Assembly (NCBI GenBank): GCA_903642325.1
Contig: CAHJWM010000012.1
Location: forward strand, 1-64,000
Direction: 5' to 3'
DNA from: Myxococcales bacterium
GTDB lineage: Bacteria > Myxococcota_A > Polyangia > Polyangiales > Polyangiaceae
Length of the DNA: 64,000 bases
Shown here: positions 1 through 64,000 of the stretch, in pieces
How the letters are laid out: the number at the start of each line of letters is the position of its first letter
How positions within the stretch are numbered: the stretch's first letter is position 1
Program-made: the position numbers and the translations under genes
The notes under the pieces: generated by a model
Told to the model about the DNA's origin: nothing
The model's database searches: none
Seen by the model: the letters and a program-made list of their open reading frames with translations, nothing else

Positions 1-1
1 G

Positions 2-568
2 GTTGCGGCGCCACCCGCTCGGCCGCCAGCGCGGCCGCCACCGGCGCGCGCGGCCACCGACCGCAAACGCTTCACGGTTGCTCTCGGCCCGGCCACGGAG
101 ATCGGTCTTTTACCCGCCCTCGGCGCAGGCGCGGAAGCCACGCTCGGCGTGGAGCTCAATCGCCTTTCTTTGGAGGTGTACGGCGCAGATTACCTGCATC
201 GTGATCACGACCTGGCTCTAGGACGCGTGGGGGGAACCTTTGCCTTGATCAGCGCGGGCGCGCGCGCCTGTGCGGCGCTCGTGCCCGGCCGCCTGAGCCT
301 TGCGGGTTGCGCATCCCTTTCCGACAATCGTGTGCGTGCACGCGGTTATGGTGTTTCTCAATCGAGCAGCGCAGCGACGTACATTGGCGCCGCGTCACTC
401 GGCGTGCGCGTGCAGCTCGCGCTTGCTACCCATGCTTCGCTGCGCTTGGATGCAGGGCCGAGCGTGCTGCTCGGCGACGCAAACTTCGTATTGATGGGAA
501 CCGGAGTGGTGTACCGAGTGAGCCGTTTCGATGCGACCGCGAGCATGAAGCTCGCTTGGCGCTTTTAG
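2..568 (+). CDS. Outer-membrane beta-barrel-like protein, C-terminal part (5' end outside window)
   Basis: The frame is open from the left edge to TAG at 566-568, so only the C-terminal 188 residues or so are present. They begin with a proline/arginine/alanine-rich linker (about residues 1-25) and continue as alternating hydrophobic and polar strands. The protein ends in Trp-Arg-Phe; a C-terminal aromatic is usual for proteins inserted by the BAM machinery. The layout of Pro-rich linker then barrel matches the gene at 13378-14367, which closes an ECF sigma/FecR operon. This gene may therefore be the last member of a similar cassette lying to the left (inference). No family can be named from what remains. 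Confidence 0.6.
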   Translation, partial: VAAPPARPPARPPPARAATDRKRFTVALGPATEIGLLPALGAGAEATLGVELNRLSLEVYGADYLHRDHDLALGRVGGTFALISAGARACAALVPGRLSLAGCASLSDNRVRARGYGVSQSSSAATYIGAASLGVRVQLALATHASLRLDAGPSVLLGDANFVLMGTGVVYRVSRFDATASMKLAWRF

Positions 569-720
569 CCGGCAATGGCGGGGCTCGTACTGGCGTGGTT
601 TGCTCGGATCGACTCGACAACGGGGTATTTCTGCCCCATGTAGAATTGTGCCACGACCTTATTTCGGTCAAGGTGCTCGGATGCGGGGCGTCACGGCCGG
701 TTGCCGTCGTGCTTGGTACT

Positions 721-735
721 GGCACGATGCGTGCC
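721..735. promoter_or_regulatory. Perfect inverted repeat just upstream of the RND pump gene
   Basis: GGCACG-ATG-CGTGCC is a perfect 6-bp inverted repeat with a 3-base centre. It lies 14 bases before the ATG of the metal pump gene and overlaps the approach to its ribosome-binding site (GGGGG at 738-742). It could be an operator for a metal regulator or a small mRNA hairpin; the sequence does not decide between them. Confidence 0.3.
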
Positions 736-749
736 TCGGGGGCCTCTAG

Positions 750-3700
750 ATGCTCGAACGCCTGCTGGATTTTTCGCTTTCTCATCGCATAGCTACCTTC
801 GTTCTGGCTGCAGTGCTCCTCGGTGTCGGGCTGTTCGCGTTCAAGAACCTGACCATCGAGGCTTTCCCGGACCCGACCGATACCCAAGTCCAAATCATTA
901 CGCTGTTTTCCGGGCAGCCAACCGAAGAAGTCGAGCGGCGCGTTTCTTTACCGCTCGAGCGCGCGCTGAACGGAACGCCCGGGCTCACTCGCCTGCGCAG
1001 CATCTCGCTCTTCGGTTTGTCGTTCGTCACCATGACCTTCGACGACGCGACCGATCCAATGCGCGCCCGTCAGCAGGTCACCGAGCGCATGGCGGACGCT
1101 TCGTTGCCGGATGAGGCCCACCCCACGCTCGGCCCGTACGCGACGCCGATCGGGGAGATCTATCGCTATACGCTGGAGAGCAGCAAGTCGGACCCCATGA
1201 CACTCCGCACCTTGCAGGATTGGGTGGTCTCGCCGCGCCTACTCCAAGTGCCCGGCGTCGCCGATGTCGTCTCGTACGGCGGCCTCGTGCGCGAAGTTCA
1301 CGTGGAACCCGACGTGAGCAAGATGGTGGACTTGGGCGTCAACCTGAACGACGTCTTCGACGCGCTGAAGAAAGCCAGCGCCAATGCTACCGGCGGCTAC
1401 GTGGAGCGTGGCGCCGAGATGTTCGTGATCCGTAGCCTGGGCATTTTTAGCAGTATCGATGATCTGCAACACGTACGCGTGGCTTACAACAAAACACGGC
1501 CGGTCGAGCTCCGCGACGTCGCGAAGATCCAGGAGGGCTACGCTCCGCGGCAGGGCGTCGTCACGCGTGATTCGAATCAAGACGCGGTCGAGGGCATCGT
1601 CCTCATGCGTCGTGGCGAAAACCCGACGGTCGTGCTCGACGCGTTGCGCGCGCGCATCGTGAAGCTCGGCCATACGTTACCGTCGGACATCACGATCAAG
1701 CCATTTTACGACCGAACCGAGCTGGTCAACACCACGCTCAAAACGGTGTTCGAGAACCTCGCTGAGGGCGCGGCGTTGGTCTCCTTGGTCTTGTTCGCCT
1801 TCATGTTGTCCATGCGTGCATCGCTGATCGCCGCTTCGGTCATCCCGCTCGCTTTGGCCGCGTCCTTTGCGTTTTTATACACGCGCGGCATGTCCGCGAA
1901 TTTACTGTCCATGGGCGCCGTGGACTTCGGCATCATCGTGGATGGCGCGGTCATCTTGGTGGAGCACTTGTTCCACAAGCTTTCACCGAGCAATCACGGC
2001 CCGGCTCCGAGTGATCCGTCGCGCCCACTCACGGAACGCATCGCGGAAGCCGCCAAGGAGGTCGCACGCCCGACGCTGTTTTCGCTGTTGATCATCATCG
2101 CCGCGTACATCCCTATTTTCTCCCTACAGCGCGTCGAGGGCCGAATTTTTTCGCCGCTCGCCTACACCGTCGTCAGCGCCCTGGTCGGCGCGCTGCTGGT
2201 GAGCTTCACGCTCGTGCCCGTGCTGTGTTTGATCGCGCTTAAAAACCCAAAAGTCATGCGCGACTCGCCGCTGCTCACGTTTTCCCAACGTGTGTTCGAC
2301 AAGGCGATGGCGTTCGCGATGCGCAATGTCTTGATCGTGTTGATCTTGGCCGGCGGAGTGCTGGGCGGGGCGGTCGCCTTGATGCCGCGTTTGGGAAGTG
2401 AGTTTTTGCCGGCCCTGAACGAAGGCGCTCTCTATGTCACGTTCCTCCTGCCAGGGAACATCTCGCTCAGCGACGGTCGCGCCTTGACCCCAAAGCTCGA
2501 AGGCCTGATTCGCCGCACCCCCGAAGTCGTTTCGGTCATCTCTCAGCTCGGAAGGCCGGAGGACGGAACGGACACCAAACTTCCGAATAACCTCGAGGTG
2601 TTCATCAAGCTGAAGCCGATGGCGGAGTGGCGCTCCAACAAGCACACGATGGAGGACTTGATCGAAGAGATGAGCTTTGCCCTGCAGCAAGTCCCGGGTG
2701 TCGATTACAATTTTTCGCAGCCGATTCGGGACAACGTAGAAGAGAACGTGTCCGGCCAAAAAGGTCAGGTAGCGCTCAAGATCTACGGTGAGGATTTGGA
2801 CAAGCTGTCTGCCGCCGCGGAAAAGGCGCGCGATGCGATCGCCAAGATCCCAGGCGCGGTCGACGTCGGCATCACCAAGTCGGGCAGTACGCCGCAAATC
2901 GCCGTTCACCTGGACCGGCAAGCGCTGGCCCGCTTCAACCTCGATCTGGGCGACGTACAGGATTACATCGAAACGGCGATGGGCGGGCACACGGCGAGCG
3001 AGTTCTGGGACGGAGAAAAGCGCTTCGACGTGACCGTGCGCCTGCCCACGGCAACGCGCGAGGACATCGGGGCCATCCGCAGGATCATGCTGCCCTTGAA
3101 AGACGGAACGCTCCTGCCGCTGTCGGCGATCGCGGACGTGACCATGTCTACCGGGCGAGCGGCCATCACCCGCGAAAATGGCGCGCGCTACATCGGTGTG
3201 CGGATGAACGTGCGTGGCCGAGATTTAGGCTCGTTCGTCGCCGAGGCCCAGCAGAAAGTCGCCGCGCAAGTATCCATACCGGCTGGGTACGAGCTCACCT
3301 GGGGTGGCGAGTTCGAAAATCAGCAGCGGGCCATGGCGCGCCTCAAGATCGTGATTCCTTTGGCGCTCGTGATAACCTTTTTGCTTTTGTTCTCGGCATT
3401 CAACTCGGTGTTCGACGCGACCCTGATCATGGTCAACGTACCATTCGCGCTGGTCGGAGGTATCTTCGCGCTGGGCGTGGCCAACATGCCGCTCAGCGTC
3501 TCGGCGGCGGTCGGTTTCATCGCGCTCTTGGGTCAGGCCGTGCTCAATGGTGTGCTCGTAGTGGCGGCGATCCGCGGCCGGCTGGCGAACGGTGAGCGGC
3601 TGGAGACAGCGGTGGTACAGGGTACTCGAGACCGGCTACGAGCCGTGTTGATGACCGCGTTGTTAGCGTCTCTCGGTCTGCTGCCGGCCGCCATGTCGCA

Positions 3701-3866
3701 TGCCATCGGCAGCGAAACGCAACGCCCGATCGCCGTCGTCGTCGTCGGCGGGACGATCAGCGCGGCCCTCCTCGCCTTGATCGTCTTGCCCGTGACGTTC
3801 TATTTGGCCACGCTTTTTCTGCGGAAAGGCGCGCGGCGCGCGCTCCCCGCAGAGGCGGCCACCTGA
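750..3866 (+). CDS. czcA: Heavy-metal efflux RND pump, CzcA-type inner-membrane subunit
   Basis: Full-length 1038-residue RND transporter of the heavy-metal (HME) subfamily, which uses the proton gradient to move divalent or monovalent metal ions out through a fusion protein and an outer-membrane channel. The N-terminal membrane helix (about 13-32), two large periplasmic loops and helix bundles near 335-540 and 865-1030 follow the family plan. The proton-relay motif in TM4 reads DFGIIVDGAVILVE, giving D392, D398 and E405. This is the CzcA-type signature rather than the CusA variant. A weak GGGGG precedes the ATG by 7 bases. The usual partners (CzcB, CzcC) are absent next door; unattached homologues are at 43032-45646. 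Metal specificity cannot be read from sequence alone. Confidence 0.93.
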   Translation: MLERLLDFSLSHRIATFVLAAVLLGVGLFAFKNLTIEAFPDPTDTQVQIITLFSGQPTEEVERRVSLPLERALNGTPGLTRLRSISLFGLSFVTMTFDDATDPMRARQQVTERMADASLPDEAHPTLGPYATPIGEIYRYTLESSKSDPMTLRTLQDWVVSPRLLQVPGVADVVSYGGLVREVHVEPDVSKMVDLGVNLNDVFDALKKASANATGGYVERGAEMFVIRSLGIFSSIDDLQHVRVAYNKTRPVELRDVAKIQEGYAPRQGVVTRDSNQDAVEGIVLMRRGENPTVVLDALRARIVKLGHTLPSDITIKPFYDRTELVNTTLKTVFENLAEGAALVSLVLFAFMLSMRASLIAASVIPLALAASFAFLYTRGMSANLLSMGAVDFGIIVDGAVILVEHLFHKLSPSNHGPAPSDPSRPLTERIAEAAKEVARPTLFSLLIIIAAYIPIFSLQRVEGRIFSPLAYTVVSALVGALLVSFTLVPVLCLIALKNPKVMRDSPLLTFSQRVFDKAMAFAMRNVLIVLILAGGVLGGAVALMPRLGSEFLPALNEGALYVTFLLPGNISLSDGRALTPKLEGLIRRTPEVVSVISQLGRPEDGTDTKLPNNLEVFIKLKPMAEWRSNKHTMEDLIEEMSFALQQVPGVDYNFSQPIRDNVEENVSGQKGQVALKIYGEDLDKLSAAAEKARDAIAKIPGAVDVGITKSGSTPQIAVHLDRQALARFNLDLGDVQDYIETAMGGHTASEFWDGEKRFDVTVRLPTATREDIGAIRRIMLPLKDGTLLPLSAIADVTMSTGRAAITRENGARYIGVRMNVRGRDLGSFVAEAQQKVAAQVSIPAGYELTWGGEFENQQRAMARLKIVIPLALVITFLLLFSAFNSVFDATLIMVNVPFALVGGIFALGVANMPLSVSAAVGFIALLGQAVLNGVLVVAAIRGRLANGERLETAVVQGTRDRLRAVLMTALLASLGLLPAAMSHAIGSETQRPIAVVVVGGTISAALLALIVLPVTFYLATLFLRKGARRALPAEAAT

Positions 3867-3969
3867 GCCGCAACCCCGCGAAAAAGCCCCCAAAACGCGC
3901 GCCTCTGCGCCGCGAGCGCCGACAGACTAGATTGTGGAGGCTCGCCCGGCGAGCGCTCGCGGTCGGCGT

Positions 3970-5547
3970 ATGGACCTGAACAGCCTCTCTCTCCTATACG
4001 CCGCGTTGACGGCCTCTAGTCTGTTCGCGCGGAGCGCGCGCGCGTCACGCAGGCAATGGGATTGGCTGGCGGTGTGCACGGTGGTGCTCGGAGTCGCGGG
4101 CGCAGGCTGGGTTCTGTTCCCGAACATTGTTGGCTACGTCTCAGGCTCGCTCGCGTTGATTCTCATCTTACTGCCGACTTGGGCCAATAACGCGGCAAGC
4201 CGAGCGGTGAAGCAGTCGCGCTATGGGCGCGCACACTTCTTTGCAATTTCGGCCATGCTGCTGCATCCGAGCCGCGACCGACGCGGCTTACCTCGCTTGT
4301 TCCAAGCGCTCGAGCTCTCGTATCTCGGTAAGAACGCGGATGCGGAAGCGCTGCTCGATCGCCTGGCCGGAGAGGATGACGAGCTCGCTGCGTTGGCCTT
4401 CGCACACCGGCTGCGTATCTCCGCTCGCTGGCGTGAAATCAAGAGCGTGGTCGAACGCCGCGACCCGTTGACGCCTTTGACCCCTACCCTGCTCGCGGTG
4501 TACGTGCGCGCGCTGGGGGAGCTCGGTCATACCGAACAAATGGCGCAATTCATGGCCTCGAATGAGTCGATGTTGATCGCCAGCGGGGCCCTGGAATTGA
4601 CGCTGCTCGCCCTGTTCGCTTTCAGCGGAGAAGTAGAGCTGACCCGCCACGTACTGGGCGGAGCCAGCCAAGGTTATGCCGAGGAAACTCGCGTCTATTG
4701 GCTTGCAGTCGCCGCTCAATATGCCGGCGACCTCGTCCAGGCGCGCCTCGGCTTCGGACAACTGCGAACGGCGCGCGACGCGCAGCTCCGCGTTCAGGCC
4801 GAACAGCGCTTCAGAGGCCTAGCGCACGCTGAGCCCGAGCTTCCGCCCAGTGTGCAGACACGGGCCATCGTTCAGTACTTCGGCCGTTCGTATTTGAGCA
4901 AGCAAAACCTACTGCTTAGCCGCGCGGTGCCTGGCGCGCAGCGCCTGCTGACCACGAGCGTCGTCGCGGTCAACACGCTGATTTACGTCTACGGGAGTTA
5001 CCCGAGGCTTGTGGAAACGCAGCAAGCGTTTGGTGATCGTTGGGCCTTCTTTGCACCCGAGATCTTGAGCGGTCAGTGGTGGCGCTGCTTCACTTACCTG
5101 TTCGTGCACGCCAACGCCTTGCACTTGCTGATGAACATGGGCGGCCTCTGGGTGCTAGGGCCGTTCGTCGAGCGCGCCTTCGGCCGCTTGCGATTTTGCA
5201 TCGTCTACGTAGTTGCCGGCGGTTTGGGCAGCGCGGTGTATTTGGCTTTGACCTGGTACGGTGCGATTAAGCCCGAAGATTTGGTGGGCGCCTCGGGTTG
5301 CATCATGGGTTTGCTTGGCGCGTCGTGCGCCGTGATGCTGCGTGCCTGGCTTCGGCAGCGAGCGCCCATCGCGAAACAGCTACTGTTCCGTTTATTAGCG
5401 GTCGTTCTTCTTCAAGTTGCCTTCGACCACTACACGCCCCAAGTCGCAGGGCTGGCCCACGCGCTCGGCTTGCTCGGCGGCTTTCTGTCTGGGCTCGCCC
5501 TGCATGAGGTGGTGAGCACAAAACACTCGGTAGAACGTCTCGCATAG
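3970..5547 (+). CDS. Rhomboid-family intramembrane serine protease with TPR-like middle region
   Basis: About 525 residues. Two N-terminal hydrophobic segments are followed by about 250 residues of alpha-helical, TPR-like sequence, then a rhomboid domain (about 320-515). Rhomboid hallmarks are all present: H380xxxxH385xxxN389 in TM2, the nucleophile S442 in GASG, and the catalytic H497 in the last helix. It should therefore be an active protease that cuts substrates within the membrane. The first start in frame is GTG at 3934, but it has no ribosome-binding site; ATG 3970 puts a hydrophobic helix right at the N-terminus and is preferred. The TPR-like insert suggests substrate or partner recruitment on the cytoplasmic side (inference). 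Confidence 0.85.
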   Translation: MDLNSLSLLYAALTASSLFARSARASRRQWDWLAVCTVVLGVAGAGWVLFPNIVGYVSGSLALILILLPTWANNAASRAVKQSRYGRAHFFAISAMLLHPSRDRRGLPRLFQALELSYLGKNADAEALLDRLAGEDDELAALAFAHRLRISARWREIKSVVERRDPLTPLTPTLLAVYVRALGELGHTEQMAQFMASNESMLIASGALELTLLALFAFSGEVELTRHVLGGASQGYAEETRVYWLAVAAQYAGDLVQARLGFGQLRTARDAQLRVQAEQRFRGLAHAEPELPPSVQTRAIVQYFGRSYLSKQNLLLSRAVPGAQRLLTTSVVAVNTLIYVYGSYPRLVETQQAFGDRWAFFAPEILSGQWWRCFTYLFVHANALHLLMNMGGLWVLGPFVERAFGRLRFCIVYVVAGGLGSAVYLALTWYGAIKPEDLVGASGCIMGLLGASCAVMLRAWLRQRAPIAKQLLFRLLAVVLLQVAFDHYTPQVAGLAHALGLLGGFLSGLALHEVVSTKHSVERLA

Positions 5548-5592
5548 ACGCGCGGGGCGTGCTCGAGCTGGTGCTGCGCGGCCGCCGGTAAT

Positions 5593-6603
5593 TTAGAGCG
5601 CCACGAACAAGTCGTCGACGACCGCTCGCCTATCGATGAGCTTCAGATCAAACAGTTGATCGGCGAGCACTTGCCAGCGCGCTTTCTGCATTCTACCGAG
5701 CCCGCCACGGGTCGGGTCTTCGCTGCTGATGAGCGGCCTTTGGGCGTCGGCGGCCGCGCTCAGGGTGGCTTCATCGAGGCTCGGGTTCAGCGTGTGCAGG
5801 AGCGCGTTGGTTGGGCTCGGGTGCTCCAGGTAGTCTTGCCAGCCCTCCCGGGTAGCCAGCACGAATGATTCAACGAGCGCCGGGTTCTGCTCCAAGAGCG
5901 CGCGGCGCGTGATCGCGACCGTTCCGTAGGGGTTGAAGCCCGAATCGGCGATCAGGAACACCGCCGGCTGGGCTCCCTTTTTCCGAGCAGCGATCGGCTC
6001 CGAGCTCACATAGCATTGCTGACCGAAACTCGCGTCGCTCAAAAAGCGCGCGACGCCGCCGTCGTAAGGCACGATTTTCACCCCGTCCCAGCTGTACTTC
6101 TTCTTCAGGAACGCCGCGTAAGCGAGCCCCGTTTCCAGTGCGAGCGTGCCCGAATGAAAAACGTCCTCGAGCTTTTGCAACTTGCGCGCGGCGTGCACCA
6201 TGATGCCCTGGGGCGAGGTTTGGAATACGGCATACAGCGCAACCACGTCCGCCCCCCGCGCCTGCGCGATGATCACCTCGTCCGCGCCGACCGTACCGAA
6301 GTCGGCGCGACCGGTGGCAACCATTTGCAGTACCGGCACGCCGGCTCCGCCGCCTTGGATCTCGAGACGTAAGTCGTGGCGAGCGTATGCGCCGTCCGCG
6401 CGGCCCGCATAAAATCCGCCAAATTCGGGCTCGGGCACCCAGTCGAGCGCGAGCGTCACGGGTCTGGCGCGCGCACCCGCTTCAATCGGCTCCGGAGGGG
6501 ACTTCTTACCGCAGCTCGCTACGAAGCAAACCGTGAGCAACAGCGCGCCAAGCCTCGAACTGAAGTGCAAGGTGCCTTTCGACATCGTTCGAACGTCATT
6601 CAC
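5593..6603 (-). CDS. NMT1/THI5-type ABC transporter substrate-binding lipoprotein
   Basis: 336-residue periplasmic binding protein. The signal peptide ends in the lipobox VASC (Cys31), so it is probably anchored to a membrane. The N-terminal lobe has the NMT1/THI5 pattern LDWVPEPEFGGFYAGRADG and a GGGAG phosphate-type loop; this family binds pyrimidine thiamine precursors, riboflavin, nitrate or sulfonates. It is the third gene of an importer operon (ATPase, permease, binding protein), beginning 7 bases after the permease stop. Start is GTG 6603, with ATG 6585 an equally possible second choice that keeps the signal peptide. No TPP or FMN riboswitch was seen ahead of the operon, so the ligand is left open. 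Confidence 0.85.
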   Translation of the reverse strand: MNDVRTMSKGTLHFSSRLGALLLTVCFVASCGKKSPPEPIEAGARARPVTLALDWVPEPEFGGFYAGRADGAYARHDLRLEIQGGGAGVPVLQMVATGRADFGTVGADEVIIAQARGADVVALYAVFQTSPQGIMVHAARKLQKLEDVFHSGTLALETGLAYAAFLKKKYSWDGVKIVPYDGGVARFLSDASFGQQCYVSSEPIAARKKGAQPAVFLIADSGFNPYGTVAITRRALLEQNPALVESFVLATREGWQDYLEHPSPTNALLHTLNPSLDEATLSAAADAQRPLISSEDPTRGGLGRMQKARWQVLADQLFDLKLIDRRAVVDDLFVAL

Positions 6604-6610
6604 GCGCCGC

Positions 6611-7408
6611 TCAGCCTCGAGCGCGCAGGCGGCCTAGCAGCACGGCCGATACGGCGCTGACCAACGCGAACAGCGACAAGCCCAAAAGCGATGCGCTCAA
6701 GACCGCGGCGAATAGCAGATCGGTGCGTAGCTGGCGATACGCGCTCAAGACGGTGATTCCAAGCCCGGCGTTACCCTCGGAAAACCCCGCTACGAACTCG
6801 CCAACGATCGCACCGATGACGGACAAGCCCGACGCTACTTTGAGGCCGGTCATCACGCTCGGTATCGCGCTGGGCAAACGCAGCTTGAGCACGCTGTCGG
6901 GCAGACTCGCCCCGTAGAGCCGGAACAGATCGGAGAGGCGCGGATCCACGCTGCGCAAGCCAGCAAGCGTATTGGCGATCACCGGGAACACCGACACGAT
7001 GAAGGCCGACACGGAGACCGCGCGCAGGCCAGCACCGAACCATAGGACGAGGAGCGGGGCGACGGCGACGATGGGGACGGTCTGTAAGAACAGGGCGTAG
7101 GGGTAAAGCCCTCGTTCGAGCCAGCGCGAGAGTGAGAACACGAACCCGACGAAGGCGCCCACCGTGACGCTCAGCAGAAAGCCGAAGCAGGCCCCTCGCG
7201 CCGTGGTGATCAACGAACCACCCAGCGCAACCCGCTCGCGCCAGGCCACCAGCAAGACGGCAGAGGGTGGCGGAACCAAGAACGCCGGCACGCTAAAGGC
7301 GCGCACGGCGCCCTCCCAGACCGCGATTACGATCGAAAAGGTGACCACCGGCGGCAGCGCGGCCAAGGCATGTTGCCAGAGCGTTCGCCACGACGCAGGC
7401 TCTTTCAC
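6611..7408 (-). CDS. ABC transporter permease (ThiX/SsuC type)
   Basis: 265 residues with about six membrane helices, the usual size and layout of BPD_transp_1 permeases that work with NMT1-type binding proteins. The cytoplasmic EAA-like loop, which docks to the ATPase, is YGASLPDSVLKLRLPSAIPS. The ATG overlaps the stop of the ATPase gene by four bases (ATGA), so the two are translationally coupled, and the binding-protein gene follows at once. It forms the membrane channel of the importer. Confidence 0.9.
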   Translation of the reverse strand: MKEPASWRTLWQHALAALPPVVTFSIVIAVWEGAVRAFSVPAFLVPPPSAVLLVAWRERVALGGSLITTARGACFGFLLSVTVGAFVGFVFSLSRWLERGLYPYALFLQTVPIVAVAPLLVLWFGAGLRAVSVSAFIVSVFPVIANTLAGLRSVDPRLSDLFRLYGASLPDSVLKLRLPSAIPSVMTGLKVASGLSVIGAIVGEFVAGFSEGNAGLGITVLSAYRQLRTDLLFAAVLSASLLGLSLFALVSAVSAVLLGRLRARG

Positions 7409-8190
7409 GTCTTCTGCTCCTGATCATCGAGCGCGCCGTGCTCGGCGAGCGCAGCATACAAGAGTGCCGTCTGTCGAACGAAGGCGGGCTGGGTGCGAAG
7501 CTCCATGCCGCGCCTTTCCGGCAGGCCCAGCTCGTGGTCGAGCACGATTCGCCCGGGGCGCTTCGACATCACCAGCACACGCTCCGCCAGAAACACGGCC
7601 TCGGCGAGCGCATGGGTCACGAAGACAACCGTCATTTTTCGCGCCAGCCAGAGCCGGTGCAACCGCTCATCTAGGCGCTGGCGCGTCAGCTCGTCGAGGG
7701 CGGCAAATGGTTCGTCGAGGAGCAGGATTTCTGGCTCGGTCACCAGAGCGCGCGCGATAGAAACGCGCATCCGCATGCCGCCGGAGAGCTGGTCCGGGAA
7801 GCGATCGTGGACGTCCCCGAGCTCGACTTCCGAAAGAGGATGTTTCGCGCGCTCGCGCGCCTCCTTGCGGCTCATCGTTTGCAGCTCCAGCGGCAAAGCG
7901 ACATTGTCGAGCACCGTGCGCCACGGCAACAGCTGCGCATCTTGAAATACGAAAGCGAGCCTGGGCGGCGTCATCAGCTGGGAATTGACGCCCCGCGCGA
8001 GCGAGATCGTGCCTGTGCTCGGCGCTTCTAAACCGGAGATGAAGCGCAGCAACGTCGACTTGCCGCAGCCCGACGGACCAACCAGCGCGACGAACGAGCC
8101 AGCCTCGAGCTCGAGGTCGATGTTCTGCAGCACGGGCCCACCCGAGCTGAACGCGTGGCTCAGACCGCTGATGCTAACTCGGCTGCTAAT
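7405..8190 (-). CDS. ABC transporter ATPase (ThiZ/SsuB type), probable ATT start
   Basis: Nucleotide-binding subunit of the importer. Walker A GPSGCGKST, Q-loop FVFQDAQ, signature LSGGM, Walker B ILLLDEP and the H-loop histidine (VTHA) are intact. The first ATG/GTG/TTG in frame is GTG 8133, but the frame is open further upstream and encodes the missing first strand and A-loop (VSISGLSHAFSSGGPVL) that every ABC ATPase has. No standard start exists there before the stop. ATT at 8188-8190 lies 6 bases after a good ribosome-binding site (GGGAG), so an ATT start is the best reading, as is known for infC. If initiation is at 8133 the protein would lack the A-loop. Confidence 0.85.
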   Translation of the reverse strand: MSSRVSISGLSHAFSSGGPVLQNIDLELEAGSFVALVGPSGCGKSTLLRFISGLEAPSTGTISLARGVNSQLMTPPRLAFVFQDAQLLPWRTVLDNVALPLELQTMSRKEARERAKHPLSEVELGDVHDRFPDQLSGGMRMRVSIARALVTEPEILLLDEPFAALDELTRQRLDERLHRLWLARKMTVVFVTHALAEAVFLAERVLVMSKRPGRIVLDHELGLPERRGMELRTQPAFVRQTALLYAALAEHGALDDQEQKT

Positions 8191-8196
8191 GGTGAT

Positions 8197-8201
8197 CTCC
8201 C
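8197..8201 (-). promoter_or_regulatory. Ribosome-binding site supporting the ATT start
   Basis: On the minus strand GGGAG stands 6 bases before ATT (8190-8188). No other start codon is in a suitable place for this site, so it decides the start of the ATPase gene. Confidence 0.5.
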
Positions 8202-8287
8202 AGGGACCCGGACAGCTTCACCCGGCGCGTGCTATCGCGGCAAGCCTTGGCAACCATGCGAAGCTCGTCCCATCGCCAGAATCCGCT

Positions 8288-8617
8288 TCAGGCAACCGCG
8301 CGCGGCGTTTCACGGGCGGAGAACAAAGCGATGGGGGCGTGACGCAGTGCCGGTGCCGGGGCGCTTCCCGTCGCACGACGGGTGGCGGATTTTTCACGCG
8401 CGCCGATAGCAACTGCCATTGCCAGCCCAGCCAGGGTAAGACGCAGCCGCCACCGGTCCAGCAGCCCAAGCCGAGCTAGTTCCTCTAGCGCGGCACGCAG
8501 CTCGCCGTGCGCCGCCGCCGACTCGCGCGCCAAGAGGGCAAAAGACAGCGCGGACCGGGAGCCGCTCAGTTTCAAAACTGTCACCAATAAACGTTGCCCT
8601 AGAATTGTAATCTGCAT
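8288..8617 (-). CDS. Small hypothetical protein upstream of the importer operon
   Basis: Possible 109-residue protein starting at ATG 8617 and ending 97 bases before the ATPase gene on the same strand. Residues 1-70 are well-behaved: a beta-like start (MQITILGQRLLVTVLKL), then helices rich in Ala, Leu and Glu around EELARLGLLDRWRLRLT, then a short hydrophobic stretch. This could be a winged-helix-like unit. The last third is basic and less ordered. No known family is recognised. The compositional case is moderate; it may also be chance in high-GC DNA. Confidence 0.4.
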   Translation of the reverse strand: MQITILGQRLLVTVLKLSGSRSALSFALLARESAAAHGELRAALEELARLGLLDRWRLRLTLAGLAMAVAIGAREKSATRRATGSAPAPALRHAPIALFSARETPRAVA

Positions 8618-8712
8618 GCGTGTTCAGTAGACCGATACTGAACGGATGGCTAATTTTCGGCCTTGCGCGGCTGCACTTCGATAAGCGCCGTGCGCTCCCG
8701 TTCCGCGTTGCC

Positions 8713-11700
8713 TTAGAGGTGGGTCTGCACCCAGGCGTCGATGCGCCGCACGTTCCCAGTGCGAGCGAACACGGCCGCCGACTGAGACGTGCTCAGAGAC
8801 AGAGTGCCCTGCGCCGCCTTGGACCCGTCTGCATAACTCAGCTCGAGTCGCGGCGTTTCTGCGAGGTGGTAGACGACGAGGACGCCGCAGTAACTGAAGG
8901 CGAGGCTGGCTTTGGCAAGCTCGACCCGAAGCGACTTTCCTTGCGCGTCGAACGTTTCGAAGCAAGCGGGCTCACTCAAAAACTCGGACCTCCGCAAAAG
9001 CAGCGGCCGAAGCTCGATGCGGCCCTGACTCACGCGCACACCTAGCTCCGCAAAGCGCGTCATGACCTCTTCCTTTACCTGCCCGGTCATACCCGGTTGA
9101 CGCGCGCCGGCGTGGCTCGGCGTGTGTGAGTACGGATCCAGCGGGAAAGCCCCGTACACGCTCGGCGACTTGTTGAAGCCGCCCAGGCCTTCGCGGACTG
9201 CGTAATAACGCTTCACCAGCTCGTCGACCACCTCACGCGGCGCACCGCGGTCCGTAGCGCTAAAGACGTGCTCGCTGGCCGCCAGTAGTAGCTTCGCCAC
9301 CATGTGCCAATAGATACTGCCCAGGCCCTCGTAAGCGAACATCGAGCCACTTCGTCCGGTGAAGCTGCGGTGGTCGAATGTTTGCTCGTAGATATCGAGA
9401 ATCTCGGAAATCTCGCGCTCACCGAGCAATGGGTGTTGCAGCTCCGTCAGCGCTTTTGCGCAACGGTCGGCGTTGTAAAAATCGGAGTTGAAGCGCAGGA
9501 CGCCTTGCGCGTCCCGCGACACGATGCGCGTGTCGCTGCCCGCCAGCATTTCGACGAGTGTCGTAGACTTGGCCAGATTCGCGGCTTCGATCACGTTCTT
9601 GCCCAAAAAAGTAGGCAGAATCCGATCGGGATAGAGCGTGAAGCTATTTTGATCGGCGCGGTACATGGCGCTCTTCTCCAGCGCGGCAAGAACTGCGGCG
9701 GCCTCTTCCGCAACCATGCTGCGCGTACTCATCGCCGCGACTTGACCCTCCAGCATTTCATACAAGGGTTGAACGCCCACACTGCCATCGGCGTGGAATA
9801 CGAGCAGATTGTACGCGTGATAGAGACCGTCCACCCGTCGATTCCGACGGATTGAGTCTTTGACCCAGCGTTGCGCGAGCACGAGCAAATCGTGGACGTC
9901 GCTCGAGACAAGCTCGACTTTTCGCTCGAGACCCGCGGCATACAAAACCTCCCGATAGTCGGAGGCGGCCCCGCCCAGCGCATCCATGATCGTACGGCGC
10001 GCTTGGTCGTCGAGCTTGCCGTCGTCCAACGAAGAGATTTGGTCGCGCAACGTTGCGACGGTTTTTTCGAGCCACGTTGCGACCTCGGTCGACAAGCTCA
10101 CCCGTTCGCCCAGCCCCGCGCAGAGCTCGACCAGGACGCTCAAGTAGCGCTCTAGATAATAGAGCGTGACCATGGACACGCCGTACCCGACCAGCGCATT
10201 GTTCGCGTCATTCCACTCGGGCCGGCCCGTATTGAGCCAAATTCCCGCACCGGGAACGAAGTTTCCGAGCTTACCAAGGACGGCGACGAGCAGCTTTTCC
10301 AGCAGCGTCACCCGGTGCAGACCGGCCACGTTCCCGAGCAGCTTTGCGTCCGATCCGAGCTCCGACACGCGCCGCACGATTGACTTTTGCTTACCCGTGT
10401 CGAATTCGATCGTGTCCCGCACGTTGCTCAAGATCTCGCGATAGGAGCGAATGCGATACGGAACGTCGGCATAGGCGAAGATCTCGCGCTCGAGCAGCCC
10501 CGGCAATCGATCCGGATGGTGGTTCCGTGAGAGCTCGATCAATTTGCATAGGTAAATGATTTGGTGATCGCCCCAGTAGCCGATGGAAGCCCAAGGGTGC
10601 TCGGGCTCGGGCACCTCCCAATCGATGCCGTCCTGAGTGATACGGTAGGGGTTGTACCCATCGGCGGTGGAAGCGTTTACGAACTTGACGACGATGTTTT
10701 CGATGAAGTCAGGATAGGAAAGGGATAGGGCCTCCCAGTTTTGGAAGATGTCCCGCCAATTACCCTGAAAACCCAGTAATTTTTGATCGTCCGCATCACG
10801 CACTCGGATTTCGAACCGGTTCCAAGGGCGGCTCGGGTCGCCGTGTCGACGGCTGAAGGTGAGCGGCAGATACTCGTAAGACAAGCGCACGAGGTCCGGG
10901 TCGAGTGTCGACTCAGCGCGTTCGGAGAGCTCGCGCCGCGAGAGCAAAGCGGGCAGCTCCGTGAGTAGTGATTCGTGGCGTGCGAACGTCGTGCGGTTCC
11001 AATTTTTTACGAACCGGGCAAAATCGGCGGATGGCACTTGGCAGCCATGAGCGTACACGCCGCCCCGCAAATCATTGAAGAGTACGTTCGCCAGGTGATG
11101 AAAGGACGACAAGCGATCGGCGGTCAGTTGCAAACCGTCCGTGTCAGCTACGATTCTACGAAGATTTTCGGTGCCGCGCTTCACATCTGCCAGCACCTGC
11201 CGCGCAAGTGCTTCTGGGTTTTCGAGCGACGCCAACAATTGGCTCACCGCCTGCTGAGAGCGGGCGACGTCTGCCACCATCAGCCAAGTTTTTGTCTCAC
11301 CCGGACCAAGCGTTACCGTAGCTTCGAGCAGGTAAGCGCCGCGCCGTGCGCGCACTTCCGCGCTGGGGACTGGCAGATCACCGTGGGCGAAAAGCTGGTT
11401 GTGCTCGGATGACAAATGAATGGCTGCGCCAGCGAGGCCGTGGCTCCAGACGGTCGTCGCGTGCAGCGACTCGCGTGGTTCAGCGCGGTCCACGACCTGG
11501 GCGGCGAGGGTATAGAGTGCGAGCGGGCCATTGCCTACGCGCTCGTTTTTTTTGTAGGCGTCGAGCAAGCAGCTGAAGCCGAGTTGCATCGCGTCGTCGA
11601 CGTCGGCGGGCAATAGATTCTGCAGACCATCGAGGACCTGCACCGAAATCGATTCTTGACCGCGGTTCTCGAGCTGGCACTCGCGGACGAAGCCGTATGC

Positions 11701-12198
11701 GTGGCTAGTCGACCAACGATAGCCGAAGCGAACACCCAAGTCATCGTTCGTTTCGCTCAGGCAAAGCTCGTTACCGAGCGTGCTCTTTTCCAGCGTTCGC
11801 GACATTCTGTACACGCGCTCCGCACTGTCGCGAAACGGCTCCCACAGCCTGCGTGACGGAGTGGCATCCGCAGCACCGCTGGCGCGCCCGGCATGCTCGA
11901 TAATCAGCGCCGTGTGCGGACCAGAGACCTGCGCGCTGTCCGTCAGCTTATCTTCGGTGGTGTATGGGAAGAGCGCGAACTTGACGTTTCGACGGCCCGC
12001 GGTCAGCGCTCCATTACTCGAGACGAACAGCCAATGATCCGAGTCGCTGACCACGCTCATCAGGAACGGCCGCATGCCTTCCGCGTGCTCGATGGAGTAA
12101 AAGGTTCCGGAGCCGGATTCCACCAGGCGACCAGTGGCTGCGAGCTCGGACTGGGGTAACCGATGATTTCCCAAAAATACGCCTGCGGGCCGGCTCAT
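8713..12198 (-). CDS. Large uncharacterised protein, (alpha/alpha)6-toroid glycosidase/phosphorylase-like
   Basis: 1161 residues without signal peptide or membrane segment, so probably cytoplasmic. The first 370 residues look like a beta-sandwich (for example SSNGALTAGRRN near 60-75, LENRGQESISVQVLDGLQN near 180-200). The rest is mainly helical with conserved-looking aromatic blocks: PLTFSRRHGDPSRPWNRF, FQGNWRDIFQNWE, and YWGDHQ at 541-546. This sandwich-plus-helical-toroid layout recalls the GH94/GH36-like carbohydrate phosphorylases, but their GDWND catalytic motif is not seen, so activity is unknown. Start ATG 12198 is supported by GGAGAG two bases upstream. The gene is divergent from a kinase-fold protein; the two may act together (inference). 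Confidence 0.7.
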   Translation of the reverse strand: MSRPAGVFLGNHRLPQSELAATGRLVESGSGTFYSIEHAEGMRPFLMSVVSDSDHWLFVSSNGALTAGRRNVKFALFPYTTEDKLTDSAQVSGPHTALIIEHAGRASGAADATPSRRLWEPFRDSAERVYRMSRTLEKSTLGNELCLSETNDDLGVRFGYRWSTSHAYGFVRECQLENRGQESISVQVLDGLQNLLPADVDDAMQLGFSCLLDAYKKNERVGNGPLALYTLAAQVVDRAEPRESLHATTVWSHGLAGAAIHLSSEHNQLFAHGDLPVPSAEVRARRGAYLLEATVTLGPGETKTWLMVADVARSQQAVSQLLASLENPEALARQVLADVKRGTENLRRIVADTDGLQLTADRLSSFHHLANVLFNDLRGGVYAHGCQVPSADFARFVKNWNRTTFARHESLLTELPALLSRRELSERAESTLDPDLVRLSYEYLPLTFSRRHGDPSRPWNRFEIRVRDADDQKLLGFQGNWRDIFQNWEALSLSYPDFIENIVVKFVNASTADGYNPYRITQDGIDWEVPEPEHPWASIGYWGDHQIIYLCKLIELSRNHHPDRLPGLLEREIFAYADVPYRIRSYREILSNVRDTIEFDTGKQKSIVRRVSELGSDAKLLGNVAGLHRVTLLEKLLVAVLGKLGNFVPGAGIWLNTGRPEWNDANNALVGYGVSMVTLYYLERYLSVLVELCAGLGERVSLSTEVATWLEKTVATLRDQISSLDDGKLDDQARRTIMDALGGAASDYREVLYAAGLERKVELVSSDVHDLLVLAQRWVKDSIRRNRRVDGLYHAYNLLVFHADGSVGVQPLYEMLEGQVAAMSTRSMVAEEAAAVLAALEKSAMYRADQNSFTLYPDRILPTFLGKNVIEAANLAKSTTLVEMLAGSDTRIVSRDAQGVLRFNSDFYNADRCAKALTELQHPLLGEREISEILDIYEQTFDHRSFTGRSGSMFAYEGLGSIYWHMVAKLLLAASEHVFSATDRGAPREVVDELVKRYYAVREGLGGFNKSPSVYGAFPLDPYSHTPSHAGARQPGMTGQVKEEVMTRFAELGVRVSQGRIELRPLLLRRSEFLSEPACFETFDAQGKSLRVELAKASLAFSYCGVLVVYHLAETPRLELSYADGSKAAQGTLSLSTSQSAAVFARTGNVRRIDAWVQTHL

Positions 12199-12274
12199 GT
12201 CTCTCCATTGTCACGTTTTGGGGCAAGCCGAGGCCGGCTGCCGTTTGGCAGCTCAGTGTCCGGCCGGTGCACCG

Positions 12275-13225
12275 GTGATCACGGACACCGCATCACTGTT
12301 GGCTGCTGTGATGCAATCCGAAATCGCGCGCGATCTAGCTAGCGCAACAGCGGCGCTGCCGCCCTCCCCACGGGCACTTGCCGCGAGGCGTTCGTTCTGG
12401 AACGTCTTGGAGATGGAAGACGAGCGCCTGGTCCCGGTGTCGCCTCGACATGCTGTGTTGTTGTCGGGCGAATACTTGGCTTTCGTCGATACGCCACCGC
12501 AGAGGGATTACGTCGTACGCACCGTCGCCAAACGTCAAGTCGGGGCGATGATGCTGATGTCGGGAGATTTGGTCATCGCCAGCGCGGAGACGCGCTCGAG
12601 CTTTCCGCTCGCAGCCAAATACCCTCTTCATTTTCGTAAGTCCTACTTTCCCGGTCAGATGCACGGTGAGACGAAGGACGAATTTGCTCAACATGCTCGC
12701 GCCAGCAACCTGATCGACATCCCACCACCGATAGGTCACACGCCCAACACCTTTCGCAGCTGTTTGCTACCGGGGCGGCCTTACAGTCATCTATCTCCAT
12801 TCTTCGGCGTCGACCCGCCAAGCGCGAACATAGCGGAAGCGGAAAAGCTCGCCTTGGCCGGTGCCGCTGGCTTGTGGAAGCTGTGTGAAGAAGCATTGGA
12901 CAAGCTACTCACTCTGCAAGCGGGTGGGCTCGCGCATGGCGACGCCGAGCTCCACAATTTCATTGTTTGCCCGACGCCCTTGGAATTGATTCTGATCGAT
13001 TTCGAGGGCTCCGTTAACCGCGAGGCTCTGTCGGACGCCGAATGGCAAAAGCGCTGCGCGGTGGACCTCGAGCCCTTGCTTCGAGAAGCCGTGTACTTGC
13101 AGTGTGCGCTCGGTAAACAACAGGGTCCGCTCGCCGAGCTGTCTATCGAACGAATGTCGCTATTTTTCAAGCACCCCGAGCAATTCCAGCGCGCCATCGA
13201 GCTCAGGGCGAGTGTGAGTAGCTGA
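12275..13225 (+). CDS. Atypical protein-kinase-fold phosphotransferase
   Basis: About 316 residues. The catalytic loop is HGDAELHNF (H221, D223, N228 in this numbering) and the metal-binding motif is DFE (D242-F243-E244). These are the marks of the APH/ABC1/lipopolysaccharide-kinase side of the kinase superfamily rather than of Hanks-type kinases. There is no clear glycine-rich loop, and the N-terminal half carries unassigned sequence, so it might phosphorylate a small molecule or sugar instead of a protein. The longest frame begins at ATG 12197, within the same CATG that starts the opposite gene, with no ribosome-binding site. GTG 12275 or ATG 12311 are more likely; the N-terminus is uncertain. 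Confidence 0.65.
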   Translation: MITDTASLLAAVMQSEIARDLASATAALPPSPRALAARRSFWNVLEMEDERLVPVSPRHAVLLSGEYLAFVDTPPQRDYVVRTVAKRQVGAMMLMSGDLVIASAETRSSFPLAAKYPLHFRKSYFPGQMHGETKDEFAQHARASNLIDIPPPIGHTPNTFRSCLLPGRPYSHLSPFFGVDPPSANIAEAEKLALAGAAGLWKLCEEALDKLLTLQAGGLAHGDAELHNFIVCPTPLELILIDFEGSVNREALSDAEWQKRCAVDLEPLLREAVYLQCALGKQQGPLAELSIERMSLFFKHPEQFQRAIELRASVSS

Positions 13226-13377
13226 TGACGAATGCGGGATGCTGGTCAGGTATCCGCGTCGAGACGGGCAGAAGCACTTCGAACACGCGTTTCAACGGCC
13301 GCCGAGCTCGACGAAAGTAGACCGGCTCGTCCGGATACGAACCGGCGTCGGATTCTCCCCAGATGCGACCACCTTAC

Positions 13378-14367
13378 TTACAACTTCCAGCCAAAACCCA
13401 GGCTGAGACCCAGCCACACGCCCGCAAGCTCGCTATCTCTCGACTGGGCGACGCGGCCACGCACAGGCAAGGTCACGAACCCTGCTTGAGCTACGAGCTG
13501 CAGAAATAGCCGCGAGAACAACGGAGACTCGAGCGCGCCGAACAGGAAAGGGCCAGCCCACACGCCCTGCACCTGGCCGGGGGTAGCTTCGGTCGAGGAG
13601 CCGTGGGCATGGATGCGCGCGTAACCCAAGGCGTAACCGACCCCGAGCTCGCTCGGCATCAGGCGATTCGGAAAGTGCACGGCAATCTTCGCAGAAAGGT
13701 CGCCGGCGAGCACGCGCACGCTGCCGAGTGACGTGCGGCGATCGGATGTCGAAAACGCCGACCCCATGCTCAACGTCAGCCGCCGCACGCCGTGCGAAAA
13801 GCCGAGCCCTCCGCCCACGAGCGGCTGAAAATGCGAACCAAAGTTATTGGATTCGGTAAAGAGCGACAGACGATTCTCCGCCTCTTCGCGAGGGGGCGCC
13901 GCGGACGCGCTGGACCTCCAGCTCGGCTCCCGATGCTGCTCGATCGGCGGAACTGGTGGAGGCGCTGGAGGCGCTGGAGGCGGTTCGGACCCCGCCATGT
14001 CGCGAACGAGCTCGGCGCTGGCGAGCGCGAGTACCCGTGGTCGCAGCGCGCTATCGGTTTGCTCCAAGTCGAGCTGCCGGGTATCGACCTGCTCGCCCAA
14101 CGACACGCGGATTAGAACCACGCTCTCTCTGCAACTCAGAAACACCCGCGGCGCATCGGCGCCCAACGCCAGCCGCGAGCTGTTCAGTTCCACGAGCGTG
14201 AGTCGCTGTGTTTCCTCGACTAGAGAAGTTTGGCACGTCGTGCTGTCGACGCGGACGTCCAGCTCGGCGCCGCCCGCCGCCGCCGCGGCTCGCGGCACTG
14301 CGGCCAGAAACACGGCCACGAACGTTCCCCGCGCGGCCCAGCCTATAGATGCAGAATCGTCCCTCAC
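13378..14367 (-). CDS. Secreted protein with proline-rich linker and C-terminal barrel domain
   Basis: 329 residues: signal peptide (about 1-31, ending in a run of Ala), a periplasmic region with two Cys (45 and 79), a proline-rich linker (128-142) and a C-terminal half (165-329) of amphipathic strands typical of an outer-membrane barrel. No named family is recognised. It is the last of three genes transcribed together, after an ECF sigma factor and a FecR/TPR protein, and its ATG overlaps the FecR stop (ATGA). It may be the outer-membrane output or sensor of that system (inference). The first gene of the window has the same linker-barrel layout. Confidence 0.7.
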   Translation of the reverse strand: MRDDSASIGWAARGTFVAVFLAAVPRAAAAAGGAELDVRVDSTTCQTSLVEETQRLTLVELNSSRLALGADAPRVFLSCRESVVLIRVSLGEQVDTRQLDLEQTDSALRPRVLALASAELVRDMAGSEPPPAPPAPPPVPPIEQHREPSWRSSASAAPPREEAENRLSLFTESNNFGSHFQPLVGGGLGFSHGVRRLTLSMGSAFSTSDRRTSLGSVRVLAGDLSAKIAVHFPNRLMPSELGVGYALGYARIHAHGSSTEATPGQVQGVWAGPFLFGALESPLFSRLFLQLVAQAGFVTLPVRGRVAQSRDSELAGVWLGLSLGFGWKL

Positions 14368-15470
14368 TCCGCGAGCAGCATCGCACGCAGGGCTGGCGAA
14401 TGGCGCCCGTCTGGGTGGAGCGTGATGTATTTTTGGGCCACCCGGCGCGCCTGCGGCGATTGTCCCGACCTTTTTAGGGCTTCTACCTCGCGCGCTAGTG
14501 CGTCACCGGCGAGTGGTCCGCTCGGCCACAAGCTCGCGGCAAGCTCGAACGCCGTAGCGGCCTCGGACGCGCGCCCCAAATCGTCGAGCAGAACGCGACC
14601 GAGCGTAAAAGCGGCCACGGGAGCGCGGGGGTCCCTTGGGTACAGTTGGCTGACTTTGCGCAGCGGCGCGACCGCCTGTGCCGGATGAGCGCTGAGGCGT
14701 GCCACGTCAGCCGCGAGCAGCAAGTCTTGCGCCTCGTCTCGGACGTCGTTGGATTGCCGCAGTGCCACGAACGCCTGCGCATAACGCCCATGTTGCGCGA
14801 GGTCACGCCACACGCGCGGCGTCGAGGGCAACGCGTCGACTGGCATCGGGGTCGGAGTTGCACTCGCATCGGCCGGGGCCGAAACCGACAACGCTGACGC
14901 CGGCGGAAACTCGCCCGCTTCACCAACCCCCAACAAAGCCTCCCCTCCCGACCAAATAACTCGAACTCGCCCGCGCTCGACCGAGACGTGGGCGCCCGAC
15001 CCGGACCGCTCGACGATGAAGGCGGTGCCCAACACCCGAATGCTCACGTCTCCCGCGTGGACTTCGAATGTGCGCGCATGATTGGGCACGACATCGAATC
15101 GCGCGCTGCCAGAAACCACGGTCGAGCTCACGAGATCGGCATCTTGACGATCGAGATGGACGACGCCGCCCGCGGCACCGAGCTCAGCGACCGAGCCGTC
15201 CGCGTAATGCACGGCTGTCAACGCGGCGCTCGCCATCGGTTTCGCCTGAGCCGTGACGCTCGCAATTGGGCCGTGGACCGACGGCTGAACGAGGCGCACT
15301 GCGGCGAACGCGAGCCCGCCCAAGCATGCCGCGCCGAGCGCTATGCGAGCCACGAAGCGACGTCTGCGCCGGACCAACACGCCACGAGTCAGGGACCGCG
15401 TTTGCTCCGCGCTCCACGTGCTGCGAACGCGAAGCGGCCCGCGTTTGAGACGTTGGTCGAGATCAAGCAT
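14364..15470 (-). CDS. FecR-domain membrane protein with C-terminal TPR repeats (probable anti-sigma factor)
   Basis: 368 residues. A basic N-terminal cytoplasmic tail is followed by one membrane helix (about 40-60), a periplasmic FecR-type beta domain (about 80-190; note GTAFIVE and VSVERGRVRV) and TPR-like helices to the end. FecR proteins usually hold or activate an ECF sigma factor in response to a periplasmic signal. The adjacent sigma gene overlaps the start by 8 bases, which fits. ATG 15470 is chosen over GTG 15479 because AGGTG lies about 6 bases upstream. The TPR extension is common in myxobacterial versions of this protein and suggests contact with envelope partners. Confidence 0.82.
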   Translation of the reverse strand: MLDLDQRLKRGPLRVRSTWSAEQTRSLTRGVLVRRRRRFVARIALGAACLGGLAFAAVRLVQPSVHGPIASVTAQAKPMASAALTAVHYADGSVAELGAAGGVVHLDRQDADLVSSTVVSGSARFDVVPNHARTFEVHAGDVSIRVLGTAFIVERSGSGAHVSVERGRVRVIWSGGEALLGVGEAGEFPPASALSVSAPADASATPTPMPVDALPSTPRVWRDLAQHGRYAQAFVALRQSNDVRDEAQDLLLAADVARLSAHPAQAVAPLRKVSQLYPRDPRAPVAAFTLGRVLLDDLGRASEAATAFELAASLWPSGPLAGDALAREVEALKRSGQSPQARRVAQKYITLHPDGRHSPALRAMLLAE

Positions 15471-16101
15471 GACGTACACCTAACTGCTTCCGAATGCGAT
15501 CATGAGCGGCGCTGATGCGGCGCTTGACGGTGGCCAGGGAGCAGCCGCAGCGCTCCGCCACCTGCTCCAGGCTCTGGCCCTCCACGTGCCGAAGTACCCA
15601 GGGCACGCGCTGCCGCGGAGGCACGCGATCCAACGCGCGGTACACGTCCCCGATCAGCTCTCGCTCTTGAGAATCAGAGGCCGGGTCGGCGAGCGTGTCG
15701 TAGCTCGGCTCGTCGGCGAGATCGAACACGGACCAGAAGGCGCGCAGACGCAACTGCTGCACGGCACGGCGTACCGTTACCGTGGCCAGCCAGCTTTTTA
15801 TCTCGCGGTGGTCCTCCCGGCGCCTGAGGCCGCCCACGGCGAGCGAAAAAACCTCCTGGACGACATCTTCCACCTCCGCCTGCCGACCGAGGATGCGCGT
15901 GGCGATCGCCGCAACGTACGGGGCGTAGCGCGCGTACAGCGCGTCGAGCCCAGGCTCGGTCACCGCGTGCTCGTTATCTGGCGCGGGCGCTAAGGTCGGA
16001 AGCTGCGATCGGCGCGCCTCAGCTCCGTCGCCGGCCGGCGGGACGATTCGAAGCAGGCGGTTTCGGGGGCCGTCGATCATTGGAGTGGGGCATCCGGACA
16101 T
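15463..16101 (-). CDS. ECF-type RNA polymerase sigma factor
   Basis: About 212 residues, the normal ECF size. Region 2 spans LYARYAPYVAAIATRILG through DVVQEVFSLAV; region 4 is RVPPRQRVPWVLRHVEGQS followed by the helix-turn-helix EQVAERCGCSLATVKRR. It should direct core polymerase to a promoter of its own regulon, probably including this operon. The frame is open far upstream (to 16635) but that part is Pro/Ser-rich non-homologous sequence running under the divergent lipoprotein gene, so a start at ATG 16101 or ATG 16080 is chosen; neither has a strong ribosome-binding site. It overlaps the FecR gene by 8 bases. Confidence 0.88.
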   Translation of the reverse strand: MSGCPTPMIDGPRNRLLRIVPPAGDGAEARRSQLPTLAPAPDNEHAVTEPGLDALYARYAPYVAAIATRILGRQAEVEDVVQEVFSLAVGGLRRREDHREIKSWLATVTVRRAVQQLRLRAFWSVFDLADEPSYDTLADPASDSQERELIGDVYRALDRVPPRQRVPWVLRHVEGQSLEQVAERCGCSLATVKRRISAAHDRIRKQLGVRHA

Positions 16102-16237
16102 TCGGACGCTCGACTCCAATATGTACCGTTCTGGTTCGGACGGCTCAAAAAGCTCGCGCGCAGTTGGCTGGGCGACCTCACGTGAGCGGAGCGGGTCCAA
16201 ATCATTGACGATTATACTCGGCGCCTGGCGCCGCTCG

Positions 16238-17146
16238 ATGTCCGGCCGTAACGTATCCGGGGTGCGCCACGGCCGGTTGCTGTTTTGCGTGCTCGGATCT
16301 TGCTGGCTCGCCGCCTGTGGCAAGGGCAGCGAGGGCTGGGTTTTGCAGCAACACCCTGGGACCGCCGGTGCGGCCGGAGTGATTCGGGACTTCGGCTCGA
16401 CCGAAGATGGCGGTGTGGGCGGGGAGGCCGGCGCGACACTGCCCCAGGGAGGGCAGAGCGGCTCGGGCGGTTCGTCGTTCACGGCTTCCCGCTGCCCAGT
16501 CAGGTTTGCGGCCAGCTGCACACCCGCCGTGACCGTGGACGACCGGGACCAGGCTGGTAGCGGCACGCTGTTGACGGAAGCAATTGCCGACCCATCGACC
16601 GCGCTCGGCTGCATCACGCGGGACGTGTGCGACATCCTCTATCGCAAGACCTCTGAGATCCCCGTCACGACCAAGATCACGATCTTGATCGAGGACTTCG
16701 CTGGGATCAGCGAAACTTACCACGCCAATGGCGCGGCGACGATTCGCGTGAGCTCGCGCTACCTGCAACAGGTCGCGAACGCGCAGGCCGACGTAGGGGC
16801 CGCGGTCCGCGCCCTCTTTTACTACCACGCAACCAATACTTATCAGTTCGACGGCAACGACGGCTTTGCGAATTCTTGGTTGGTCGCGGGGGTCGCAAAC
16901 TACGTGCGCCATGTCGCCGGCACCTTGCCCGACAACCAACGCAAACCCGGAGGTGCCTATGACGACGGCGGCGTGACCACCGGTTTCTTCCTCGTTTGGT
17001 TAGACCAGAGATACCCCGACTTCGTGTACGAGCTCAACTCGAGCCTGGACCCGAATCGCGGCGTCAAATGGACTACGCAGGCCTTCCAAGACATCACGGG
17101 GCAGACCGTGGACCAGCTGTGGGCCGCCTATCAGTCATCTCTGTAG
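16238..17146 (+). CDS. Basic-secretory-protein (BSP) family lipoprotein with degenerate zinc motif
   Basis: 302 residues. The signal peptide ends in LAAC (Cys27), so a lipoprotein. A Gly-rich spacer leads to a C-terminal BSP/'peptidase of plants and bacteria' domain (about 120-302), recognised by ITILIEDFAGISETYHANG, SWLVAGVANYVRH, TTGFFLVWLDQRYP and TGQTVDQLWAAYQ. Family members that are peptidases carry HExxH in the central helix; here the equivalent is H197-A-T-N-T201, so the catalytic Glu and second His are missing. The protein is predicted not to be an active metalloprotease and may have become a binding protein. Start ATG 16238 is set by the signal peptide. It is divergent from the ECF sigma operon. 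Confidence 0.75.
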   Translation: MSGRNVSGVRHGRLLFCVLGSCWLAACGKGSEGWVLQQHPGTAGAAGVIRDFGSTEDGGVGGEAGATLPQGGQSGSGGSSFTASRCPVRFAASCTPAVTVDDRDQAGSGTLLTEAIADPSTALGCITRDVCDILYRKTSEIPVTTKITILIEDFAGISETYHANGAATIRVSSRYLQQVANAQADVGAAVRALFYYHATNTYQFDGNDGFANSWLVAGVANYVRHVAGTLPDNQRKPGGAYDDGGVTTGFFLVWLDQRYPDFVYELNSSLDPNRGVKWTTQAFQDITGQTVDQLWAAYQSSL

Positions 17147-17258
17147 CCGCGCCCAGCCGCGAACGCATCCGGCCGACTTTTCGGGCCTTCCGGTGACGCC
17201 CCCGAAGGAGTATTTAGACCACGCGTAACAATTCGGCTTACGCAGGGAGTTTTGCACG

Positions 17259-17354
17259 ATGCCCAAAGGCCAAGAGAAATCCAAGACGACGAACAAGCCC
17301 AAGCTCACCGTGAAGGAGAAAAAGGCGAAGAAGAAAGAAAAAGCTGCCAAGTAG
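17259..17354 (+). CDS. 31-residue lysine-rich small protein
   Basis: ATG 17259 follows GGGAG by 9-10 bases and opens a 31-codon frame ending at TAG 17352-17354. The product starts MPKGQEKSKTTNKPK and contains about 40% Lys, with almost no hydrophobic residues; it would be a highly basic, disordered, nucleic-acid- or ribosome-binding-like peptide (inference). Similar tiny Lys-rich proteins occur in other proteobacteria, but I cannot name a family. The good ribosome-binding site, an adenine-rich coding run unlike the GC-rich surroundings, and a strong hairpin 27 bases downstream make it a credible gene. Confidence 0.65.
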   Translation: MPKGQEKSKTTNKPKLTVKEKKAKKKEKAAK

Positions 17355-17380
17355 GCGTGCCTCTGAAACGAGGCGAGGGC

Positions 17381-17417
17381 TCGAGTGACGGCCGCAACCG
17401 CTGCGGCCGTCACTCGA
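17381..17417. terminator. Perfect 16-bp stem hairpin, probable two-way terminator
   Basis: Arms 17381-17396 and 17402-17417 are exact inverted complements (TCGAGTGACGGCCGCA and its complement) around the 5-base loop ACCGC. It lies between the 3' ends of the small lysine-rich gene and the histidine kinase gene, which point towards each other. No T-run follows on either side, so it may stop transcription with a factor or protect mRNA ends. Confidence 0.6.
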
Positions 17418-17522
17418 AGATGGCCCGGCCGAGCGCCTCGAGGGAGCCAAGGGCGGAAGATGCGTTCGGCTAGCGCGGGCGGAGCGCGCAGCGAGCCCGG
17501 TTGCTCGGCGTCCCGGTTGATC

Positions 17523-18917
17523 TCAAGACGCGAGCGAGGCGGTGATGTTGCCCGGGTGCGCTAACGGAAGCGTGACTACGAAGCGCGTGCCCGCTCCGAG
17601 CTCACTGTCGACGGCGATGGTTCCGTGGTGGGCCTCCACGATGCGGCGCACCACGGCAAGCCCTAGGCCTACGCCGCCGGTCGAGCGCGCCCGGCTCGGG
17701 TCGCTCCGAAAAAATGGCTCGAAAATCCGCTGCTGATCCAGAGGCGAGATGCCGATGCCACGGTCTTTCACGGCGACCACCAAGTGCGCGCCGTCTTCGG
17801 CTTTGCGCGCGCTCAGCAGAACGGGGCCTTCCGAGAACTTGCGCGCGTTGTCCAACAGGTTGTCGAACACGCGACGCAAGACTGGGTCGGCATCGAGGGC
17901 CGGCAGGTCGTTCGGCATGTCGGTCTCGAGCGTGCGATCCGGGTACCGTACCAAAAATCGAGCGGCCGCAGCCTCGATCAGCGTCCGACCCGAAATGCTT
18001 TCGAAGTGCAAGGGCGGGAGCGCGTCCCCGGCTGAATCGCGTGCCAAGTCCAAGCGCGCGGCGCTCATCACATCGTCGAGTAGGTGCTCGAGCTCTGCGA
18101 GGTCCTCTCCGATGTCCGTCAGGTAACTGCTGGCCTTGTCGTGAGCTCCGTCCGTCACCAGCTCGAGCGCAAGCCGAATGCGTGCTAGCGGCGTGCGCAG
18201 CTCGTGCGAAATGTTGGCGAGCAGCTCTTTTTCCGAACGACGGAGCGCAGCAATGCGGTCGGCCATGTCGTCGAACGCACGTGCCAGTGCGCCGATCTCG
18301 TCCCGTCGGCGAGAGCGGACGCGAGCACTCAAATCCCCCGCGCCAAAGCGGCGTACCAACTTCGACAGCCCCGCCAACGGCGCGGTTACGGAGCGCGCGA
18401 GCGGGATCGATACGACGGCCAAGACCAACAGCGCGACGGCGAACTGCTTCAGCATCAAGCTAATCGGCCACTCCGGCGCGCGGTAGCGGAACAGTGCGTA
18501 GCGCGCTGGTCGGCTGCCGTTGGCAGGCTCCATGACCTGCCCCCAGCCGCGGCCGAATACGTTCCGCTCACGTTGCAGCCGCTCGAGGTCCGGCCCCGTC
18601 ACCGGCGGCAGAGGCGGCGCGCCGTTGCTCGCCAATAGCCGCCAATTCGAATCATATACCGACAAATCGATGCCAACGCGTTTCCTCAAGTCGCGGAGCT
18701 CTGCCTTGAGCTCTTCCGGATGATCGGCGAGCCCACACATGTGCCAGGCGATCCAGGTGGAGCTCGGGCGTGCGGGGCCGTCCAACGCCGGCCGCAGCGA
18801 ATAGCGACCCACGAGAAACGCCGCGCCCGACGCGAGCACAATCATCAACACGCCGTAAAGGTAGACGCGGAGCACGATCCGCGACGGAACTCGTTCGCGG
18901 GGACGGCGGTCCTTCAA
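17523..18917 (-). CDS. Sensor histidine kinase, HAMP-containing, EnvZ/CpxA-like
   Basis: 464 residues: TM1 (about 15-37), a periplasmic sensor of some 115 residues, TM2 (about 154-174), HAMP (about 174-227), and the kinase core. The H-box is SHELRTPLAR with phospho-acceptor H238. The ATP site is intact: N-box DNLLDNARKF, G1 DRGIGIS, F-box PFFRSD, G2 GGVGLGLA. It is transcribed after the response-regulator gene with a 4-base overlap and is divergent from an efflux operon that the pair likely controls, as with CpxAR and other envelope-stress systems (inference). The periplasmic part carries no metal-binding cluster that would name the signal. Confidence 0.92.
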   Translation of the reverse strand: MKDRRPRERVPSRIVLRVYLYGVLMIVLASGAAFLVGRYSLRPALDGPARPSSTWIAWHMCGLADHPEELKAELRDLRKRVGIDLSVYDSNWRLLASNGAPPLPPVTGPDLERLQRERNVFGRGWGQVMEPANGSRPARYALFRYRAPEWPISLMLKQFAVALLVLAVVSIPLARSVTAPLAGLSKLVRRFGAGDLSARVRSRRRDEIGALARAFDDMADRIAALRRSEKELLANISHELRTPLARIRLALELVTDGAHDKASSYLTDIGEDLAELEHLLDDVMSAARLDLARDSAGDALPPLHFESISGRTLIEAAAARFLVRYPDRTLETDMPNDLPALDADPVLRRVFDNLLDNARKFSEGPVLLSARKAEDGAHLVVAVKDRGIGISPLDQQRIFEPFFRSDPSRARSTGGVGLGLAVVRRIVEAHHGTIAVDSELGAGTRFVVTLPLAHPGNITASLAS

Positions 18918-19618
18918 ACCGATTCCTCGGCCACGAGCATGTAGCCGCTGCCCCGCACGGTCTTGAGTAGGCGGGGATGCCGCGGGTCGTCGCCGAGCTT
19001 CTGCCTCAAGCGCGAGATGCGCACGTCCACCGAGCGGTCGAACGCTTCTTCCGCGTTGCCCTTGGCCAGGTCGAGCAGGCGCTCGCGTGTCAGCACCTTA
19101 CCGGCGTTCTCCGCCAAAGCCCGCAAGAGCGCGAACTCGTACGAAGTGAGCGCCAAGACTTGACCGTCCAGCGTCGCGCGCAGGCTGGCGCTGTCCACGA
19201 GCACGCGACCGACACGGACTTCGCGAGCGCGAGGGCCGGCGCGGCCCTCTGCGCGCCGCACGACCGCTTGAATGCGCGCGAGCAACTCGCGCGCCGAAAA
19301 CGGTTTCGTGACGTAATCGTCCGCGCCGAGCTCTAGGCCCAGCACGCGATCGGCGACGTCGACGCGGGCCGTCACGGCGATGATCGGCACGTGCGAATGC
19401 TCACGGATTTCACGACACACGTCGAAGCCGCTCTTACCCGGCAACATCAGATCGAGCACGACAGCGTCGAATTCCGGTCGAAGGGCTTCACGTGTGGCAG
19501 CGAGGCCGTCACTGACGAGCGTCACGTCGAAGCCGTGCTGTTCGAGGTAATCACGGGTCAAGCGTCCGATTTTGGCGTCGTCTTCGACGACTAAAATCTT
19601 GAGCCGTGCTCCTTCCAT
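18914..19618 (-). CDS. OmpR-family response regulator
   Basis: 234 residues: receiver domain (about 5-120) with the acidic pair in VVEDD, phospho-acceptor D56 in VLDLMLP and the switch Lys in VTKPFS, then a winged-helix DNA-binding domain (about 135-232; SYEFALLRALAENAGKVLTRERLL, VDVRISRLRQKLGD, TVRGSGYML). ATG 19618 is chosen because upstream codons (to 19696) have no receiver-domain homology and run into the opposite gene's promoter. It is the first gene of a two-gene operon with the sensor kinase. The target site may be the inverted repeat at 19686-19702. Confidence 0.93.
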   Translation of the reverse strand: MEGARLKILVVEDDAKIGRLTRDYLEQHGFDVTLVSDGLAATREALRPEFDAVVLDLMLPGKSGFDVCREIREHSHVPIIAVTARVDVADRVLGLELGADDYVTKPFSARELLARIQAVVRRAEGRAGPRAREVRVGRVLVDSASLRATLDGQVLALTSYEFALLRALAENAGKVLTRERLLDLAKGNAEEAFDRSVDVRISRLRQKLGDDPRHPRLLKTVRGSGYMLVAEESV

Positions 19619-19685
19619 GCGCTTCGAGCTTACACGACCGCCACAGGGTGGGCCGAGCCAAACACAAATAGACACATTAGAGATA

Positions 19686-19702
19686 CCGTTACGCATTAAC
19701 GG
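19686..19702. promoter_or_regulatory. Inverted repeat between response regulator and efflux operon (candidate operator)
   Basis: CCGTTA-CGCAT-TAACGG is a perfect 6-bp inverted repeat with a 5-base spacer. It is 68 bases from the regulator ATG and 26 bases from the ATG of the membrane-fusion gene. One site could serve both directions, which would fit self-regulation of the two-component system. Confidence 0.35.
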
Positions 19703-19727
19703 CGCCTTAGGCTACACGCAATCGAGC

Positions 19728-21032
19728 ATGACCGGGAGACCCGACGGAACTGCCATATTGGCTGAAACGAAATCACGGCGGAGGCGCGCTCGATTATACC
19801 AAGTCATCGGCTTGTTGCTGCTAGCCGCGGGCGTGGCGGCGGCCGTGCTCTTCTGGCGGGGCAGAACCGCAAAGAGCAAAGTCGTGCGTTACGTGACGGC
19901 GCAGGCCAAAGTCGGAGATCTGAAAGAAACCATCACGGCCACGGGCACACTAAAGGGTCTGGATTCAGTGGATGTGGGGGCGCAGATTTCGGGCAAGCTC
20001 ACCAAAATTTACGTCGATTTCAACGACCACGTCGCGGTCGGCCAAGTGCTCGCCGAGATCGACACCACGTCCGCGCAGTCGAAGATCGATCAGTCGCATG
20101 CACAGGTGAATGCCGCCGATGCTTCATTGTCCTTGGCCAAAGCCACGCAAGCCCAAACCAAAGCGCAGTACGCACGCTCCGTGGACCTGTCGGCCAAGGG
20201 CCTGATCTCCAGCAAGGATTTGGACTCCGCCAAGGCGGACGCCGATCGCGCCGCCGCGAGCATCACGTCGGCGATGGCGCAAGCCACGCTTGCCCGCGCG
20301 TCCTTGAAGGACGCCGAGACCCAGCTTTCGTACGCGGTGATTCGCTCACCCATCGACGGCATCGTGCTGTCGCGCCTAGTCGAGCCGGGCCAGACCGTGG
20401 CCGCGTCCATGTCTGCGCCGGTGCTGTTCACGATCGCCCGCGACCTGACTCAACTTCGGCTGTACGTAGATATCGACGAAGCGGACGTGGGCAAAGTCAA
20501 GGAAGGACAGGCCGCAACCTTCCTCGTCGATGCCTGGAACGGCCATAGTTTCCCTTCGAAGGTGGTGTCCGTACACAACTTACCGACTACGGGGCAGACC
20601 GTCGTCACTTATCAAGCGGTGCTGACCGTCGACAACAGCGAGCGGTTGCTTCGACCGGGCATGACCGCGACCGCCACCATCACCACCGACGAGCGCAAAG
20701 GCGCACTGCTCGTTCCGAACGCGGCGCTCCGCTTCAGCCCGCCCGCTGTCTCCTCGCCGAAAGCCGGCATTCCGTTCATCAATGGCGGCATGCCCGGCGG
20801 GCCCCGTACGGGCGGTGGCAGCGGCGCCAGCGTCCGCACGAAAACCGCAGCGAACAAGAAGATCATCACCGCCGCCGATGCGCAGGGTCTGGTTTACATC
20901 CTGAAGGACAACCAGCCGCAGCGCACGGTCGTCTCGATTGCGGGCTCCGACGGGGAACGCACGGAGATCAAAAGTGGGCTCAGCGCGGGCACCAACGTCG
21001 TTACGGACATCGACCAAAGGAAGACCGAGTGA
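19728..21032 (+). CDS. MacA-like periplasmic membrane-fusion protein (efflux adaptor)
   Basis: 434 residues: one N-terminal membrane anchor (about 22-44), then the adaptor order of beta-barrel/lipoyl/hairpin domains. The first lipoyl half is near VGAQISGKLTKIYVDFNDHV, the coiled-coil hairpin near residues 120-215 is Ala/Ser/Gln-rich, and the second lipoyl half is YAVIRSPIDGIVLSRLVEPG. These are typical of MacA/RND-type adaptors that join an inner-membrane transporter to a TolC channel. A low-complexity Gly/Pro stretch (GGMPGGPRTGGGSGA) interrupts the C-terminal domain. ATG 19728 is preferred to 19572, which would lie inside the regulator gene. It heads a four-gene operon. Confidence 0.9.
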   Translation: MTGRPDGTAILAETKSRRRRARLYQVIGLLLLAAGVAAAVLFWRGRTAKSKVVRYVTAQAKVGDLKETITATGTLKGLDSVDVGAQISGKLTKIYVDFNDHVAVGQVLAEIDTTSAQSKIDQSHAQVNAADASLSLAKATQAQTKAQYARSVDLSAKGLISSKDLDSAKADADRAAASITSAMAQATLARASLKDAETQLSYAVIRSPIDGIVLSRLVEPGQTVAASMSAPVLFTIARDLTQLRLYVDIDEADVGKVKEGQAATFLVDAWNGHSFPSKVVSVHNLPTTGQTVVTYQAVLTVDNSERLLRPGMTATATITTDERKGALLVPNAALRFSPPAVSSPKAGIPFINGGMPGGPRTGGGSGASVRTKTAANKKIITAADAQGLVYILKDNQPQRTVVSIAGSDGERTEIKSGLSAGTNVVTDIDQRKTE

Positions 21033-21760
21033 TGTCCGCGCCTTCGGTGCAAACGGCGAACGGCGAAGCCATCATCGAATTGCGAGGAGTCAAAAAAGTG
21101 TACGGCGAAGGCGAATCCGAGGTCCGCGCTTTGGCAGGCATCGACTTCGACATCGCGCGTGGCGACTTCGTGGCCATCATGGGGACGAGCGGCTCGGGCA
21201 AGTCGACCTGTATGAACATATTGGGCTGCTTGGACGTGCCAACGGCTGGCAGTTATCGTTTGGCCGGCGTGACCACCACCGATCTGCACGGCGACGGCCT
21301 GACCCTGCTGCGCCGCCACTACATCGGATTCGTATTTCAGGGCTTCAATCTGCTGTCTCGTACGAGCGCTTTGGAAAATGTAGAGCTCCCCCTAGTGTAT
21401 CGGCGGGTAGCCGCGCGCGAGCGGCGCACGGCCGCGCTACGCTCTCTCGAGCTGGTCGGGCTTTCGGATCGCGCCGACCACACTCCCCAGGAGCTTTCCG
21501 GCGGCCAGCAGCAGAGGGTAGCCATCGCGCGCGCGCTGGTCACCGATCCGGAGCTTTTGCTCGCGGACGAGCCGACGGGTAATCTCGATTCTGCGCGCAC
21601 CCAGGAGATCATGAACCTACTCGTCGACCTGAACAGGAAACGCGGGATCACCATCGTGATGGTCACGCACGAGCCGGATGTGGCCGCCTATGCGAACCGC
21701 GTGGTGGTTTTCCGTGACGGGCTGATCGTGGAAGATTCCCGGCCCGGACGAGCCCACTGA
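21032..21760 (+). CDS. MacB/LolD-type ABC ATPase
   Basis: 242 residues with all ABC motifs: Walker A GTSGSGKST, Q-loop FVFQGFN, signature LSGGQQQR, Walker B LLLADEP, H-loop VTHEP. The subfamily is the one paired with FtsX/MacB permeases, which act as mechanical pumps for periplasmic substrates, not as membrane-spanning importers. In Escherichia coli the ATPase and permease are one MacB protein; here they are two genes. The ATG overlaps the adaptor stop as TGATG; the same junction recurs at the next gene. Confidence 0.93.
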   Translation: MSAPSVQTANGEAIIELRGVKKVYGEGESEVRALAGIDFDIARGDFVAIMGTSGSGKSTCMNILGCLDVPTAGSYRLAGVTTTDLHGDGLTLLRRHYIGFVFQGFNLLSRTSALENVELPLVYRRVAARERRTAALRSLELVGLSDRADHTPQELSGGQQQRVAIARALVTDPELLLADEPTGNLDSARTQEIMNLLVDLNRKRGITIVMVTHEPDVAAYANRVVVFRDGLIVEDSRPGRAH

Positions 21761-22965
21761 TGTTTCTCCAGACCGTGCTCATGGCGCTGCGCGAAATTCG
21801 TCGCAACACGCTGCGCTCGGTGCTCACCATGCTCGGTGTGGTGATCGGCGTGGGCGCGGTGATAGCGCTGGTTTCCGTCGGGCGCGGCGCCACGCAAAAG
21901 GTGACGGCGGACATCGGCAAGCTGGGCAAAAACCTGCTCATGGTGAGCGCCGGCGCGCGGGTGAAGGGCGGAGCCTCCTCCGCGGCGCAGTCGCTGAATA
22001 TGGCAGATATGCAGGCCATCGCCCGCGAGATTTCGGGCGTGCACGCGGTAGCGCCCGGTTCCTCGAGTCAGCAGCAGGTCATTTACGGAAACAAGAACGC
22101 AAGCACCTCGATCACGGGCACCGACAACAACTTCTTCGAGGTGCGGGGCTACGCCATCGAAAAGGGCCGCCAATTTACGGAGGCGGAGGCGCAATCCGGG
22201 GTTCCGGTGTGCGTGATCGGAGCCACCGTCAAGACGGAGCTTTTCGCGACCACCGACCCACTCGGAGCACAAGTGCGAGTCGGTAAAATCTCGTGTCAAA
22301 TCATCGGCACGTTGGTTTCGAAAGGCACCGCGGGCATGGGTCAGGATCAAGATGACTTGATGCTGATGCCGCTCGCGACGTTCCAGCGGCGAATCACCGG
22401 CAACAACGACATTTCTCTGATCTTGGTCTCGGCCGAAGAAGGGCTAGATACGTCGATCGTAGCCGAGAGCATTCGTGCCTTGCTACGCCAACGCCGCCAC
22501 CGGCCGGTCGGCTCGGATGACGACTTCAACGTGCGGGACATGGCGGAGATCGCCGACACCGTCACGAGCACCACCACGGCCCTGACCGCTCTCTTGGGTG
22601 CCATTGCCGCGGTCAGCCTGCTCGTCGGCGGCATCGGGATCATGAACATCATGTTGGTCTCGGTGACGGAGCGCACTCGCGAGATAGGTATTCGATTGGC
22701 GATCGGCGCATTCGCGGGCGAAGTCATGATGCAGTTCCTGCTGGAGGCGATCGTGCTCTCGACGTTGGGCGGCATCATCGGTGTGGTGTTGGGCCTGATC
22801 GGATCGTTTTTCGCGGCGCGTGCGCTCTCGTTACCGTTCGTGATCCCTCCGGAGATCGTAGGGCTGGCGTTCGCTTTTTCGGCTTTGGTCGGCGTGCTCT
22901 TCGGCTATCTGCCGGCGCGAAAAGCCGCGCAACTCAATCCCATCGAGGCATTGCGGCATGAGTGA
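21760..22965 (+). CDS. MacB-type ABC permease (FtsX/MacB_PCD family)
   Basis: 401 residues with four membrane helices: one after the N-terminal amphipathic piece MALREIRRNTLRSVLTMLG, a periplasmic MacB_PCD domain (about 45-260), and three at the C-terminus, including SLLVGGIGIMNIMLVSVTER and the terminal GYLPARKAAQLNPIEALRHE, a strong family signature. It works with the ATPase encoded just upstream (TGATG junction), the adaptor and the TolC-like channel to expel toxins, peptides or siderophores. The substrate cannot be inferred here. Confidence 0.93.
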   Translation: MFLQTVLMALREIRRNTLRSVLTMLGVVIGVGAVIALVSVGRGATQKVTADIGKLGKNLLMVSAGARVKGGASSAAQSLNMADMQAIAREISGVHAVAPGSSSQQQVIYGNKNASTSITGTDNNFFEVRGYAIEKGRQFTEAEAQSGVPVCVIGATVKTELFATTDPLGAQVRVGKISCQIIGTLVSKGTAGMGQDQDDLMLMPLATFQRRITGNNDISLILVSAEEGLDTSIVAESIRALLRQRRHRPVGSDDDFNVRDMAEIADTVTSTTTALTALLGAIAAVSLLVGGIGIMNIMLVSVTERTREIGIRLAIGAFAGEVMMQFLLEAIVLSTLGGIIGVVLGLIGSFFAARALSLPFVIPPEIVGLAFAFSALVGVLFGYLPARKAAQLNPIEALRHE

Positions 22966-24517
22966 GCTGCGAGACAAACGCGCGCGCCTTTGGTGCGCCA
23001 CTCTGTGCTTGTGCACGGCTGCCGCCAACCGCGCTTCAGGGCAGGAAGCAAACGCGCTCAGCAGCCAAAGCGCGGTCGAGATCGCGATCAAGAACAACCC
23101 CGACTTGCATATCGCTCTCCTGCAAGAGACGCAGGCACGCTATGCTGTGACGGCAGAGGAAGCGCTTTATGACCCCGTCTTCGGCGCCGACGTGAGCTAC
23201 AACCATAGCCGTAATCCCAGCGCGAACGGCGCCAACGCCACGACCGTGAGCGGCAGTGACGTGGCCGCGGCAGACGTCAGCCTCAGCAAAGGTTTTTACA
23301 CCGGCACGGTGCTACGGGCGAGCCTGTCGGGTCAGCGACAAGTACGCAGCGCACTGCCCATCAACTCGGTCGGAGGCACGAACGCATTCGGTCCGTTTTA
23401 CTTACTGGCTGGTCAATTAGCGCTGACGCAGCCGTTCCTGCGAGGGGCAGGTAGCGCGTTAGGGCTCGAGAGCTTGCGTGTCGCGCGCTTGAACCGCACC
23501 GCCGCTGCTCTCGCAACGCAGCAGACCGGCAGTCAGATTCTTCATGACGTGCTCGTAGACTACTGGGAATTGTGGTTTGCGACAGAGGCCGTGCGCATCG
23601 ACGAAGCGTCGCGCGATTTGGCCAAATCTCAGCAACTACAGGCCGAAGAACAGGTGAAAAGCGGCACGTTGGCCAAGGTCGACGCCCTGCCGTTCGCGAC
23701 CCAGACCGCCCAACAAGACGGCGCGCTCGACACGGCCGTGACCACCGTTCGGCAAAGAGCGCTCGCGCTTTCGCTAGCTATTGGCCGGGCCGAGGACACC
23801 GGACCCGAGCTCACCGCCATCGACACGCCACCAGACGTGCCGATCGACGAGGTGGACGAACGCGCGATCACCGAAGCGCTCGCCGCCTCGTACCAGTTCA
23901 AGCAAGCGCAGGCCAATCTGCAGATTTCGCAGTATCAAGCGAGGATTGCTGGCGACGCGCTGCGCTCGCGGCTCGACTTCACCGCCTCCGTAACCGCGCA
24001 GGGCCTGGGTAATCACGAGGCGTCCCCGGCCTTGAGTCAGTTCGGCCGCCTGGAGGCGGTGAGCGCGCAGGTTGCTCTGGCCTTCGAGACCCCTGTCACG
24101 AGCACGCGCCGCAACGCGGAGATCGAGAGCGCTCTGCTCAGCACGCACATCGCAGAAAAACAGATCGAGAGTCTACGTCAACAGACCCGACACGCGATCG
24201 AGCTCACTATTTCTCAACGCAATGCCGCCAAACGGCGTCTGGAATTTGCCTTGCTCACCGAGAAGGTCTCCCACGATCAAGCAGAAGGCGTACAAGGCAA
24301 GTTTCTCGCCGGCACCGTGCTGGCGATCGAAGTGCAAAAAGCCAACAACGACTATCAGTCAGCGCAGCTGGCGGTGCAGCGCGCCAGGGTGGACCTAGTC
24401 GTGTCCGAGCTCGATCTGCTGAATTATCGCGGCAAGTTGCTCGATCGCTATGCCGACCTCCTCAAGAGCTACCAGCCCACGGCGGTGATCTTGCAAGGTG
24501 CCAGCGATCCGATGTGA
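22958..24517 (+). CDS. TolC-family outer-membrane channel
   Basis: 519 residues with a signal peptide (cleavage near ASGQEA) and two OEP repeats of long helices; each begins with the family pattern of AVEIAIKNNPDLHIAL or its counterpart near AITEALAASYQFKQAQANL. It provides the exit duct of the upstream MacAB-like transporter. The start overlaps the permease stop by 8 bases, so the four genes form one coupled operon. No further gene of the system follows. Confidence 0.9.
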   Translation: MSELRDKRARLWCATLCLCTAAANRASGQEANALSSQSAVEIAIKNNPDLHIALLQETQARYAVTAEEALYDPVFGADVSYNHSRNPSANGANATTVSGSDVAAADVSLSKGFYTGTVLRASLSGQRQVRSALPINSVGGTNAFGPFYLLAGQLALTQPFLRGAGSALGLESLRVARLNRTAAALATQQTGSQILHDVLVDYWELWFATEAVRIDEASRDLAKSQQLQAEEQVKSGTLAKVDALPFATQTAQQDGALDTAVTTVRQRALALSLAIGRAEDTGPELTAIDTPPDVPIDEVDERAITEALAASYQFKQAQANLQISQYQARIAGDALRSRLDFTASVTAQGLGNHEASPALSQFGRLEAVSAQVALAFETPVTSTRRNAEIESALLSTHIAEKQIESLRQQTRHAIELTISQRNAAKRRLEFALLTEKVSHDQAEGVQGKFLAGTVLAIEVQKANNDYQSAQLAVQRARVDLVVSELDLLNYRGKLLDRYADLLKSYQPTAVILQGASDPM

Positions 24518-24622
24518 CGACCGCGCACAACATGCCTAGCCACCTCGGGAGCTTGCCTCGCACGGCGGTGAGCGACGGCGATTCTTTGGTCTGTGGCCCG
24601 TGGGCCCGCTACACTTGCACTG

Positions 24623-26089
24623 ATGCCCCGCGTGCCCGAAAAGCCGACTATCGGTGCCCAGAGCCCGGCCGGAGCTGAAGAGCGGAGCACCCGCGTCAGG
24701 TCCGTGAGCCCTTCGTTCTCACCGCGCTTCGTGAGCGGTTCGGAGATCGAGGTCGAAGAGCGGGACCACTCGGGCCCCGTGTCGAGCCGCCGACCGGCGT
24801 ACGCGGCAGGCCTGATCGTGGCCGATAAATACGAGCTACTGCGCCCCCTGGCGGCGGGCGGCATGGGCGAGATTTGGGTGGCTCATCACTTGAGCTTGGA
24901 CATCGACGTGGCCGTGAAATTCATCGGTGATGTCGGCGCTCTGGAGACCCGCTTCGCCGAACGGTTGCTGGAAGAAGCGCGCAACACGGCGAGGCTCGGG
25001 CATCCTGCCATCGTTCGTGCGCTCGATTTCGGCCATACCGAGCGCGGCGATCCCTTCATCGTGCTCGAGCTACTAGAAGGCGAAGATCTGGCGACGCGGC
25101 TCGACCGTTCCGGCCCGCTGCCAGCGGAACAGGCCGTCACGCTGCTGCTGCCCGTCGCCCACGCCCTGAGCACCGTGCATGACAGCGGCATCGTGCACCG
25201 TGACATCAAGCCGGAGAATGTGTTTTTAACCAGCGTCGAGCTCGGCGTGCAAGCCAAGCTCTTGGACTTCGGGATCTCGCGCAAGACCGATCGCGCGCGC
25301 CGGCTGACGGTGCGAGACACCGCCCTCGGCACACCCGATTACATGTCCCCAGAACAAGCTCGCGGCGAAACGAGCGGCGAGCACACCGATCAATGGAGCT
25401 TCTGCGTGGTGTTGTACGAAGCCCTCACCCAGCGCCGGCCGTTCGAAGCGGACAACTACAATGCGCTGCTGCGCAGTATCATCGAAGATGCGCCGAGGGC
25501 CCTCGCTGCCTCTGGTCTGGACGAGCCTGACCTTTGGCAGATCTTAGCCCGCGGCTTGGCCAAGGCGCCAAGCGACCGCTTCACGTCGATCCGCGAGCTA
25601 GGCGAAGCACTCGCCCTCTGGTTGCTTGCTCGTGGGGTACAGGAGGACTCCGTGGGCACGTCTTTGCGGCGCGTCTGGATCCGTGAGCCGCCTTCCACGA
25701 TGACGGTGTCCGGCGACGGGCTCGAGCCGGTCGAGGTAGGCTCCGGGCCGGCCGTGGCCGCGCTCGAGCGAGCTTCGACGCAAGTGCAGGGACCGAGCGC
25801 GCTCACGTCGAAAGATGCGCCGATCTCGGTTCGTATTCGTGTCGCCGACCGCGACGCACATCGGGGAATCGTCGAGGCGTTGGAACAGGCACTGGATGCG
25901 GGGCCTCGCGCCCGCCATTCCGCGCCGGATTTGGCCGCTTTGGCCGACTTGCATCGCGGCGGCGACCCCGAAGATTTGTTCCGCCGCGAGGCGCAGCGCC
26001 GTGCCGTGATTACGGTAGTGTCGATTGCTTGCCTCGCGTTCGGTTTGGCCTTGGCGATCTTGATTGGCACGGGTGTGTTCGTTTGGTAG
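24623..26089 (+). CDS. Ser/Thr protein kinase with C-terminal membrane anchor
   Basis: 488 residues. A disordered N-terminal stretch of about 65 residues is followed by a Hanks-type kinase domain (about 69-335): glycine loop LAAGGMGEIW, VAVKF lysine, catalytic HRDIKPEN (H192, D194), DFG and activation segment GTPDYMSPEQARG. All residues needed for activity are there. A 130-residue linker leads to one membrane helix (about 465-485) and a very short tail, with no extracytoplasmic sensor, so it is tethered rather than receptor-like. Start ATG 24623 is chosen over GTG 24593; neither has a strong ribosome-binding site. Substrate unknown. Confidence 0.92.
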   Translation: MPRVPEKPTIGAQSPAGAEERSTRVRSVSPSFSPRFVSGSEIEVEERDHSGPVSSRRPAYAAGLIVADKYELLRPLAAGGMGEIWVAHHLSLDIDVAVKFIGDVGALETRFAERLLEEARNTARLGHPAIVRALDFGHTERGDPFIVLELLEGEDLATRLDRSGPLPAEQAVTLLLPVAHALSTVHDSGIVHRDIKPENVFLTSVELGVQAKLLDFGISRKTDRARRLTVRDTALGTPDYMSPEQARGETSGEHTDQWSFCVVLYEALTQRRPFEADNYNALLRSIIEDAPRALAASGLDEPDLWQILARGLAKAPSDRFTSIRELGEALALWLLARGVQEDSVGTSLRRVWIREPPSTMTVSGDGLEPVEVGSGPAVAALERASTQVQGPSALTSKDAPISVRIRVADRDAHRGIVEALEQALDAGPRARHSAPDLAALADLHRGGDPEDLFRREAQRRAVITVVSIACLAFGLALAILIGTGVFVW

Positions 26090-26107
26090 GCGGGCTAAGC
26101 TTGGGCC

Positions 26108-26581
26108 ATGACCGTGACCATTCGAGCCGCGGAACAGCGTGATCTCGCCGCGATCGCCGAGCTTGCGGGCAAGCTCGTCCGTCAACACCATGCCTTCGAT
26201 GACGCGCGGTTCATGCTGGTCCCGAACGTGGAGGCCGGCTACGCGCGCTTCTTCGCAGGCGAGCTGTCCCATGACGAAACCCTGATTCTAATCGCCGAGC
26301 TCGCGGGTAACGTCGTCGGCTATGCATACGCCCGGCTCGAGCCGAGGGACTGGAACAATTTGCTCGATGCGTGCGGCGCCCTGCACGATATTTATGTGGC
26401 GGAGAGCGCGCGCCGGCAGGGCGTGGCTCGGCGCTTGGTGGAGGCGGTGCGGGAGCGCTTGAAAGTGAAAGGCGCGCCGCGCCTAGTCCTTCATACGGCT
26501 ACTAAAAATGAAGGCGCCCGAAAGCTGTTTTCCGCCCTCGGTTTTAGGGAAACGATGATCGAGCTGACGAGTGAGCTGTGA
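26108..26581 (+). CDS. GNAT-family N-acetyltransferase
   Basis: 157 residues, the normal length for a single GNAT domain. The acetyl-CoA pyrophosphate loop is ARRQGVARRLVEAV (R/QxxGxA pattern), preceded by the beta-4 strand LHDIYVAESA and followed by ATKNEGARKLFSALGFRET, the usual C-terminal GNAT signature. It likely acetylates an amine on a small molecule or a protein N-terminus. It begins 18 bases after the kinase stop, so the two are probably co-transcribed. Confidence 0.88.
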   Translation: MTVTIRAAEQRDLAAIAELAGKLVRQHHAFDDARFMLVPNVEAGYARFFAGELSHDETLILIAELAGNVVGYAYARLEPRDWNNLLDACGALHDIYVAESARRQGVARRLVEAVRERLKVKGAPRLVLHTATKNEGARKLFSALGFRETMIELTSEL

Positions 26582-26718
26582 CTGCACCGAGCGTGCTTTC
26601 CGAAACGCATGTGAAACATTCCAGCGGTTGCGCCGAAAGAGTCGCAGCAGTAGATGGAACGCCCCTTCGGTGATTTCCGTGCCGAAAATGCCACGTACCA
26701 GGTCAAGAGGAAAAAAAA

Positions 26719-28899
26719 ATGAGCGGTAATACGGTCCGTCAGCAGGCAATTTCCAAGATCTCGAAGTTCAAGACCAGCTCGCCAGCCTTGAATTACAAGG
26801 AGACTGCGTCGGGCACGCTGTTTGGCGCCAATGTATTCGGTCTCGGTGCCATGAAGTCGCACTTGCCGAAAGACGTCTACAAGTCCCTGAAAAAGACGAT
26901 CGACGGCAACCAACCCCTCGATCCCGCAACGGCGGATGTCGTTGCCGCGGCGCTCAAGGACTGGGCGCTGGACAAGGGCGCGACCCACTACGCCCACATC
27001 TTTTACCCGCTCACCGGCCTGACGGCGGAGAAACACGACAGCTTCTACAGCCCGGATGGCGAGGGCAACGCAATCGCGGAATTCACGGGCAAAAAATTGG
27101 TCCAGGGTGAGCCGGACGCGTCCAGTTTTCCGAGCGGAGGGATTCGTGTCACGTCCGAGGCGCGCGGCTACACCGCTTGGGACGTGACCAGCCCAGCCTA
27201 CTTGGCTGAGACCACCAACGGCATCACGCTGTGCATCCCGACCGCGTTCGTGTCCTGGACCGGTGAAGCGCTCGACACGAAGACGCCCGTGCTTCGCGCG
27301 ACGGCGGCCCTCAGCACGCACGCGACCCGCGTCCTCAAGCTGTTCGGTCACGAGAATATTTCGGCCGTCACCTCCTACGCTGGCTGCGAACAGGAATACT
27401 TCCTGATCGACAAGAATTTTTTCTACGCACGCCCGGATCTGCTCAACGCCGGGCGCACGTTGTTCGGGGCGAAACCACCGAAGGGCCAAGAGTTCGAGGA
27501 TCATTACTTCGGCGTCATCCCTAGCCGAGTTCAGGCGTTCATGTTCGAGCTCGAGCGCGAGCTGCTCGTGCTCGGCATCCCGGTCGCGACTCGTCACAAC
27601 GAAGTTGCCCCCGGGCAGTTCGAAATCGCGCCGGTGTTCGAAGGCGCCAACATTGCCGCCGACCACCAGCAGCTCGTGATGGTGACGTTGAAGAGCGTCG
27701 CAGAAAAACACGACCTCGTTTGCCTATTGCACGAGAAGCCCTTCGCGGGCGTGAATGGCTCGGGCAAGCACCTGAATTATTCGTTCGGCAATAGCACTCA
27801 GGGCAATCTGCTCGACCCGGGCGCCACGCCCCACGACAACGCGCAGTTCATGGTGTTCTGCGGCGCGGTCGTGCGCGCGGTGCACAAGTTCGGCGGCCTG
27901 CTGCGCGCGGCCATCGCATCGGCAAGCAACGATCATCGCCTGGGCGCCAACGAAGCGCCGCCGGCCATCATCTCTATTTTCATGGGTGAGCAGCTCGCCG
28001 ACGTTTGGGAGCAGATCAAGGCGGGCGGTGCCAAGTCGTCCAAGGCGGGGGGCAGCCTGAAGATCGGCGTCGATTCCCTACCTAATTTGCCCAGGGATGC
28101 CGGCGACCGCAACCGCACGAGCCCGTTTGCCTTCACCGGCAATCGGTTCGAGTTTCGAGCCGTTGGCTCGAGTCAGGCGCCTGGGATCGCCCTCGCCACG
28201 CTGAACACGATCATGGCTGACTCGCTCGACTTCGTCGCGACCAAGCTGGAAGCCGCGGTCGGATCGGGTAAGCCACTGAACACGGCCGTTCAGCAGGTTC
28301 TGCAAGAAGTTTACACCGAGCATGGCGGGGTAGTGTTCAACGGCAATGGCTATTCCGAGGAATGGCATCAGGAAGCCGAAAAGCGCGGCCTTTTGAACCT
28401 GAAGACGTCGGTCGACGCCCTTCCGCAGTACGAGACCAAGGAAGCGATCGCGGTCTTCGAGAAGTACAAAGTGCTCTCGCCGCGTGAGCTTCACGCCCGT
28501 TACGAGATTTTCCTCGAGCAATACGTCAAGGCCATCAACGTAGAGAAGAACTTGGTTCTGCAAATAGCCAAAACGCTGATCGTTCCGGCCGCGCTACGTT
28601 ACCAGACCGAGCTTGCCAACAACGCCGCCGCGCTGAAAGCTGCAGGTATCAATGGCGACACCTCGCTGCTGCAAAAGATCTCCGGCTTGGTCGGTGACCT
28701 ACATGGCTCGATCGCCGGGCTCGAAAAAGCGGCCTCTCAACACGGCGGAAGCAGCCTGCTGGAGGAGGCAAAGTACTTCCGGGACTCGATCTTACCGGCG
28801 CAGCTCAAGGTGCGTGAGGTGGTAGATAGCCTCGAGGGGCTAATCGCGGACGACGTGTGGCCGCTGCCGACCTATCAAGAGATGCTGTTCATCAAGTAA
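26719..28899 (+). CDS. glnN: Glutamine synthetase type III
   Basis: 726 residues, the large size typical of GSIII (types I and II have about 350-470). It condenses glutamate and ammonia with ATP to make glutamine. Recognised by the N-terminal GSIII region, [19 protein letters not shown], and [11 protein letters not shown] at 346-356, plus the long C-terminal helical extension. AGAGGA a few bases before ATG gives a good ribosome-binding site. It stands alone, separated from the GNAT gene by 137 bases, so it likely has its own promoter. No glnB or ntr gene is close. Confidence 0.96.
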
Positions 28900-28969
28900 G
28901 TACGCTAAACGTGACCGTGCAATAGAGACATGAAATTCGGTCGAGAACGCTCGGCGCTGACCTCGCGGC

Positions 28970-29001
28970 AGCGCCGGCCTCGACAGGCTCAGCGCGGCGC
29001 T
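28970..29001. repeat. REP-like imperfect hairpin between glnN and the methyltransferase gene
   Basis: Outer arms AGCGCCG (28970-28976) and CGGCGCT (28995-29001) with inner arms GCCT/AGGC around CGAC form a stem with a 6-base bulge. The core CTCGACAGGCTCAG resembles a short palindromic element met repeatedly in bacterial genomes. It could end glnN transcription; there is no T-run. Confidence 0.35.
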
Positions 29002-29014
29002 CAATAGTCCGCGC

Positions 29015-29833
29015 ATGCGGATTTCCCTTGCTCGTTGCTGCACTGCGCTCGCCCTTGCCCTAAGCTCCTGTGCCCAATCGGCGGCACCGCCGAAGGCGGT
29101 GGAGCCGAGCGCCGGCCCGGAGGCACCCGTGGCGCCCACGGCGGGCCCCATCCCGAGCTTCGTGCGCGCGGCGGTGGACGCTCCGGACCGCAGCGCCGAC
29201 GACAAAGCCCTCGACGCAGGTCGCAAGCCCGACCAGTTATTGACCTTTTTCGGGATTCGGCCCGGGATGCAGGTAGCGGAAATCGGCGCGGGCGGCGGCT
29301 ACACGAGCGAGCTCTTGGCTCGCGTGGTCGGACCGACGGGCAAGGTTTTCGGCCAAAACTCGCCATTTTTCTTGGAAAAATTCGCGAACGTGCCCTGGTC
29401 GGCTCGTCTATCCAAACCGCTGCTGAGAAACGTCGTGCGCGCCGACCGCGAATTCGACGATCCGTTGCCGCCCGAAGCAACCGACTTGGACGCCGTGCTG
29501 ATCGTGCTCATTTATCACGATACGGTTTGGCTCGATGTCGATCGTCGAAAGATGAATCGGGCCGTGTTCACCGCATTGAAACCCGGCGGCGTGTACGGAA
29601 TCGTCGACCACAGCGCTGCGGCCGGAGCGGGCTTGAGCGGTGTGAAGACCGTGCACCGCATCGAAGAAAAGACGCTGCGCGACGAAGTCGAGCAGGCTGG
29701 GTTCGAATTCGAGTCCGAAGCGCCTTTCTTACGGAACCCGAGCGACTCACGCGACTGGAACGATTCTCCTAGAGAGGCCGGCGAGCGGCGCGGTACCTCC
29801 GACCGTTTCGTGATTCGCTTTAAAAAGCCCTGA
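29015..29833 (+). CDS. Exported SAM-dependent methyltransferase-fold lipoprotein (COG4798-like)
   Basis: 272 residues. The signal peptide ends in the lipobox LSSC (Cys19), so the product is exported, followed by a Pro/Ala-rich spacer and a class I methyltransferase fold. Motif I is VAEIGAGGGYTSELL (E89, G91, G93, G95) with the later strands DAVLIVLIYHD and ALKPGGVYGIVDHS. The fold is that of COG4798 'predicted methyltransferase', which is known in exported form in proteobacteria although SAM is cytoplasmic. What it binds outside the membrane is unresolved. Start ATG 29015 is set by the signal peptide. Confidence 0.82.
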   Translation: MRISLARCCTALALALSSCAQSAAPPKAVEPSAGPEAPVAPTAGPIPSFVRAAVDAPDRSADDKALDAGRKPDQLLTFFGIRPGMQVAEIGAGGGYTSELLARVVGPTGKVFGQNSPFFLEKFANVPWSARLSKPLLRNVVRADREFDDPLPPEATDLDAVLIVLIYHDTVWLDVDRRKMNRAVFTALKPGGVYGIVDHSAAAGAGLSGVKTVHRIEEKTLRDEVEQAGFEFESEAPFLRNPSDSRDWNDSPREAGERRGTSDRFVIRFKKP

Positions 29834-29851
29834 TTGGGTCGAGTGGACGGC

Positions 29852-30808
29852 TCAAGCGAGGCCCACCCCTTCGTCTAAACCGAGCATCGAGTTCAAGCAC
29901 TGCACCGCCGCGCCGGACGCACCCTTGCCTAGATTGTCGAGGCGCGCCACGAGCAAGATCTGCTGCTCATGGCCGAACACGAATAGCTCCAGGCGATTCG
30001 TCCCGTTGCAGGCGGTAGGGCTCAAGTAGCCTTCTTCGAGCAGCGCGTCGCTTTCGAGCGGTTGAACGACGACGAAGCGTTCGCCGCCATAGTGCGCCGC
30101 GAGGACCTCGTGTACGTCCCTCGGAGTTACCTTCTTAGGCAGCAGACGCGTGAAGAGCGGCACCGAGACCAGCATGCCTTGATAGAAGTCTCCCACGACC
30201 GGTTCGAAAAAGGGTGCGTAGTCCAGACCTACGACGTGTTGCATCTCGGGTAGGTGCTTGTGCTTGAGGGCGAGGCCGTAGGGCCTCGGGCCCCGTAGTG
30301 GCTCGTGCGCCTGGCCCGTGGCCGTCTCGTACTTCGCGATTAGGCTCTTGCCGCCGCCGCTGTAGCCAGTCAGCGAGTGAACGACCGCGGGATAGTCTCT
30401 TGGAACGAGATTGCGTGCGACCAGCGGTGCCAAAGCGGCGACGGCGCCGGTTGCGTGGCAGCCGGGTACGCTCACCCTCGACGAGCTACCGATGAGCTCG
30501 CGCTGGCGGCCATTGAGCTCGGGAAAGCCGTATGCGAAGCCCGGGCTAACGCGGTGCGCGCTGCTCGGGTCGATCAGACGCGTGCGCGGATTCGCTATCA
30601 TACTCGCCGACTCGCGCGCTGCCGCGTCTGGCAAGCACGTGATGACGAAGTCGACCTCGTTGATCAAAGTGTTCCGAGCCGCCGCATCCTTGCGCATCGG
30701 GGCAGGCAGCTCGCACAGCTCGAGCTCGGCGTGTGCCTGCAAGCGTTCCTGGATCTGAAGGCCAGTGGTCCCCTCGCGCCCATCGATGAAGATCTTGTGC
30801 TTGGCCAT
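29852..30808 (-). CDS. argC: N-acetyl-gamma-glutamyl-phosphate reductase, type 2
   Basis: 318 residues, the short (type 2) ArgC. It reduces N-acetylglutamyl 5-phosphate with NADPH in the third step of arginine synthesis. Visible marks are the N-terminal nucleotide-binding start KIFIDGREGTTGLQI, the catalytic Cys117 in VPGCHATGA and the GYSGGGKS loop typical of type 2. ATG 30808 is taken because homology begins there; ATG 30826 is an alternative and the longer frame to 30952 adds unrelated basic sequence. No other arginine gene is in the window, so the pathway is dispersed in this genome. Confidence 0.94.
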   Translation of the reverse strand: MAKHKIFIDGREGTTGLQIQERLQAHAELELCELPAPMRKDAAARNTLINEVDFVITCLPDAAARESASMIANPRTRLIDPSSAHRVSPGFAYGFPELNGRQRELIGSSSRVSVPGCHATGAVAALAPLVARNLVPRDYPAVVHSLTGYSGGGKSLIAKYETATGQAHEPLRGPRPYGLALKHKHLPEMQHVVGLDYAPFFEPVVGDFYQGMLVSVPLFTRLLPKKVTPRDVHEVLAAHYGGERFVVVQPLESDALLEEGYLSPTACNGTNRLELFVFGHEQQILLVARLDNLGKGASGAAVQCLNSMLGLDEGVGLA

Positions 30809-30959
30809 TCCCGTACGCTCGAACATGTACGGCAAAGGCGGCACCGATGCCAGCCGCGCGCGAGCACATCCACGCACTCTTCGCGCATTCGGCGATCGAG
30901 CGGGCTCGTGCGCGTTCAGCGGGCTTGACTCGCTTCGGTAAGCTTGTACCAATCTCGAT

Positions 30960-31838
30960 GTGAGCTTCGCGCTGCGCCTGAGTCATTCCGTCGCGAGCTG
31001 CATGCTTCTCGTGGCTCCGTCCGGCTCGGGCGACGCTCGACATCCGCACGCATTGGCCCCGGCCAATTCGACCCGCACGAGCGGCGGCAACGCGTCCGCG
31101 TCGAGCCTCGGGGCCGCAACGGCTTCGACCCCGCACTTGCCGCCCGCGCTCTCGCCGGGGTGTCCGCCGGGCATGGCGCGCATCAAAGGTTATTGCATCG
31201 ACCGCTACGAAGCGTACGTCGTCGAGCTCGACCAGAATGGAGGCGAATCGGCGCATTCACCGTACACTCCGGTGGACGGGCTACGAGTGCGGGCCAAGGT
31301 TGCCGGGGGCGTCGTGCCGCAAGGTTACATCTCGCAGCGGCAAGCGGCTGAGGCGTGCCAGAGCGCGGGCAAGCGTTTGTGCAGTGCGCCGGAGTTCTCG
31401 CTTGCGTGTCGCGGGCCGAATGAAAAAGCCAGCTACCCCTACGGAGGAACGCGCCATCAACCTGGCAAGTGCAACGAAGGCAAAGGCAGCGCTGTCAGTG
31501 AAGTGTTTGGGCCGTCGGCGCCGTTCAACTCCCTACTCATGAACGACCCGCGTCTCAATCATTGGGCCGGCGGTTTGGCAAAAACCGGCGCCTTCACCGA
31601 GTCTGTGTCCCCTTTCGGCGTATTCGACTTGGTTGGGAATCTGCACGAATGGGGGTCGGAAGTTGCGCTCAACGGCCACGGTTACTTTCGCGGCGGGTTC
31701 TACGGCGACGCCGAAATCAATGGACCCGGTTGCGACTACGTCACCAAGGCTCACGCGGCCGGCTACCACGACTACTCGACGGGCTTTCGCTGCTGCCAAG
31801 ACGCCGACGAGGCGGTGACGCAGAGCCCAGCGCATTGA
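30960..31838 (+). CDS. Formylglycine-generating-enzyme-like (FGE/SUMF) exported protein
   Basis: 292 residues. A short hydrophobic N-terminus and a low-complexity Ala/Ser/Gly segment (to about 65) precede an FGE-sulfatase domain: GCPPGMARIKGYCIDRYE, PVDGLRVRAKV, ACQSAGKRLCSAPEFSLACRG, VGNLHEWGSEV, YFRGGFYGD and the terminal STGFRCC. Many proteins with this fold are not sulfatase-activating enzymes but bind ligands or modify other proteins; no sulfatase gene is near, so the true role is open. GTG 30960 is the first start; the signal peptide is weak and could begin at ATG 31002. Confidence 0.75.
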   Translation: MSFALRLSHSVASCMLLVAPSGSGDARHPHALAPANSTRTSGGNASASSLGAATASTPHLPPALSPGCPPGMARIKGYCIDRYEAYVVELDQNGGESAHSPYTPVDGLRVRAKVAGGVVPQGYISQRQAAEACQSAGKRLCSAPEFSLACRGPNEKASYPYGGTRHQPGKCNEGKGSAVSEVFGPSAPFNSLLMNDPRLNHWAGGLAKTGAFTESVSPFGVFDLVGNLHEWGSEVALNGHGYFRGGFYGDAEINGPGCDYVTKAHAAGYHDYSTGFRCCQDADEAVTQSPAH

Positions 31839-31842
31839 GAGC

Positions 31843-32919
31843 TTACGGCGCCGTCCCAGTTGGATGACCCGCGGCATAGATCGCAGAAACCAGCGAGACG
31901 TCTGGGGAGTTGGGGGTCACGGCCGCATCCTCACTCAAATCCCAGGCCATGATGCCGCCGGCAGAGGAGAGGGCAAGCGCGGTCTTGGCCCGCACGGTCG
32001 GAATGCCGTTGTAGAACTGGTCGTTCAACTGATCCAAATCGGCGGCCTGAGCGTTTTGGCCGACTAGCGCTGAGTAGGCCGTGTTGCTGGGGCGACTGTA
32101 GAACGGTATCCCAAGGATGGCTTTGGAGGCTGGCACCCCCTTGTCCAGCCAAAGCTGGAGTGAAGCTTGCGCAAAGGCGTACGGCGAGTGCCCCGAGCCA
32201 TTGTCGCCGTCGTAAGCCATGATGTTTACGAGGTCGATATACGGCAGCGCATCGGACGTGACGCCGGCTGCGCCACCTCGAAATGCCGCGCCAGCTATGG
32301 TGACCAGCCTGCCTTTGGGCTTCAAGCGCCCGCTCACTTCGCGAATCATCGCAAGGAACGAGGCCGCTACATTTTCTTCGGGGAACTCCCAGTCGATATC
32401 AACGCCGTCTAGTTGGTACTGATCCATGTAGCCATCGATGGCGGTCGCGAACGCGGCGCGCGCGGTGGGGTCCGCGGCAAGCGCGTTGAACGCCTCATCG
32501 TGGCCGTCATTCCAACCGCCGACCGAGAGCAACACCCGCACGCCGGCCGCATGACCTCGCGCGACGAGATCGACGAGCGGCTTGGTCGGCTGCGTTAGAC
32601 TAACAGAGCCATCGGCGTGTTCGATCGCGAACGCGTAGTTGACGAAGTTCAGCTTACTGAACTGCAAGCCCGCAGAGTTGTTTGCCCAGGTAGGCAGGTA
32701 TCCGACGACTTTGAATGCGGGAAGGTCGGGCAGCACGACCGGCGTGCTCACGGCGGCAGGTCCGCCGGCCGCGCTGGACGACGTCGACGAGCGCCCCCCG
32801 CTAGCGGAGTCGTCGACTCCTCCAATGGGTCCACATGCGCACAGGGCTACCAGTGCGGATGACACCCAAGCAAGCGGAACGAGGCCGGCCCTGGGGAGGG
32901 AACGCAAACGCAAATGCAT
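31843..32919 (-). CDS. GH18 chitinase-type lipoprotein
   Basis: 358 residues. The signal peptide ends in a lipobox around LCAC (Cys29), and a Ser/Gly-rich spacer (about 35-60) leads to a GH18 barrel. The two signature strands are present: SVGGWN (about 132-137) and DGVDIDWEF (171-179) with the catalytic acid E178. Family enzymes cut chitin, peptidoglycan-like glycans or N-glycans by substrate-assisted catalysis. It is probably displayed on the cell surface or in the periplasm. Its 3' end lies 4 bases from the convergent FGE-like gene. Confidence 0.92.
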   Translation of the reverse strand: MHLRLRSLPRAGLVPLAWVSSALVALCACGPIGGVDDSASGGRSSTSSSAAGGPAAVSTPVVLPDLPAFKVVGYLPTWANNSAGLQFSKLNFVNYAFAIEHADGSVSLTQPTKPLVDLVARGHAAGVRVLLSVGGWNDGHDEAFNALAADPTARAAFATAIDGYMDQYQLDGVDIDWEFPEENVAASFLAMIREVSGRLKPKGRLVTIAGAAFRGGAAGVTSDALPYIDLVNIMAYDGDNGSGHSPYAFAQASLQLWLDKGVPASKAILGIPFYSRPSNTAYSALVGQNAQAADLDQLNDQFYNGIPTVRAKTALALSSAGGIMAWDLSEDAAVTPNSPDVSLVSAIYAAGHPTGTAP

Positions 32920-33256
32920 AGGTTAGTGTGCTTGGATTCCGCTCAGGCGCCGCGTCTAGTTTTGCTCGGAACCTTGGCTCATTTTTCCGTCATGGGCGTT
33001 TCAGTCGCTACCCGTAGCGAACGCTCTGCCCCTCTAGATAGCGCACGCCGTCGTCGTTCGCACGCCCACGCATTGGGGGTGCGGGCAGCTTCGCTCCGGC
33101 CTTAACACCAATTTACCGCCATTGTGTCCCTGCGCTGCACGCAGGCTGCAAATTGACGGCGCGGTGTTTACAAATGCATTCGAGTGGCGAAATGAGCAGA
33201 AGTTTTCTACAGCTGAGTGCCGTACCGGACACTCATCGTTCATGCAGGAGCCTGTG
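32920..33256. other. Divergent intergenic region, no gene
   Basis: 337 bases between the GH18 and DUF1592 genes, holding both promoters. The only sequence feature I can point to is a TTGACG at about 33153 in the DUF1592 direction without a convincing -10, and the ribosome-binding site AGGAG at 33246-33250. No coding frame with good composition is seen. Confidence 0.5.
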
Positions 33257-35017
33257 ATGCATCTCAGCCGCGGCGTAACGTGGTCCTCGATATTGGCCCT
33301 AGGCATCGCATTGTCGGGCTGTAGCGGCATGGTGTCCGGCGACGGCAATTCGGCGACCGGGCCGGACACGGCCAGCAAGCCTGCCGCGGGCAGCGGGCAA
33401 CCCGGCGTGGGCGCGGGCGGCGCGAGCAACGGCGCCGGTACGGGGAGCACGCCAGTCCCTAGCGCTGGCGGCCCCGGAACTGTCCCGGGCGTCGTCAACC
33501 CCGGCCTCAGCGCCATGCACCGTCTGAACACCGCCGAATACAACGCGACCGTGGCCGACGCCCTCGGCACGACGCTGCAACCCGCGACTGGCAACTGGCG
33601 CGGCGGAGAGATTGACGGCTTCGACAATATCGCGAGCGTTCTAGGCGTCGATGATACGCAATACGGCCTGTATCTGGACGCTGCGGAGGCGATCGCCAAG
33701 GACGTCTTCGCGTCGGACGCTCTGCGCGCCAAAATCGTGACCTGCGCCACCGCGGACGACATGGCCTGCGTCAAGGGCATCATCAGCAAGACGGGGCTCA
33801 AGGCGTTTCGCCGTCCGCTGTTGGACGCGGAGGTCGCGACCTACACCAAGGTCTACACCACTTCTCGCGCCCAAGGAGCCGACCATAACGGGTCGCTGCA
33901 GAACGTGCTCTGGTCCCTGTTGTCGAGTGCGGAATTCTTGTACCGCATGGAGTTCGATAACGGCGTCAAGACCAAGCACTTGATCAGCGGTTATGAGCTT
34001 GCTACGCGCCTATCCTACTTCCTGTGGAGCAGCGCGCCCGACGACGCTCTGCTCGCCGCCGCGAACGATCTCAATACCGACGCCGCGATCGGCACGGCTG
34101 TGGATCGCATGCTCACCGACCAGAAGTCCGCGCGCTTGGTTCAAAACTTTGCCGGGCAATGGCTCGGTGCGCGGAAAGTGCTGGCGCACCCGGTGGCCGC
34201 CGACGTGTACCCGGCTTGGACGCCGGACATCGCTAGCGCGGCCAGCAAAGAAATGTTTGCCTACTTCGACGAGTTCCTGCGCAGCGACCGGCCCTGGTCG
34301 GAGTTCCTGAGTGCGGATATGAACTTCGTCAATGCTGGGCTGGCCGGTCTGTATGGCATTCCCAACGTGACTGGCACGGCGAGCACACGGGTCGAATACA
34401 CGGCGGATGCCCGCAAGGGGTTCATGGGCCTGATCGGCTTTTTGGCGGTGTCGTCCGTCGACCGTCGCTCCTCGCCGACGCTGCGGGGCAAGTGGGTGCT
34501 GGTGAACTTGCTGTGCTCACCGCCCCCCGCGCCCCCCGCCACGGCAGGTAAGCTCGAGGACAAAGGCGACCCAACGAACACCAACATTCGCGCGGTGCTA
34601 GAGGCACATCGCGCGTCGCCCGCCTGCTCTTCTTGCCACTCAATCATGGACCCCTTCGGTCTGGCGATCGAGCAATACGACGGCATCGGCAAGTTCCGCA
34701 CGAAGTACCCAGACGGCTCCACGATCGACCCGTCGACGCTCCTGCCCCCGTCCTCGACATACCCGCAAGGCATCTCTTTCTCGGGTCTGGACGGGGCCGA
34801 GAAGGCCGTCACCGACGACCCCAAGTTCAAAGAGTGCATCACGGAGAAGCTGTACACCTATGGCTTGGGTCGAAGCCTCAGCAACGATGACAAGAACAAT
34901 GCGGTCGCGATCGAGAAGGATTGGGAGACGACTGGCGCCCTGAGCGTCGGCCGCCTTTTGCATCGTCTCGCTCTCGCGGAACCATTCCGCTATCGAAATC
35001 CCGGAAGCGCGCAGTGA
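33257..35017 (+). CDS. DUF1592/DUF1588-type lipoprotein with cytochrome-c-like CxxCH motif
   Basis: 586 residues. The signal peptide ends in LSGC (Cys22) and is followed by a Gly/Ala/Pro-rich spacer. The rest matches the DUF1587-1595-1592-1588-1585 chain common in planctomycetes and myxobacteria: LSAMHRLNTAEYNATVADAL, AEFLYRMEFDN, YELATRLSYFLWSSAPDDALL, DRRSSPTLRGKWVLVNLLC. C457-S-S-C460-H461 lies in PACSSCHSIMDPFG and could hold a c-type heme. The function is not established. ATG 33257 follows AGGAG by 6 bases, and upstream codons give no signal peptide. It pairs with the DUF1552 gene 17 bases downstream. Confidence 0.9.
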   Translation: MHLSRGVTWSSILALGIALSGCSGMVSGDGNSATGPDTASKPAAGSGQPGVGAGGASNGAGTGSTPVPSAGGPGTVPGVVNPGLSAMHRLNTAEYNATVADALGTTLQPATGNWRGGEIDGFDNIASVLGVDDTQYGLYLDAAEAIAKDVFASDALRAKIVTCATADDMACVKGIISKTGLKAFRRPLLDAEVATYTKVYTTSRAQGADHNGSLQNVLWSLLSSAEFLYRMEFDNGVKTKHLISGYELATRLSYFLWSSAPDDALLAAANDLNTDAAIGTAVDRMLTDQKSARLVQNFAGQWLGARKVLAHPVAADVYPAWTPDIASAASKEMFAYFDEFLRSDRPWSEFLSADMNFVNAGLAGLYGIPNVTGTASTRVEYTADARKGFMGLIGFLAVSSVDRRSSPTLRGKWVLVNLLCSPPPAPPATAGKLEDKGDPTNTNIRAVLEAHRASPACSSCHSIMDPFGLAIEQYDGIGKFRTKYPDGSTIDPSTLLPPSSTYPQGISFSGLDGAEKAVTDDPKFKECITEKLYTYGLGRSLSNDDKNNAVAIEKDWETTGALSVGRLLHRLALAEPFRYRNPGSAQ

Positions 35018-35033
35018 GCTCAGTGAGGATCCC

Positions 35034-36497
35034 ATGAATAAGTTTTTTTCTCGCAGAACGTTACTTCGTGGAGCTGGTGTTGCCCTGGCCCTGCCGTGGA
35101 TGGAGTCGTTGGCGCCCAAGGTTGCCGGCGCAGCGACGGGCACTGCCCCCGTTCGCTACATGCCGATCTTCTTGCCCAACGGCGCGGCAGAGTTCTGGAC
35201 TCCGAACGGCGCCGGCAGCGGCTCCGCCTGGAATCTCGGCTCGGTGCTCGAACCATTCGCCGAGCTCAAGGCCAAGATGAACGTGATCTCGAATCTCGAG
35301 AACGGCTCGGCCTTCAATGCCAGCGGCTTGCCCAGCGTAGAGCCAAGTCACGGGCGGCAACCCGGCGGTTGGCTGACCGCGGTGGATGCGCAGGTGCTGC
35401 GCAGTCAGCTGAAGGTGGAGGAAGCCAACGGGGTCTCGGTCGATCAGATCATGTCCGAGCACGCGGTGTTCAAGGGCAAGACGCCGCTGGCCTCGCTTCA
35501 GCTGGGGCTGTCCACGGTGTACAGTTATTGCGATGGGCAGCAGTGCTCGAATAGCCGGAGCGTTTCATGGAAGACCATGACGCAGCCAATGTACAAGATG
35601 GTGGACCCGCTACAGGTCTTCAACGCCATCGTCAACGTGGCGAGCGCGGGCACCGGTGCCACGGGCGGGGGCACGGACCCCAACGTGGCCAAGCGTCTTG
35701 CGATGAAGAAGAGCGTGCTCGACGCAGTGCTCGAGAACGCCACCAGCACGCGCTCACGCCTGAGCATAAATGATCAGGCTCGTATGGACGAGTTCTTGGA
35801 CTCGGTACGCAGCGTAGAAAATACTGCGACTACCGTTTCCGCCGGCTTGGGGGGCACGAGCTCGACGTGTGCCATTGGCGCCAAGCCGACCATGGCCACC
35901 GTCACCCCGGACGGCATTCGTCAGACCACCGCCACGTACAACAAGGGCGCGCATGCGGACGCTATGAACGCACTGATCGTGATGGCCCTTCAGTGCGACG
36001 TGACACGCATCATCACGTACATGCTCGAGGACGAACGCTCGGAGTTCACGTACGATCACGTGACCAAACGCAAGTTCACGAACATGGGCTCGACGCCCAC
36101 CACCGGCACCTGCCCGGAGTATCACGGTGGCGGGCAGCACGGCACGCAGGACGACTTCGCCGCCATCACGTGGTGGAACGTCGGAAAAGTCGCGGACCTG
36201 TGCCGGAAGATGGACGCCATCAAAGAAGCCAACGGGCTCAGCATTCTGGACAACTCCGTCATCTTTTTCGGCGGCGCTATGCACGGTAGCGACCACTCGT
36301 GCGATCGTCTGCCCACGGCCCTGATTGGCAGTGGTGGTGGCAAGTTGAAGCAAGACCAGCACGTTCAGTTGAAAAACCGCCCGCTCCGTGACCTGCACTT
36401 CACGATGATGAACTCGGTGCTCGGCATGGGGCAAACGGACTTCGGCCACAATTTGACGGGGGCTCCGATCTCGACAATCAAAGAGATCGTCGCCTAG
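35034..36497 (+). CDS. Tat-exported DUF1552 protein
   Basis: 487 residues. The N-terminus FFSRRTLLRGAGVALALPW is a Tat signal, so the protein is exported folded, perhaps with a cofactor. The body is DUF1552 throughout (for example VRYMPIFLPNGA near 40, GQPLGGRQPGGWLT-like region near 105, and TRIITYMLEDERSEF near 325, followed by HHGG-like histidines in EYHGGGQHGT). The family occurs almost always beside DUF1592 proteins, as here, and the pair is thought to act together on an unknown extracytoplasmic substrate. GAGGAT before ATG is the ribosome-binding site; the two genes form an operon. Confidence 0.9.
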   Translation: MNKFFSRRTLLRGAGVALALPWMESLAPKVAGAATGTAPVRYMPIFLPNGAAEFWTPNGAGSGSAWNLGSVLEPFAELKAKMNVISNLENGSAFNASGLPSVEPSHGRQPGGWLTAVDAQVLRSQLKVEEANGVSVDQIMSEHAVFKGKTPLASLQLGLSTVYSYCDGQQCSNSRSVSWKTMTQPMYKMVDPLQVFNAIVNVASAGTGATGGGTDPNVAKRLAMKKSVLDAVLENATSTRSRLSINDQARMDEFLDSVRSVENTATTVSAGLGGTSSTCAIGAKPTMATVTPDGIRQTTATYNKGAHADAMNALIVMALQCDVTRIITYMLEDERSEFTYDHVTKRKFTNMGSTPTTGTCPEYHGGGQHGTQDDFAAITWWNVGKVADLCRKMDAIKEANGLSILDNSVIFFGGAMHGSDHSCDRLPTALIGSGGGKLKQDQHVQLKNRPLRDLHFTMMNSVLGMGQTDFGHNLTGAPISTIKEIVA

Positions 36498-36657
36498 CGC
36501 TTCGCGTTCTCACGATGGTGGCCCGCGTGCGCGAGCTTCATGCCGGCGCGCAATCGGCCCATTCCGTTAGCCCCTCGTCGAACGCACCGCCGGTTTGATG
36601 GAAACGCGCCTTTAGCGCTTCCCCGAGCTCGCCCAGGTCTGTGCTAGACGTTCGCGA

Positions 36658-37317
36658 ATGTCGAAATTCGGCGTTTGCCTGGGGTTACTGTGGTTAGGCG
36701 CCTGTGGGGGCTCGAAGGCTCCTGCGGATGCTCCCAAAACGGTGGACGACGCGGTCGGGGCGGCAGGCGAATCCGGCGCCAAGCCGAATGCCCGCGAAGT
36801 TTCAGAAAAGCCCAGCGCGAAGCCTGAGCAAGCGTCGGCGAAACCGGTCGACGACAGCCCCAAGGCGACGCGTTCCGCACAAGACCTACTGACCGCGCCC
36901 GACGTCGTGTTCATGTTCTCCTTCAATGCTTCGGACATCAAGCAAACAGCCGAGAGCAAGTGCACGGCATCCTCGAGCAATGACCCGAAGAAGATGAACC
37001 AGTGCATGGCCAAAGCGCGAACAGGGCTCGAAGTCGACGGTTACCGCTTCAAGCAAACAGGCGGCAAGTGGTATTGGCTCACGCTTCGTACGCAAGGCAA
37101 AATCTTGCGCACGCTCCACAAGTTCGAAGTCGACTTCAGTCCGGAAACGGCGGGCAGCGTCGTGCTCAAGCCCAAGGGCAAGGACTTGGGCTCAGCGCCG
37201 GGCCTTACGCCGAGCAGCGTGACCTTCAGCGTGCCCAATGCTTATCAAATCGTGGTGAATGACCCGAAGCTCGGCGCGTTGGTGTACGAGGCAAAGATCG
37301 GCAGTGCTACGGACTAA
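36658..37317 (+). CDS. Lipoprotein of unknown function
   Basis: 219 residues. The signal peptide ends in LGAC (Cys16). Residues 20-80 are Ala/Lys/Pro-rich and disordered; the C-terminal part contains two Cys (about 102 and 116) and beta-rich sequence (LEVDGYRFKQTGGKWYWLTL, VTFSVPNAYQIVVND). I do not recognise a family. It is monocistronic, and its last 11 bases overlap the 3' end of cydB on the other strand. Confidence 0.7.
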   Translation: MSKFGVCLGLLWLGACGGSKAPADAPKTVDDAVGAAGESGAKPNAREVSEKPSAKPEQASAKPVDDSPKATRSAQDLLTAPDVVFMFSFNASDIKQTAESKCTASSSNDPKKMNQCMAKARTGLEVDGYRFKQTGGKWYWLTLRTQGKILRTLHKFEVDFSPETAGSVVLKPKGKDLGSAPGLTPSSVTFSVPNAYQIVVNDPKLGALVYEAKIGSATD

Positions 37318-38353
37318 TCGTGTAATCGTCCGCGTTGACTCGAGCCCGATTGGCGCGGAACACGTTGACGAAGTACGAAACGGCCAACGCGAACGCGAAC
37401 GGCCACCAGCCCAGCGCGAACTTCATGGCTATCGAGTCGCGTGGATTCTGAAGCGCGTCCAAGTCGAAAGCGGGCGACAACGTAGAGCGCAAAAAGACCG
37501 GAAAGAGCGCGGCACCGGCCGAAGCCAGCACGCCGGCAAGTAGCGCGCACGAGCCCATGAATGCGCGCCCATCCAATAACCCGCGCCGAGAGCTGATGAG
37601 CACGGCGGCTCCCAGCGCGGCGACGAAGACCGCGAGCCAAGCGACGGGGCGGTCAATCAAGTGGGCGATCAGATCGGGTCGGACGTAGCGTGTCTCCGCC
37701 GTGATCAGCACGAACAGACCGGCAACGGCCGGCCACAGTGTGCGTTCGAGCCGCAAGCAGCGGTCACGCACGGTGCCAGCAGTGCGCCACGCCAGGAACG
37801 CGGCGCCGTGAGCCGCCAGCAATGTCACCGCCAAGACGCCCACGCTGAGCGTGTAGTAGTCGAGGAGCCCCACCTGGCCAGTCGTGCCGAAGTGCGTGAA
37901 AAAAGGCATCGTGAACGAGCGCGCGGCATCTACCGGCACGCCGCGCACGACGTTGCCGAATGCGACGCCGAAGAGCAGCGCCAAGAGCGTGCTCGCGAGT
38001 GCGAACACCGCGTCCCAAAACGCTTGCCACAATGCGTCCGTTACATGGCTGCGCACCTCGATGGCTACGCCACGCAGAGCGAAGCACCATAAAACCAAAT
38101 GCAGCGCGAGGTAAAATGCAGGGAACGCCGTCGTGAGCAGCTCTGGAAAGGCGATGAACAGCACGCCACCAACCGCTATCAGCCACACTTCGTTCCCATC
38201 CCAAAAGGGACCGATCGCAGACAGCACGGCGCGCCGCTCGGCGTCGGTTTTGGCGATGAATAGATGCAGAATACCGGCGCCGAAATCAAATCCGTCGAGC
38301 ACCACATAGGTCACTAGGGCTAGGCCCAAAAGCCCAAACCACAGCTCAGCCAT
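37307..38353 (-). CDS. cydB: Cytochrome bd ubiquinol oxidase subunit II
   Basis: 348 residues with about eight membrane helices, the normal size. It opens with LWFGLLGLALVTYVVLDGFDFGAG and contains GPFWDGNEVWLIAVGGVLF, both strong CydB marks. It pairs with CydA to reduce O2 to water from ubiquinol without pumping protons, with high oxygen affinity. Its ATG overlaps the cydA stop by 8 bases. No cydX or cydDC genes are seen here. Confidence 0.95.
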   Translation of the reverse strand: MAELWFGLLGLALVTYVVLDGFDFGAGILHLFIAKTDAERRAVLSAIGPFWDGNEVWLIAVGGVLFIAFPELLTTAFPAFYLALHLVLWCFALRGVAIEVRSHVTDALWQAFWDAVFALASTLLALLFGVAFGNVVRGVPVDAARSFTMPFFTHFGTTGQVGLLDYYTLSVGVLAVTLLAAHGAAFLAWRTAGTVRDRCLRLERTLWPAVAGLFVLITAETRYVRPDLIAHLIDRPVAWLAVFVAALGAAVLISSRRGLLDGRAFMGSCALLAGVLASAGAALFPVFLRSTLSPAFDLDALQNPRDSIAMKFALGWWPFAFALAVSYFVNVFRANRARVNADDYTISP

Positions 38354-39674
38354 GCGCGCTGCCCTCGGGCCCGTGCGCCACCTCCCGGCCGACCAGATAC
38401 AGAAACATCAAGCCGAGCACGAAGTACAACCCGGTAAAGCCAATCAACGTAAAGAGCGTGTTGCCAGAGCTGACACTCGCGCTGTAGCCACTGGCCGTGC
38501 GGAACAAGCCGTACACGAGCCAGGGCTGTCGGCCGAGCTCGGCCGTCAGCCATCCCGCCGTCGTGGCAATGTACGGGAACGGAAAGGCGAGCATTAAAGT
38601 CCACAGCAGCGGCCGCATTTCCGACAACTTGTCGCGGTAAGCAAACCAGCTGCAAAGCGCCATGAGCGCGATGAACAGCGTGCCCAAACCTGCCATCACG
38701 TGAAACGAGTAATACAGGAGCTCGATATTCGTTGGCCAAACATCGACGGGAAATTCCTGCAGGCCGAGCACGCTTCGCTTGGGAGTGCCGTATGCCAAAA
38801 TGCTCAGGACCATCGGCGCTCGAATGGCGTTGTCGATCCGGCGTTCCCGGACATTGGGCTGACCGATGAACGTCAGCTCTGCATTGTCGCCGCTTTCGAA
38901 ACGACCCTCCATCGCCGCCAACGTCACCGGCTGATACTCCGCGACCAGCTTGGCTTGCCGGTCCCCGGTGGGGAACGCAACCAGAACGCAGGCAAAAAGT
39001 GCGACGCGCGTGCCCCAGACCAGGTATAGGCGCGCCTGTTCCTGATGCTCACCGCGGAGCGCGTAAAGTGCACCCACGGCGCTGACCACGAAGGCCGCGG
39101 TCACGACGCTCGCCATCATCGTGTGCGCGTACTCGACGATCGCCCAGGAGCTGAACAAAAATTTGAATGGCTGAGCGAGCACCAACACGCCATCGAGCAG
39201 GGCATGACCGGTGGGATGTTGCATGAAGGCATTGGTCGTGACGATGAAATACCCCGACAGCCAGCTGCCGAGCCAAACGGCCAATGCGGCCCCGAAGTGC
39301 TGGCGCCGGCTGAGCTTCGCTTCGCCGAACACCAAGGCCGCCACGAACGCGCTCTCCAGAAAGAAGGCGAACATGCCTTCCATCGCCAAGGTTTGGCCGA
39401 TCACGCCCGCCGAGTACCGCGAAAAACGGGCCCAATTCGTGCCGAATTGAAACTCCATCGGCACGCCGGTGGCGACGCCGAGCACGAAATTCACGCCGAA
39501 GATCTTCGACCAGAAGCGCGCAGCGCGGTCGTAGCGCGCCTCCGACGTGCGCAGCGCGCGCCACTTCCAGAGCACGATGAAGAGGGCGAGGCCCATCGTG
39601 AGCTGCGGAAAAAGGTAATGATAAACGATCGTGAAGCCGAACTGCAGCCGGTGCCAAAAGCTCGGGTCGTCCAC
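38346..39674 (-). CDS. cydA: Cytochrome bd ubiquinol oxidase subunit I
   Basis: About 442 residues. Features of CydA are present: an N-terminal helix RLQFGFTIVYHYLFPQLTMG with the heme b595 His, EYAHTMMAS with a second His ligand, and GRQPW in AELGRQPWLVYGLFRT. The quinol loop is of the short type found in CioA-like oxidases. The frame is open to GTG 39833, but homology begins at DDPSFWHRLQF, so GTG 39674 (GGAG 10 bases upstream) is chosen; the extension would also cover the palindromes at 39810-39844. Confidence 0.94.
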   Translation of the reverse strand: MDDPSFWHRLQFGFTIVYHYLFPQLTMGLALFIVLWKWRALRTSEARYDRAARFWSKIFGVNFVLGVATGVPMEFQFGTNWARFSRYSAGVIGQTLAMEGMFAFFLESAFVAALVFGEAKLSRRQHFGAALAVWLGSWLSGYFIVTTNAFMQHPTGHALLDGVLVLAQPFKFLFSSWAIVEYAHTMMASVVTAAFVVSAVGALYALRGEHQEQARLYLVWGTRVALFACVLVAFPTGDRQAKLVAEYQPVTLAAMEGRFESGDNAELTFIGQPNVRERRIDNAIRAPMVLSILAYGTPKRSVLGLQEFPVDVWPTNIELLYYSFHVMAGLGTLFIALMALCSWFAYRDKLSEMRPLLWTLMLAFPFPYIATTAGWLTAELGRQPWLVYGLFRTASGYSASVSSGNTLFTLIGFTGLYFVLGLMFLYLVGREVAHGPEGSAHG

Positions 39675-39809
39675 GTGCCGTGTGCTCCGCCAGAGATCAT
39701 AGACGCGCGCGGGCAGCGGGAAAACAACGACGGGGGACCTGCGACAACTCAACGCAGGGCCGGCACGGGTCAGCGGCGGTGGCCCTCCCCGCGCGCCTGC
39801 CTCTTCTAA

Positions 39810-39827
39810 CGAATCCAAGTGGATTCG
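39810..39827. promoter_or_regulatory. Palindrome upstream of cydAB (candidate operator)
   Basis: CGAATCCA-AG-TGGATTCG is a perfect 8-bp palindrome with a 2-base centre, 136 bases before the chosen cydA start. Next to it lies CACGA-GAAA-TCGTG (39831-39844). A pair of adjacent dyads upstream of a bd oxidase gene suits binding of an oxygen or nitric-oxide responsive repressor or activator (inference). Confidence 0.4.
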
Positions 39828-39862
39828 GGCCACGAGAAATCGTGTTCACGACGTTTCCGAAT

Positions 39863-39875
39863 TGACGTTTAGTCA
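39863..39875. promoter_or_regulatory. TGAC-N5-GTCA dyad in the cydA / DUF4388 divergent region
   Basis: TGAC (39863-39866) and GTCA (39872-39875) form a short dyad around GTTTA. It is the third inverted repeat in 70 bases, in the AT-rich part of the region, and could belong to either divergent promoter. Confidence 0.25.
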
Positions 39876-40075
39876 GAAATGTTGGTGACATTCTCGTTCG
39901 GGGCCGGCGCCCGAGGTGTCAATTCTCGTGGGGCTCCGCCACATTGCGAGCCGGTTTCGGTGGCTTTGCGCATCGATGCACGAAAAAATGCCTTGCTACG
40001 AGCGCAGCGAATGAGATCATCGACTTGTGATTTCGCCGGAATTGCCCCGCTTTGCCCGGATTGGAGCCGGCGTTT

Positions 40076-40837
40076 ATGTCACTTCCTGCTGACAAGGATG
40101 GCGTCGTCGACGACGATGGCTTTCGCGTGAGCATCGAGGGAGCGACACTGCCGGACTTCGTCCAGATGGAATGTCTGGCGATGTCGAGCCGCGTCTTTCG
40201 AATCACGTCCGGCCATCGCATCGGTTACTTGTTTTTCAACAAGGGCCAGATGATCCACGCCCTGAGTGGCGATCACGTCGGTGAGGCGGCCGCGCTCGAC
40301 ATTCTAAAGTGGCGCGATGGCTCCGTCGAGCCGTGCAACGTGGGCTGGCCAGACGCCCCGACGATCCGCTCCACTTGGCAAAACTTGTTGCTCTTGGCCG
40401 CGCAGGCGCGCGATGAGTCAGGGCGCCACAAGCTGGTGTCTTTCCCAAGTAATCGCAGCGCGACGCCCCTCCGCGAGACTACAAAAATGGCGAAGAGAGA
40501 AGAATCCTCGATGAATGCCGCCAATGCTCCACCAAGCTCGGGCTCGTCACAGTCGCTCTCGCTCGCGCAGTTTCAAGCGTTCGTTCGGCTCGACCCCTCG
40601 GGGAACGTCGTCAGCGCCAAAGGCGAGTCCGAAGAGCTGGCGCCGGTGGCCGCCTACACCGCGCGCCTCGCCGAGCTCATCGGCAACATGCTGGGGATGG
40701 AAGGTTTCAGCTCGCTCGAGTGCAGTTTTCCGAAGGAGCGTGTTTTCTTGCACCGCGAGCGTTCCGGTAACTTGGTCGGACTGAAGGTCCCGGCCGAAGC
40801 CGAAGTCGGCGCACTGCGTGAGCGTTTCGGCGTCTGA
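40076..40837 (+). CDS. DUF4388 protein with C-terminal roadblock-like domain
   Basis: 253 residues. The N-terminal DUF4388 (about 10-115) reads TLPDFVQMECLAMSSRVFRITSG and FFNKGQMIHALSGDHVGEAAALDILKW. The middle is low complexity, and the C-terminal about 90 residues look like a roadblock/LC7 unit. DUF4388 proteins in myxobacteria are small signalling partners of GTPases and two-component systems. ATG 40076 has GGAG 10 bases upstream; the TTG at 40052 is less likely. It is followed 39 bases later by a second roadblock gene. Confidence 0.8.
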   Translation: MSLPADKDGVVDDDGFRVSIEGATLPDFVQMECLAMSSRVFRITSGHRIGYLFFNKGQMIHALSGDHVGEAAALDILKWRDGSVEPCNVGWPDAPTIRSTWQNLLLLAAQARDESGRHKLVSFPSNRSATPLRETTKMAKREESSMNAANAPPSSGSSQSLSLAQFQAFVRLDPSGNVVSAKGESEELAPVAAYTARLAELIGNMLGMEGFSSLECSFPKERVFLHRERSGNLVGLKVPAEAEVGALRERFGV

Positions 40838-40876
40838 TGCTCGTTTTAGAGCTCCTCCAAAGCTAGAAAGTTCGCA

Positions 40877-41347
40877 ATGATCAGCCAAATTTTAGCCGCC
40901 ATGCGCGATGTCGACGGAGTCCACGGAAGCTTCGTGGTCACCCGAGCGGGAGCCCTCGCCGGTAAGGATCTCCCGCCTATGTTCGACGACGCGGTGCTCA
41001 CCGAGGTCGGGCGCCGCATCGTGCGCTTGCACGACGGCCTGTCGGCGGGCGGGCAGGACTTCGACCATTGCGTGATGCGTTTTGCAGATCACAAGCTTTA
41101 CCTTCGCAGCGTGCCCAACGGCTTTCTTTGCGTGCTCTCGACGAATGGGGTGAACACGCCCGCACTGAAGATGGCGCTCACTCTCACCGCGCGCCGGGTC
41201 GACCCGCTCATCGCCGATGCTGCCGCCGCCTTGCCCGCGCCTTCCGTTCCGCCGCCACGCGCTTCCGTCGCCGACGGCAGCCCCAAGTCTTCGCAATCGG
41301 GCGAACCCTCCAAGCGTCAAGCCACTTACCGCGGCCACCGCGTCTAA
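40877..41347 (+). CDS. Roadblock/LC7 (MglB-like) domain protein
   Basis: 156 residues. The roadblock fold covers about 1-115 (MRDVDGVHGSFVVTRAGALAGKDLP, VGRRIVRLHDGL, YLRSVPNGFLCVLSTNG); the tail is Pro/Ser-rich and basic. Such proteins regulate small Ras-like GTPases, for example MglB as the GAP of MglA in polarity and motility. The GTPase is not in the window. It is co-directional with the DUF4388 gene and likely shares its transcript. Confidence 0.82.
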   Translation: MISQILAAMRDVDGVHGSFVVTRAGALAGKDLPPMFDDAVLTEVGRRIVRLHDGLSAGGQDFDHCVMRFADHKLYLRSVPNGFLCVLSTNGVNTPALKMALTLTARRVDPLIADAAAALPAPSVPPPRASVADGSPKSSQSGEPSKRQATYRGHRV

Positions 41348-41667
41348 CGCACTGCCGTCGCCTGGGTCGGCCCACAGGAGTGTGCTGGACCATAGCGAGC
41401 CCGGGCGACTTGGCTCAGCGCGCCGCTCGGACTTCGATACCTCGGGCTCAACCGGCGAACAGGTGGCACCCGCGCCCGGCGGTGTAAGCGCGGGAGTTTT
41501 GGATGTTGGATTGATGGTCGCGCCGCCCAACCTTCGCCGGCCTTGCCTTCGGCGCCCCATCCCGTGAATTTCTGAAAACCGGCTCGGCGTCTCACGGTCA
41601 ACGCTGCTAATGCTCGGCCTGGTTTCAGCCTGTAACGGTGACCGCCACCCCCTTCCTCCCAGGACGT
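41348..41667. other. Intergenic, no gene recognised
   Basis: 320 bases between the roadblock and DoxX genes. It has open frames on both strands but none with a ribosome-binding site or family resemblance, so I see only a likely terminator-promoter interval. The start of the DoxX gene has AGGA close upstream. Confidence 0.4.
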
Positions 41668-42105
41668 ATGAACCCCACTTCCAAATCTGCGGTTGCCCGC
41701 TATCTACCCGTCGTCGCCCGAGTCTTGCTGGGGCTCGTATTTCTTGGCAGCGGAGTCACGGGCATGCTCATGGCGCTCGGCGTCATGCCTATGCCCGCAC
41801 AGAATCCGCCGCCATCTGCGGCGGCCACCGCTTTCATGACCGGGTTGATGAAGTCCGGCTACCTGTTTCAACTACTCAAGGCGACGGAGATCGTCGTGGC
41901 CGTGCTGCTGCTATCGAACCGCTTCGTGCCATTGGCGTTGATCGTGATCGCGCCCATCGTCGTCAATATCTTCGGCGTGCACGCGTTCCTCATGCCGAGC
42001 GGGCTTCCCGTTGCACTCGCGGTGGTCGTCATGGAGGCTTATCTAGGCTGGGCGTATCGGAGCTCGTACAGGGCACTGTTCCTGCCGCGCGCACAGCCGG
42101 AGTGA
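41668..42105 (+). CDS. DoxX-family small membrane protein
   Basis: 145 residues with four membrane helices, the DoxX plan: LPVVARVLLGLVFLGSGVTG, MKSGYLFQLLKATEIVVAVLLL, VPLALIVIAPIVVNIFGVHAF and LAVVVMEAYLGWAYRSSY. Family members act in quinone or sulfur redox chemistry or as unknown membrane partners; I cannot tell which. ATG 41668 is chosen over GTG 41638, which lacks a ribosome-binding site. Confidence 0.85.
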   Translation: MNPTSKSAVARYLPVVARVLLGLVFLGSGVTGMLMALGVMPMPAQNPPPSAAATAFMTGLMKSGYLFQLLKATEIVVAVLLLSNRFVPLALIVIAPIVVNIFGVHAFLMPSGLPVALAVVVMEAYLGWAYRSSYRALFLPRAQPE

Positions 42106-42240
42106 GCTGACTGAAATCGCGCGAGCAGGTGCGCCAGCGCATTGTGCATGCCACCGCCGTCTCCGCCGCGCTGGATACACCGGAATGTGGACAATGTTTG
42201 GGCTGGGTGAGTAAGATCGGCCTTCATCTGGAGGTCGCTC

Positions 42241-42684
42241 ATGCGTTTTCCGCCCGCGCTTCGAAAAGTCTTCGGCCCAGCTCCGAAGTCCCCGCGCCAA
42301 TCGTCTCGCCATACCGTCAGAATCGAATGCCAGGTGGTGCGTGAGCGCGATTTCACGTTGATCGCAGATCGCGTCGTGGACCTTTCGAGCTCGGGCGCGC
42401 TGGTTGGGCCGGCCGACCCCGCGCTCACCGGCGAGCGGATCCTCGTCTCGTTCCGAATTCCGCGCAGCACGGTGTGGGTCGACGCCGATGCAACCGTGAG
42501 CCGCGTGGTCCATGGGCGGCGCCCCGGTGAATTCAGTCGTGCGCTCGCGATTGAGTTCGATGGGCTGGACGCGCAACCCCGCTTCATGCTCGAGCAGGCG
42601 CTGCGCGTCGTCCCCCCCGCTCCACCGAAATCGGCGCCGGGGCGACGAACGAGCCAATCATTGGTGCGGGCGTTGCTCGATTGA
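42241..42684 (+). CDS. PilZ-domain protein
   Basis: 147 residues, a single PilZ domain. The c-di-GMP binding parts are the RxxxR-type segment SRHTVRIECQ and the DLSSSGALV motif (D/NxSxxG). It could bind c-di-GMP and alter motility or exopolysaccharide, though SRHTVR departs slightly from strict RxxxR. GGAG sits 8 bases before ATG. It stands alone. Confidence 0.82.
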   Translation: MRFPPALRKVFGPAPKSPRQSSRHTVRIECQVVRERDFTLIADRVVDLSSSGALVGPADPALTGERILVSFRIPRSTVWVDADATVSRVVHGRRPGEFSRALAIEFDGLDAQPRFMLEQALRVVPPAPPKSAPGRRTSQSLVRALLD

Positions 42685-43031
42685 TACGCTCCCGCGGCGA
42701 TAGTGCGGCGGAGCTAGGGAGCTTGCAGGTCGTCCCCCGCACCCCTCGCCCTCCCGCCGCGCCCCAAGCGCCGACTCAACGCCTTTGCCGGCCACGCCAT
42801 CCGTTGCGCCGGCAGCACGTCGTCCGCGAGCCGCCGGCCGGTTCGAAGCAAGGCGCCCAGCGCCGATCCTGCGAAAAAGCTTTGGTCAACGATTTCGGAG
42901 ACTTGCGGCTTGATGCTCAGGCCCGCCTTTGGTTAGCAGATTGGACAGCCGTTAGGGAAGGTCTGGGCCGTCAGGCCGCGTACCACTGGCACGCGCCGTG
43001 CTTTTGCCAACGCCCAGAGTGACACGTGTTC
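42685..43031. other. Intergenic, no gene recognised
   Basis: 347 bases between the PilZ gene and the efflux channel gene. No frame resembles a protein. The promoter of the channel-adaptor operon should be here, and any metal-regulator box would be expected between about 42880 and 43020; none is obvious to me. Confidence 0.4.
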
Positions 43032-44426
43032 ATGCATCTCCCGTCAGCACCCCGTTCGATTCGGGCTCGAGCCGCGTATTTGGCTGCAACATTTTGCCTT
43101 CTATCGGCGCGCCCAGCGTGGGCTGAGGAGCCGGCCGCGACGGCCACACCGCTGGCGTCGCCATCCGCGACGGGGACCGCGGCGCCAATCGCTACGTTGT
43201 TGTCCGACCCGAGAGAGCTCGTCGCCTGGCTCAAGCGTATGAATCCTGACGTGCGTGCGGCAAGCGCGCGGGTAGCGCAGGCCGGCGCGCAGGTCGGCGC
43301 CTCGGGGTTGTGGCAAAATCCTACGCTCGATCTCGGGTTGAATAACATCGCGCTCGCTCGCCTGAATCGGCTGACGCCCCGCTATCGGCGGCCAGATGCA
43401 CTGTCCTATTCCGTCGGCCTATCGCAGACTTTCGAGATCGGCAAGCGCGGCCCTCGCCGCGAAGCCGCCAAGCTGCATCGAGACGCTTCGGGCGAGGAAT
43501 ATCGGGACACGTTGCTTGGTTTGATCAGCGACGCGCGCGCGGCGATGACGCGCGTGACTTACTTGGGCGCACGTCAGCATATCTTGGAAGACACGTTGAT
43601 CTCCGCACAGTCTCAGGCAGCGCTGACCAAAATTCGTCTCGATCGCGGTGACGTGAGCGGGGTCGATCACGCGCGGTTGCTGCTCGACGCGGAGCGCGTG
43701 GAGCGTGACGTGCTAGACAACCGCTCCGATTTGCAGGACGCGCTCTCCGAATGCGAAGCACTCTTGTTCGCCGAATGCAAAGCGGACGGTGCCACTTTGG
43801 ATTCCGCGGAGAAGTCGGCCTCTGGGCAATTTCCCGCTACGGGTCTGGAGAGCGTCATCGCGAGCCGTCCAGATCTTCGCGCTCTACGGCTCGAGCAACG
43901 AGCGGCCGTTGCAGAGGAAACCTTGTACCGCCGAAACGCCATCCCGGATCCGACCTTGGGCGTGAGCTACACACGGGATTATGACGAAGCCGCCGGGGCG
44001 CAGCCGTACTCGCTGAGCGTATCGGCGTCTATCCCGCTGCCGTTCTTCGATCACGGGCAGTATCAAGCGCTGGCCGCCGCGCGGCACGCGGACGAGCTGT
44101 CCGCTCAGGCGCAGTCGATGCAGCGCCATGCCGCTTCCGACGCCCGTTCGCTCTTGATCCGGCGCACGGTGCTCAGGCGCAAGCTAGAGAACATCCAACA
44201 AGCGGCGCTACCGCGGTCCAAGGAAGTCGTCGACTCGAGCTCGGTTGCTTACGAGCGCGGTCAGATCAGCATGACGGACCTTTTGATCGCGCGGCGCGAG
44301 CGCGCCTCGCTGCTGCTCGAGGAGGCCGACACGCGGTTTGCGCTCTTCAGCGTCGAGAATGAATTGCGCCGGGCGCTCGGCGTCGATCAGAGCTTAGTCG
44401 GCGAGAAGCCGCGAGAGGATAGTTGA
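43032..44426 (+). CDS. CzcC/TolC-like outer-membrane efflux channel
   Basis: 464 residues with a signal peptide (cleavage near WAEEP) and two OEP repeats; the first begins ELVAWLKRMNPDVRAASARVAQAGAQV and the second near SVIASRPDLRALRLEQRAAVAEETL, the wording common in CzcC/CusC. It should be the exit duct of a heavy-metal RND system. It overlaps the adaptor gene as TGATG, but no RND gene follows; the only RND pump in the window lies at 750-3866. ATG 43032 is preferred to GTG 43026. Confidence 0.87.
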   Translation: MHLPSAPRSIRARAAYLAATFCLLSARPAWAEEPAATATPLASPSATGTAAPIATLLSDPRELVAWLKRMNPDVRAASARVAQAGAQVGASGLWQNPTLDLGLNNIALARLNRLTPRYRRPDALSYSVGLSQTFEIGKRGPRREAAKLHRDASGEEYRDTLLGLISDARAAMTRVTYLGARQHILEDTLISAQSQAALTKIRLDRGDVSGVDHARLLLDAERVERDVLDNRSDLQDALSECEALLFAECKADGATLDSAEKSASGQFPATGLESVIASRPDLRALRLEQRAAVAEETLYRRNAIPDPTLGVSYTRDYDEAAGAQPYSLSVSASIPLPFFDHGQYQALAAARHADELSAQAQSMQRHAASDARSLLIRRTVLRRKLENIQQAALPRSKEVVDSSSVAYERGQISMTDLLIARRERASLLLEEADTRFALFSVENELRRALGVDQSLVGEKPREDS

Positions 44427-45646
44427 TGTTACAAGCCAGCGCCGAAAACCCGATCCCGCCCTCACACAGCGCGCCCCCACCGAGCCCCAGCTTTAGGTTT
44501 CGTCCGACCACGCGCGTGGGCGTGGTGCTCGCAGTCGTCGTCAGTGTGGCCACCGTGTGGGCTTCGTCACGCTTCGTGCGCAAGGCGTTGCCGCCGGCGC
44601 CGGTGCAGGCTGGGCTCACGGTCGATCACGGAACCGTGACCATCGCGCCAGACGCGCCGCAGTGGCAGGTGCTCGAGCTCGAGACGGCCAAACCAATCGC
44701 CAGCACGTGGACGGACGCGGTGCCGGCCTTCGTAAAAGTGGACGAAGCCAAGGCCACCCGCATCGGCGTACCCCTCGCCGGCCGCGTGACGCAGGTCTAC
44801 GCGGAGCTCGGTCAACAGGTCGAGAAGGGCGCTCCGCTGTTTGCCGTCGCGAGCCCGGATCTAGCCGCGCTCGAAGTCGAGCAAAGCAAAGCCAAGGTAG
44901 ACGTCGAGGCCGCGAAGAACATTCTCGACCGCACCAAGGCAATCGTGGAAGCGCGCGCGCTTCCGGAAAAGGAAGCGGTCGCGGCGGCCCAGCAGCTCCG
45001 CCAATCGCAGCTCTCGTTCAACGTCGCGCAATCGAAGCTTGCCTCGCTCGACGTGACGACGCGTTCCGACAACGAGTTCGTAGTGCACGCACCCCGGGCC
45101 GGGCGCGTGGTCGAAAAGAACGTCCTGCCCGGCCAAGAGCTCACGCCCGGCGCAGAAACAGGCTTGATGCTGGTGGCGGACCTGTCGACGGTCTGGGTCG
45201 TCGCCGACCTGTTCGAGTCAGATTCCGACGGCGTAGCGCCAGGCATTCCGGCGCGGGTGACGATCACGTCGCTGCCGGGGTTGGTGATCGACGGCAAGGT
45301 CGACATGGTGTCGGCGGTGGTGGATGCAGAGCGGCACACGGTTCCGGTGCGCGTGTTACTGAACAACGCCGACGGGCGGCTCAAGCCCAACACCTACGCA
45401 AAGATGCAGTTCGAAGCCACGACCCCCGCGGGTAGCGTGGAGGTCGCCGCTGGCGCCCTGGTATCCAATGGCTCGCGCCAGTATGCGTACGTCAAAAATG
45501 CGGCAGGGCGCTTCGTGAAGCGCGACGTGGTCGCCGGTGCAGTACGGGATCAGCGCGTCGTCGTATTCAAGGGCATCGCGCCCGGCGAGACCGTCGTCTC
45601 CAAAGGCGCTATCCTTCTCGACAATCAAATCGACCTCGCCGACTGA
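44426..45646 (+). CDS. CzcB/CusB-like membrane-fusion protein
   Basis: 406 residues: N-terminal membrane anchor (about 30-50), lipoyl half LAGRVTQVYAELGQQVEKGAP near 105-125, a coiled hairpin (135-205), the second half HAPRAGRVVEKNVLPG and a C-terminal beta domain ending with GIAPGETVVSKGAILLDNQIDL, typical of HME adaptors. It bridges an inner-membrane metal pump and the channel encoded just upstream. No metal-chelating His-rich N-terminus is present. It shares a TGATG junction with the channel gene, and is followed by a short tandem repeat. Confidence 0.88.
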   Translation: MLQASAENPIPPSHSAPPPSPSFRFRPTTRVGVVLAVVVSVATVWASSRFVRKALPPAPVQAGLTVDHGTVTIAPDAPQWQVLELETAKPIASTWTDAVPAFVKVDEAKATRIGVPLAGRVTQVYAELGQQVEKGAPLFAVASPDLAALEVEQSKAKVDVEAAKNILDRTKAIVEARALPEKEAVAAAQQLRQSQLSFNVAQSKLASLDVTTRSDNEFVVHAPRAGRVVEKNVLPGQELTPGAETGLMLVADLSTVWVVADLFESDSDGVAPGIPARVTITSLPGLVIDGKVDMVSAVVDAERHTVPVRVLLNNADGRLKPNTYAKMQFEATTPAGSVEVAAGALVSNGSRQYAYVKNAAGRFVKRDVVAGAVRDQRVVVFKGIAPGETVVSKGAILLDNQIDLAD

Positions 45647-45656
45647 GCTTCATTCG

Positions 45657-45737
45657 CGCGCACGGCATGTTTCGCGACCGCCGACCGTTCACGCGCACGG
45701 TATTTTTCGCGACCGCCAACCGTTCACGTGCGCGGTA
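45657..45737. repeat. 35-bp tandem repeat, about 2.3 copies
   Basis: Copy 1 is 45657-45691, copy 2 is 45692-45726 and a partial third copy is 45727-45737. The two full copies differ at only four or so of 35 positions. Each carries CGCGCACGG and a TTTCGCGACCGCC core. It lies 11 bases after the adaptor stop and before the convergent FG-GAP gene, so it may affect transcript ends, or be a recombination trace. No inverted symmetry of note. Confidence 0.7.
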
Positions 45738-45878
45738 GGCGCGCTGGGGGTTCGCGCGGGGTGGGCGTCAGTGACGCCGAAGGTTAGGCCGCGGCCCGGC
45801 TACCGCGTGGCCATCAAAACACCCTGAAGCACTGGAGCGCCGCAGCCCTAGACGACTGCGGTCCCCAATTGCGGGCGC

Positions 45879-48533
45879 CTACTTCACTACCGCGCAATCG
45901 TCGATGACGACGCTGCTCGTGTTGTTGTCGTAGTTGCATTCGTCGACGAGGCGCGAGCCTTTGCCGGCGTCGTTGGCGACCATCGTGATGGTCGCGCCGG
46001 CGACGACGGTGGTGGCTGAAACTTCGCAACTGACGGTGGCGCAGCCTCCGACTGGCACGGGGCCGTTGGATACGGTTTGGCAAACGCTCATGCCGGTCGT
46101 CGCGGCGCCCAAGTAGAAAGCGGCCGGCATATTGGCGCCAACGCCGCGCAGGCCGCGGTTGCAGATTTTGCCGGTGAAGACCACGCCGCCGTCTTTGGTC
46201 AGAGTGCAGGCGTCGGTCTTGTTCAGCGCGCCGGTGATGTCGGCGAGATTGGCGGAGGTGCTGCCTTGGCGGTTTTGGCGGTAGTTGTTCAGCTTGGGGT
46301 CCAAGTAATTCTGCATCCAGACGGAGGTTTTCGGAATCGTGCCATCGTCGTTCACGTTGGTGACGCTGTACGCGTGCTGGTTCCACATCGAACGTGACGA
46401 GGCCCAGCGGTCGAGCGCGTCGCGGTATACGAATACGCCCGTGAAGTATTTGTCGGCCACCACGCGCGTGTCGACTTGGCCGTGCATCATGCGACACACG
46501 TTGCCCGTGCCCGGCGTACCCGCGATGGGGCTCGTGCACACGAGCCCGGATTCGACGTCATTGCCGTCGGTGATGGGCGCGTTCCAGGTGTTGCCGCACT
46601 CGAGATCGGTGGCGCAGCGGCAGAAGCCGGTGTCGCACTTGGCCGACGGGCAATCCTCATTCGTCAGGCAGCGGAGGCCCTTGTACAATTTGTCGACTTT
46701 GCCGTTCTTGCGCGAGTCGGGGTCGGCAGGCATGCGTGGTTCGGCGGTTTGCGTACCGCAGGTTTGAAAGGCGTAGGCGTTGGAGCTGCCGCCGAAGATC
46801 AATTTCGAACGATCGGAGTGATCCGGATCGGCGACGATCGGCTGCTCCCACCACGTGGCGGAGCTGTGATAAGTCGAGAACAACACGTCGCCGGTTTTGC
46901 CGTTGTACACGCGCACGAAGCACTCGTCCGCGTACACGGCCTCCGCCGCGCCGTCGCCCTCGAAGTCGAAGATGGTCGAACCGGTGGTGCCGGAGGTGCA
47001 GTCTTGCGACGATTGGGCCCAGCGAATCATGTGGGCCTTGTCGGCGCAGGTCTGGCCGGCGTCGGCACAATCGAGATCGAACACGCGGTAAGCGTAGGCA
47101 CCGGCGGAGGCGAGCTCCGGCATGCCATCGCCATCGAAATCACCGATCGTCGGTGCGCCGCCGCGCTCGCCGGTGGCCATGCCACCGGGACACGCCGGGC
47201 CCGCCGGCAAGTCGACGCGTAGCAGTGCTTCACCCTGAAGGGTGTAGATGCCGACCATACCGGAGGACTCCGAGCCGCCAACGGGGCCGACCGCCACGAC
47301 TTCGGCGATGCCATCTTTCTTCGTGTGATCGAATTTACCGTCGGCGCCGCGTGTGCCGAAGTCGGCGAAGCCGTAAAAGGCGGCCGCCGTACCCGGCGTG
47401 GTTGCGTTGAGACCAGCGTACTTCTTGGTCCAGCCCGAGCCGCTCCAGGAGAAGACCTGGTTCGCGACCAGATCGACGGTGCCGTCGTGGTCGAGATCAC
47501 CCAGCACCGGATCAGAGGCAAGGATCACGGGCATGCCGCCGGGGGTGATTTGTTTGCCGGTGACACCGTCGAACACCTCGCCATCGCGGCCGATGACTTC
47601 GGCTTTGCCGTCGTTGTTCAGGTCGTGCAGAGAGACGCCGTCCCACGAGCCCGGGTCGGTGTTGACGGCGCCCGTGGTCGACTCCCAGAGCACGTCCCAG
47701 TGGTCGGTCTTCCAAGTGAAGGCGACGATCTTGTTGTTGTTCGGGAAGTTCTCGTGGGTCACGATCTCGGGCTTGCCATCCCCGTCCAGATCACCGATCG
47801 CGGGCGTGGCGGCGTCACGCACGGCGGGGCCGGCTTTGATGACTTCGTCCTGAACGCAGTTTTGGCCATTTAAAATGCGGATGCGACCCCCGGTGCCATC
47901 TCCCTGCACCGCGCCCGCTTGGCTGTCGGATGCGACGAAGATGATTTCCGCGGCGGTTCCGGAGTCGTTCGGAAGATCAGCCACGAGGGGCGTGGTGAGC
48001 ACCTGTGAGTGCTTGGGGAATGGGTCGTTGGCGGCGGGGCCCGTCCATTGGCACTGCAGATTGGGGGCGAAGACGCCCAGTTTGAACGCGGTCGTACACA
48101 TCGCGTTTTCCGGCTTGGTATCGAAGATCACACACACGCCGTCCTTTGCGCCGTCCGTGCGACAGTCGCCACTACAGCAGTATGTATCGTTCATACACTG
48201 CGCATCGGACGTGCAGGCGCTACCTTTCGGCGAGCAGGCGCCGCCGTCTGACGTCTTCACGCACACGTCGCCCGGGCTGCTGCAGGGCGTGCTGGCGCTG
48301 CACTTGGTGAGCACCACTGCCGGCCCACCACCGCTGCCGCCGGTGCCAGTGTTCAAGCCGATGGTCCCCCCCGGTACAGACAATCCGCCGCCCGCGTTGG
48401 CGTTGGCGCCCGCTCCGTTGCCGTGCGGTCCGGAGCCGCCGCCAGACTTGTTCGCCGAACAGGCCACCACGATGCCCACGGCGATCAACAAGAAACCCGC
48501 GACCTGGCTCGACACTCGGCGACGTTCCGTCAT
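45879..48533 (-). CDS. FG-GAP/VCBS-repeat surface lipoprotein with Cys-rich modules
   Basis: 884 residues. The signal peptide ends in VVAC (Cys25), then a Gly/Asn/Ala-rich spacer, a Cys-rich block (about 75-135, CSSPGDVCVKTSDGGACSPKG and CTSDAQCMNDTYCCSGDC), and a propeller of FG-GAP repeats with calcium-type loops: GDLDGDGKPEI, HDLNNDGKAEVI, GDLDHDGTVDLV, GDFDGDGMPEL and FDFEGDGAAEAV. A second Cys-rich part (about 640-690) and a CARDB-like end follow. Such proteins are displayed on the cell surface and often act in adhesion. ATG 48533 is preferred over 48557, which is set before the signal peptide. Confidence 0.85.
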   Translation of the reverse strand: MTERRRVSSQVAGFLLIAVGIVVACSANKSGGGSGPHGNGAGANANAGGGLSVPGGTIGLNTGTGGSGGGPAVVLTKCSASTPCSSPGDVCVKTSDGGACSPKGSACTSDAQCMNDTYCCSGDCRTDGAKDGVCVIFDTKPENAMCTTAFKLGVFAPNLQCQWTGPAANDPFPKHSQVLTTPLVADLPNDSGTAAEIIFVASDSQAGAVQGDGTGGRIRILNGQNCVQDEVIKAGPAVRDAATPAIGDLDGDGKPEIVTHENFPNNNKIVAFTWKTDHWDVLWESTTGAVNTDPGSWDGVSLHDLNNDGKAEVIGRDGEVFDGVTGKQITPGGMPVILASDPVLGDLDHDGTVDLVANQVFSWSGSGWTKKYAGLNATTPGTAAAFYGFADFGTRGADGKFDHTKKDGIAEVVAVGPVGGSESSGMVGIYTLQGEALLRVDLPAGPACPGGMATGERGGAPTIGDFDGDGMPELASAGAYAYRVFDLDCADAGQTCADKAHMIRWAQSSQDCTSGTTGSTIFDFEGDGAAEAVYADECFVRVYNGKTGDVLFSTYHSSATWWEQPIVADPDHSDRSKLIFGGSSNAYAFQTCGTQTAEPRMPADPDSRKNGKVDKLYKGLRCLTNEDCPSAKCDTGFCRCATDLECGNTWNAPITDGNDVESGLVCTSPIAGTPGTGNVCRMMHGQVDTRVVADKYFTGVFVYRDALDRWASSRSMWNQHAYSVTNVNDDGTIPKTSVWMQNYLDPKLNNYRQNRQGSTSANLADITGALNKTDACTLTKDGGVVFTGKICNRGLRGVGANMPAAFYLGAATTGMSVCQTVSNGPVPVGGCATVSCEVSATTVVAGATITMVANDAGKGSRLVDECNYDNNTSSVVIDDCAVVK

Positions 48534-48634
48534 ATGGGCCAGTGTGACGAGAGCCAAGGGGGATCAGTGTCCAAAAATTCTCATTCGAGTGGCCCTTCTA
48601 CCGTTCAGACGCGAGTGCGCTAAGTTTGTGCGGA

Positions 48635-49924
48635 ATGTCGATGGCGGCACGCAGCGCGATTAAGCGCTTGGTCGACCGATTGCCGCGCTGGGGGGCCCGT
48701 CTCACCGCGCTCATTGCGCTCATGCTGCTTCTGTTTGGACGCGGTGCGCAGGCGAGCGAGCCGGGCGAGGCGCTGACCATTTCCCTCCTGACCATGGGTC
48801 CGGGCGAGCACCCGTTCACGAAGTTCGGCCACACGGCGATTTGGGTGCATGACGCGCAGGCCGGGCGCGACGAAGTTTACAACTTTGGCACGTTCGAGTT
48901 CGATTCGCCGACGCTGCTGCTCGATTCAGTGCAGGGCAAGCTCCCGTATTGGCTTTCCGTACAGAGCTTGGCCGGTACCCTGCGCAGCTACGAGGAAGCA
49001 CAGCGTTCATTGCTTGCATCCGAGCTCGCGTTGACTCCCGCGGAGCGAGCTCTGCTGTACGACTCGCTGCGCGAGAATGCGAAACCTGCCAATCGCTATT
49101 ATCGCTACGACTACTATCGAGACAATTGCGCAACGCGCGTGCGCGATGCGATCGACCGCGCCGTTGGTGGGCGAGTCCGCGCGCTCTCGCAACGGCCAGC
49201 GCGGATGAGTTTTCGAGCCCACACCCTGCGCTTGGTCGCCGACGATATGCCTTTGTACGCGGCCCTAGATTTGGCGGTCGGGCGGCAGACGGATGCGCCG
49301 GTAAGCTTTTGGGACGAGGGCTTTTTGCCCGCGCGATTACACGATTTGATGCTCAATACGACGGTGATCCGCGAGGGTCAGACGGTGCCGCTCGTGGCCC
49401 GCGAGCGGTTGCTACTGCCCGCGGCGCTCGCCTTACCGCGCGCCGAGCCGCCGGATTGGCTCGGATACTATCTGCGGGTTGGCGCCGCGCTTGGGGCGTT
49501 GCTCGCCGCCCTTGGGGTCGCCGCCCACTACGCGTTACGCATGCGGAGGGCCCTCGCCGTCGCGTTCATCCTACTCGGAGCATCGTTGGGGTTACTGGGC
49601 TGCGCGCTTTGCTACCTGACGTTCGTCTCATTGCACTCGGCCGCCGCCGCCGATTACAACGTCTTGCTCGTGCCGCCATGGCTGCTGCTCCTCGTCGGGA
49701 TAGGGCCGAGCCTGGTGCGCGGAAGCCCGTGGGCGTGGGCCGCCGCGCGTTGGATCACGAGCAGCGCGGTTTTATGCACCGGCGCCGCGGTTTTCGTGCA
49801 CGCCGTGCAGCACGCTCCGCAGCAGAATTGGCAAGAGATCGCCTGCGCGTTGCCGCTATGGTTGGGCGCCGCGGCGGCCGCACGCTTGGGGTCTACGTGG
49901 CGGGCGGTGGAGGCAGTTCGGTGA
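48635..49924 (+). CDS. DUF4105 membrane protein (NlpC/P60-like fold)
   Basis: 429 residues: an N-terminal signal or membrane segment (about 25-42), an extracytoplasmic DUF4105 domain (about 50-250) and four or five C-terminal membrane helices. The putative papain-like residues are His in KFGHTAIWV and Cys in YYRDNCATRVRD. The domain is presumed to hydrolyse a peptide or ester bond in the periplasm. ATG 48635 is chosen because it gives the N-terminal helix near the start; TTG 48626 is possible. Divergent from the FG-GAP gene by about 100 bases. Confidence 0.82.
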   Translation: MSMAARSAIKRLVDRLPRWGARLTALIALMLLLFGRGAQASEPGEALTISLLTMGPGEHPFTKFGHTAIWVHDAQAGRDEVYNFGTFEFDSPTLLLDSVQGKLPYWLSVQSLAGTLRSYEEAQRSLLASELALTPAERALLYDSLRENAKPANRYYRYDYYRDNCATRVRDAIDRAVGGRVRALSQRPARMSFRAHTLRLVADDMPLYAALDLAVGRQTDAPVSFWDEGFLPARLHDLMLNTTVIREGQTVPLVARERLLLPAALALPRAEPPDWLGYYLRVGAALGALLAALGVAAHYALRMRRALAVAFILLGASLGLLGCALCYLTFVSLHSAAAADYNVLLVPPWLLLLVGIGPSLVRGSPWAWAAARWITSSAVLCTGAAVFVHAVQHAPQQNWQEIACALPLWLGAAAAARLGSTWRAVEAVR

Positions 49925-50187
49925 GCGCGGCGCGGCGGAGTGAGACCGGCGGTGGTCACTCTTTTCGATGAGGCGCTCCGTAGCGCCCAAGCCAAACCGT
50001 GCGTTCGGTCAAGCACCAGATGCCGCCCATCAGGCGCGGATTTCGGCGCTGGGTGCAGAAATTGGCGCTGGCGGAGGTGCGCGCCACGCCGGGCGGGTCC
50101 GCCCTGTTGCCGCGCGCCGAACGCCGCGTCGCGCTGCTGCTATCGCCCGCGGCGGGCGGGACGAACTTTCACGTCAGAGGGCCCGCG

Positions 50188-50646
50188 TCAATACGGTTGC
50201 ATGCCGTGAAGCAGAGCACGCCCGAACCACACCACTGCGACCACGACCGCGACGATTAGCAGCACGATGAAGAGCAACAGTCGCCCGAGACAGCCGCCTG
50301 CTCCACGCCCAAGTGCCGCCCTTTCGCGCCTCGGGGTCGCCGCCGCTACAACGGAGCCTGCGCGTAGGATAGCGGACAGGATCTGCTGCCAGGGCGCCAA
50401 TGTAGAGCCGCGAATCGCTTTCTCATCGGCCGAGGCGCGCGTGCGCACGGGTGGAGCCGGCGCAGACGGGAGGCGACTCTCATCGCCAAACTGCGCGCCG
50501 CACGCGGGGCACGTGCGCCCATCCAGCCAAAGGCCCGGCGTGTGGTTCGTGCAAAAATATCGAGCTTGCGCTTCATGGCAAGCGTCGCACTCGCCGGGCG
50601 TTGCTCGTGTGGTGCCGCAGTTTGGGCAACGCAGCGTGACGCTCAT
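50188..50646 (-). CDS. Zinc-ribbon protein with one C-terminal membrane helix
   Basis: 152 residues. The N-terminus has paired metal-binding Cys: CPNC and CDAC (residues about 7-23), then C-H and CPAC (about 31-52), making two zinc ribbons or one with a treble-clef. A Pro/Arg-rich spacer leads to a membrane helix (about 125-145, LLLFIVLLIVAVVVAVVWF) near the C-terminus. ATG 50646 overlaps the phosphatase stop (ATGA). It is the last of four co-directional genes (vWA, kinase, phosphatase, this) and may anchor the module to the membrane or supply a nucleic-acid or protein docking site (inference). Confidence 0.75.
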   Translation of the reverse strand: MSVTLRCPNCGTTRATPGECDACHEAQARYFCTNHTPGLWLDGRTCPACGAQFGDESRLPSAPAPPVRTRASADEKAIRGSTLAPWQQILSAILRAGSVVAAATPRRERAALGRGAGGCLGRLLLFIVLLIVAVVVAVVWFGRALLHGMQPY

Positions 50647-51905
50647 TCCGGCGCGTCCGCACTCGCGCCCGTCCCGGCTCCATCGACGTCTGGCGCGGGA
50701 AAGACCGCATGAATGAGATCGCTCGGCGGATAAAGCTGGTAGACCTGCGGCAAGGTCCATGTGACCACGCGGGCCAGGGTCGGCGCGCGTTCGTAGGGGC
50801 CGAACCGCTCGCGGTTCAAGCGGCGGGAGAGCGCGACCGTGGTTAGTACAGGATGCGTGCGGTAGGCGGGGTAGATCGCGTAGCGCTCTTCGACATGGTC
50901 ATGGCCGCGCACGAGGTGGGTCACCGGTCGGCCCATGCGCGCGCTGAGCGCGCAAAAGTCTGCGAAATCCTCATAGCCAAATTGGCTGCCGTGTGAAAAT
51001 CGATTCGGCATCTTTCGGCGCGCTTTGGGATGCATGCGCGCCCAGACGAAGTCCGACAAGCACGCCGGGTCGTTCCAATTGCCGCTCTTTTCCAGCCCCG
51101 CGTGCAAATCCACCAGCGGAAAGCCGCCGTGCGCAACCAAAAGCCCGTCAGGAAAGAAGAGCGCGCGCGGCGCGTGCGCAGTCAGCCGCAACGCCAGCTT
51201 GCCCACACGCGCGATCCATTCGTGCGCCAGGTTCGCATTCAAGAAGTCGGCAAAGTCCGACGGCGAGACGCTCGAGCCGAACCGCGCGCCGTCGTACGAC
51301 AGCGCTTCGTCGTGGTTGCCTGCGATCACACACACCTGCGCCGGCGCCTCCACGATCAGCTCGAAGATCCGCACCAAAACTTCCAGGCCAAAGCCTTCGT
51401 CGTCGATGAAGTCGCCCAAAAAAATGACGCGTGGCGCCCGGCTCTCTGTCGCGGCGTGAAGGCGTATCTGCATGAGCGCCGCCTCCAGCGCCAGCAGATC
51501 ACCGTGCAGATCTCCAATGATCCACAACGGGCTTGCCTCGTCCATCTCGGACACTCGGATCGCTTGGTCCGAGGCGTGAGCCCGATCGATGTCGAACAAC
51601 AACCCGGGGCCGCCCGCACGGTCGAGTAAGGTTTCCATCCGCTCGACCGCCACGCGCATGCGAGTCCGGACCGCCGAGGCATTGGCGGCTTCGCCGACCG
51701 CCCGCCAGTCGAGCTCCCGCACCGCTACCACCGGTAAAGCGGCCGTCACCGAAGGAACTGGCGGACACCCGTTTGGCGAGGGCTCGCTTGGGCCGGATGC
51801 CGACTCTGCCATCACGGCGGCGCGCGCGGAGTCCCCGACGCGTGCTTCAGGGATGCCGTCCGGGGCAGCGCCAGAGCGCGGATCATCGACAGGAATTTCC
51901 GACAT
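50643..51905 (-). CDS. Calcineurin-like/PPP-type metallophosphatase
   Basis: 420 residues. After a 60-residue disordered start and a helical part, a metallophosphatase core (about 127-400) has the motifs GDLHG (131-135), GDFIDDEG (164-171), GNHDE (196-200) and a late GHDH. The spacing and the GDxHG/GDxxD/GNH set are those of PPP Ser/Thr phosphatases; the usual DRG is IDDEG here. It could remove phosphates put on by the adjacent kinase. It overlaps the zinc-ribbon gene by 4 bases and follows the kinase by 15. Confidence 0.85.
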   Translation of the reverse strand: MSEIPVDDPRSGAAPDGIPEARVGDSARAAVMAESASGPSEPSPNGCPPVPSVTAALPVVAVRELDWRAVGEAANASAVRTRMRVAVERMETLLDRAGGPGLLFDIDRAHASDQAIRVSEMDEASPLWIIGDLHGDLLALEAALMQIRLHAATESRAPRVIFLGDFIDDEGFGLEVLVRIFELIVEAPAQVCVIAGNHDEALSYDGARFGSSVSPSDFADFLNANLAHEWIARVGKLALRLTAHAPRALFFPDGLLVAHGGFPLVDLHAGLEKSGNWNDPACLSDFVWARMHPKARRKMPNRFSHGSQFGYEDFADFCALSARMGRPVTHLVRGHDHVEERYAIYPAYRTHPVLTTVALSRRLNRERFGPYERAPTLARVVTWTLPQVYQLYPPSDLIHAVFPAPDVDGAGTGASADAPE

Positions 51906-51920
51906 GTTCCAACTCGCAGC

Positions 51921-53315
51921 TCAGCGACCGCGTGCGGTGAGCGGCAGTTTCATTACGCCCTTCTCTTGACGCCCGACGGCAAGCACGTCGCCATCGTGAA
52001 GCGCGCGCGGCGCGGTCAGCGTTTTGCCGTTGACCAAAGTCTCGTTCGTAGTGCCGGCGATTGGTGCCACGACCCACTGCCCGCCAGCCGCGCGCTCGAG
52101 AATGCATTGCCGGTTATCCCAGAATTCGCCGTCTGGCCCGAACTGCCGCGCGACTGCCTTTCCAAGCTCCGTCCGGATCCCGATCTGAATGGAATGGCCG
52201 CCGCTTCCGAGCAGCTGAAGCGTGTTCGATATGAGCGCGTCCCCGGCGGCGCGAGCGGGGGCCTCGGCAGCGGCAACGGGCAGTGTTTTGGGGCGCGCGG
52301 CGGGCACGGGAGCGACACCGGGCCCGATTTTGAGAGGCGCGGCAGGCGCGGGAGCGGCTGAAGGCGCAGAGGAGGGCTTTTTCGGCAGCTCGGACTTCGC
52401 GCCGCGACCGTTCAAAATGTCGCGCAGCGCGGCGGCGGTGGGCCGTGCCGTCGGATCGGGCGAGAGACAGCGATAGAGCGCGGCGCTTACTTCTTCATTG
52501 CTTGCCGGCAGCGGCATGGATCCGAGCAAGGCTGGGGGCTTGGCGGCATAGGCCTGCACGAGCGCGGCATACTCTGCCTGATCGTCTCGCCAGTAGGGAT
52601 GATTGCCGGCGAGCAGCTCGTAAAGCATCAGCCCACACGTGAACACGTCGGAGGCAAGGCTTGGCACGGAGCCACGCGTCAAATGCTCGGGCGAGCGGTA
52701 GTTGTCGCTACCCACATAGCCTTGAAAGCCGTGCCAGGGCGCGCGTCGGTCAGACAGTAAGGAGAAGTCCATGTCGATGAGCTTCAGCTGATAGCCGGCG
52801 CCGAGGCTTGAATCCTCGATCAAGTAGGCATTTGCCGGCTTCAGGTCAGCGTGCACCACGTTGATTTCATGCAGCGCTGCGATGGCCGCGCTCAACACCT
52901 TCGCCCAGGTGACGTGCCGCGCCCAGACCTCGGGCTCGCGCGGCGGCGCTCTCTTCGTCAGCCGATGCCGCTCGCGCTCGGCATCCAGCATTTGTTGCAG
53001 GTCTCCACCGTGTGCCACGAACTCGAAGGCTTGAAAGTAACAGGGCCCACCCCACCGCTCTTCGAATGCGTCCACTTGGCGCACCGCGAAATGGGCCGCT
53101 CTGCCAGTTCGCACCCGCGCGGCCAGCTCTTTCTGATAGGCGACGAACGCCGAATACCAGACGACCGTCGGTGCGGGCGATTTGTACTGCTTGAAGAATA
53201 CTTTTTCGCCCGACGGTGCCTGCGCCGCATAAGAAATTGCCATCATCCCGGGCCCGAACACCTGGGTGATGCGGTATCCGTGGATGGCGTCGCCGACTTT
53301 GAGCTTCTTTGCCAT
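51921..53315 (-). CDS. Ser/Thr protein kinase with C-terminal FHA-like domain
   Basis: 464 residues. The kinase domain (about 12-300) has HADLKPANAY (H155, D157, K159, N162) and DMD (181-183) in place of DFG; APE is SPE in NYRSPEHLTRG. The glycine loop (GPGMMA) is unusual but D157 and N162 argue for activity. Residues 300-360 are a Pro/Ala linker and 365-460 an FHA-like beta domain (SIQIGIRTELGKAV, NETLVNGKTL, LHDGDVLAVG), which would bind phosphothreonine. It lies between a vWA gene (29 bases upstream) and a phosphatase gene. No membrane segment. Confidence 0.87.
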   Translation of the reverse strand: MAKKLKVGDAIHGYRITQVFGPGMMAISYAAQAPSGEKVFFKQYKSPAPTVVWYSAFVAYQKELAARVRTGRAAHFAVRQVDAFEERWGGPCYFQAFEFVAHGGDLQQMLDAERERHRLTKRAPPREPEVWARHVTWAKVLSAAIAALHEINVVHADLKPANAYLIEDSSLGAGYQLKLIDMDFSLLSDRRAPWHGFQGYVGSDNYRSPEHLTRGSVPSLASDVFTCGLMLYELLAGNHPYWRDDQAEYAALVQAYAAKPPALLGSMPLPASNEEVSAALYRCLSPDPTARPTAAALRDILNGRGAKSELPKKPSSAPSAAPAPAAPLKIGPGVAPVPAARPKTLPVAAAEAPARAAGDALISNTLQLLGSGGHSIQIGIRTELGKAVARQFGPDGEFWDNRQCILERAAGGQWVVAPIAGTTNETLVNGKTLTAPRALHDGDVLAVGRQEKGVMKLPLTARGR

Positions 53316-53344
53316 GCCGGTTCAGCGCGAAAATGGCGCAGACC

Positions 53345-54199
53345 TCAGAGCGCCACCGTCTCCGCCGAGCGAGAGACGCTCGCCGCCAGCTGCTTCAGCG
53401 TGTTCCGGAAATTAACCGGGTCAGCTGTAAACTTTTGCAACGCCTCCTGCGGGCTCAAGCCTTCGAACTCGACGGACTCCCACTCCGACTTGTCGATTTG
53501 GCTGAGGCGGTCGTAACCCTCGAAATTGGGCGCAAACAAGCTGAGGATGATTCGGTTGGCCATGACGACGTTCGCTACGTCCTGAAGCGAGCCACCCTTG
53601 GCCTCCGGCAGGCTCATGGTCTCTTTGAAGGAGGCATCGGTAAACACGATCACGACGCGCGCCGCGTCGCTTCGATAACGCCATTTCTCGGGGTCCTCAC
53701 CTTGCGAGCCTTTAGGGATAGCCGGCATGGAGGCGACCTTGAACAGCGTATCGAGCAGTGATTCCGGCTCGTCGCCACCGCCCTCAGCCTTCAAGGCAGC
53801 GAGTTGCGATTTGAGCACGGCGACGTCGCGCACGAAGGGATTTTCTACGATCCAAGGTAAGCCTTCACTCTCGGCCGACTCGATGTCGCGGTAGCCGACC
53901 ACTTTGGCGCGCCAATCCCGCACCGGCGCGACGTTGTTGCCGTCGCCGCGACTCAACGAATCGATAAACGCCTCGATGTTCTTGCGCAGCGCATCGATGC
54001 ACGGCGCCATACTGCCGCTCACGTCGACGACGAACACGAGGTCCGCCACCCCCTTGGTTTTCGCGCGTGCTTGCGGCGCGGGTGCGTCCCGAGCCGGTTC
54101 AGCTACGCCCGCGCCCACGCCTGCGGTAGTCGGCTCGGCAGAAGCGAGGGTCACGCCGAGCGATGCGTCGACGTCGTCTGGTGGCTTCGGGTCAGTCAT
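53345..54199 (-). CDS. von Willebrand factor A (vWA) domain protein
   Basis: 284 residues. An N-terminal Pro/Ala-rich stretch (about 1-48) and one vWA domain: MIDAS loop DVSGS (59-63) after DLVFVV, and AEGGGDEPES, a motif shared by vWA domains linked to bacterial alpha-type and other kinases, with FTDAS as the third MIDAS part. It should bind a divalent metal and act as a scaffold or target for the downstream kinase. It is the first gene of the four-gene module. GGAG stands 9 bases before ATG. Confidence 0.85.
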   Translation of the reverse strand: MTDPKPPDDVDASLGVTLASAEPTTAGVGAGVAEPARDAPAPQARAKTKGVADLVFVVDVSGSMAPCIDALRKNIEAFIDSLSRGDGNNVAPVRDWRAKVVGYRDIESAESEGLPWIVENPFVRDVAVLKSQLAALKAEGGGDEPESLLDTLFKVASMPAIPKGSQGEDPEKWRYRSDAARVVIVFTDASFKETMSLPEAKGGSLQDVANVVMANRIILSLFAPNFEGYDRLSQIDKSEWESVEFEGLSPQEALQKFTADPVNFRNTLKQLAASVSRSAETVAL

Positions 54200-54420
54200 T
54201 GATGAGTCTCCAAATGAATTGTACGGCCGAGAAGACGGCGAACCAAATTTATACCATCAGCGTCACGCTGCACGCGACACAGCGCGACGCGAAGCGTATG
54301 AATGAGTCGCTTCTCAGCTCCCTACCGCCACTTCTATCCGACGTGGCAGCGAGTATCGCAACAAGACGATGACAGTCGCGGTGTCGCCCGACGTGCGGGC
54401 GCTGCGAACACCCTATGGCG

Positions 54421-54810
54421 TTATGTTTCGTCGTCCTCGTCGTCCTCCTCGTCCTCGTCGTCCTCATCATCCTCGTCCTCTCCCTCGCCATCGTCGGAAG
54501 CGCTGATCAGCAAGGCCTTGGCTTGCTTCGCGCGGGCGGCAGCTTCCTCTTGGCACTCTTGGAAAAAAGCGAGTAGGTCTTCCGCGCCGGCCTTGCGGGC
54601 GTCTTCCTGATATTTCCGCGCTGCATCAGCTGCTTTTAGGGCGTGATAAAGGACGCTCGCTAAGCCATAAACGTGGTCGTCTTCCGCGTCGACCTCCTCG
54701 TCTTTCGCAACGGGTGCTGGGCTGCCTTTGAGCGGGCTTTTACTCTTCGACGCATCCCCAGTGACTGGTTTCACTGGCGGCTTTGCTTGTTTCGCTTGTT
54801 GCTTTGCCAT
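54421..54810 (-). CDS. Ferritin-like helical small protein with acidic tail
   Basis: 129 residues. A basic Lys/Pro-rich start (1-30) leads to two helices (about 45-100: YGLASVLYHALKAADAARKY and EDLLAFFQECQEEAAARAKQ) that look like half of a ferritin-like/DUF2383-type bundle. The last 24 residues are nearly all Asp/Glu. I do not recognise a named family. GGGAG stands 6 bases before ATG 54810 and decides the start; the frame is open far upstream but lacks such a site. It lies 221 bases upstream of the vWA operon on the same strand and has its own promoter. Confidence 0.72.
   Translation of the reverse strand: MAKQQAKQAKPPVKPVTGDASKSKSPLKGSPAPVAKDEEVDAEDDHVYGLASVLYHALKAADAARKYQEDARKAGAEDLLAFFQECQEEAAARAKQAKALLISASDDGEGEDEDDEDDEDEEDDEDDET
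54424..54495 (-). repeat. Low-complexity acidic codon run (GAC/GAG microsatellite)
   Basis: On the plus strand this reads as an almost continuous run of CGTC, CCTC and CATC triplets, coding the Asp/Glu tail of the gene. Such runs are prone to slip, so the tail length may vary between strains. Confidence 0.55.
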
Positions 54811-55521
54811 TGTAACTCCCTTTACGTCGGCCCCCTGCAAGGGGTGCGCCGCTTGCAGTTGGCGCTGGGCGACAGACGCGGAAGTCGCAGCGCTCGCGCT
54901 GAGTGCTTCGTGAGCGCAGACGGCCGCAGCCCGCGGCACAACGCTGGCGGGCTGCGCCGTGCAGGGAATGTTGCACGCGTGTGCCGCAGCTTTGACGATG
55001 CGATCCTCGATGCGGGCCGACATTCGTCTACGATCTGATGCGAAGCGGCTCGCTGGGTTGTGGCGACGCAAAAACGCTGCGATGGCACAAAGCCCCGGAA
55101 GACGGCCGGCCGGATGTCGAAGGCCAACCCGGCGCAGCGACTCTTGCCGGGCTCAGTGAGCTCACCCGTTCGCCTCGCGGACGGAGCAGCGGCGCGCGTT
55201 CCGCCACGGAGTCCGCTCCGTAACGCAGGGGCTCGAGGACGGGAGAGCGAGCTTGCGGTCATTGAGCGCCACGGGCATCCAGTAAGGGAATTGCGTATAC
55301 CTATTACTGGCAGCTAAGCGCGCGAGCTCACCAGGCGGCGCGAGAACCAGCCGGTCCTCGACGCCGAAGGCTTTGACGTTCCCGCCGTTTCGGTGACCAC
55401 GATCCCAACATTCAGAAGAAGCGGCCGCTAGTCGACTCGATTGCCGCTTTCGCTGCGACGGACGTTTCGGGAGCCGAAACGAGATCCGGGCCGGTCCGCG
55501 AGCGGGGCAACGTCCCTTCTC
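54811..55521. other. Long intergenic interval, no gene recognised
   Basis: 711 bases between the acidic-tail protein gene and the di-heme cytochrome gene. Frames of 60-150 codons exist on both strands, but they lack ribosome-binding sites and family features, and their amino-acid use is that of chance frames in GC-rich DNA. Near 55332-55428 a 32-codon plus-strand piece (reading about RRRENQPVLDAEGFDVP) looks more protein-like and might be a gene remnant. The ribosome-binding site of the acidic-tail gene lies at the left edge. Confidence 0.4.
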
Positions 55522-57348
55522 CTAAAGCTGGTTTGTGTCCAGGCTTTCCAGAAACGCGGCTACATCGCGGCGCTGTTTGACACCATCGACGAAGAAGGGG
55601 TGCGGCGCTTTTTCGCCCCGGGCTTGGTCGAGCAAGTTATCGAGTGACGACGCGGAGTCGTCATGGAGAAATGTCGGCTTTCGCGCGAGGTCGAGCAGAA
55701 GCGGCATGCTATTGCCACGCGGTTGATTGCGGTTGCTGGCTTCGACGATGACCATCTTGTCATCGTAGATCCCAGGCGCGTTCCTAACCGGGGCCAAGCG
55801 CGCCGCGGAGCGATCGGCGACGAAGGCGCCCTTATATCCTGGAAACAGGGCGGGCCGCTTCGGCGCGTTTTCGAAGAACTCCACCGAGTCGTTGAAAGGC
55901 ACGATGTTCGTCGGGACGAACCGGCTCTGATCGTCATTGTGGCAAGAGGTGCATTGAGCACGAAAGATCTGCCTGCCGCGAGCAATGGCCGCCGGATCGG
56001 TCTTCACCCCGGCCGGCGCGGGCAGTGAGCTCAAGTACGTGTTCATGTCGAACAATGCCGTGTCGTCGACGCGAATGCCGATCAAGGTGTCTTCGACCTT
56101 CGCGCCGGCGGGTAAGCCGATCGTGACGTCCGGTTTGGAGGGGCGTGCGACGAACGGGTAACCGTTGGCGCCGCCGACGGGGATGGCCATGTCCGCCAAG
56201 ATGGCGACATAGTTGTCGACCAACTCTACGCCGGCCGCGCCCCCGCGCTCCGAGAGGAAGCGACGCCCGCCATCAGTGGTCAGATCGGTCGGATCGAGGA
56301 GCGCGGTGTAGACCAGATTGCTGAAGTTCTGGAGTTGGGTGATGCTGCCGTCACTGCCCCACGGGGCCGCCAAATCAGCGCGGAACATGGGCGCGTTATG
56401 CATGGGTGCGCAGTCCCCGTCCGGCGTATCGTCGAACATACCAATCGGATACAGCGCGGGGTCGTTGAGGAAAGCGTCTACTTCTTTTTCGGTGGCCGCT
56501 TTCGAGATCAATGCCACGCCGGCGCCCTTCCTCGACACGGACTGATGACCGTTGCCGACCAAGTCGAGGGCTAGCGTCGGATAGTAGGAACGCGTTCCTT
56601 CTCCGAGCGCGACAGTGGCGCCGAAGTTCAAGTCGTGGTTGGCGCGGCCGTCCGCGCGCTTGCCTATCCCGCCGCCGTGGGGCGTGGAAAGCACGCTGCC
56701 GTCCGTGATGCTGTGACAGAACGCGCAAGACATGCCAACGCTCTCGCCTGCAAACACATTGCTGTCGTCGATGTCCAGTGTGCCGTTCAAAGCCTTCACA
56801 TTTCGCGCGGGCAAGCCGACCACGGCGTTTGCTTCGAGCAGCGCCATGAATGTCGGCGGATCGTGCAGCAGAGGCGCCTTGGACGCTGACAGATCGGTCT
56901 TGGCCTCGGCGATGATTTTGGAGCGCAGGCTCGCTGGCACGGCGTCGATGTCGAAGTTGATGCCTAAGCTCAGCGCCTGGAGCGTCGTCAACCCCGTGCC
57001 CTGTAGGCCCTGCGGCAGTCGGAGCACCCGCGTCCAGTAGCCTTCGTTGCCGAACGTCTCGTCGCGGAAAACATCGCGCCCGTGGTCGGAGTCTTTGCCG
57101 AGCGGATGGTGAAACTCGTTGACGGCCGCGTCAGCCGGGCCCGAGACTCCGGGGAGATCGTCGGCGGCACCGCCTGAGCCCGCCTCACCGCTGTCACCAG
57201 CCGACGCACTCGTGCCGGCGGCGTTGTCGCCTCGACCCGCAGCGCCCGAGCCAACGGCGTTTGCGCTGTCCGTGTCGGAACAAGCAACCGCAATGAAAGG
57301 CAGCACGACCAAACCGATAAAAATTAAGGAACCACGTCGAGCGGGCAT
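55522..57348 (-). CDS. Di-heme c-type cytochrome lipoprotein (cytochrome c peroxidase/MauG-like)
   Basis: 608 residues. The signal peptide ends in VAC (Cys23), then a Gly/Ala/Ser-rich spacer. Two CxxCH heme sites are present: C208-A-F-C211-H212 (GMSCAFCHS) and C466-T-S-C469-H470 (RAQCTSCHN). The region between them (for example DLVGNGHQSVSR and APMFRADLAAPWGSDGS) follows the di-heme peroxidase/MauG or 'di-haem oxidoreductase' plan. It is probably a periplasmic or surface electron carrier or peroxidase. ATG 57348 is set by the signal peptide and AGGTGG about 8 bases upstream. No adjacent gene shares a redox role. Confidence 0.85.
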   Translation of the reverse strand: MPARRGSLIFIGLVVLPFIAVACSDTDSANAVGSGAAGRGDNAAGTSASAGDSGEAGSGGAADDLPGVSGPADAAVNEFHHPLGKDSDHGRDVFRDETFGNEGYWTRVLRLPQGLQGTGLTTLQALSLGINFDIDAVPASLRSKIIAEAKTDLSASKAPLLHDPPTFMALLEANAVVGLPARNVKALNGTLDIDDSNVFAGESVGMSCAFCHSITDGSVLSTPHGGGIGKRADGRANHDLNFGATVALGEGTRSYYPTLALDLVGNGHQSVSRKGAGVALISKAATEKEVDAFLNDPALYPIGMFDDTPDGDCAPMHNAPMFRADLAAPWGSDGSITQLQNFSNLVYTALLDPTDLTTDGGRRFLSERGGAAGVELVDNYVAILADMAIPVGGANGYPFVARPSKPDVTIGLPAGAKVEDTLIGIRVDDTALFDMNTYLSSLPAPAGVKTDPAAIARGRQIFRAQCTSCHNDDQSRFVPTNIVPFNDSVEFFENAPKRPALFPGYKGAFVADRSAARLAPVRNAPGIYDDKMVIVEASNRNQPRGNSMPLLLDLARKPTFLHDDSASSLDNLLDQARGEKAPHPFFVDGVKQRRDVAAFLESLDTNQL

Positions 57349-57524
57349 AAGAGCGTCCACCTTCTTGAGATCAGCGCGGACGGCCCAAACGCGGGTACCG
57401 CGCGCGCCGTCCACATTCGCGCCAGTGCAACATATGTGCCGCTGACTTGTTCGCTACAAACCACCAATAACCGCAACGAGAGGCCGTCGCGCCCTTGCGG
57501 CTCGTAGCGTTCCGCCTCGACTAA

Positions 57525-57650
57525 CCGAAAGCGCCGTCGCGTTCTCGCAGCGAGCTTCTCTACGACGAAGCTCAAGTGGAGGCCGCCTTCGAGTCACTCG
57601 ATGCGCGCCGCGACGGCGTGATCGCGCAATTCGAAGCCGGCCCGATATAG
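57525..57650 (+). pseudogene. Possible gene remnant (C-terminal fragment)
   Basis: After a stop (57522-57524) a 41-codon piece reads like the end of a real protein: helix-forming SELLYDEAQVEAAFESLDAR then DGVIAQFEAGPI and a stop. It has no start codon and no ribosome-binding site, and sits in a 375-base gap between two lipoprotein genes. It may be the tail of a decayed gene. Confidence 0.25.
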
Positions 57651-57723
57651 CCGAATTCATGGGCACGCAGCTTGCCCCGCGGCAACGCCCGCGCGGTGAT
57701 CAGGAATGTAAATCGAGGGCGCC

Positions 57724-58728
57724 TCAGTAGTTGCAGCCCGGAGCGTAGTCGTGCAGCCCAGCAGAGCTACAACTGCCGCCGGTCGTGGACTGCAATCGAT
57801 CCTTCGTCACGGCGCGGCCCTGAAGCTCGCTGTCATCGTTGCAGTTGTGCTTGCCCCCGGTCGAGTCCCAACCGTACGGGGTAGTGCAACCATCCGGATA
57901 GAAATAGCGACTGTATGAGCCGTCGTCGCTGAACAGCGGAGATGTGCAATGCGTGCTCATCGATGACGCGTTCGCGCAGTTGCCATGGTTACAGCTCACC
58001 GCAGTAAAGACGATCACGCCTCGTGTGCCTTTGCCTCGTAGGAGCACCGCGCTGTGCTCGCCGTACTTGATGCCGAGCTTCTTCAGGTCGTGTTTGCGAA
58101 CTTGGAAATCCCAACCCTTGACCCCGGTGGTACCCCGCGCAAGAATTGCGTCAGGCACGGAGAGCGAGTCCGGCGCGGTAGTTGCGGGCTCCGCATCCAC
58201 CCCTTTACCGATTTGGACGGCGGTCTGCTGCAGTGCTTGAAGCCGGACCGACGTCTTCAAACCTCGGAAGGCGCTCGTTGCGGCCGTCATCAAGCGGATG
58301 TCTGCCACGCGCCCGGCTTCGTCGACATCCTTGATCTGTGGCATGGCCCAGCTCGGATCGATGAAGCCGTCACCGCCCATTTGCATGTAAATGACCGCTC
58401 CATTCGCGTCGAGCACACGCGCGTCGACTTCACTCTTCGGCAAGTCGGGATCGGCTGATAGCTCTTCCTTGCTGGGCGGCGTGAGCATGTCCGGACCCAA
58501 GCGCAAATCGTAGATCAGCTCGCGCCCGCCGCTTTCATACCTAACCTGCAATTTCCCCGCCGCTTCGTCTGCTTCTAAGACGCTTAGCTGCTCGGTCGCC
58601 GATCCGACGGCACCCTGCTCCGCGGACCCCTGCTCGGCTGAACCGCAGGCGCCAAGCGCCAAAACGATGCCCACGCTACCCGCTGCACCCAACACGATGC
58701 GAGCTTTTTCGATAATCCCGTATTTCAA
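57724..58728 (-). CDS. Lipoprotein of unknown function with Cys-rich C-terminus
   Basis: 334 residues. The signal peptide ends in LGAC (Cys28), followed by a short repeat GSAEQGSAEQGAVGSA. The C-terminal third has about ten Cys (for example CNHGNCANASSMSTHCTS, and CSSAGLHDYAPGCNY at the end) that likely form disulfides outside the cell. No family is recognised. The longest frame starts at ATG 58740, but GGAGG overlaps its second and third codons and lies 5 bases before a TTG at 58728, so translation most likely starts at TTG 58728; the signal peptide is complete from there. Confidence 0.72.
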   Translation of the reverse strand: MKYGIIEKARIVLGAAGSVGIVLALGACGSAEQGSAEQGAVGSATEQLSVLEADEAAGKLQVRYESGGRELIYDLRLGPDMLTPPSKEELSADPDLPKSEVDARVLDANGAVIYMQMGGDGFIDPSWAMPQIKDVDEAGRVADIRLMTAATSAFRGLKTSVRLQALQQTAVQIGKGVDAEPATTAPDSLSVPDAILARGTTGVKGWDFQVRKHDLKKLGIKYGEHSAVLLRGKGTRGVIVFTAVSCNHGNCANASSMSTHCTSPLFSDDGSYSRYFYPDGCTTPYGWDSTGGKHNCNDDSELQGRAVTKDRLQSTTGGSCSSAGLHDYAPGCNY

Positions 58729-58838
58729 AATGGCCTCCATAGATTGGTAATCTTCAACTCAGGATGTGCTGAAGAAGACCGCCCAAGACGAACTCTGGAG
58801 TTTGCAAGCCACGTACCATGTAAACACTGCTCGACAAT

Positions 58839-58857
58839 CATCGACATTGGGTCGATG
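58839..58857. promoter_or_regulatory. Inverted repeat upstream of the Cys-rich lipoprotein gene
   Basis: CATCGAC-ATTGG-GTCGATG is a perfect 7-bp inverted repeat with a 5-base centre, about 110 bases before the start at 58728. It is in the region where a promoter is expected and could be an operator; a transcript hairpin from the gene at 59039-60175 is the alternative. Confidence 0.3.
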
Positions 58858-59038
58858 TGAGCGCTGGATAGGCATGATTCGTCCAATCGGGACCCACAAC
58901 ACAGTGCGGCCGAGCAGCATCACCTGCGGCCCGCTAGCACGGCAGCATCGCGCGCGGGCAGCACCTCGGGCTCGGCGCCTCGACCATTCTCACGCCGCCA
59001 CGGTAAGCCGCCGTAAATTGCGCTGGCAGCGGGCTAGC

Positions 59039-60175
59039 TCAGTGCGACGCGAGTTTGGGCTTGCTCGCGACCATCAGCTGCGGGCCGTGCCAGCTCGTGT
59101 CCGCGTAGCGATGCAAGTAGATGCGACATCCGTCTGGCGACATCCAGTTTGGGTAGTCGTTCGTCGGGCCATTCAGGGCGTCGACTCGGCTAGGTGGAAG
59201 GAAGTCGCGCGTTGGGTCGCTGCGAGTCGCCCGCCAGATGTCGAAGTCGATGCCATTGCGCAGCGAGGCGAAGTAGATGGTGCGTTCGTCGTCACTGACC
59301 AGTGGCAATGTCTCGTACGAGTACGCTCCGCCGCCGTCGAGCGTCTTGAGCTGCAAGAACTGCGCAAACCCCAGACGGCCCAGAGTGCTTTGAAAAAGAT
59401 CGTCGTTCATTACGAAGTACAGCCCACGGCCAGCGGGCGTGATGAACGAAGAGCCTGCGCCCGCGGGAAATTCGCTCAAATAACTGCCTGTGCCGAAGGT
59501 GTCGTGCACGGTCGTCCGCCTCGATACGTAAAGGCCCTCCGCCGGCAACTTCGCATCGGCGTCGTCGCTGGCGTGGAGCACCGCGTAGTAGAGACTCAGG
59601 CCGTCGCGCGTGAGCGAAGGTGTAACGTGAACCAAGAATGGATCGTGCAAGAGCACCTGCTCGTCATCGAACTGGGCCTTGCGGTCGGCACGCGTCGCCA
59701 CCCAAATGTCGCCCAGTGATCCGAAATAGAGCGTCGTTTCGTCGCTCGAAAGCCGGCCATCGACGCGATCCCGAAAGCTCGCGAAGGGCACTGGTGTCGG
59801 CGCTCCGAACTCCGCCGAAGAATCGCACTCGGGGTCGGGGAGCGCGCCCGCAGCTCCCGCATCGGCTTGCGGCTCACCGCCCGCACCGACCCCGCGCGCC
59901 CCCGCCTGACCGGAAGCCCCGGCCCCGGGCTCCGCTATCCCTGCACCGTCATCCTCGTCGAGCCCCGCCGCGCCTGCGCCACCCTGGAGCTCGGGCCGCG
60001 CGAGCCCACCCGTTGCGGACGCCCCACCGATCTCAGCGTCGCCCGAATTTCCTGCGGCGACCGGGGCATTCGACTGCGGCAAACGCCAATCCGTGTATGA
60101 GCAAGCACCGAGCAGCAACACCGCAAGCAGCGCGCGGCCGCGACACCGCAGCGATCTCACGGCGATTCGCTTCAC
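59039..60175 (-). CDS. PD40/WD40-like beta-propeller lipoprotein
   Basis: 378 residues. The signal peptide ends in LGAC (Cys25), then a Gly/Ala/Glu-rich spacer (to about 125) and a series of PD40-like blades as in TolB (TTLYFGSLGDIWVATRAD, TIYFASLRNGIDFDIWRATR, NDYPNWMSPDGCRIYLHR). It is presumed to bind a protein or peptide on the cell surface. GTG 60175 is chosen because AGGAG stands 8 bases upstream; the longer frame to 60355 lacks a signal peptide in a proper place. Confidence 0.82.
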   Translation of the reverse strand: MKRIAVRSLRCRGRALLAVLLLGACSYTDWRLPQSNAPVAAGNSGDAEIGGASATGGLARPELQGGAGAAGLDEDDGAGIAEPGAGASGQAGARGVGAGGEPQADAGAAGALPDPECDSSAEFGAPTPVPFASFRDRVDGRLSSDETTLYFGSLGDIWVATRADRKAQFDDEQVLLHDPFLVHVTPSLTRDGLSLYYAVLHASDDADAKLPAEGLYVSRRTTVHDTFGTGSYLSEFPAGAGSSFITPAGRGLYFVMNDDLFQSTLGRLGFAQFLQLKTLDGGGAYSYETLPLVSDDERTIYFASLRNGIDFDIWRATRSDPTRDFLPPSRVDALNGPTNDYPNWMSPDGCRIYLHRYADTSWHGPQLMVASKPKLASH

Positions 60176-60326
60176 GACAACTACTCCTGTCTTCCCGGCG
60201 AGTCTTGCCCGAGGTAAAGCACTTTGGCAACTCCACTCCGAGCGGATTTCACCCAGCACCGTGGCGTACCCTTGACGGGTTCGATTCGCTCGGCATGCTT
60301 CACGAGCTCCTGCTTCAAGCCTCATC

Positions 60327-61295
60327 ATGTTGCGACGACAAGCTTCGTGGCTCAACCGTTACGGCGGAGCGGGTTCGCCCGCTCGGGTGTCAAGCTCGCT
60401 ACTCTTGCTCGTGCGCCTGATGGCCGTCCCGACTTCAACGTGGGCTGCGCCAAGCAAAGACGAGCAGGCGCATGCGGCGTATGACGAAGCAGCGGCAGCT
60501 TACGATACCAAAGACTTCGCCACGGCAGCGGCCGATTTCGCGCTTGCCGACGAGCTTCTTCCCAACCCGGCCGTGCTGAAATTGGCGCTCGTCGCCGCCG
60601 TCCGCGCGGAGCTTCCCGAGCTCGCGATGAACCTCGTGCTGAGGGCCGAAGCGCGCGGAGAAAGCGCCCGTATGCTGGAGCTTATCCGGCTCTCGCGCGA
60701 GCAGTTCGCCTCTCGAGTCGGTTATTTGCGAGTGTCGTGCGTACCCTTGCACGTCTGCACCGTCACCGTGGCGGGACACGCTGCCATCGTGGGCGCGGAG
60801 CAGGCCTACGCGCCGGGAACGCTAGAAGTTACTTTCAGCGGGGAGGGCGGAGTTAGCTCGAGCTCCATTCTCGTTACAACTGGTCGGCTGGTGGAGCTGC
60901 ACGAGCCCGAAGCGCCGCGGCCGAAAACGGTCGCGGCTTCGGGGGCGCCAATATCGCCGCCTGAAGCTCCAGCCCCCCCGCTCCTCGTGAACCACCCGGG
61001 CCTGCCACGCGAGGTGTTTTGGGGTGGCGTCGCGCTCAGCACGGCGCTTGCCGCCGCAACGTTCGTTTCTGCCGCGGACACGGTCCATACTCGTCACGCT
61101 TTTCTGGACAATCGAACCGAGCAAACTCGCGACCGCGCGCAGGCATCAGTCGCGCGAAGTAACGTTTTGCTCGCAGCCACGCTTGCGAGTACTTTGGCGA
61201 GCGCCCTGGTTGGGTTGTTGTATACGAGCTGGAACGGCGGTGCCGGAACGCGCGCGAGCTTTCGATTTCCACCGGCGGCCGTCGTGGTCTTCTGA
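60327..61295 (+). CDS. TPR-like exported protein with C-terminal membrane helices, paired with a kinase
   Basis: 322 residues: an N-terminal signal segment (SSLLLLVRLMAVP...), a TPR-like helical part (about 45-130; AAYDTKDFATAAADFALADEL), a beta-rich PEGA-like section (about 135-190; TVTVAGHAAIVGAEQAYAPGTLEVTFSG), a Pro-rich linker and two C-terminal hydrophobic helices. This TPR-plus-PEGA-like layout beside a Ser/Thr kinase is seen repeatedly in myxobacteria. Its stop overlaps the kinase ATG as TGATG. The exact start is uncertain. Confidence 0.75.
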   Translation: MLRRQASWLNRYGGAGSPARVSSSLLLLVRLMAVPTSTWAAPSKDEQAHAAYDEAAAAYDTKDFATAAADFALADELLPNPAVLKLALVAAVRAELPELAMNLVLRAEARGESARMLELIRLSREQFASRVGYLRVSCVPLHVCTVTVAGHAAIVGAEQAYAPGTLEVTFSGEGGVSSSSILVTTGRLVELHEPEAPRPKTVAASGAPISPPEAPAPPLLVNHPGLPREVFWGGVALSTALAAATFVSAADTVHTRHAFLDNRTEQTRDRAQASVARSNVLLAATLASTLASALVGLLYTSWNGGAGTRASFRFPPAAVVVF

Positions 61296-62734
61296 TGCCC
61301 GAAAGGCCTTCGCGGTACGAGGTCCTCACGCGCATCGCGAGTGGCGGAATGGCCACCGTGTACCTGGGACGCAGGTACGGAATTGGGACGTTCTCGCGTC
61401 TCGTCGCCATCAAGAAGCCTCACTCGTTCGTCATCACGAACGCTGAGCTCCGCAAGCGATTCGAACGCGAGGCTCAGGTCGCATCGCTCCTTCACCACCC
61501 GAACGTAGTGGCGGTGCTCGACGTCGCCGAGAACGATGGCGAAACCATGCTGGTCATGGAATACGTCGACGGCTGCACGCTGAAGGACCTAATGAATCAT
61601 GCGCAAGCAACCGGCGAGCGCACGCACCGCGCCATGCTTCGCGTGTTGCTCGACGTCGCAGCCGGGCTGCATGCCGTGCACTGTCTGCGTGACGCCCGGG
61701 GGCACTTGCTTGGCGTCGTGCATCGCGACGTGTCACCACAAAATGTGCTCGTCGGCCGCGACGGCATCGCGCGGTTGGCTGACTTTGGCGTAGCGAAGTT
61801 CGTCGGTTTCGAGCACGAGCCCACCGTCAGCGACGGTGTGTCCGGAAAGCTCGCTTACCTTGCTCCGGAGTACTTGAGCGCGAAGCACTTCGATGCGCAA
61901 AGCGACTTGTTTTCTTTGGGTGTCGTTGCTTGGGAAGCCCTGGCGGGACGACGGCTATTCAAGGGAGCCACGCCAATGGAGACGATTTTCCTGATCACGA
62001 GCGGGCGGGCGCCGAAACTGAGCGAGATCCAGCCAGCGCTCACGCAGTTCGACGAGGTCCTTTGCTCGGCACTCGAGCAGCACGCCGAACAACGCCCCGC
62101 TTCGGTGGCAATTTTCGCCGGCGTGTTGGAGAACGCGGCGCGCTGCAGTGACTGCCTCGCCTCGCCCGCGGAGGTCAGCGCCCTCGTGGAGCGCGTTGCC
62201 AAAGATGCCATCGCGGAGCGTCAACGCGCACTGAACTCAAACGGCGAGCGACACGGCGCGCACGCCTCCTCTCCGCGCGACGATGTAGTGACTCAGACCT
62301 TATTGAACTCGCCGCACGGGAATTTACGCTTGGGCTGGGCCAGCAACCCACGGCGTGGCCTTCGCAACCCCCGAATCGCCCTCGCGGCGGTGCTGTCGCT
62401 CAGCGCGGCGCTCCTCGGCGGGCTGCGGTTCCGCCTCGAGCGCGCGGCTCCGGCAGCGGCGACGTTCAGGCGCGAGCCTGCAACTGCGACCCGAACCGTG
62501 CCTGCGCAGAATACGGCACTAGCGCCGGCACTCGGTGCGCTCAGCGCGACGGCATCACTGCCGCTGCCGCCAGAGCTCACTGGGTCGGTGATGGCGGACT
62601 CGCGGTCGAAGCGCACTTGGCGTACTGCATCGAAGCCCGCGTCGTCTCGGCCGCCCCTGCTGGCACAGGCCCAATCTGCATCAACGCCTTTTTCATTCCC
62701 CGAGCGTGCGCCGCCGAACCCCTATAGTCACTGA
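61295..62734 (+). CDS. Ser/Thr protein kinase with one membrane helix
   Basis: 479 residues. Kinase domain (about 8-280): glycine loop IASGGMATVYLG, VAIKK, catalytic HRDVSPQN (Ser replaces the usual Lys two residues after Asp, a variant met in many myxobacterial kinases), DFGVAK and a SGKLAYLAPEYLS activation segment. A linker leads to one membrane helix (about 366-388) and a 90-residue, disordered extracytoplasmic tail. The variant still has Asp and Asn for metal and ATP binding. It is translationally coupled to the TPR-like gene. Its 3' end overlaps the convergent activator gene by 7 bases. Confidence 0.92.
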   Translation: MPERPSRYEVLTRIASGGMATVYLGRRYGIGTFSRLVAIKKPHSFVITNAELRKRFEREAQVASLLHHPNVVAVLDVAENDGETMLVMEYVDGCTLKDLMNHAQATGERTHRAMLRVLLDVAAGLHAVHCLRDARGHLLGVVHRDVSPQNVLVGRDGIARLADFGVAKFVGFEHEPTVSDGVSGKLAYLAPEYLSAKHFDAQSDLFSLGVVAWEALAGRRLFKGATPMETIFLITSGRAPKLSEIQPALTQFDEVLCSALEQHAEQRPASVAIFAGVLENAARCSDCLASPAEVSALVERVAKDAIAERQRALNSNGERHGAHASSPRDDVVTQTLLNSPHGNLRLGWASNPRRGLRNPRIALAAVLSLSAALLGGLRFRLERAAPAAATFRREPATATRTVPAQNTALAPALGALSATASLPLPPELTGSVMADSRSKRTWRTASKPASSRPPLLAQAQSASTPFSFPERAPPNPYSH

Positions 62735-64000
62735 ACACCGCGCGGGGCTCGCGCAAACCCGAAACGATTCAACAACCGACCGAGGTAGGTGCGATCCAAC
62801 GAGGCAAGGCGTGCGGCTTCGGATTGATTGCCGCCCGTGTGCTCCAGCAGGTCGCCCAAATAGCGGCGCGTGAAGGCAGCCACGAGGCGGTCACGTTGCT
62901 CCAGATAAGGTTGATCAAAGCGTGGCGCGAACAGGTGATCGACCCGCGGTGCGCTCGGATCGACGTCATCGTTCAGCTTACCGAGCGCCAGATAAGCGAG
63001 CACCACGTTACGTAGCTCCCGCACGTTGCCGGGGAACTCGCGTCGCAGCAATTCAGCCAAGATATCTTCATCCAGCTCGGCCGCGCCTTCTTGGCGAGCG
63101 AACGTACGGGCCAGAGCAGGAATGTCTTGTCGACGTTCCGCCAGCGCCGGGACCTGTAGCGTCACGACTGCCAGGCGAAAGTAGAGATCCTCCCGAAAGG
63201 TGCCGGCGCGTACGCGCTCCCGCAAATCACGATGGGTGGCGGAGATCAGGCGCACCCGCACGTGGCGCGTGGAATCCTGACCCACTGGCGTGACTTCACC
63301 GGTCTCGAGAATGCGCAAGAGCGTGACTTGTATCTCCAGCGGAAGCTCGGCAATCTCGTCCAGGAACAGCGTGCCTCCGTCGGCGCTCATGAACGCGCCA
63401 GACCGCGCCGCAATGGCGCCCGTGAAAGCGCCGCGCGCATGCCCAAACAGAGCGCTTGCCACGAGCTCCCTCGACAACGCGCCGCAGTTGATGGCCACGA
63501 AGGGGCCGGTGGCGGCGCGCGATCCCTCGTGAAGCGCGCTCGCCACGAGCTCTTTGCCGACGCCGGATTCGCCGCGCACCAATACGGGCAGGAGCGAGCC
63601 GTCGAGCCGCGAAATCGTCGTGAACAAACGCAGCATGGAAGCTGAGCTGCCGACCATGCCGCGAAATAGGGTGCCGCCCAGCGTCGCTTCGTGAGCAAGG
63701 TGGTTTTCGTCGAGCGAGATCGACACCGCAGCGCCACCCAAGAGCAAGCGCGTGCCCGGAACAACGACGGCGCTCGAGATGCGCGCGCCCTGATAGAATG
63801 TACCGTTTCGGCTTTCCAAATCGCGCACGCGAACGCCTTCAGGCACTAGGCTGAGCTCGGCGTGCATGCGCGACACCGTCGCGTCCTCGATCGACAGGTG
63901 GCAGCGCGAGCCGGATCCAAGTAAGACAGTTCCGGCCTCGAGCCGCAGCCGCTGCGTACCCGCCTCCACGATCACCGGCAAAGGCTCGACGAGCAAATTC
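62728..64000 (-). CDS. FHA-domain sigma54-dependent transcriptional activator (5' end likely outside window)
   Basis: At least 422 residues; the frame stays open to the right edge, and the FHA domain begins almost at once, so the N-terminus may lie beyond 64000. Order: FHA (about 20-95; RMHAELSLVPEGVRVRDLESRNGTF), AAA+ sigma54 domain (about 115-340) with Walker A GESGVGKE, the GAFTGA loop that touches sigma54, and Walker B GGTLFLDEI; then a Fis-type helix-turn-helix (about 380-415). It should open promoters bound by RNA polymerase-sigma54 when the FHA domain recognises a phosphothreonine, probably from a Ser/Thr kinase such as the convergent one (inference). Confidence 0.9.
   Translation of the reverse strand, partial: NLLVEPLPVIVEAGTQRLRLEAGTVLLGSGSRCHLSIEDATVSRMHAELSLVPEGVRVRDLESRNGTFYQGARISSAVVVPGTRLLLGGAAVSISLDENHLAHEATLGGTLFRGMVGSSASMLRLFTTISRLDGSLLPVLVRGESGVGKELVASALHEGSRAATGPFVAINCGALSRELVASALFGHARGAFTGAIAARSGAFMSADGGTLFLDEIAELPLEIQVTLLRILETGEVTPVGQDSTRHVRVRLISATHRDLRERVRAGTFREDLYFRLAVVTLQVPALAERRQDIPALARTFARQEGAAELDEDILAELLRREFPGNVRELRNVVLAYLALGKLNDDVDPSAPRVDHLFAPRFDQPYLEQRDRLVAAFTRRYLGDLLEHTGGNQSEAARLASLDRTYLGRLLNRFGFARAPRGVQ

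Follow-up and report, generated by a model that had tools for sequence, protein, structure and literature searches.

A four-gene set encoding a vWA protein, a kinase-FHA protein, a PPP-like phosphatase and a membrane zinc ribbon, and its possible role as a phosphorylation switch in several bacterial phyla

The window analyzed here, a stretch of 64,000 nucleotides (1-64,000) from a Myxococcales bacterium, carries on its minus strand four genes encoding a vWA protein (53345..54199; 284 aa), a Hanks-type Ser/Thr kinase with a C-terminal FHA domain (51921..53315; 464 aa), a PPP-like metallophosphatase (50643..51905; 420 aa) and a tail-anchored double zinc ribbon (50188..50646; 152 aa). An earlier note on this DNA had described four co-directional genes of these kinds, and they lie at the positions and on the strand first noted; the first three are identified by Pfam domains (VWA_4 and VWA; Pkinase and FHA; Metallophos) and the last by its zinc ligands and C-terminal transmembrane (TM) helix. 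For the zinc-ribbon gene the start is at 50646, in a 4-bp overlap with the phosphatase stop, and not at the first ATG of its reading frame (50760). The genome (5.8 Mb, 140 contigs) holds a single copy of the set, and the base composition of the window shows no anomaly at the cassette. A gene for an Lnb-type membrane protein (Lnb_N and 5TMH_Lnb; 48626-49924, plus strand) adjoins the set and is convergent with it; it is not common to other loci. A 216-aa ORF upstream of the vWA gene (54421-55071, minus strand) has a highly acidic Asp/Glu tail at its C-terminus; we found for this ORF no Pfam match and no counterpart at other loci.

In the vWA protein, for which the Pfam models VWA_4 and VWA both exceed their cut-offs, a disordered N-terminus precedes a vWA domain with a MIDAS (D59-S61-S63), a GGGDEPES motif (140-147) and FTDAS (D188). 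The DVSGS MIDAS and the GGGDEPES motif picked out previously are both present, and their residues are close to invariant among relatives; the C-terminal tail, NFRxTLKQLAASVSRSAETVAL, is near-invariant to the last residue. The proposed likeness to vWA domains linked to alpha-kinases was checked through the VWA_4 match alone, which is weak evidence for it, and a PDB search with the vWA profile gave no match.

The kinase domain (Pkinase, E 2e-22 for the window protein) has its catalytic residues at K42, E63, H155-A-D157-L-K159, N162 and D181-M-D183. When conservation is counted over the relatives whose sequence covers each site, the Lys, the Glu, the HxDxxxxN motif (HADLKPxN) and the metal-binding Asp of D181-x-D183 prove invariant or nearly so. 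The unusual LIDMD in place of DFG, already remarked upon, is genuine: the Gly of DFG is an Asp, the D-x-D is invariant, and judging from the alignment the protein keeps all the catalytic residues of an active Hanks-type kinase. A Pro/Ala-rich linker leads to the C-terminal FHA domain (about 365-460). That this tail is FHA-like holds at the level of the domain, with a Pfam score of 25.5 bits against a cut-off of 20.7, FHA matches at E<0.01 in 19 of 21 relatives, a match to a kinesin FHA domain in a PDB profile search (E 8e-4) and a confident structural model of this part (pLDDT 80-94). It holds less well for the phosphopeptide pocket, where the phosphothreonine-binding GR, SRxH and NGT residues are replaced by GK, D-x-R-Q and NET, the Ser becoming Asp and the His becoming Gln, so that phosphopeptide binding by this domain is uncertain. 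Elsewhere the kinase was modelled poorly (pLDDT 53), and its fold search was left out of the evidence; the fold comparison covered residues 4-104 only and says nothing on the FHA part. Matches of the kinase to the PADLOC models PD-T4-6 and Mad6 were rejected as specific assignments, being generic kinase-domain matches.

The phosphatase had been assigned to the PPP/calcineurin type rather than to PP2C, and both profile and fold comparisons place it close to the PPP enzymes. It matches Metallophos (E 1e-11) and carries the motifs GD132xH134G, GD165xxD168D169, GN197H198D, H259, N301-R302 and R333-G-H335-D-H337; the metal-ligand and catalytic motifs GDxHG, GDxxD, GNH, H and RxH are invariant in 27 sequences, and a C-terminal block resembles the PP1-type WxR..NR..GSxFG..RGH. 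Profile searches returned BSU1, rdgC, PP5 and calcineurin (E from 1e-6), and the best Foldseek matches of a modest model (pTM 0.68, pLDDT 62) were PP2A, PP1 and PP5, with E about 1e-7 to 1e-6 and TM about 0.31-0.41 by query length. One correction concerns the DRG signature: in all close relatives the DRG of GDxxDRG is DD(E/G), without the Arg, and GNHE is likewise GNHD. With no DRG Arg, and with a GNHD variant that is common to nucleotide phosphatases, the enzyme may have a non-protein substrate.

The smallest product is, as anticipated, a zinc-ribbon membrane protein. It has two zinc sites with invariant ligands (C7, C10, C20 and C23; C32, H35, C46 and C49), a disordered variable linker and a single C-terminal TM helix at about 123-141, with a TM in most members of the family. 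Pfam gave no match above cut-off and weak zinc-ribbon hints only, the PDB search with its profile gave no match, and a comparison with the TerY_C metal-binding domain gave no relation. Two Gemmatimonadota versions (L020:7927-8997; L061) run about 180 residues past the TM helix, and the extension in L020 carries TPR repeats.

These four genes form a co-inherited unit. Relatives of the vWA protein were sought by exact peptide patterns in one genome per species (84,980 species), a scan whose count is a lower bound and which found at least 23 at 76-93% identity. The genes for the vWA protein, kinase, phosphatase and zinc ribbon have identical order and strand in 18 of the 19 sufficiently long GTDB loci, which excludes a chance grouping and rejects the notion that the homologues are never found together; the exception (L024) has no detectable zinc ribbon, and four other loci end at contig ends. 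The genes are tightly coupled for translation: the vWA and kinase genes are usually 4-44 bp apart, the kinase and phosphatase genes often touch or overlap, and the 4-bp overlap of the phosphatase and zinc-ribbon genes is found in nearly all loci. Beyond the four, any one neighbor is found at a few loci at most. In the close family 20 flanking genes were scanned; their functions are varied and unrelated, none of them in defense, and neither among these genes nor near the set in the window is there a Ter gene, as the earlier note had observed.

Hosts span Myxococcota, Alpha- and Betaproteobacteria, Gemmatimonadota and Acidobacteriota, so no particular link to Myxococcota can be maintained for a set that is patchy over at least four phyla. 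It also occurs on Rhizobium and Microvirga megaplasmids, and was absent from the viral contigs and phage records searched. On a plasmid of Rhizobium leguminosarum RCAM0610 (L044:9737-12893) the kinase and phosphatase frames are broken, reflecting either a pseudogene or sequencing errors. Several of the hosts (L002-L024) have epithets that evoke air or desert (aerilata, aerophila, arida, deserti). The suspicion that this variant is uncommon was well founded. With each count including the centre genome, picked because it carries the set, it was present in 1/385 Alphaproteobacteria, 2/282 Myxococcota, 2/249 of the Sphingomonas family, 2/200 of the Roseomonas family, 6/249 Gemmatimonadota, 3/199 Acidobacteriota, 1/199 of the family of a Rhizobium and 1/200 of the family of a Polaromonas-labelled bin, or about 0.3-2.4% of sampled genomes.

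In a tree of the joined proteins the window groups with two Myxococcota loci and then with Betaproteobacteria-labelled bins, while both Pseudomonadota and Gemmatimonadota are split. Pairwise protein distances of the vWA protein, kinase and phosphatase correlate (r 0.64-0.85). Proteins remain 52-85% identical among loci (45% for the most distant phosphatase) while identity at fourfold-degenerate sites is mostly 0.3-0.5, close to the chance level of about 0.33 expected from composition, and the high protein identity therefore reflects strong purifying selection; recent transfer was rejected as its cause, since synonymous sites are near saturation. Together with the invariant catalytic and metal-site residues, this indicates an old, mobile and rare set that is strongly selected as a unit.

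More distant relatives depart from this plan in several ways. A Gemmatimonadota locus (L058) has an extra gene (11312-12952) between kinase and phosphatase, encoding about 430 residues of Ser/Thr/Ala/Asp-rich low complexity followed by the same FHA domain at its end, a possible multi-site phosphorylation substrate. In a Myxococcota genome (G010; L064, 192-10846) a vWA protein (37-40% identity), a kinase and a PPP phosphatase with canonical DRG and RGNHE stand in a different order, and the locus also encodes a zinc-ribbon protein and a transglutaminase. By profile, the kinase matches that of the window at 99%, although almost any Hanks kinase would match it well, and the phosphatase at 97%. Two large upstream proteins at this locus have no Pfam match. 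One C-terminal module recurs there in three proteins, namely the kinase, the one with the transglutaminase and a further one (BLASTP E 4e-17 and 2e-19); the module of the kinase was considered as an FHA domain, and comparison with the window FHA gave no relation.

One Acidobacteriota genome (G1553) places a distant set within a type III-D-like CRISPR-Cas locus (L075:1-18000 and L076, on the same contig). This set comprises two vWA proteins, a kinase-FHA protein, a zinc ribbon-FHA protein (FHA match 97%), a PPP phosphatase and a double zinc ribbon without a TM helix, with identities to the window set of 56% (vWA), 45% (phosphatase) and 39% (kinase). Upstream on the same strand are several RAMP proteins (Cas7 type III-D, E 2e-18), a Cas10-like GGDD protein, a coiled-coil membrane protein that weakly matches ZorA (E 4e-4) and, by eye, an OmpA-like ORF; on the other side lie a convergent gene for a CARF7 protein (PADLOC E 8e-91; Pfam Cas_APE2256) and a CRISPR array of 12 copies. 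Such surroundings hint at immunity or stress control.

One of the closest described parallels is TerY-P, a switch of vWA protein, kinase and phosphatase, with TerY-P-like modules in antiphage defense (PMC11090510, PMC7699616). On plasmid R478 it consists of the TerY vWA protein, a PP2C phosphatase and a kinase with a C-terminal zinc ribbon. Our set is likewise an operon that joins a vWA protein to a kinase and a phosphatase and includes zinc ribbons; its kinase domain matches the R478 kinase by profile (93%), and that kinase also has D-x-D instead of DFG. However, the phosphatase is PPP-like and the set has no PP2C, the kinase carries an FHA domain rather than a zinc ribbon (or OB fold) at its C-terminus, the zinc ribbon forms a protein of its own, anchored in the membrane, and there are no Ter genes nearby. 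The vWA protein, although stand-alone, is of the VWA_4 type and scarcely related to TerY, with a match probability of 12% to R478 TerY against 98% to a vWA protein of Calothrix. Of four defining TerY-P features tested, a Ser/Thr kinase in the operon is present, whereas a TerY-type vWA protein, a PP2C and a kinase-fused zinc ribbon are missing, and we reject an identification of the set as a TerY-P triad. The C-terminus of the R478 kinase looks like the window FHA by eye, and comparison of the two gave no relation.

A plasmid of Calothrix sp. 336/3 brings the set nearer to known triads than had been thought. There, a vWA protein and kinase that match those of the window by profile (98% each) are followed by a phosphatase in the same order, but this is a PP2C and not a PPP enzyme, and no FHA or zinc-ribbon gene was found. 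Since related vWA and kinase proteins are here paired with PP2C, a swap of the phosphatase seems to have taken place, and the window set is less something apart than a phosphatase-swapped cousin of triads already known. In Herpetosiphon, a vWA protein is followed by a protein with PP2C-like motifs (by eye, without a Pfam match) and then by a kinase. Kinase, vWA, FHA and phosphatase also make up an on/off switch in the threonine phosphorylation pathway of the type VI secretion system (T6SS; PpkA, PppA and Fha1) (PMC3224232). In that pathway, however, kinase and vWA domain are fused in one protein, with the vWA domain on the outer side, the phosphatase is different and the T6SS is the target, and no T6SS gene is a shared neighbor of our set among the loci compared, with their flanks of varied function. 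The T6SS-pathway phosphatase is PP2C-type. The GAP1-N2 systems link a vWA protein, a kinase-zinc ribbon and a PP2C (PMC7159879); they differ from the present set in using PP2C and in belonging to the GTPase conflict systems of actinobacteria. The literature searched, which did not include the original 2012 Ter study, yielded no published description of a PPP version. The best reading is a variant of the vWA-kinase-phosphatase switch that works like TerY-P but is not TerY-P.

We consider it reasonably probable that the set is a self-contained, horizontally spread and reversible Ser/Thr phosphorylation switch. For its catalysis, substrates, complex formation, location and biological role we infer the following scheme. 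The kinase, as writer, would phosphorylate Ser/Thr residues of a partner, for which the vWA protein is the likeliest candidate and a cell protein held by the MIDAS site an alternative. Our best guess for the phosphorylated site is the vWA tail, because its Ser/Thr residues are near-invariant and it is conserved to the end. The vWA protein itself would be a peptide- or metal-binding partner, the FHA domain a phospho-adaptor that helps assemble the complex, and the PPP-like phosphatase the eraser that resets the switch. The double zinc ribbon would tether this assembly at the membrane and perhaps acts as a sensor of metal or redox state. That the genes are inherited together and translated in a coupled way suggests that their products assemble in fixed stoichiometry. 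The most likely role appears to be control of a stress or defense response, which we favor because of the TerY-P analogy and the single genome with a CRISPR-embedded distant relative.

A rival possibility, to which we give limited credence, is stand-alone antiphage defense, in which infection would alter how the set or the host's proteins are phosphorylated and would halt growth. The sporadic presence in four or more phyla and on megaplasmids, the reports of antiphage TerY-P and TerY-P-like modules and the distant copy beside CARF and ZorA-like genes are all in keeping with this. However, the proteins are extremely conserved, unlike typical fast-diverging defense genes; the set lacks an effector (nuclease, NADase or pore), the flanks of the close family are not defense islands, and no PADLOC model matches the vWA protein, the phosphatase or the zinc protein. 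It is similarly speculative that the PPP-based family is antiviral both alone as a four-gene system and, within a type III-D-like CRISPR-Cas locus that has ZorA-like and CARF parts, as an accessory switch. We regard as equally tentative an abiotic stress or metal-homeostasis switch for dust, desert and surface habitats, with the vWA protein and zinc ribbons as metal sensors; the MIDAS, the eight invariant zinc ligands, the host epithets and the metal-sensing switch proposed for TerY-P would fit, but the habitat pattern is anecdotal and uncontrolled and the loci share no neighboring gene for metal transport or stress. That the 'phosphatase' acts on nucleotides (ApaH/Pnkp-like), the unit making or clearing a small signal, is improbable: the GNHD and DD(E/G) variants and weak NCBIfam matches to Pnkp and ApaH allow for it, but Ser/Thr phosphatases come first in profile and fold searches, the C-terminal motif is PP1-like, the gene always adjoins that of the kinase and the distant homologue in L064 has canonical motifs.

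In summary, a compact four-gene set of putative writer, eraser, scaffold and anchor, easily moved to a laboratory host, suggests a vWA-kinase-phosphatase switch so modular that a eukaryote-like PPP enzyme could take the place of its phosphatase, in a version that has been kept almost unchanged across phyla. If the CRISPR link is true, protein phosphorylation would enter type III CRISPR immunity.
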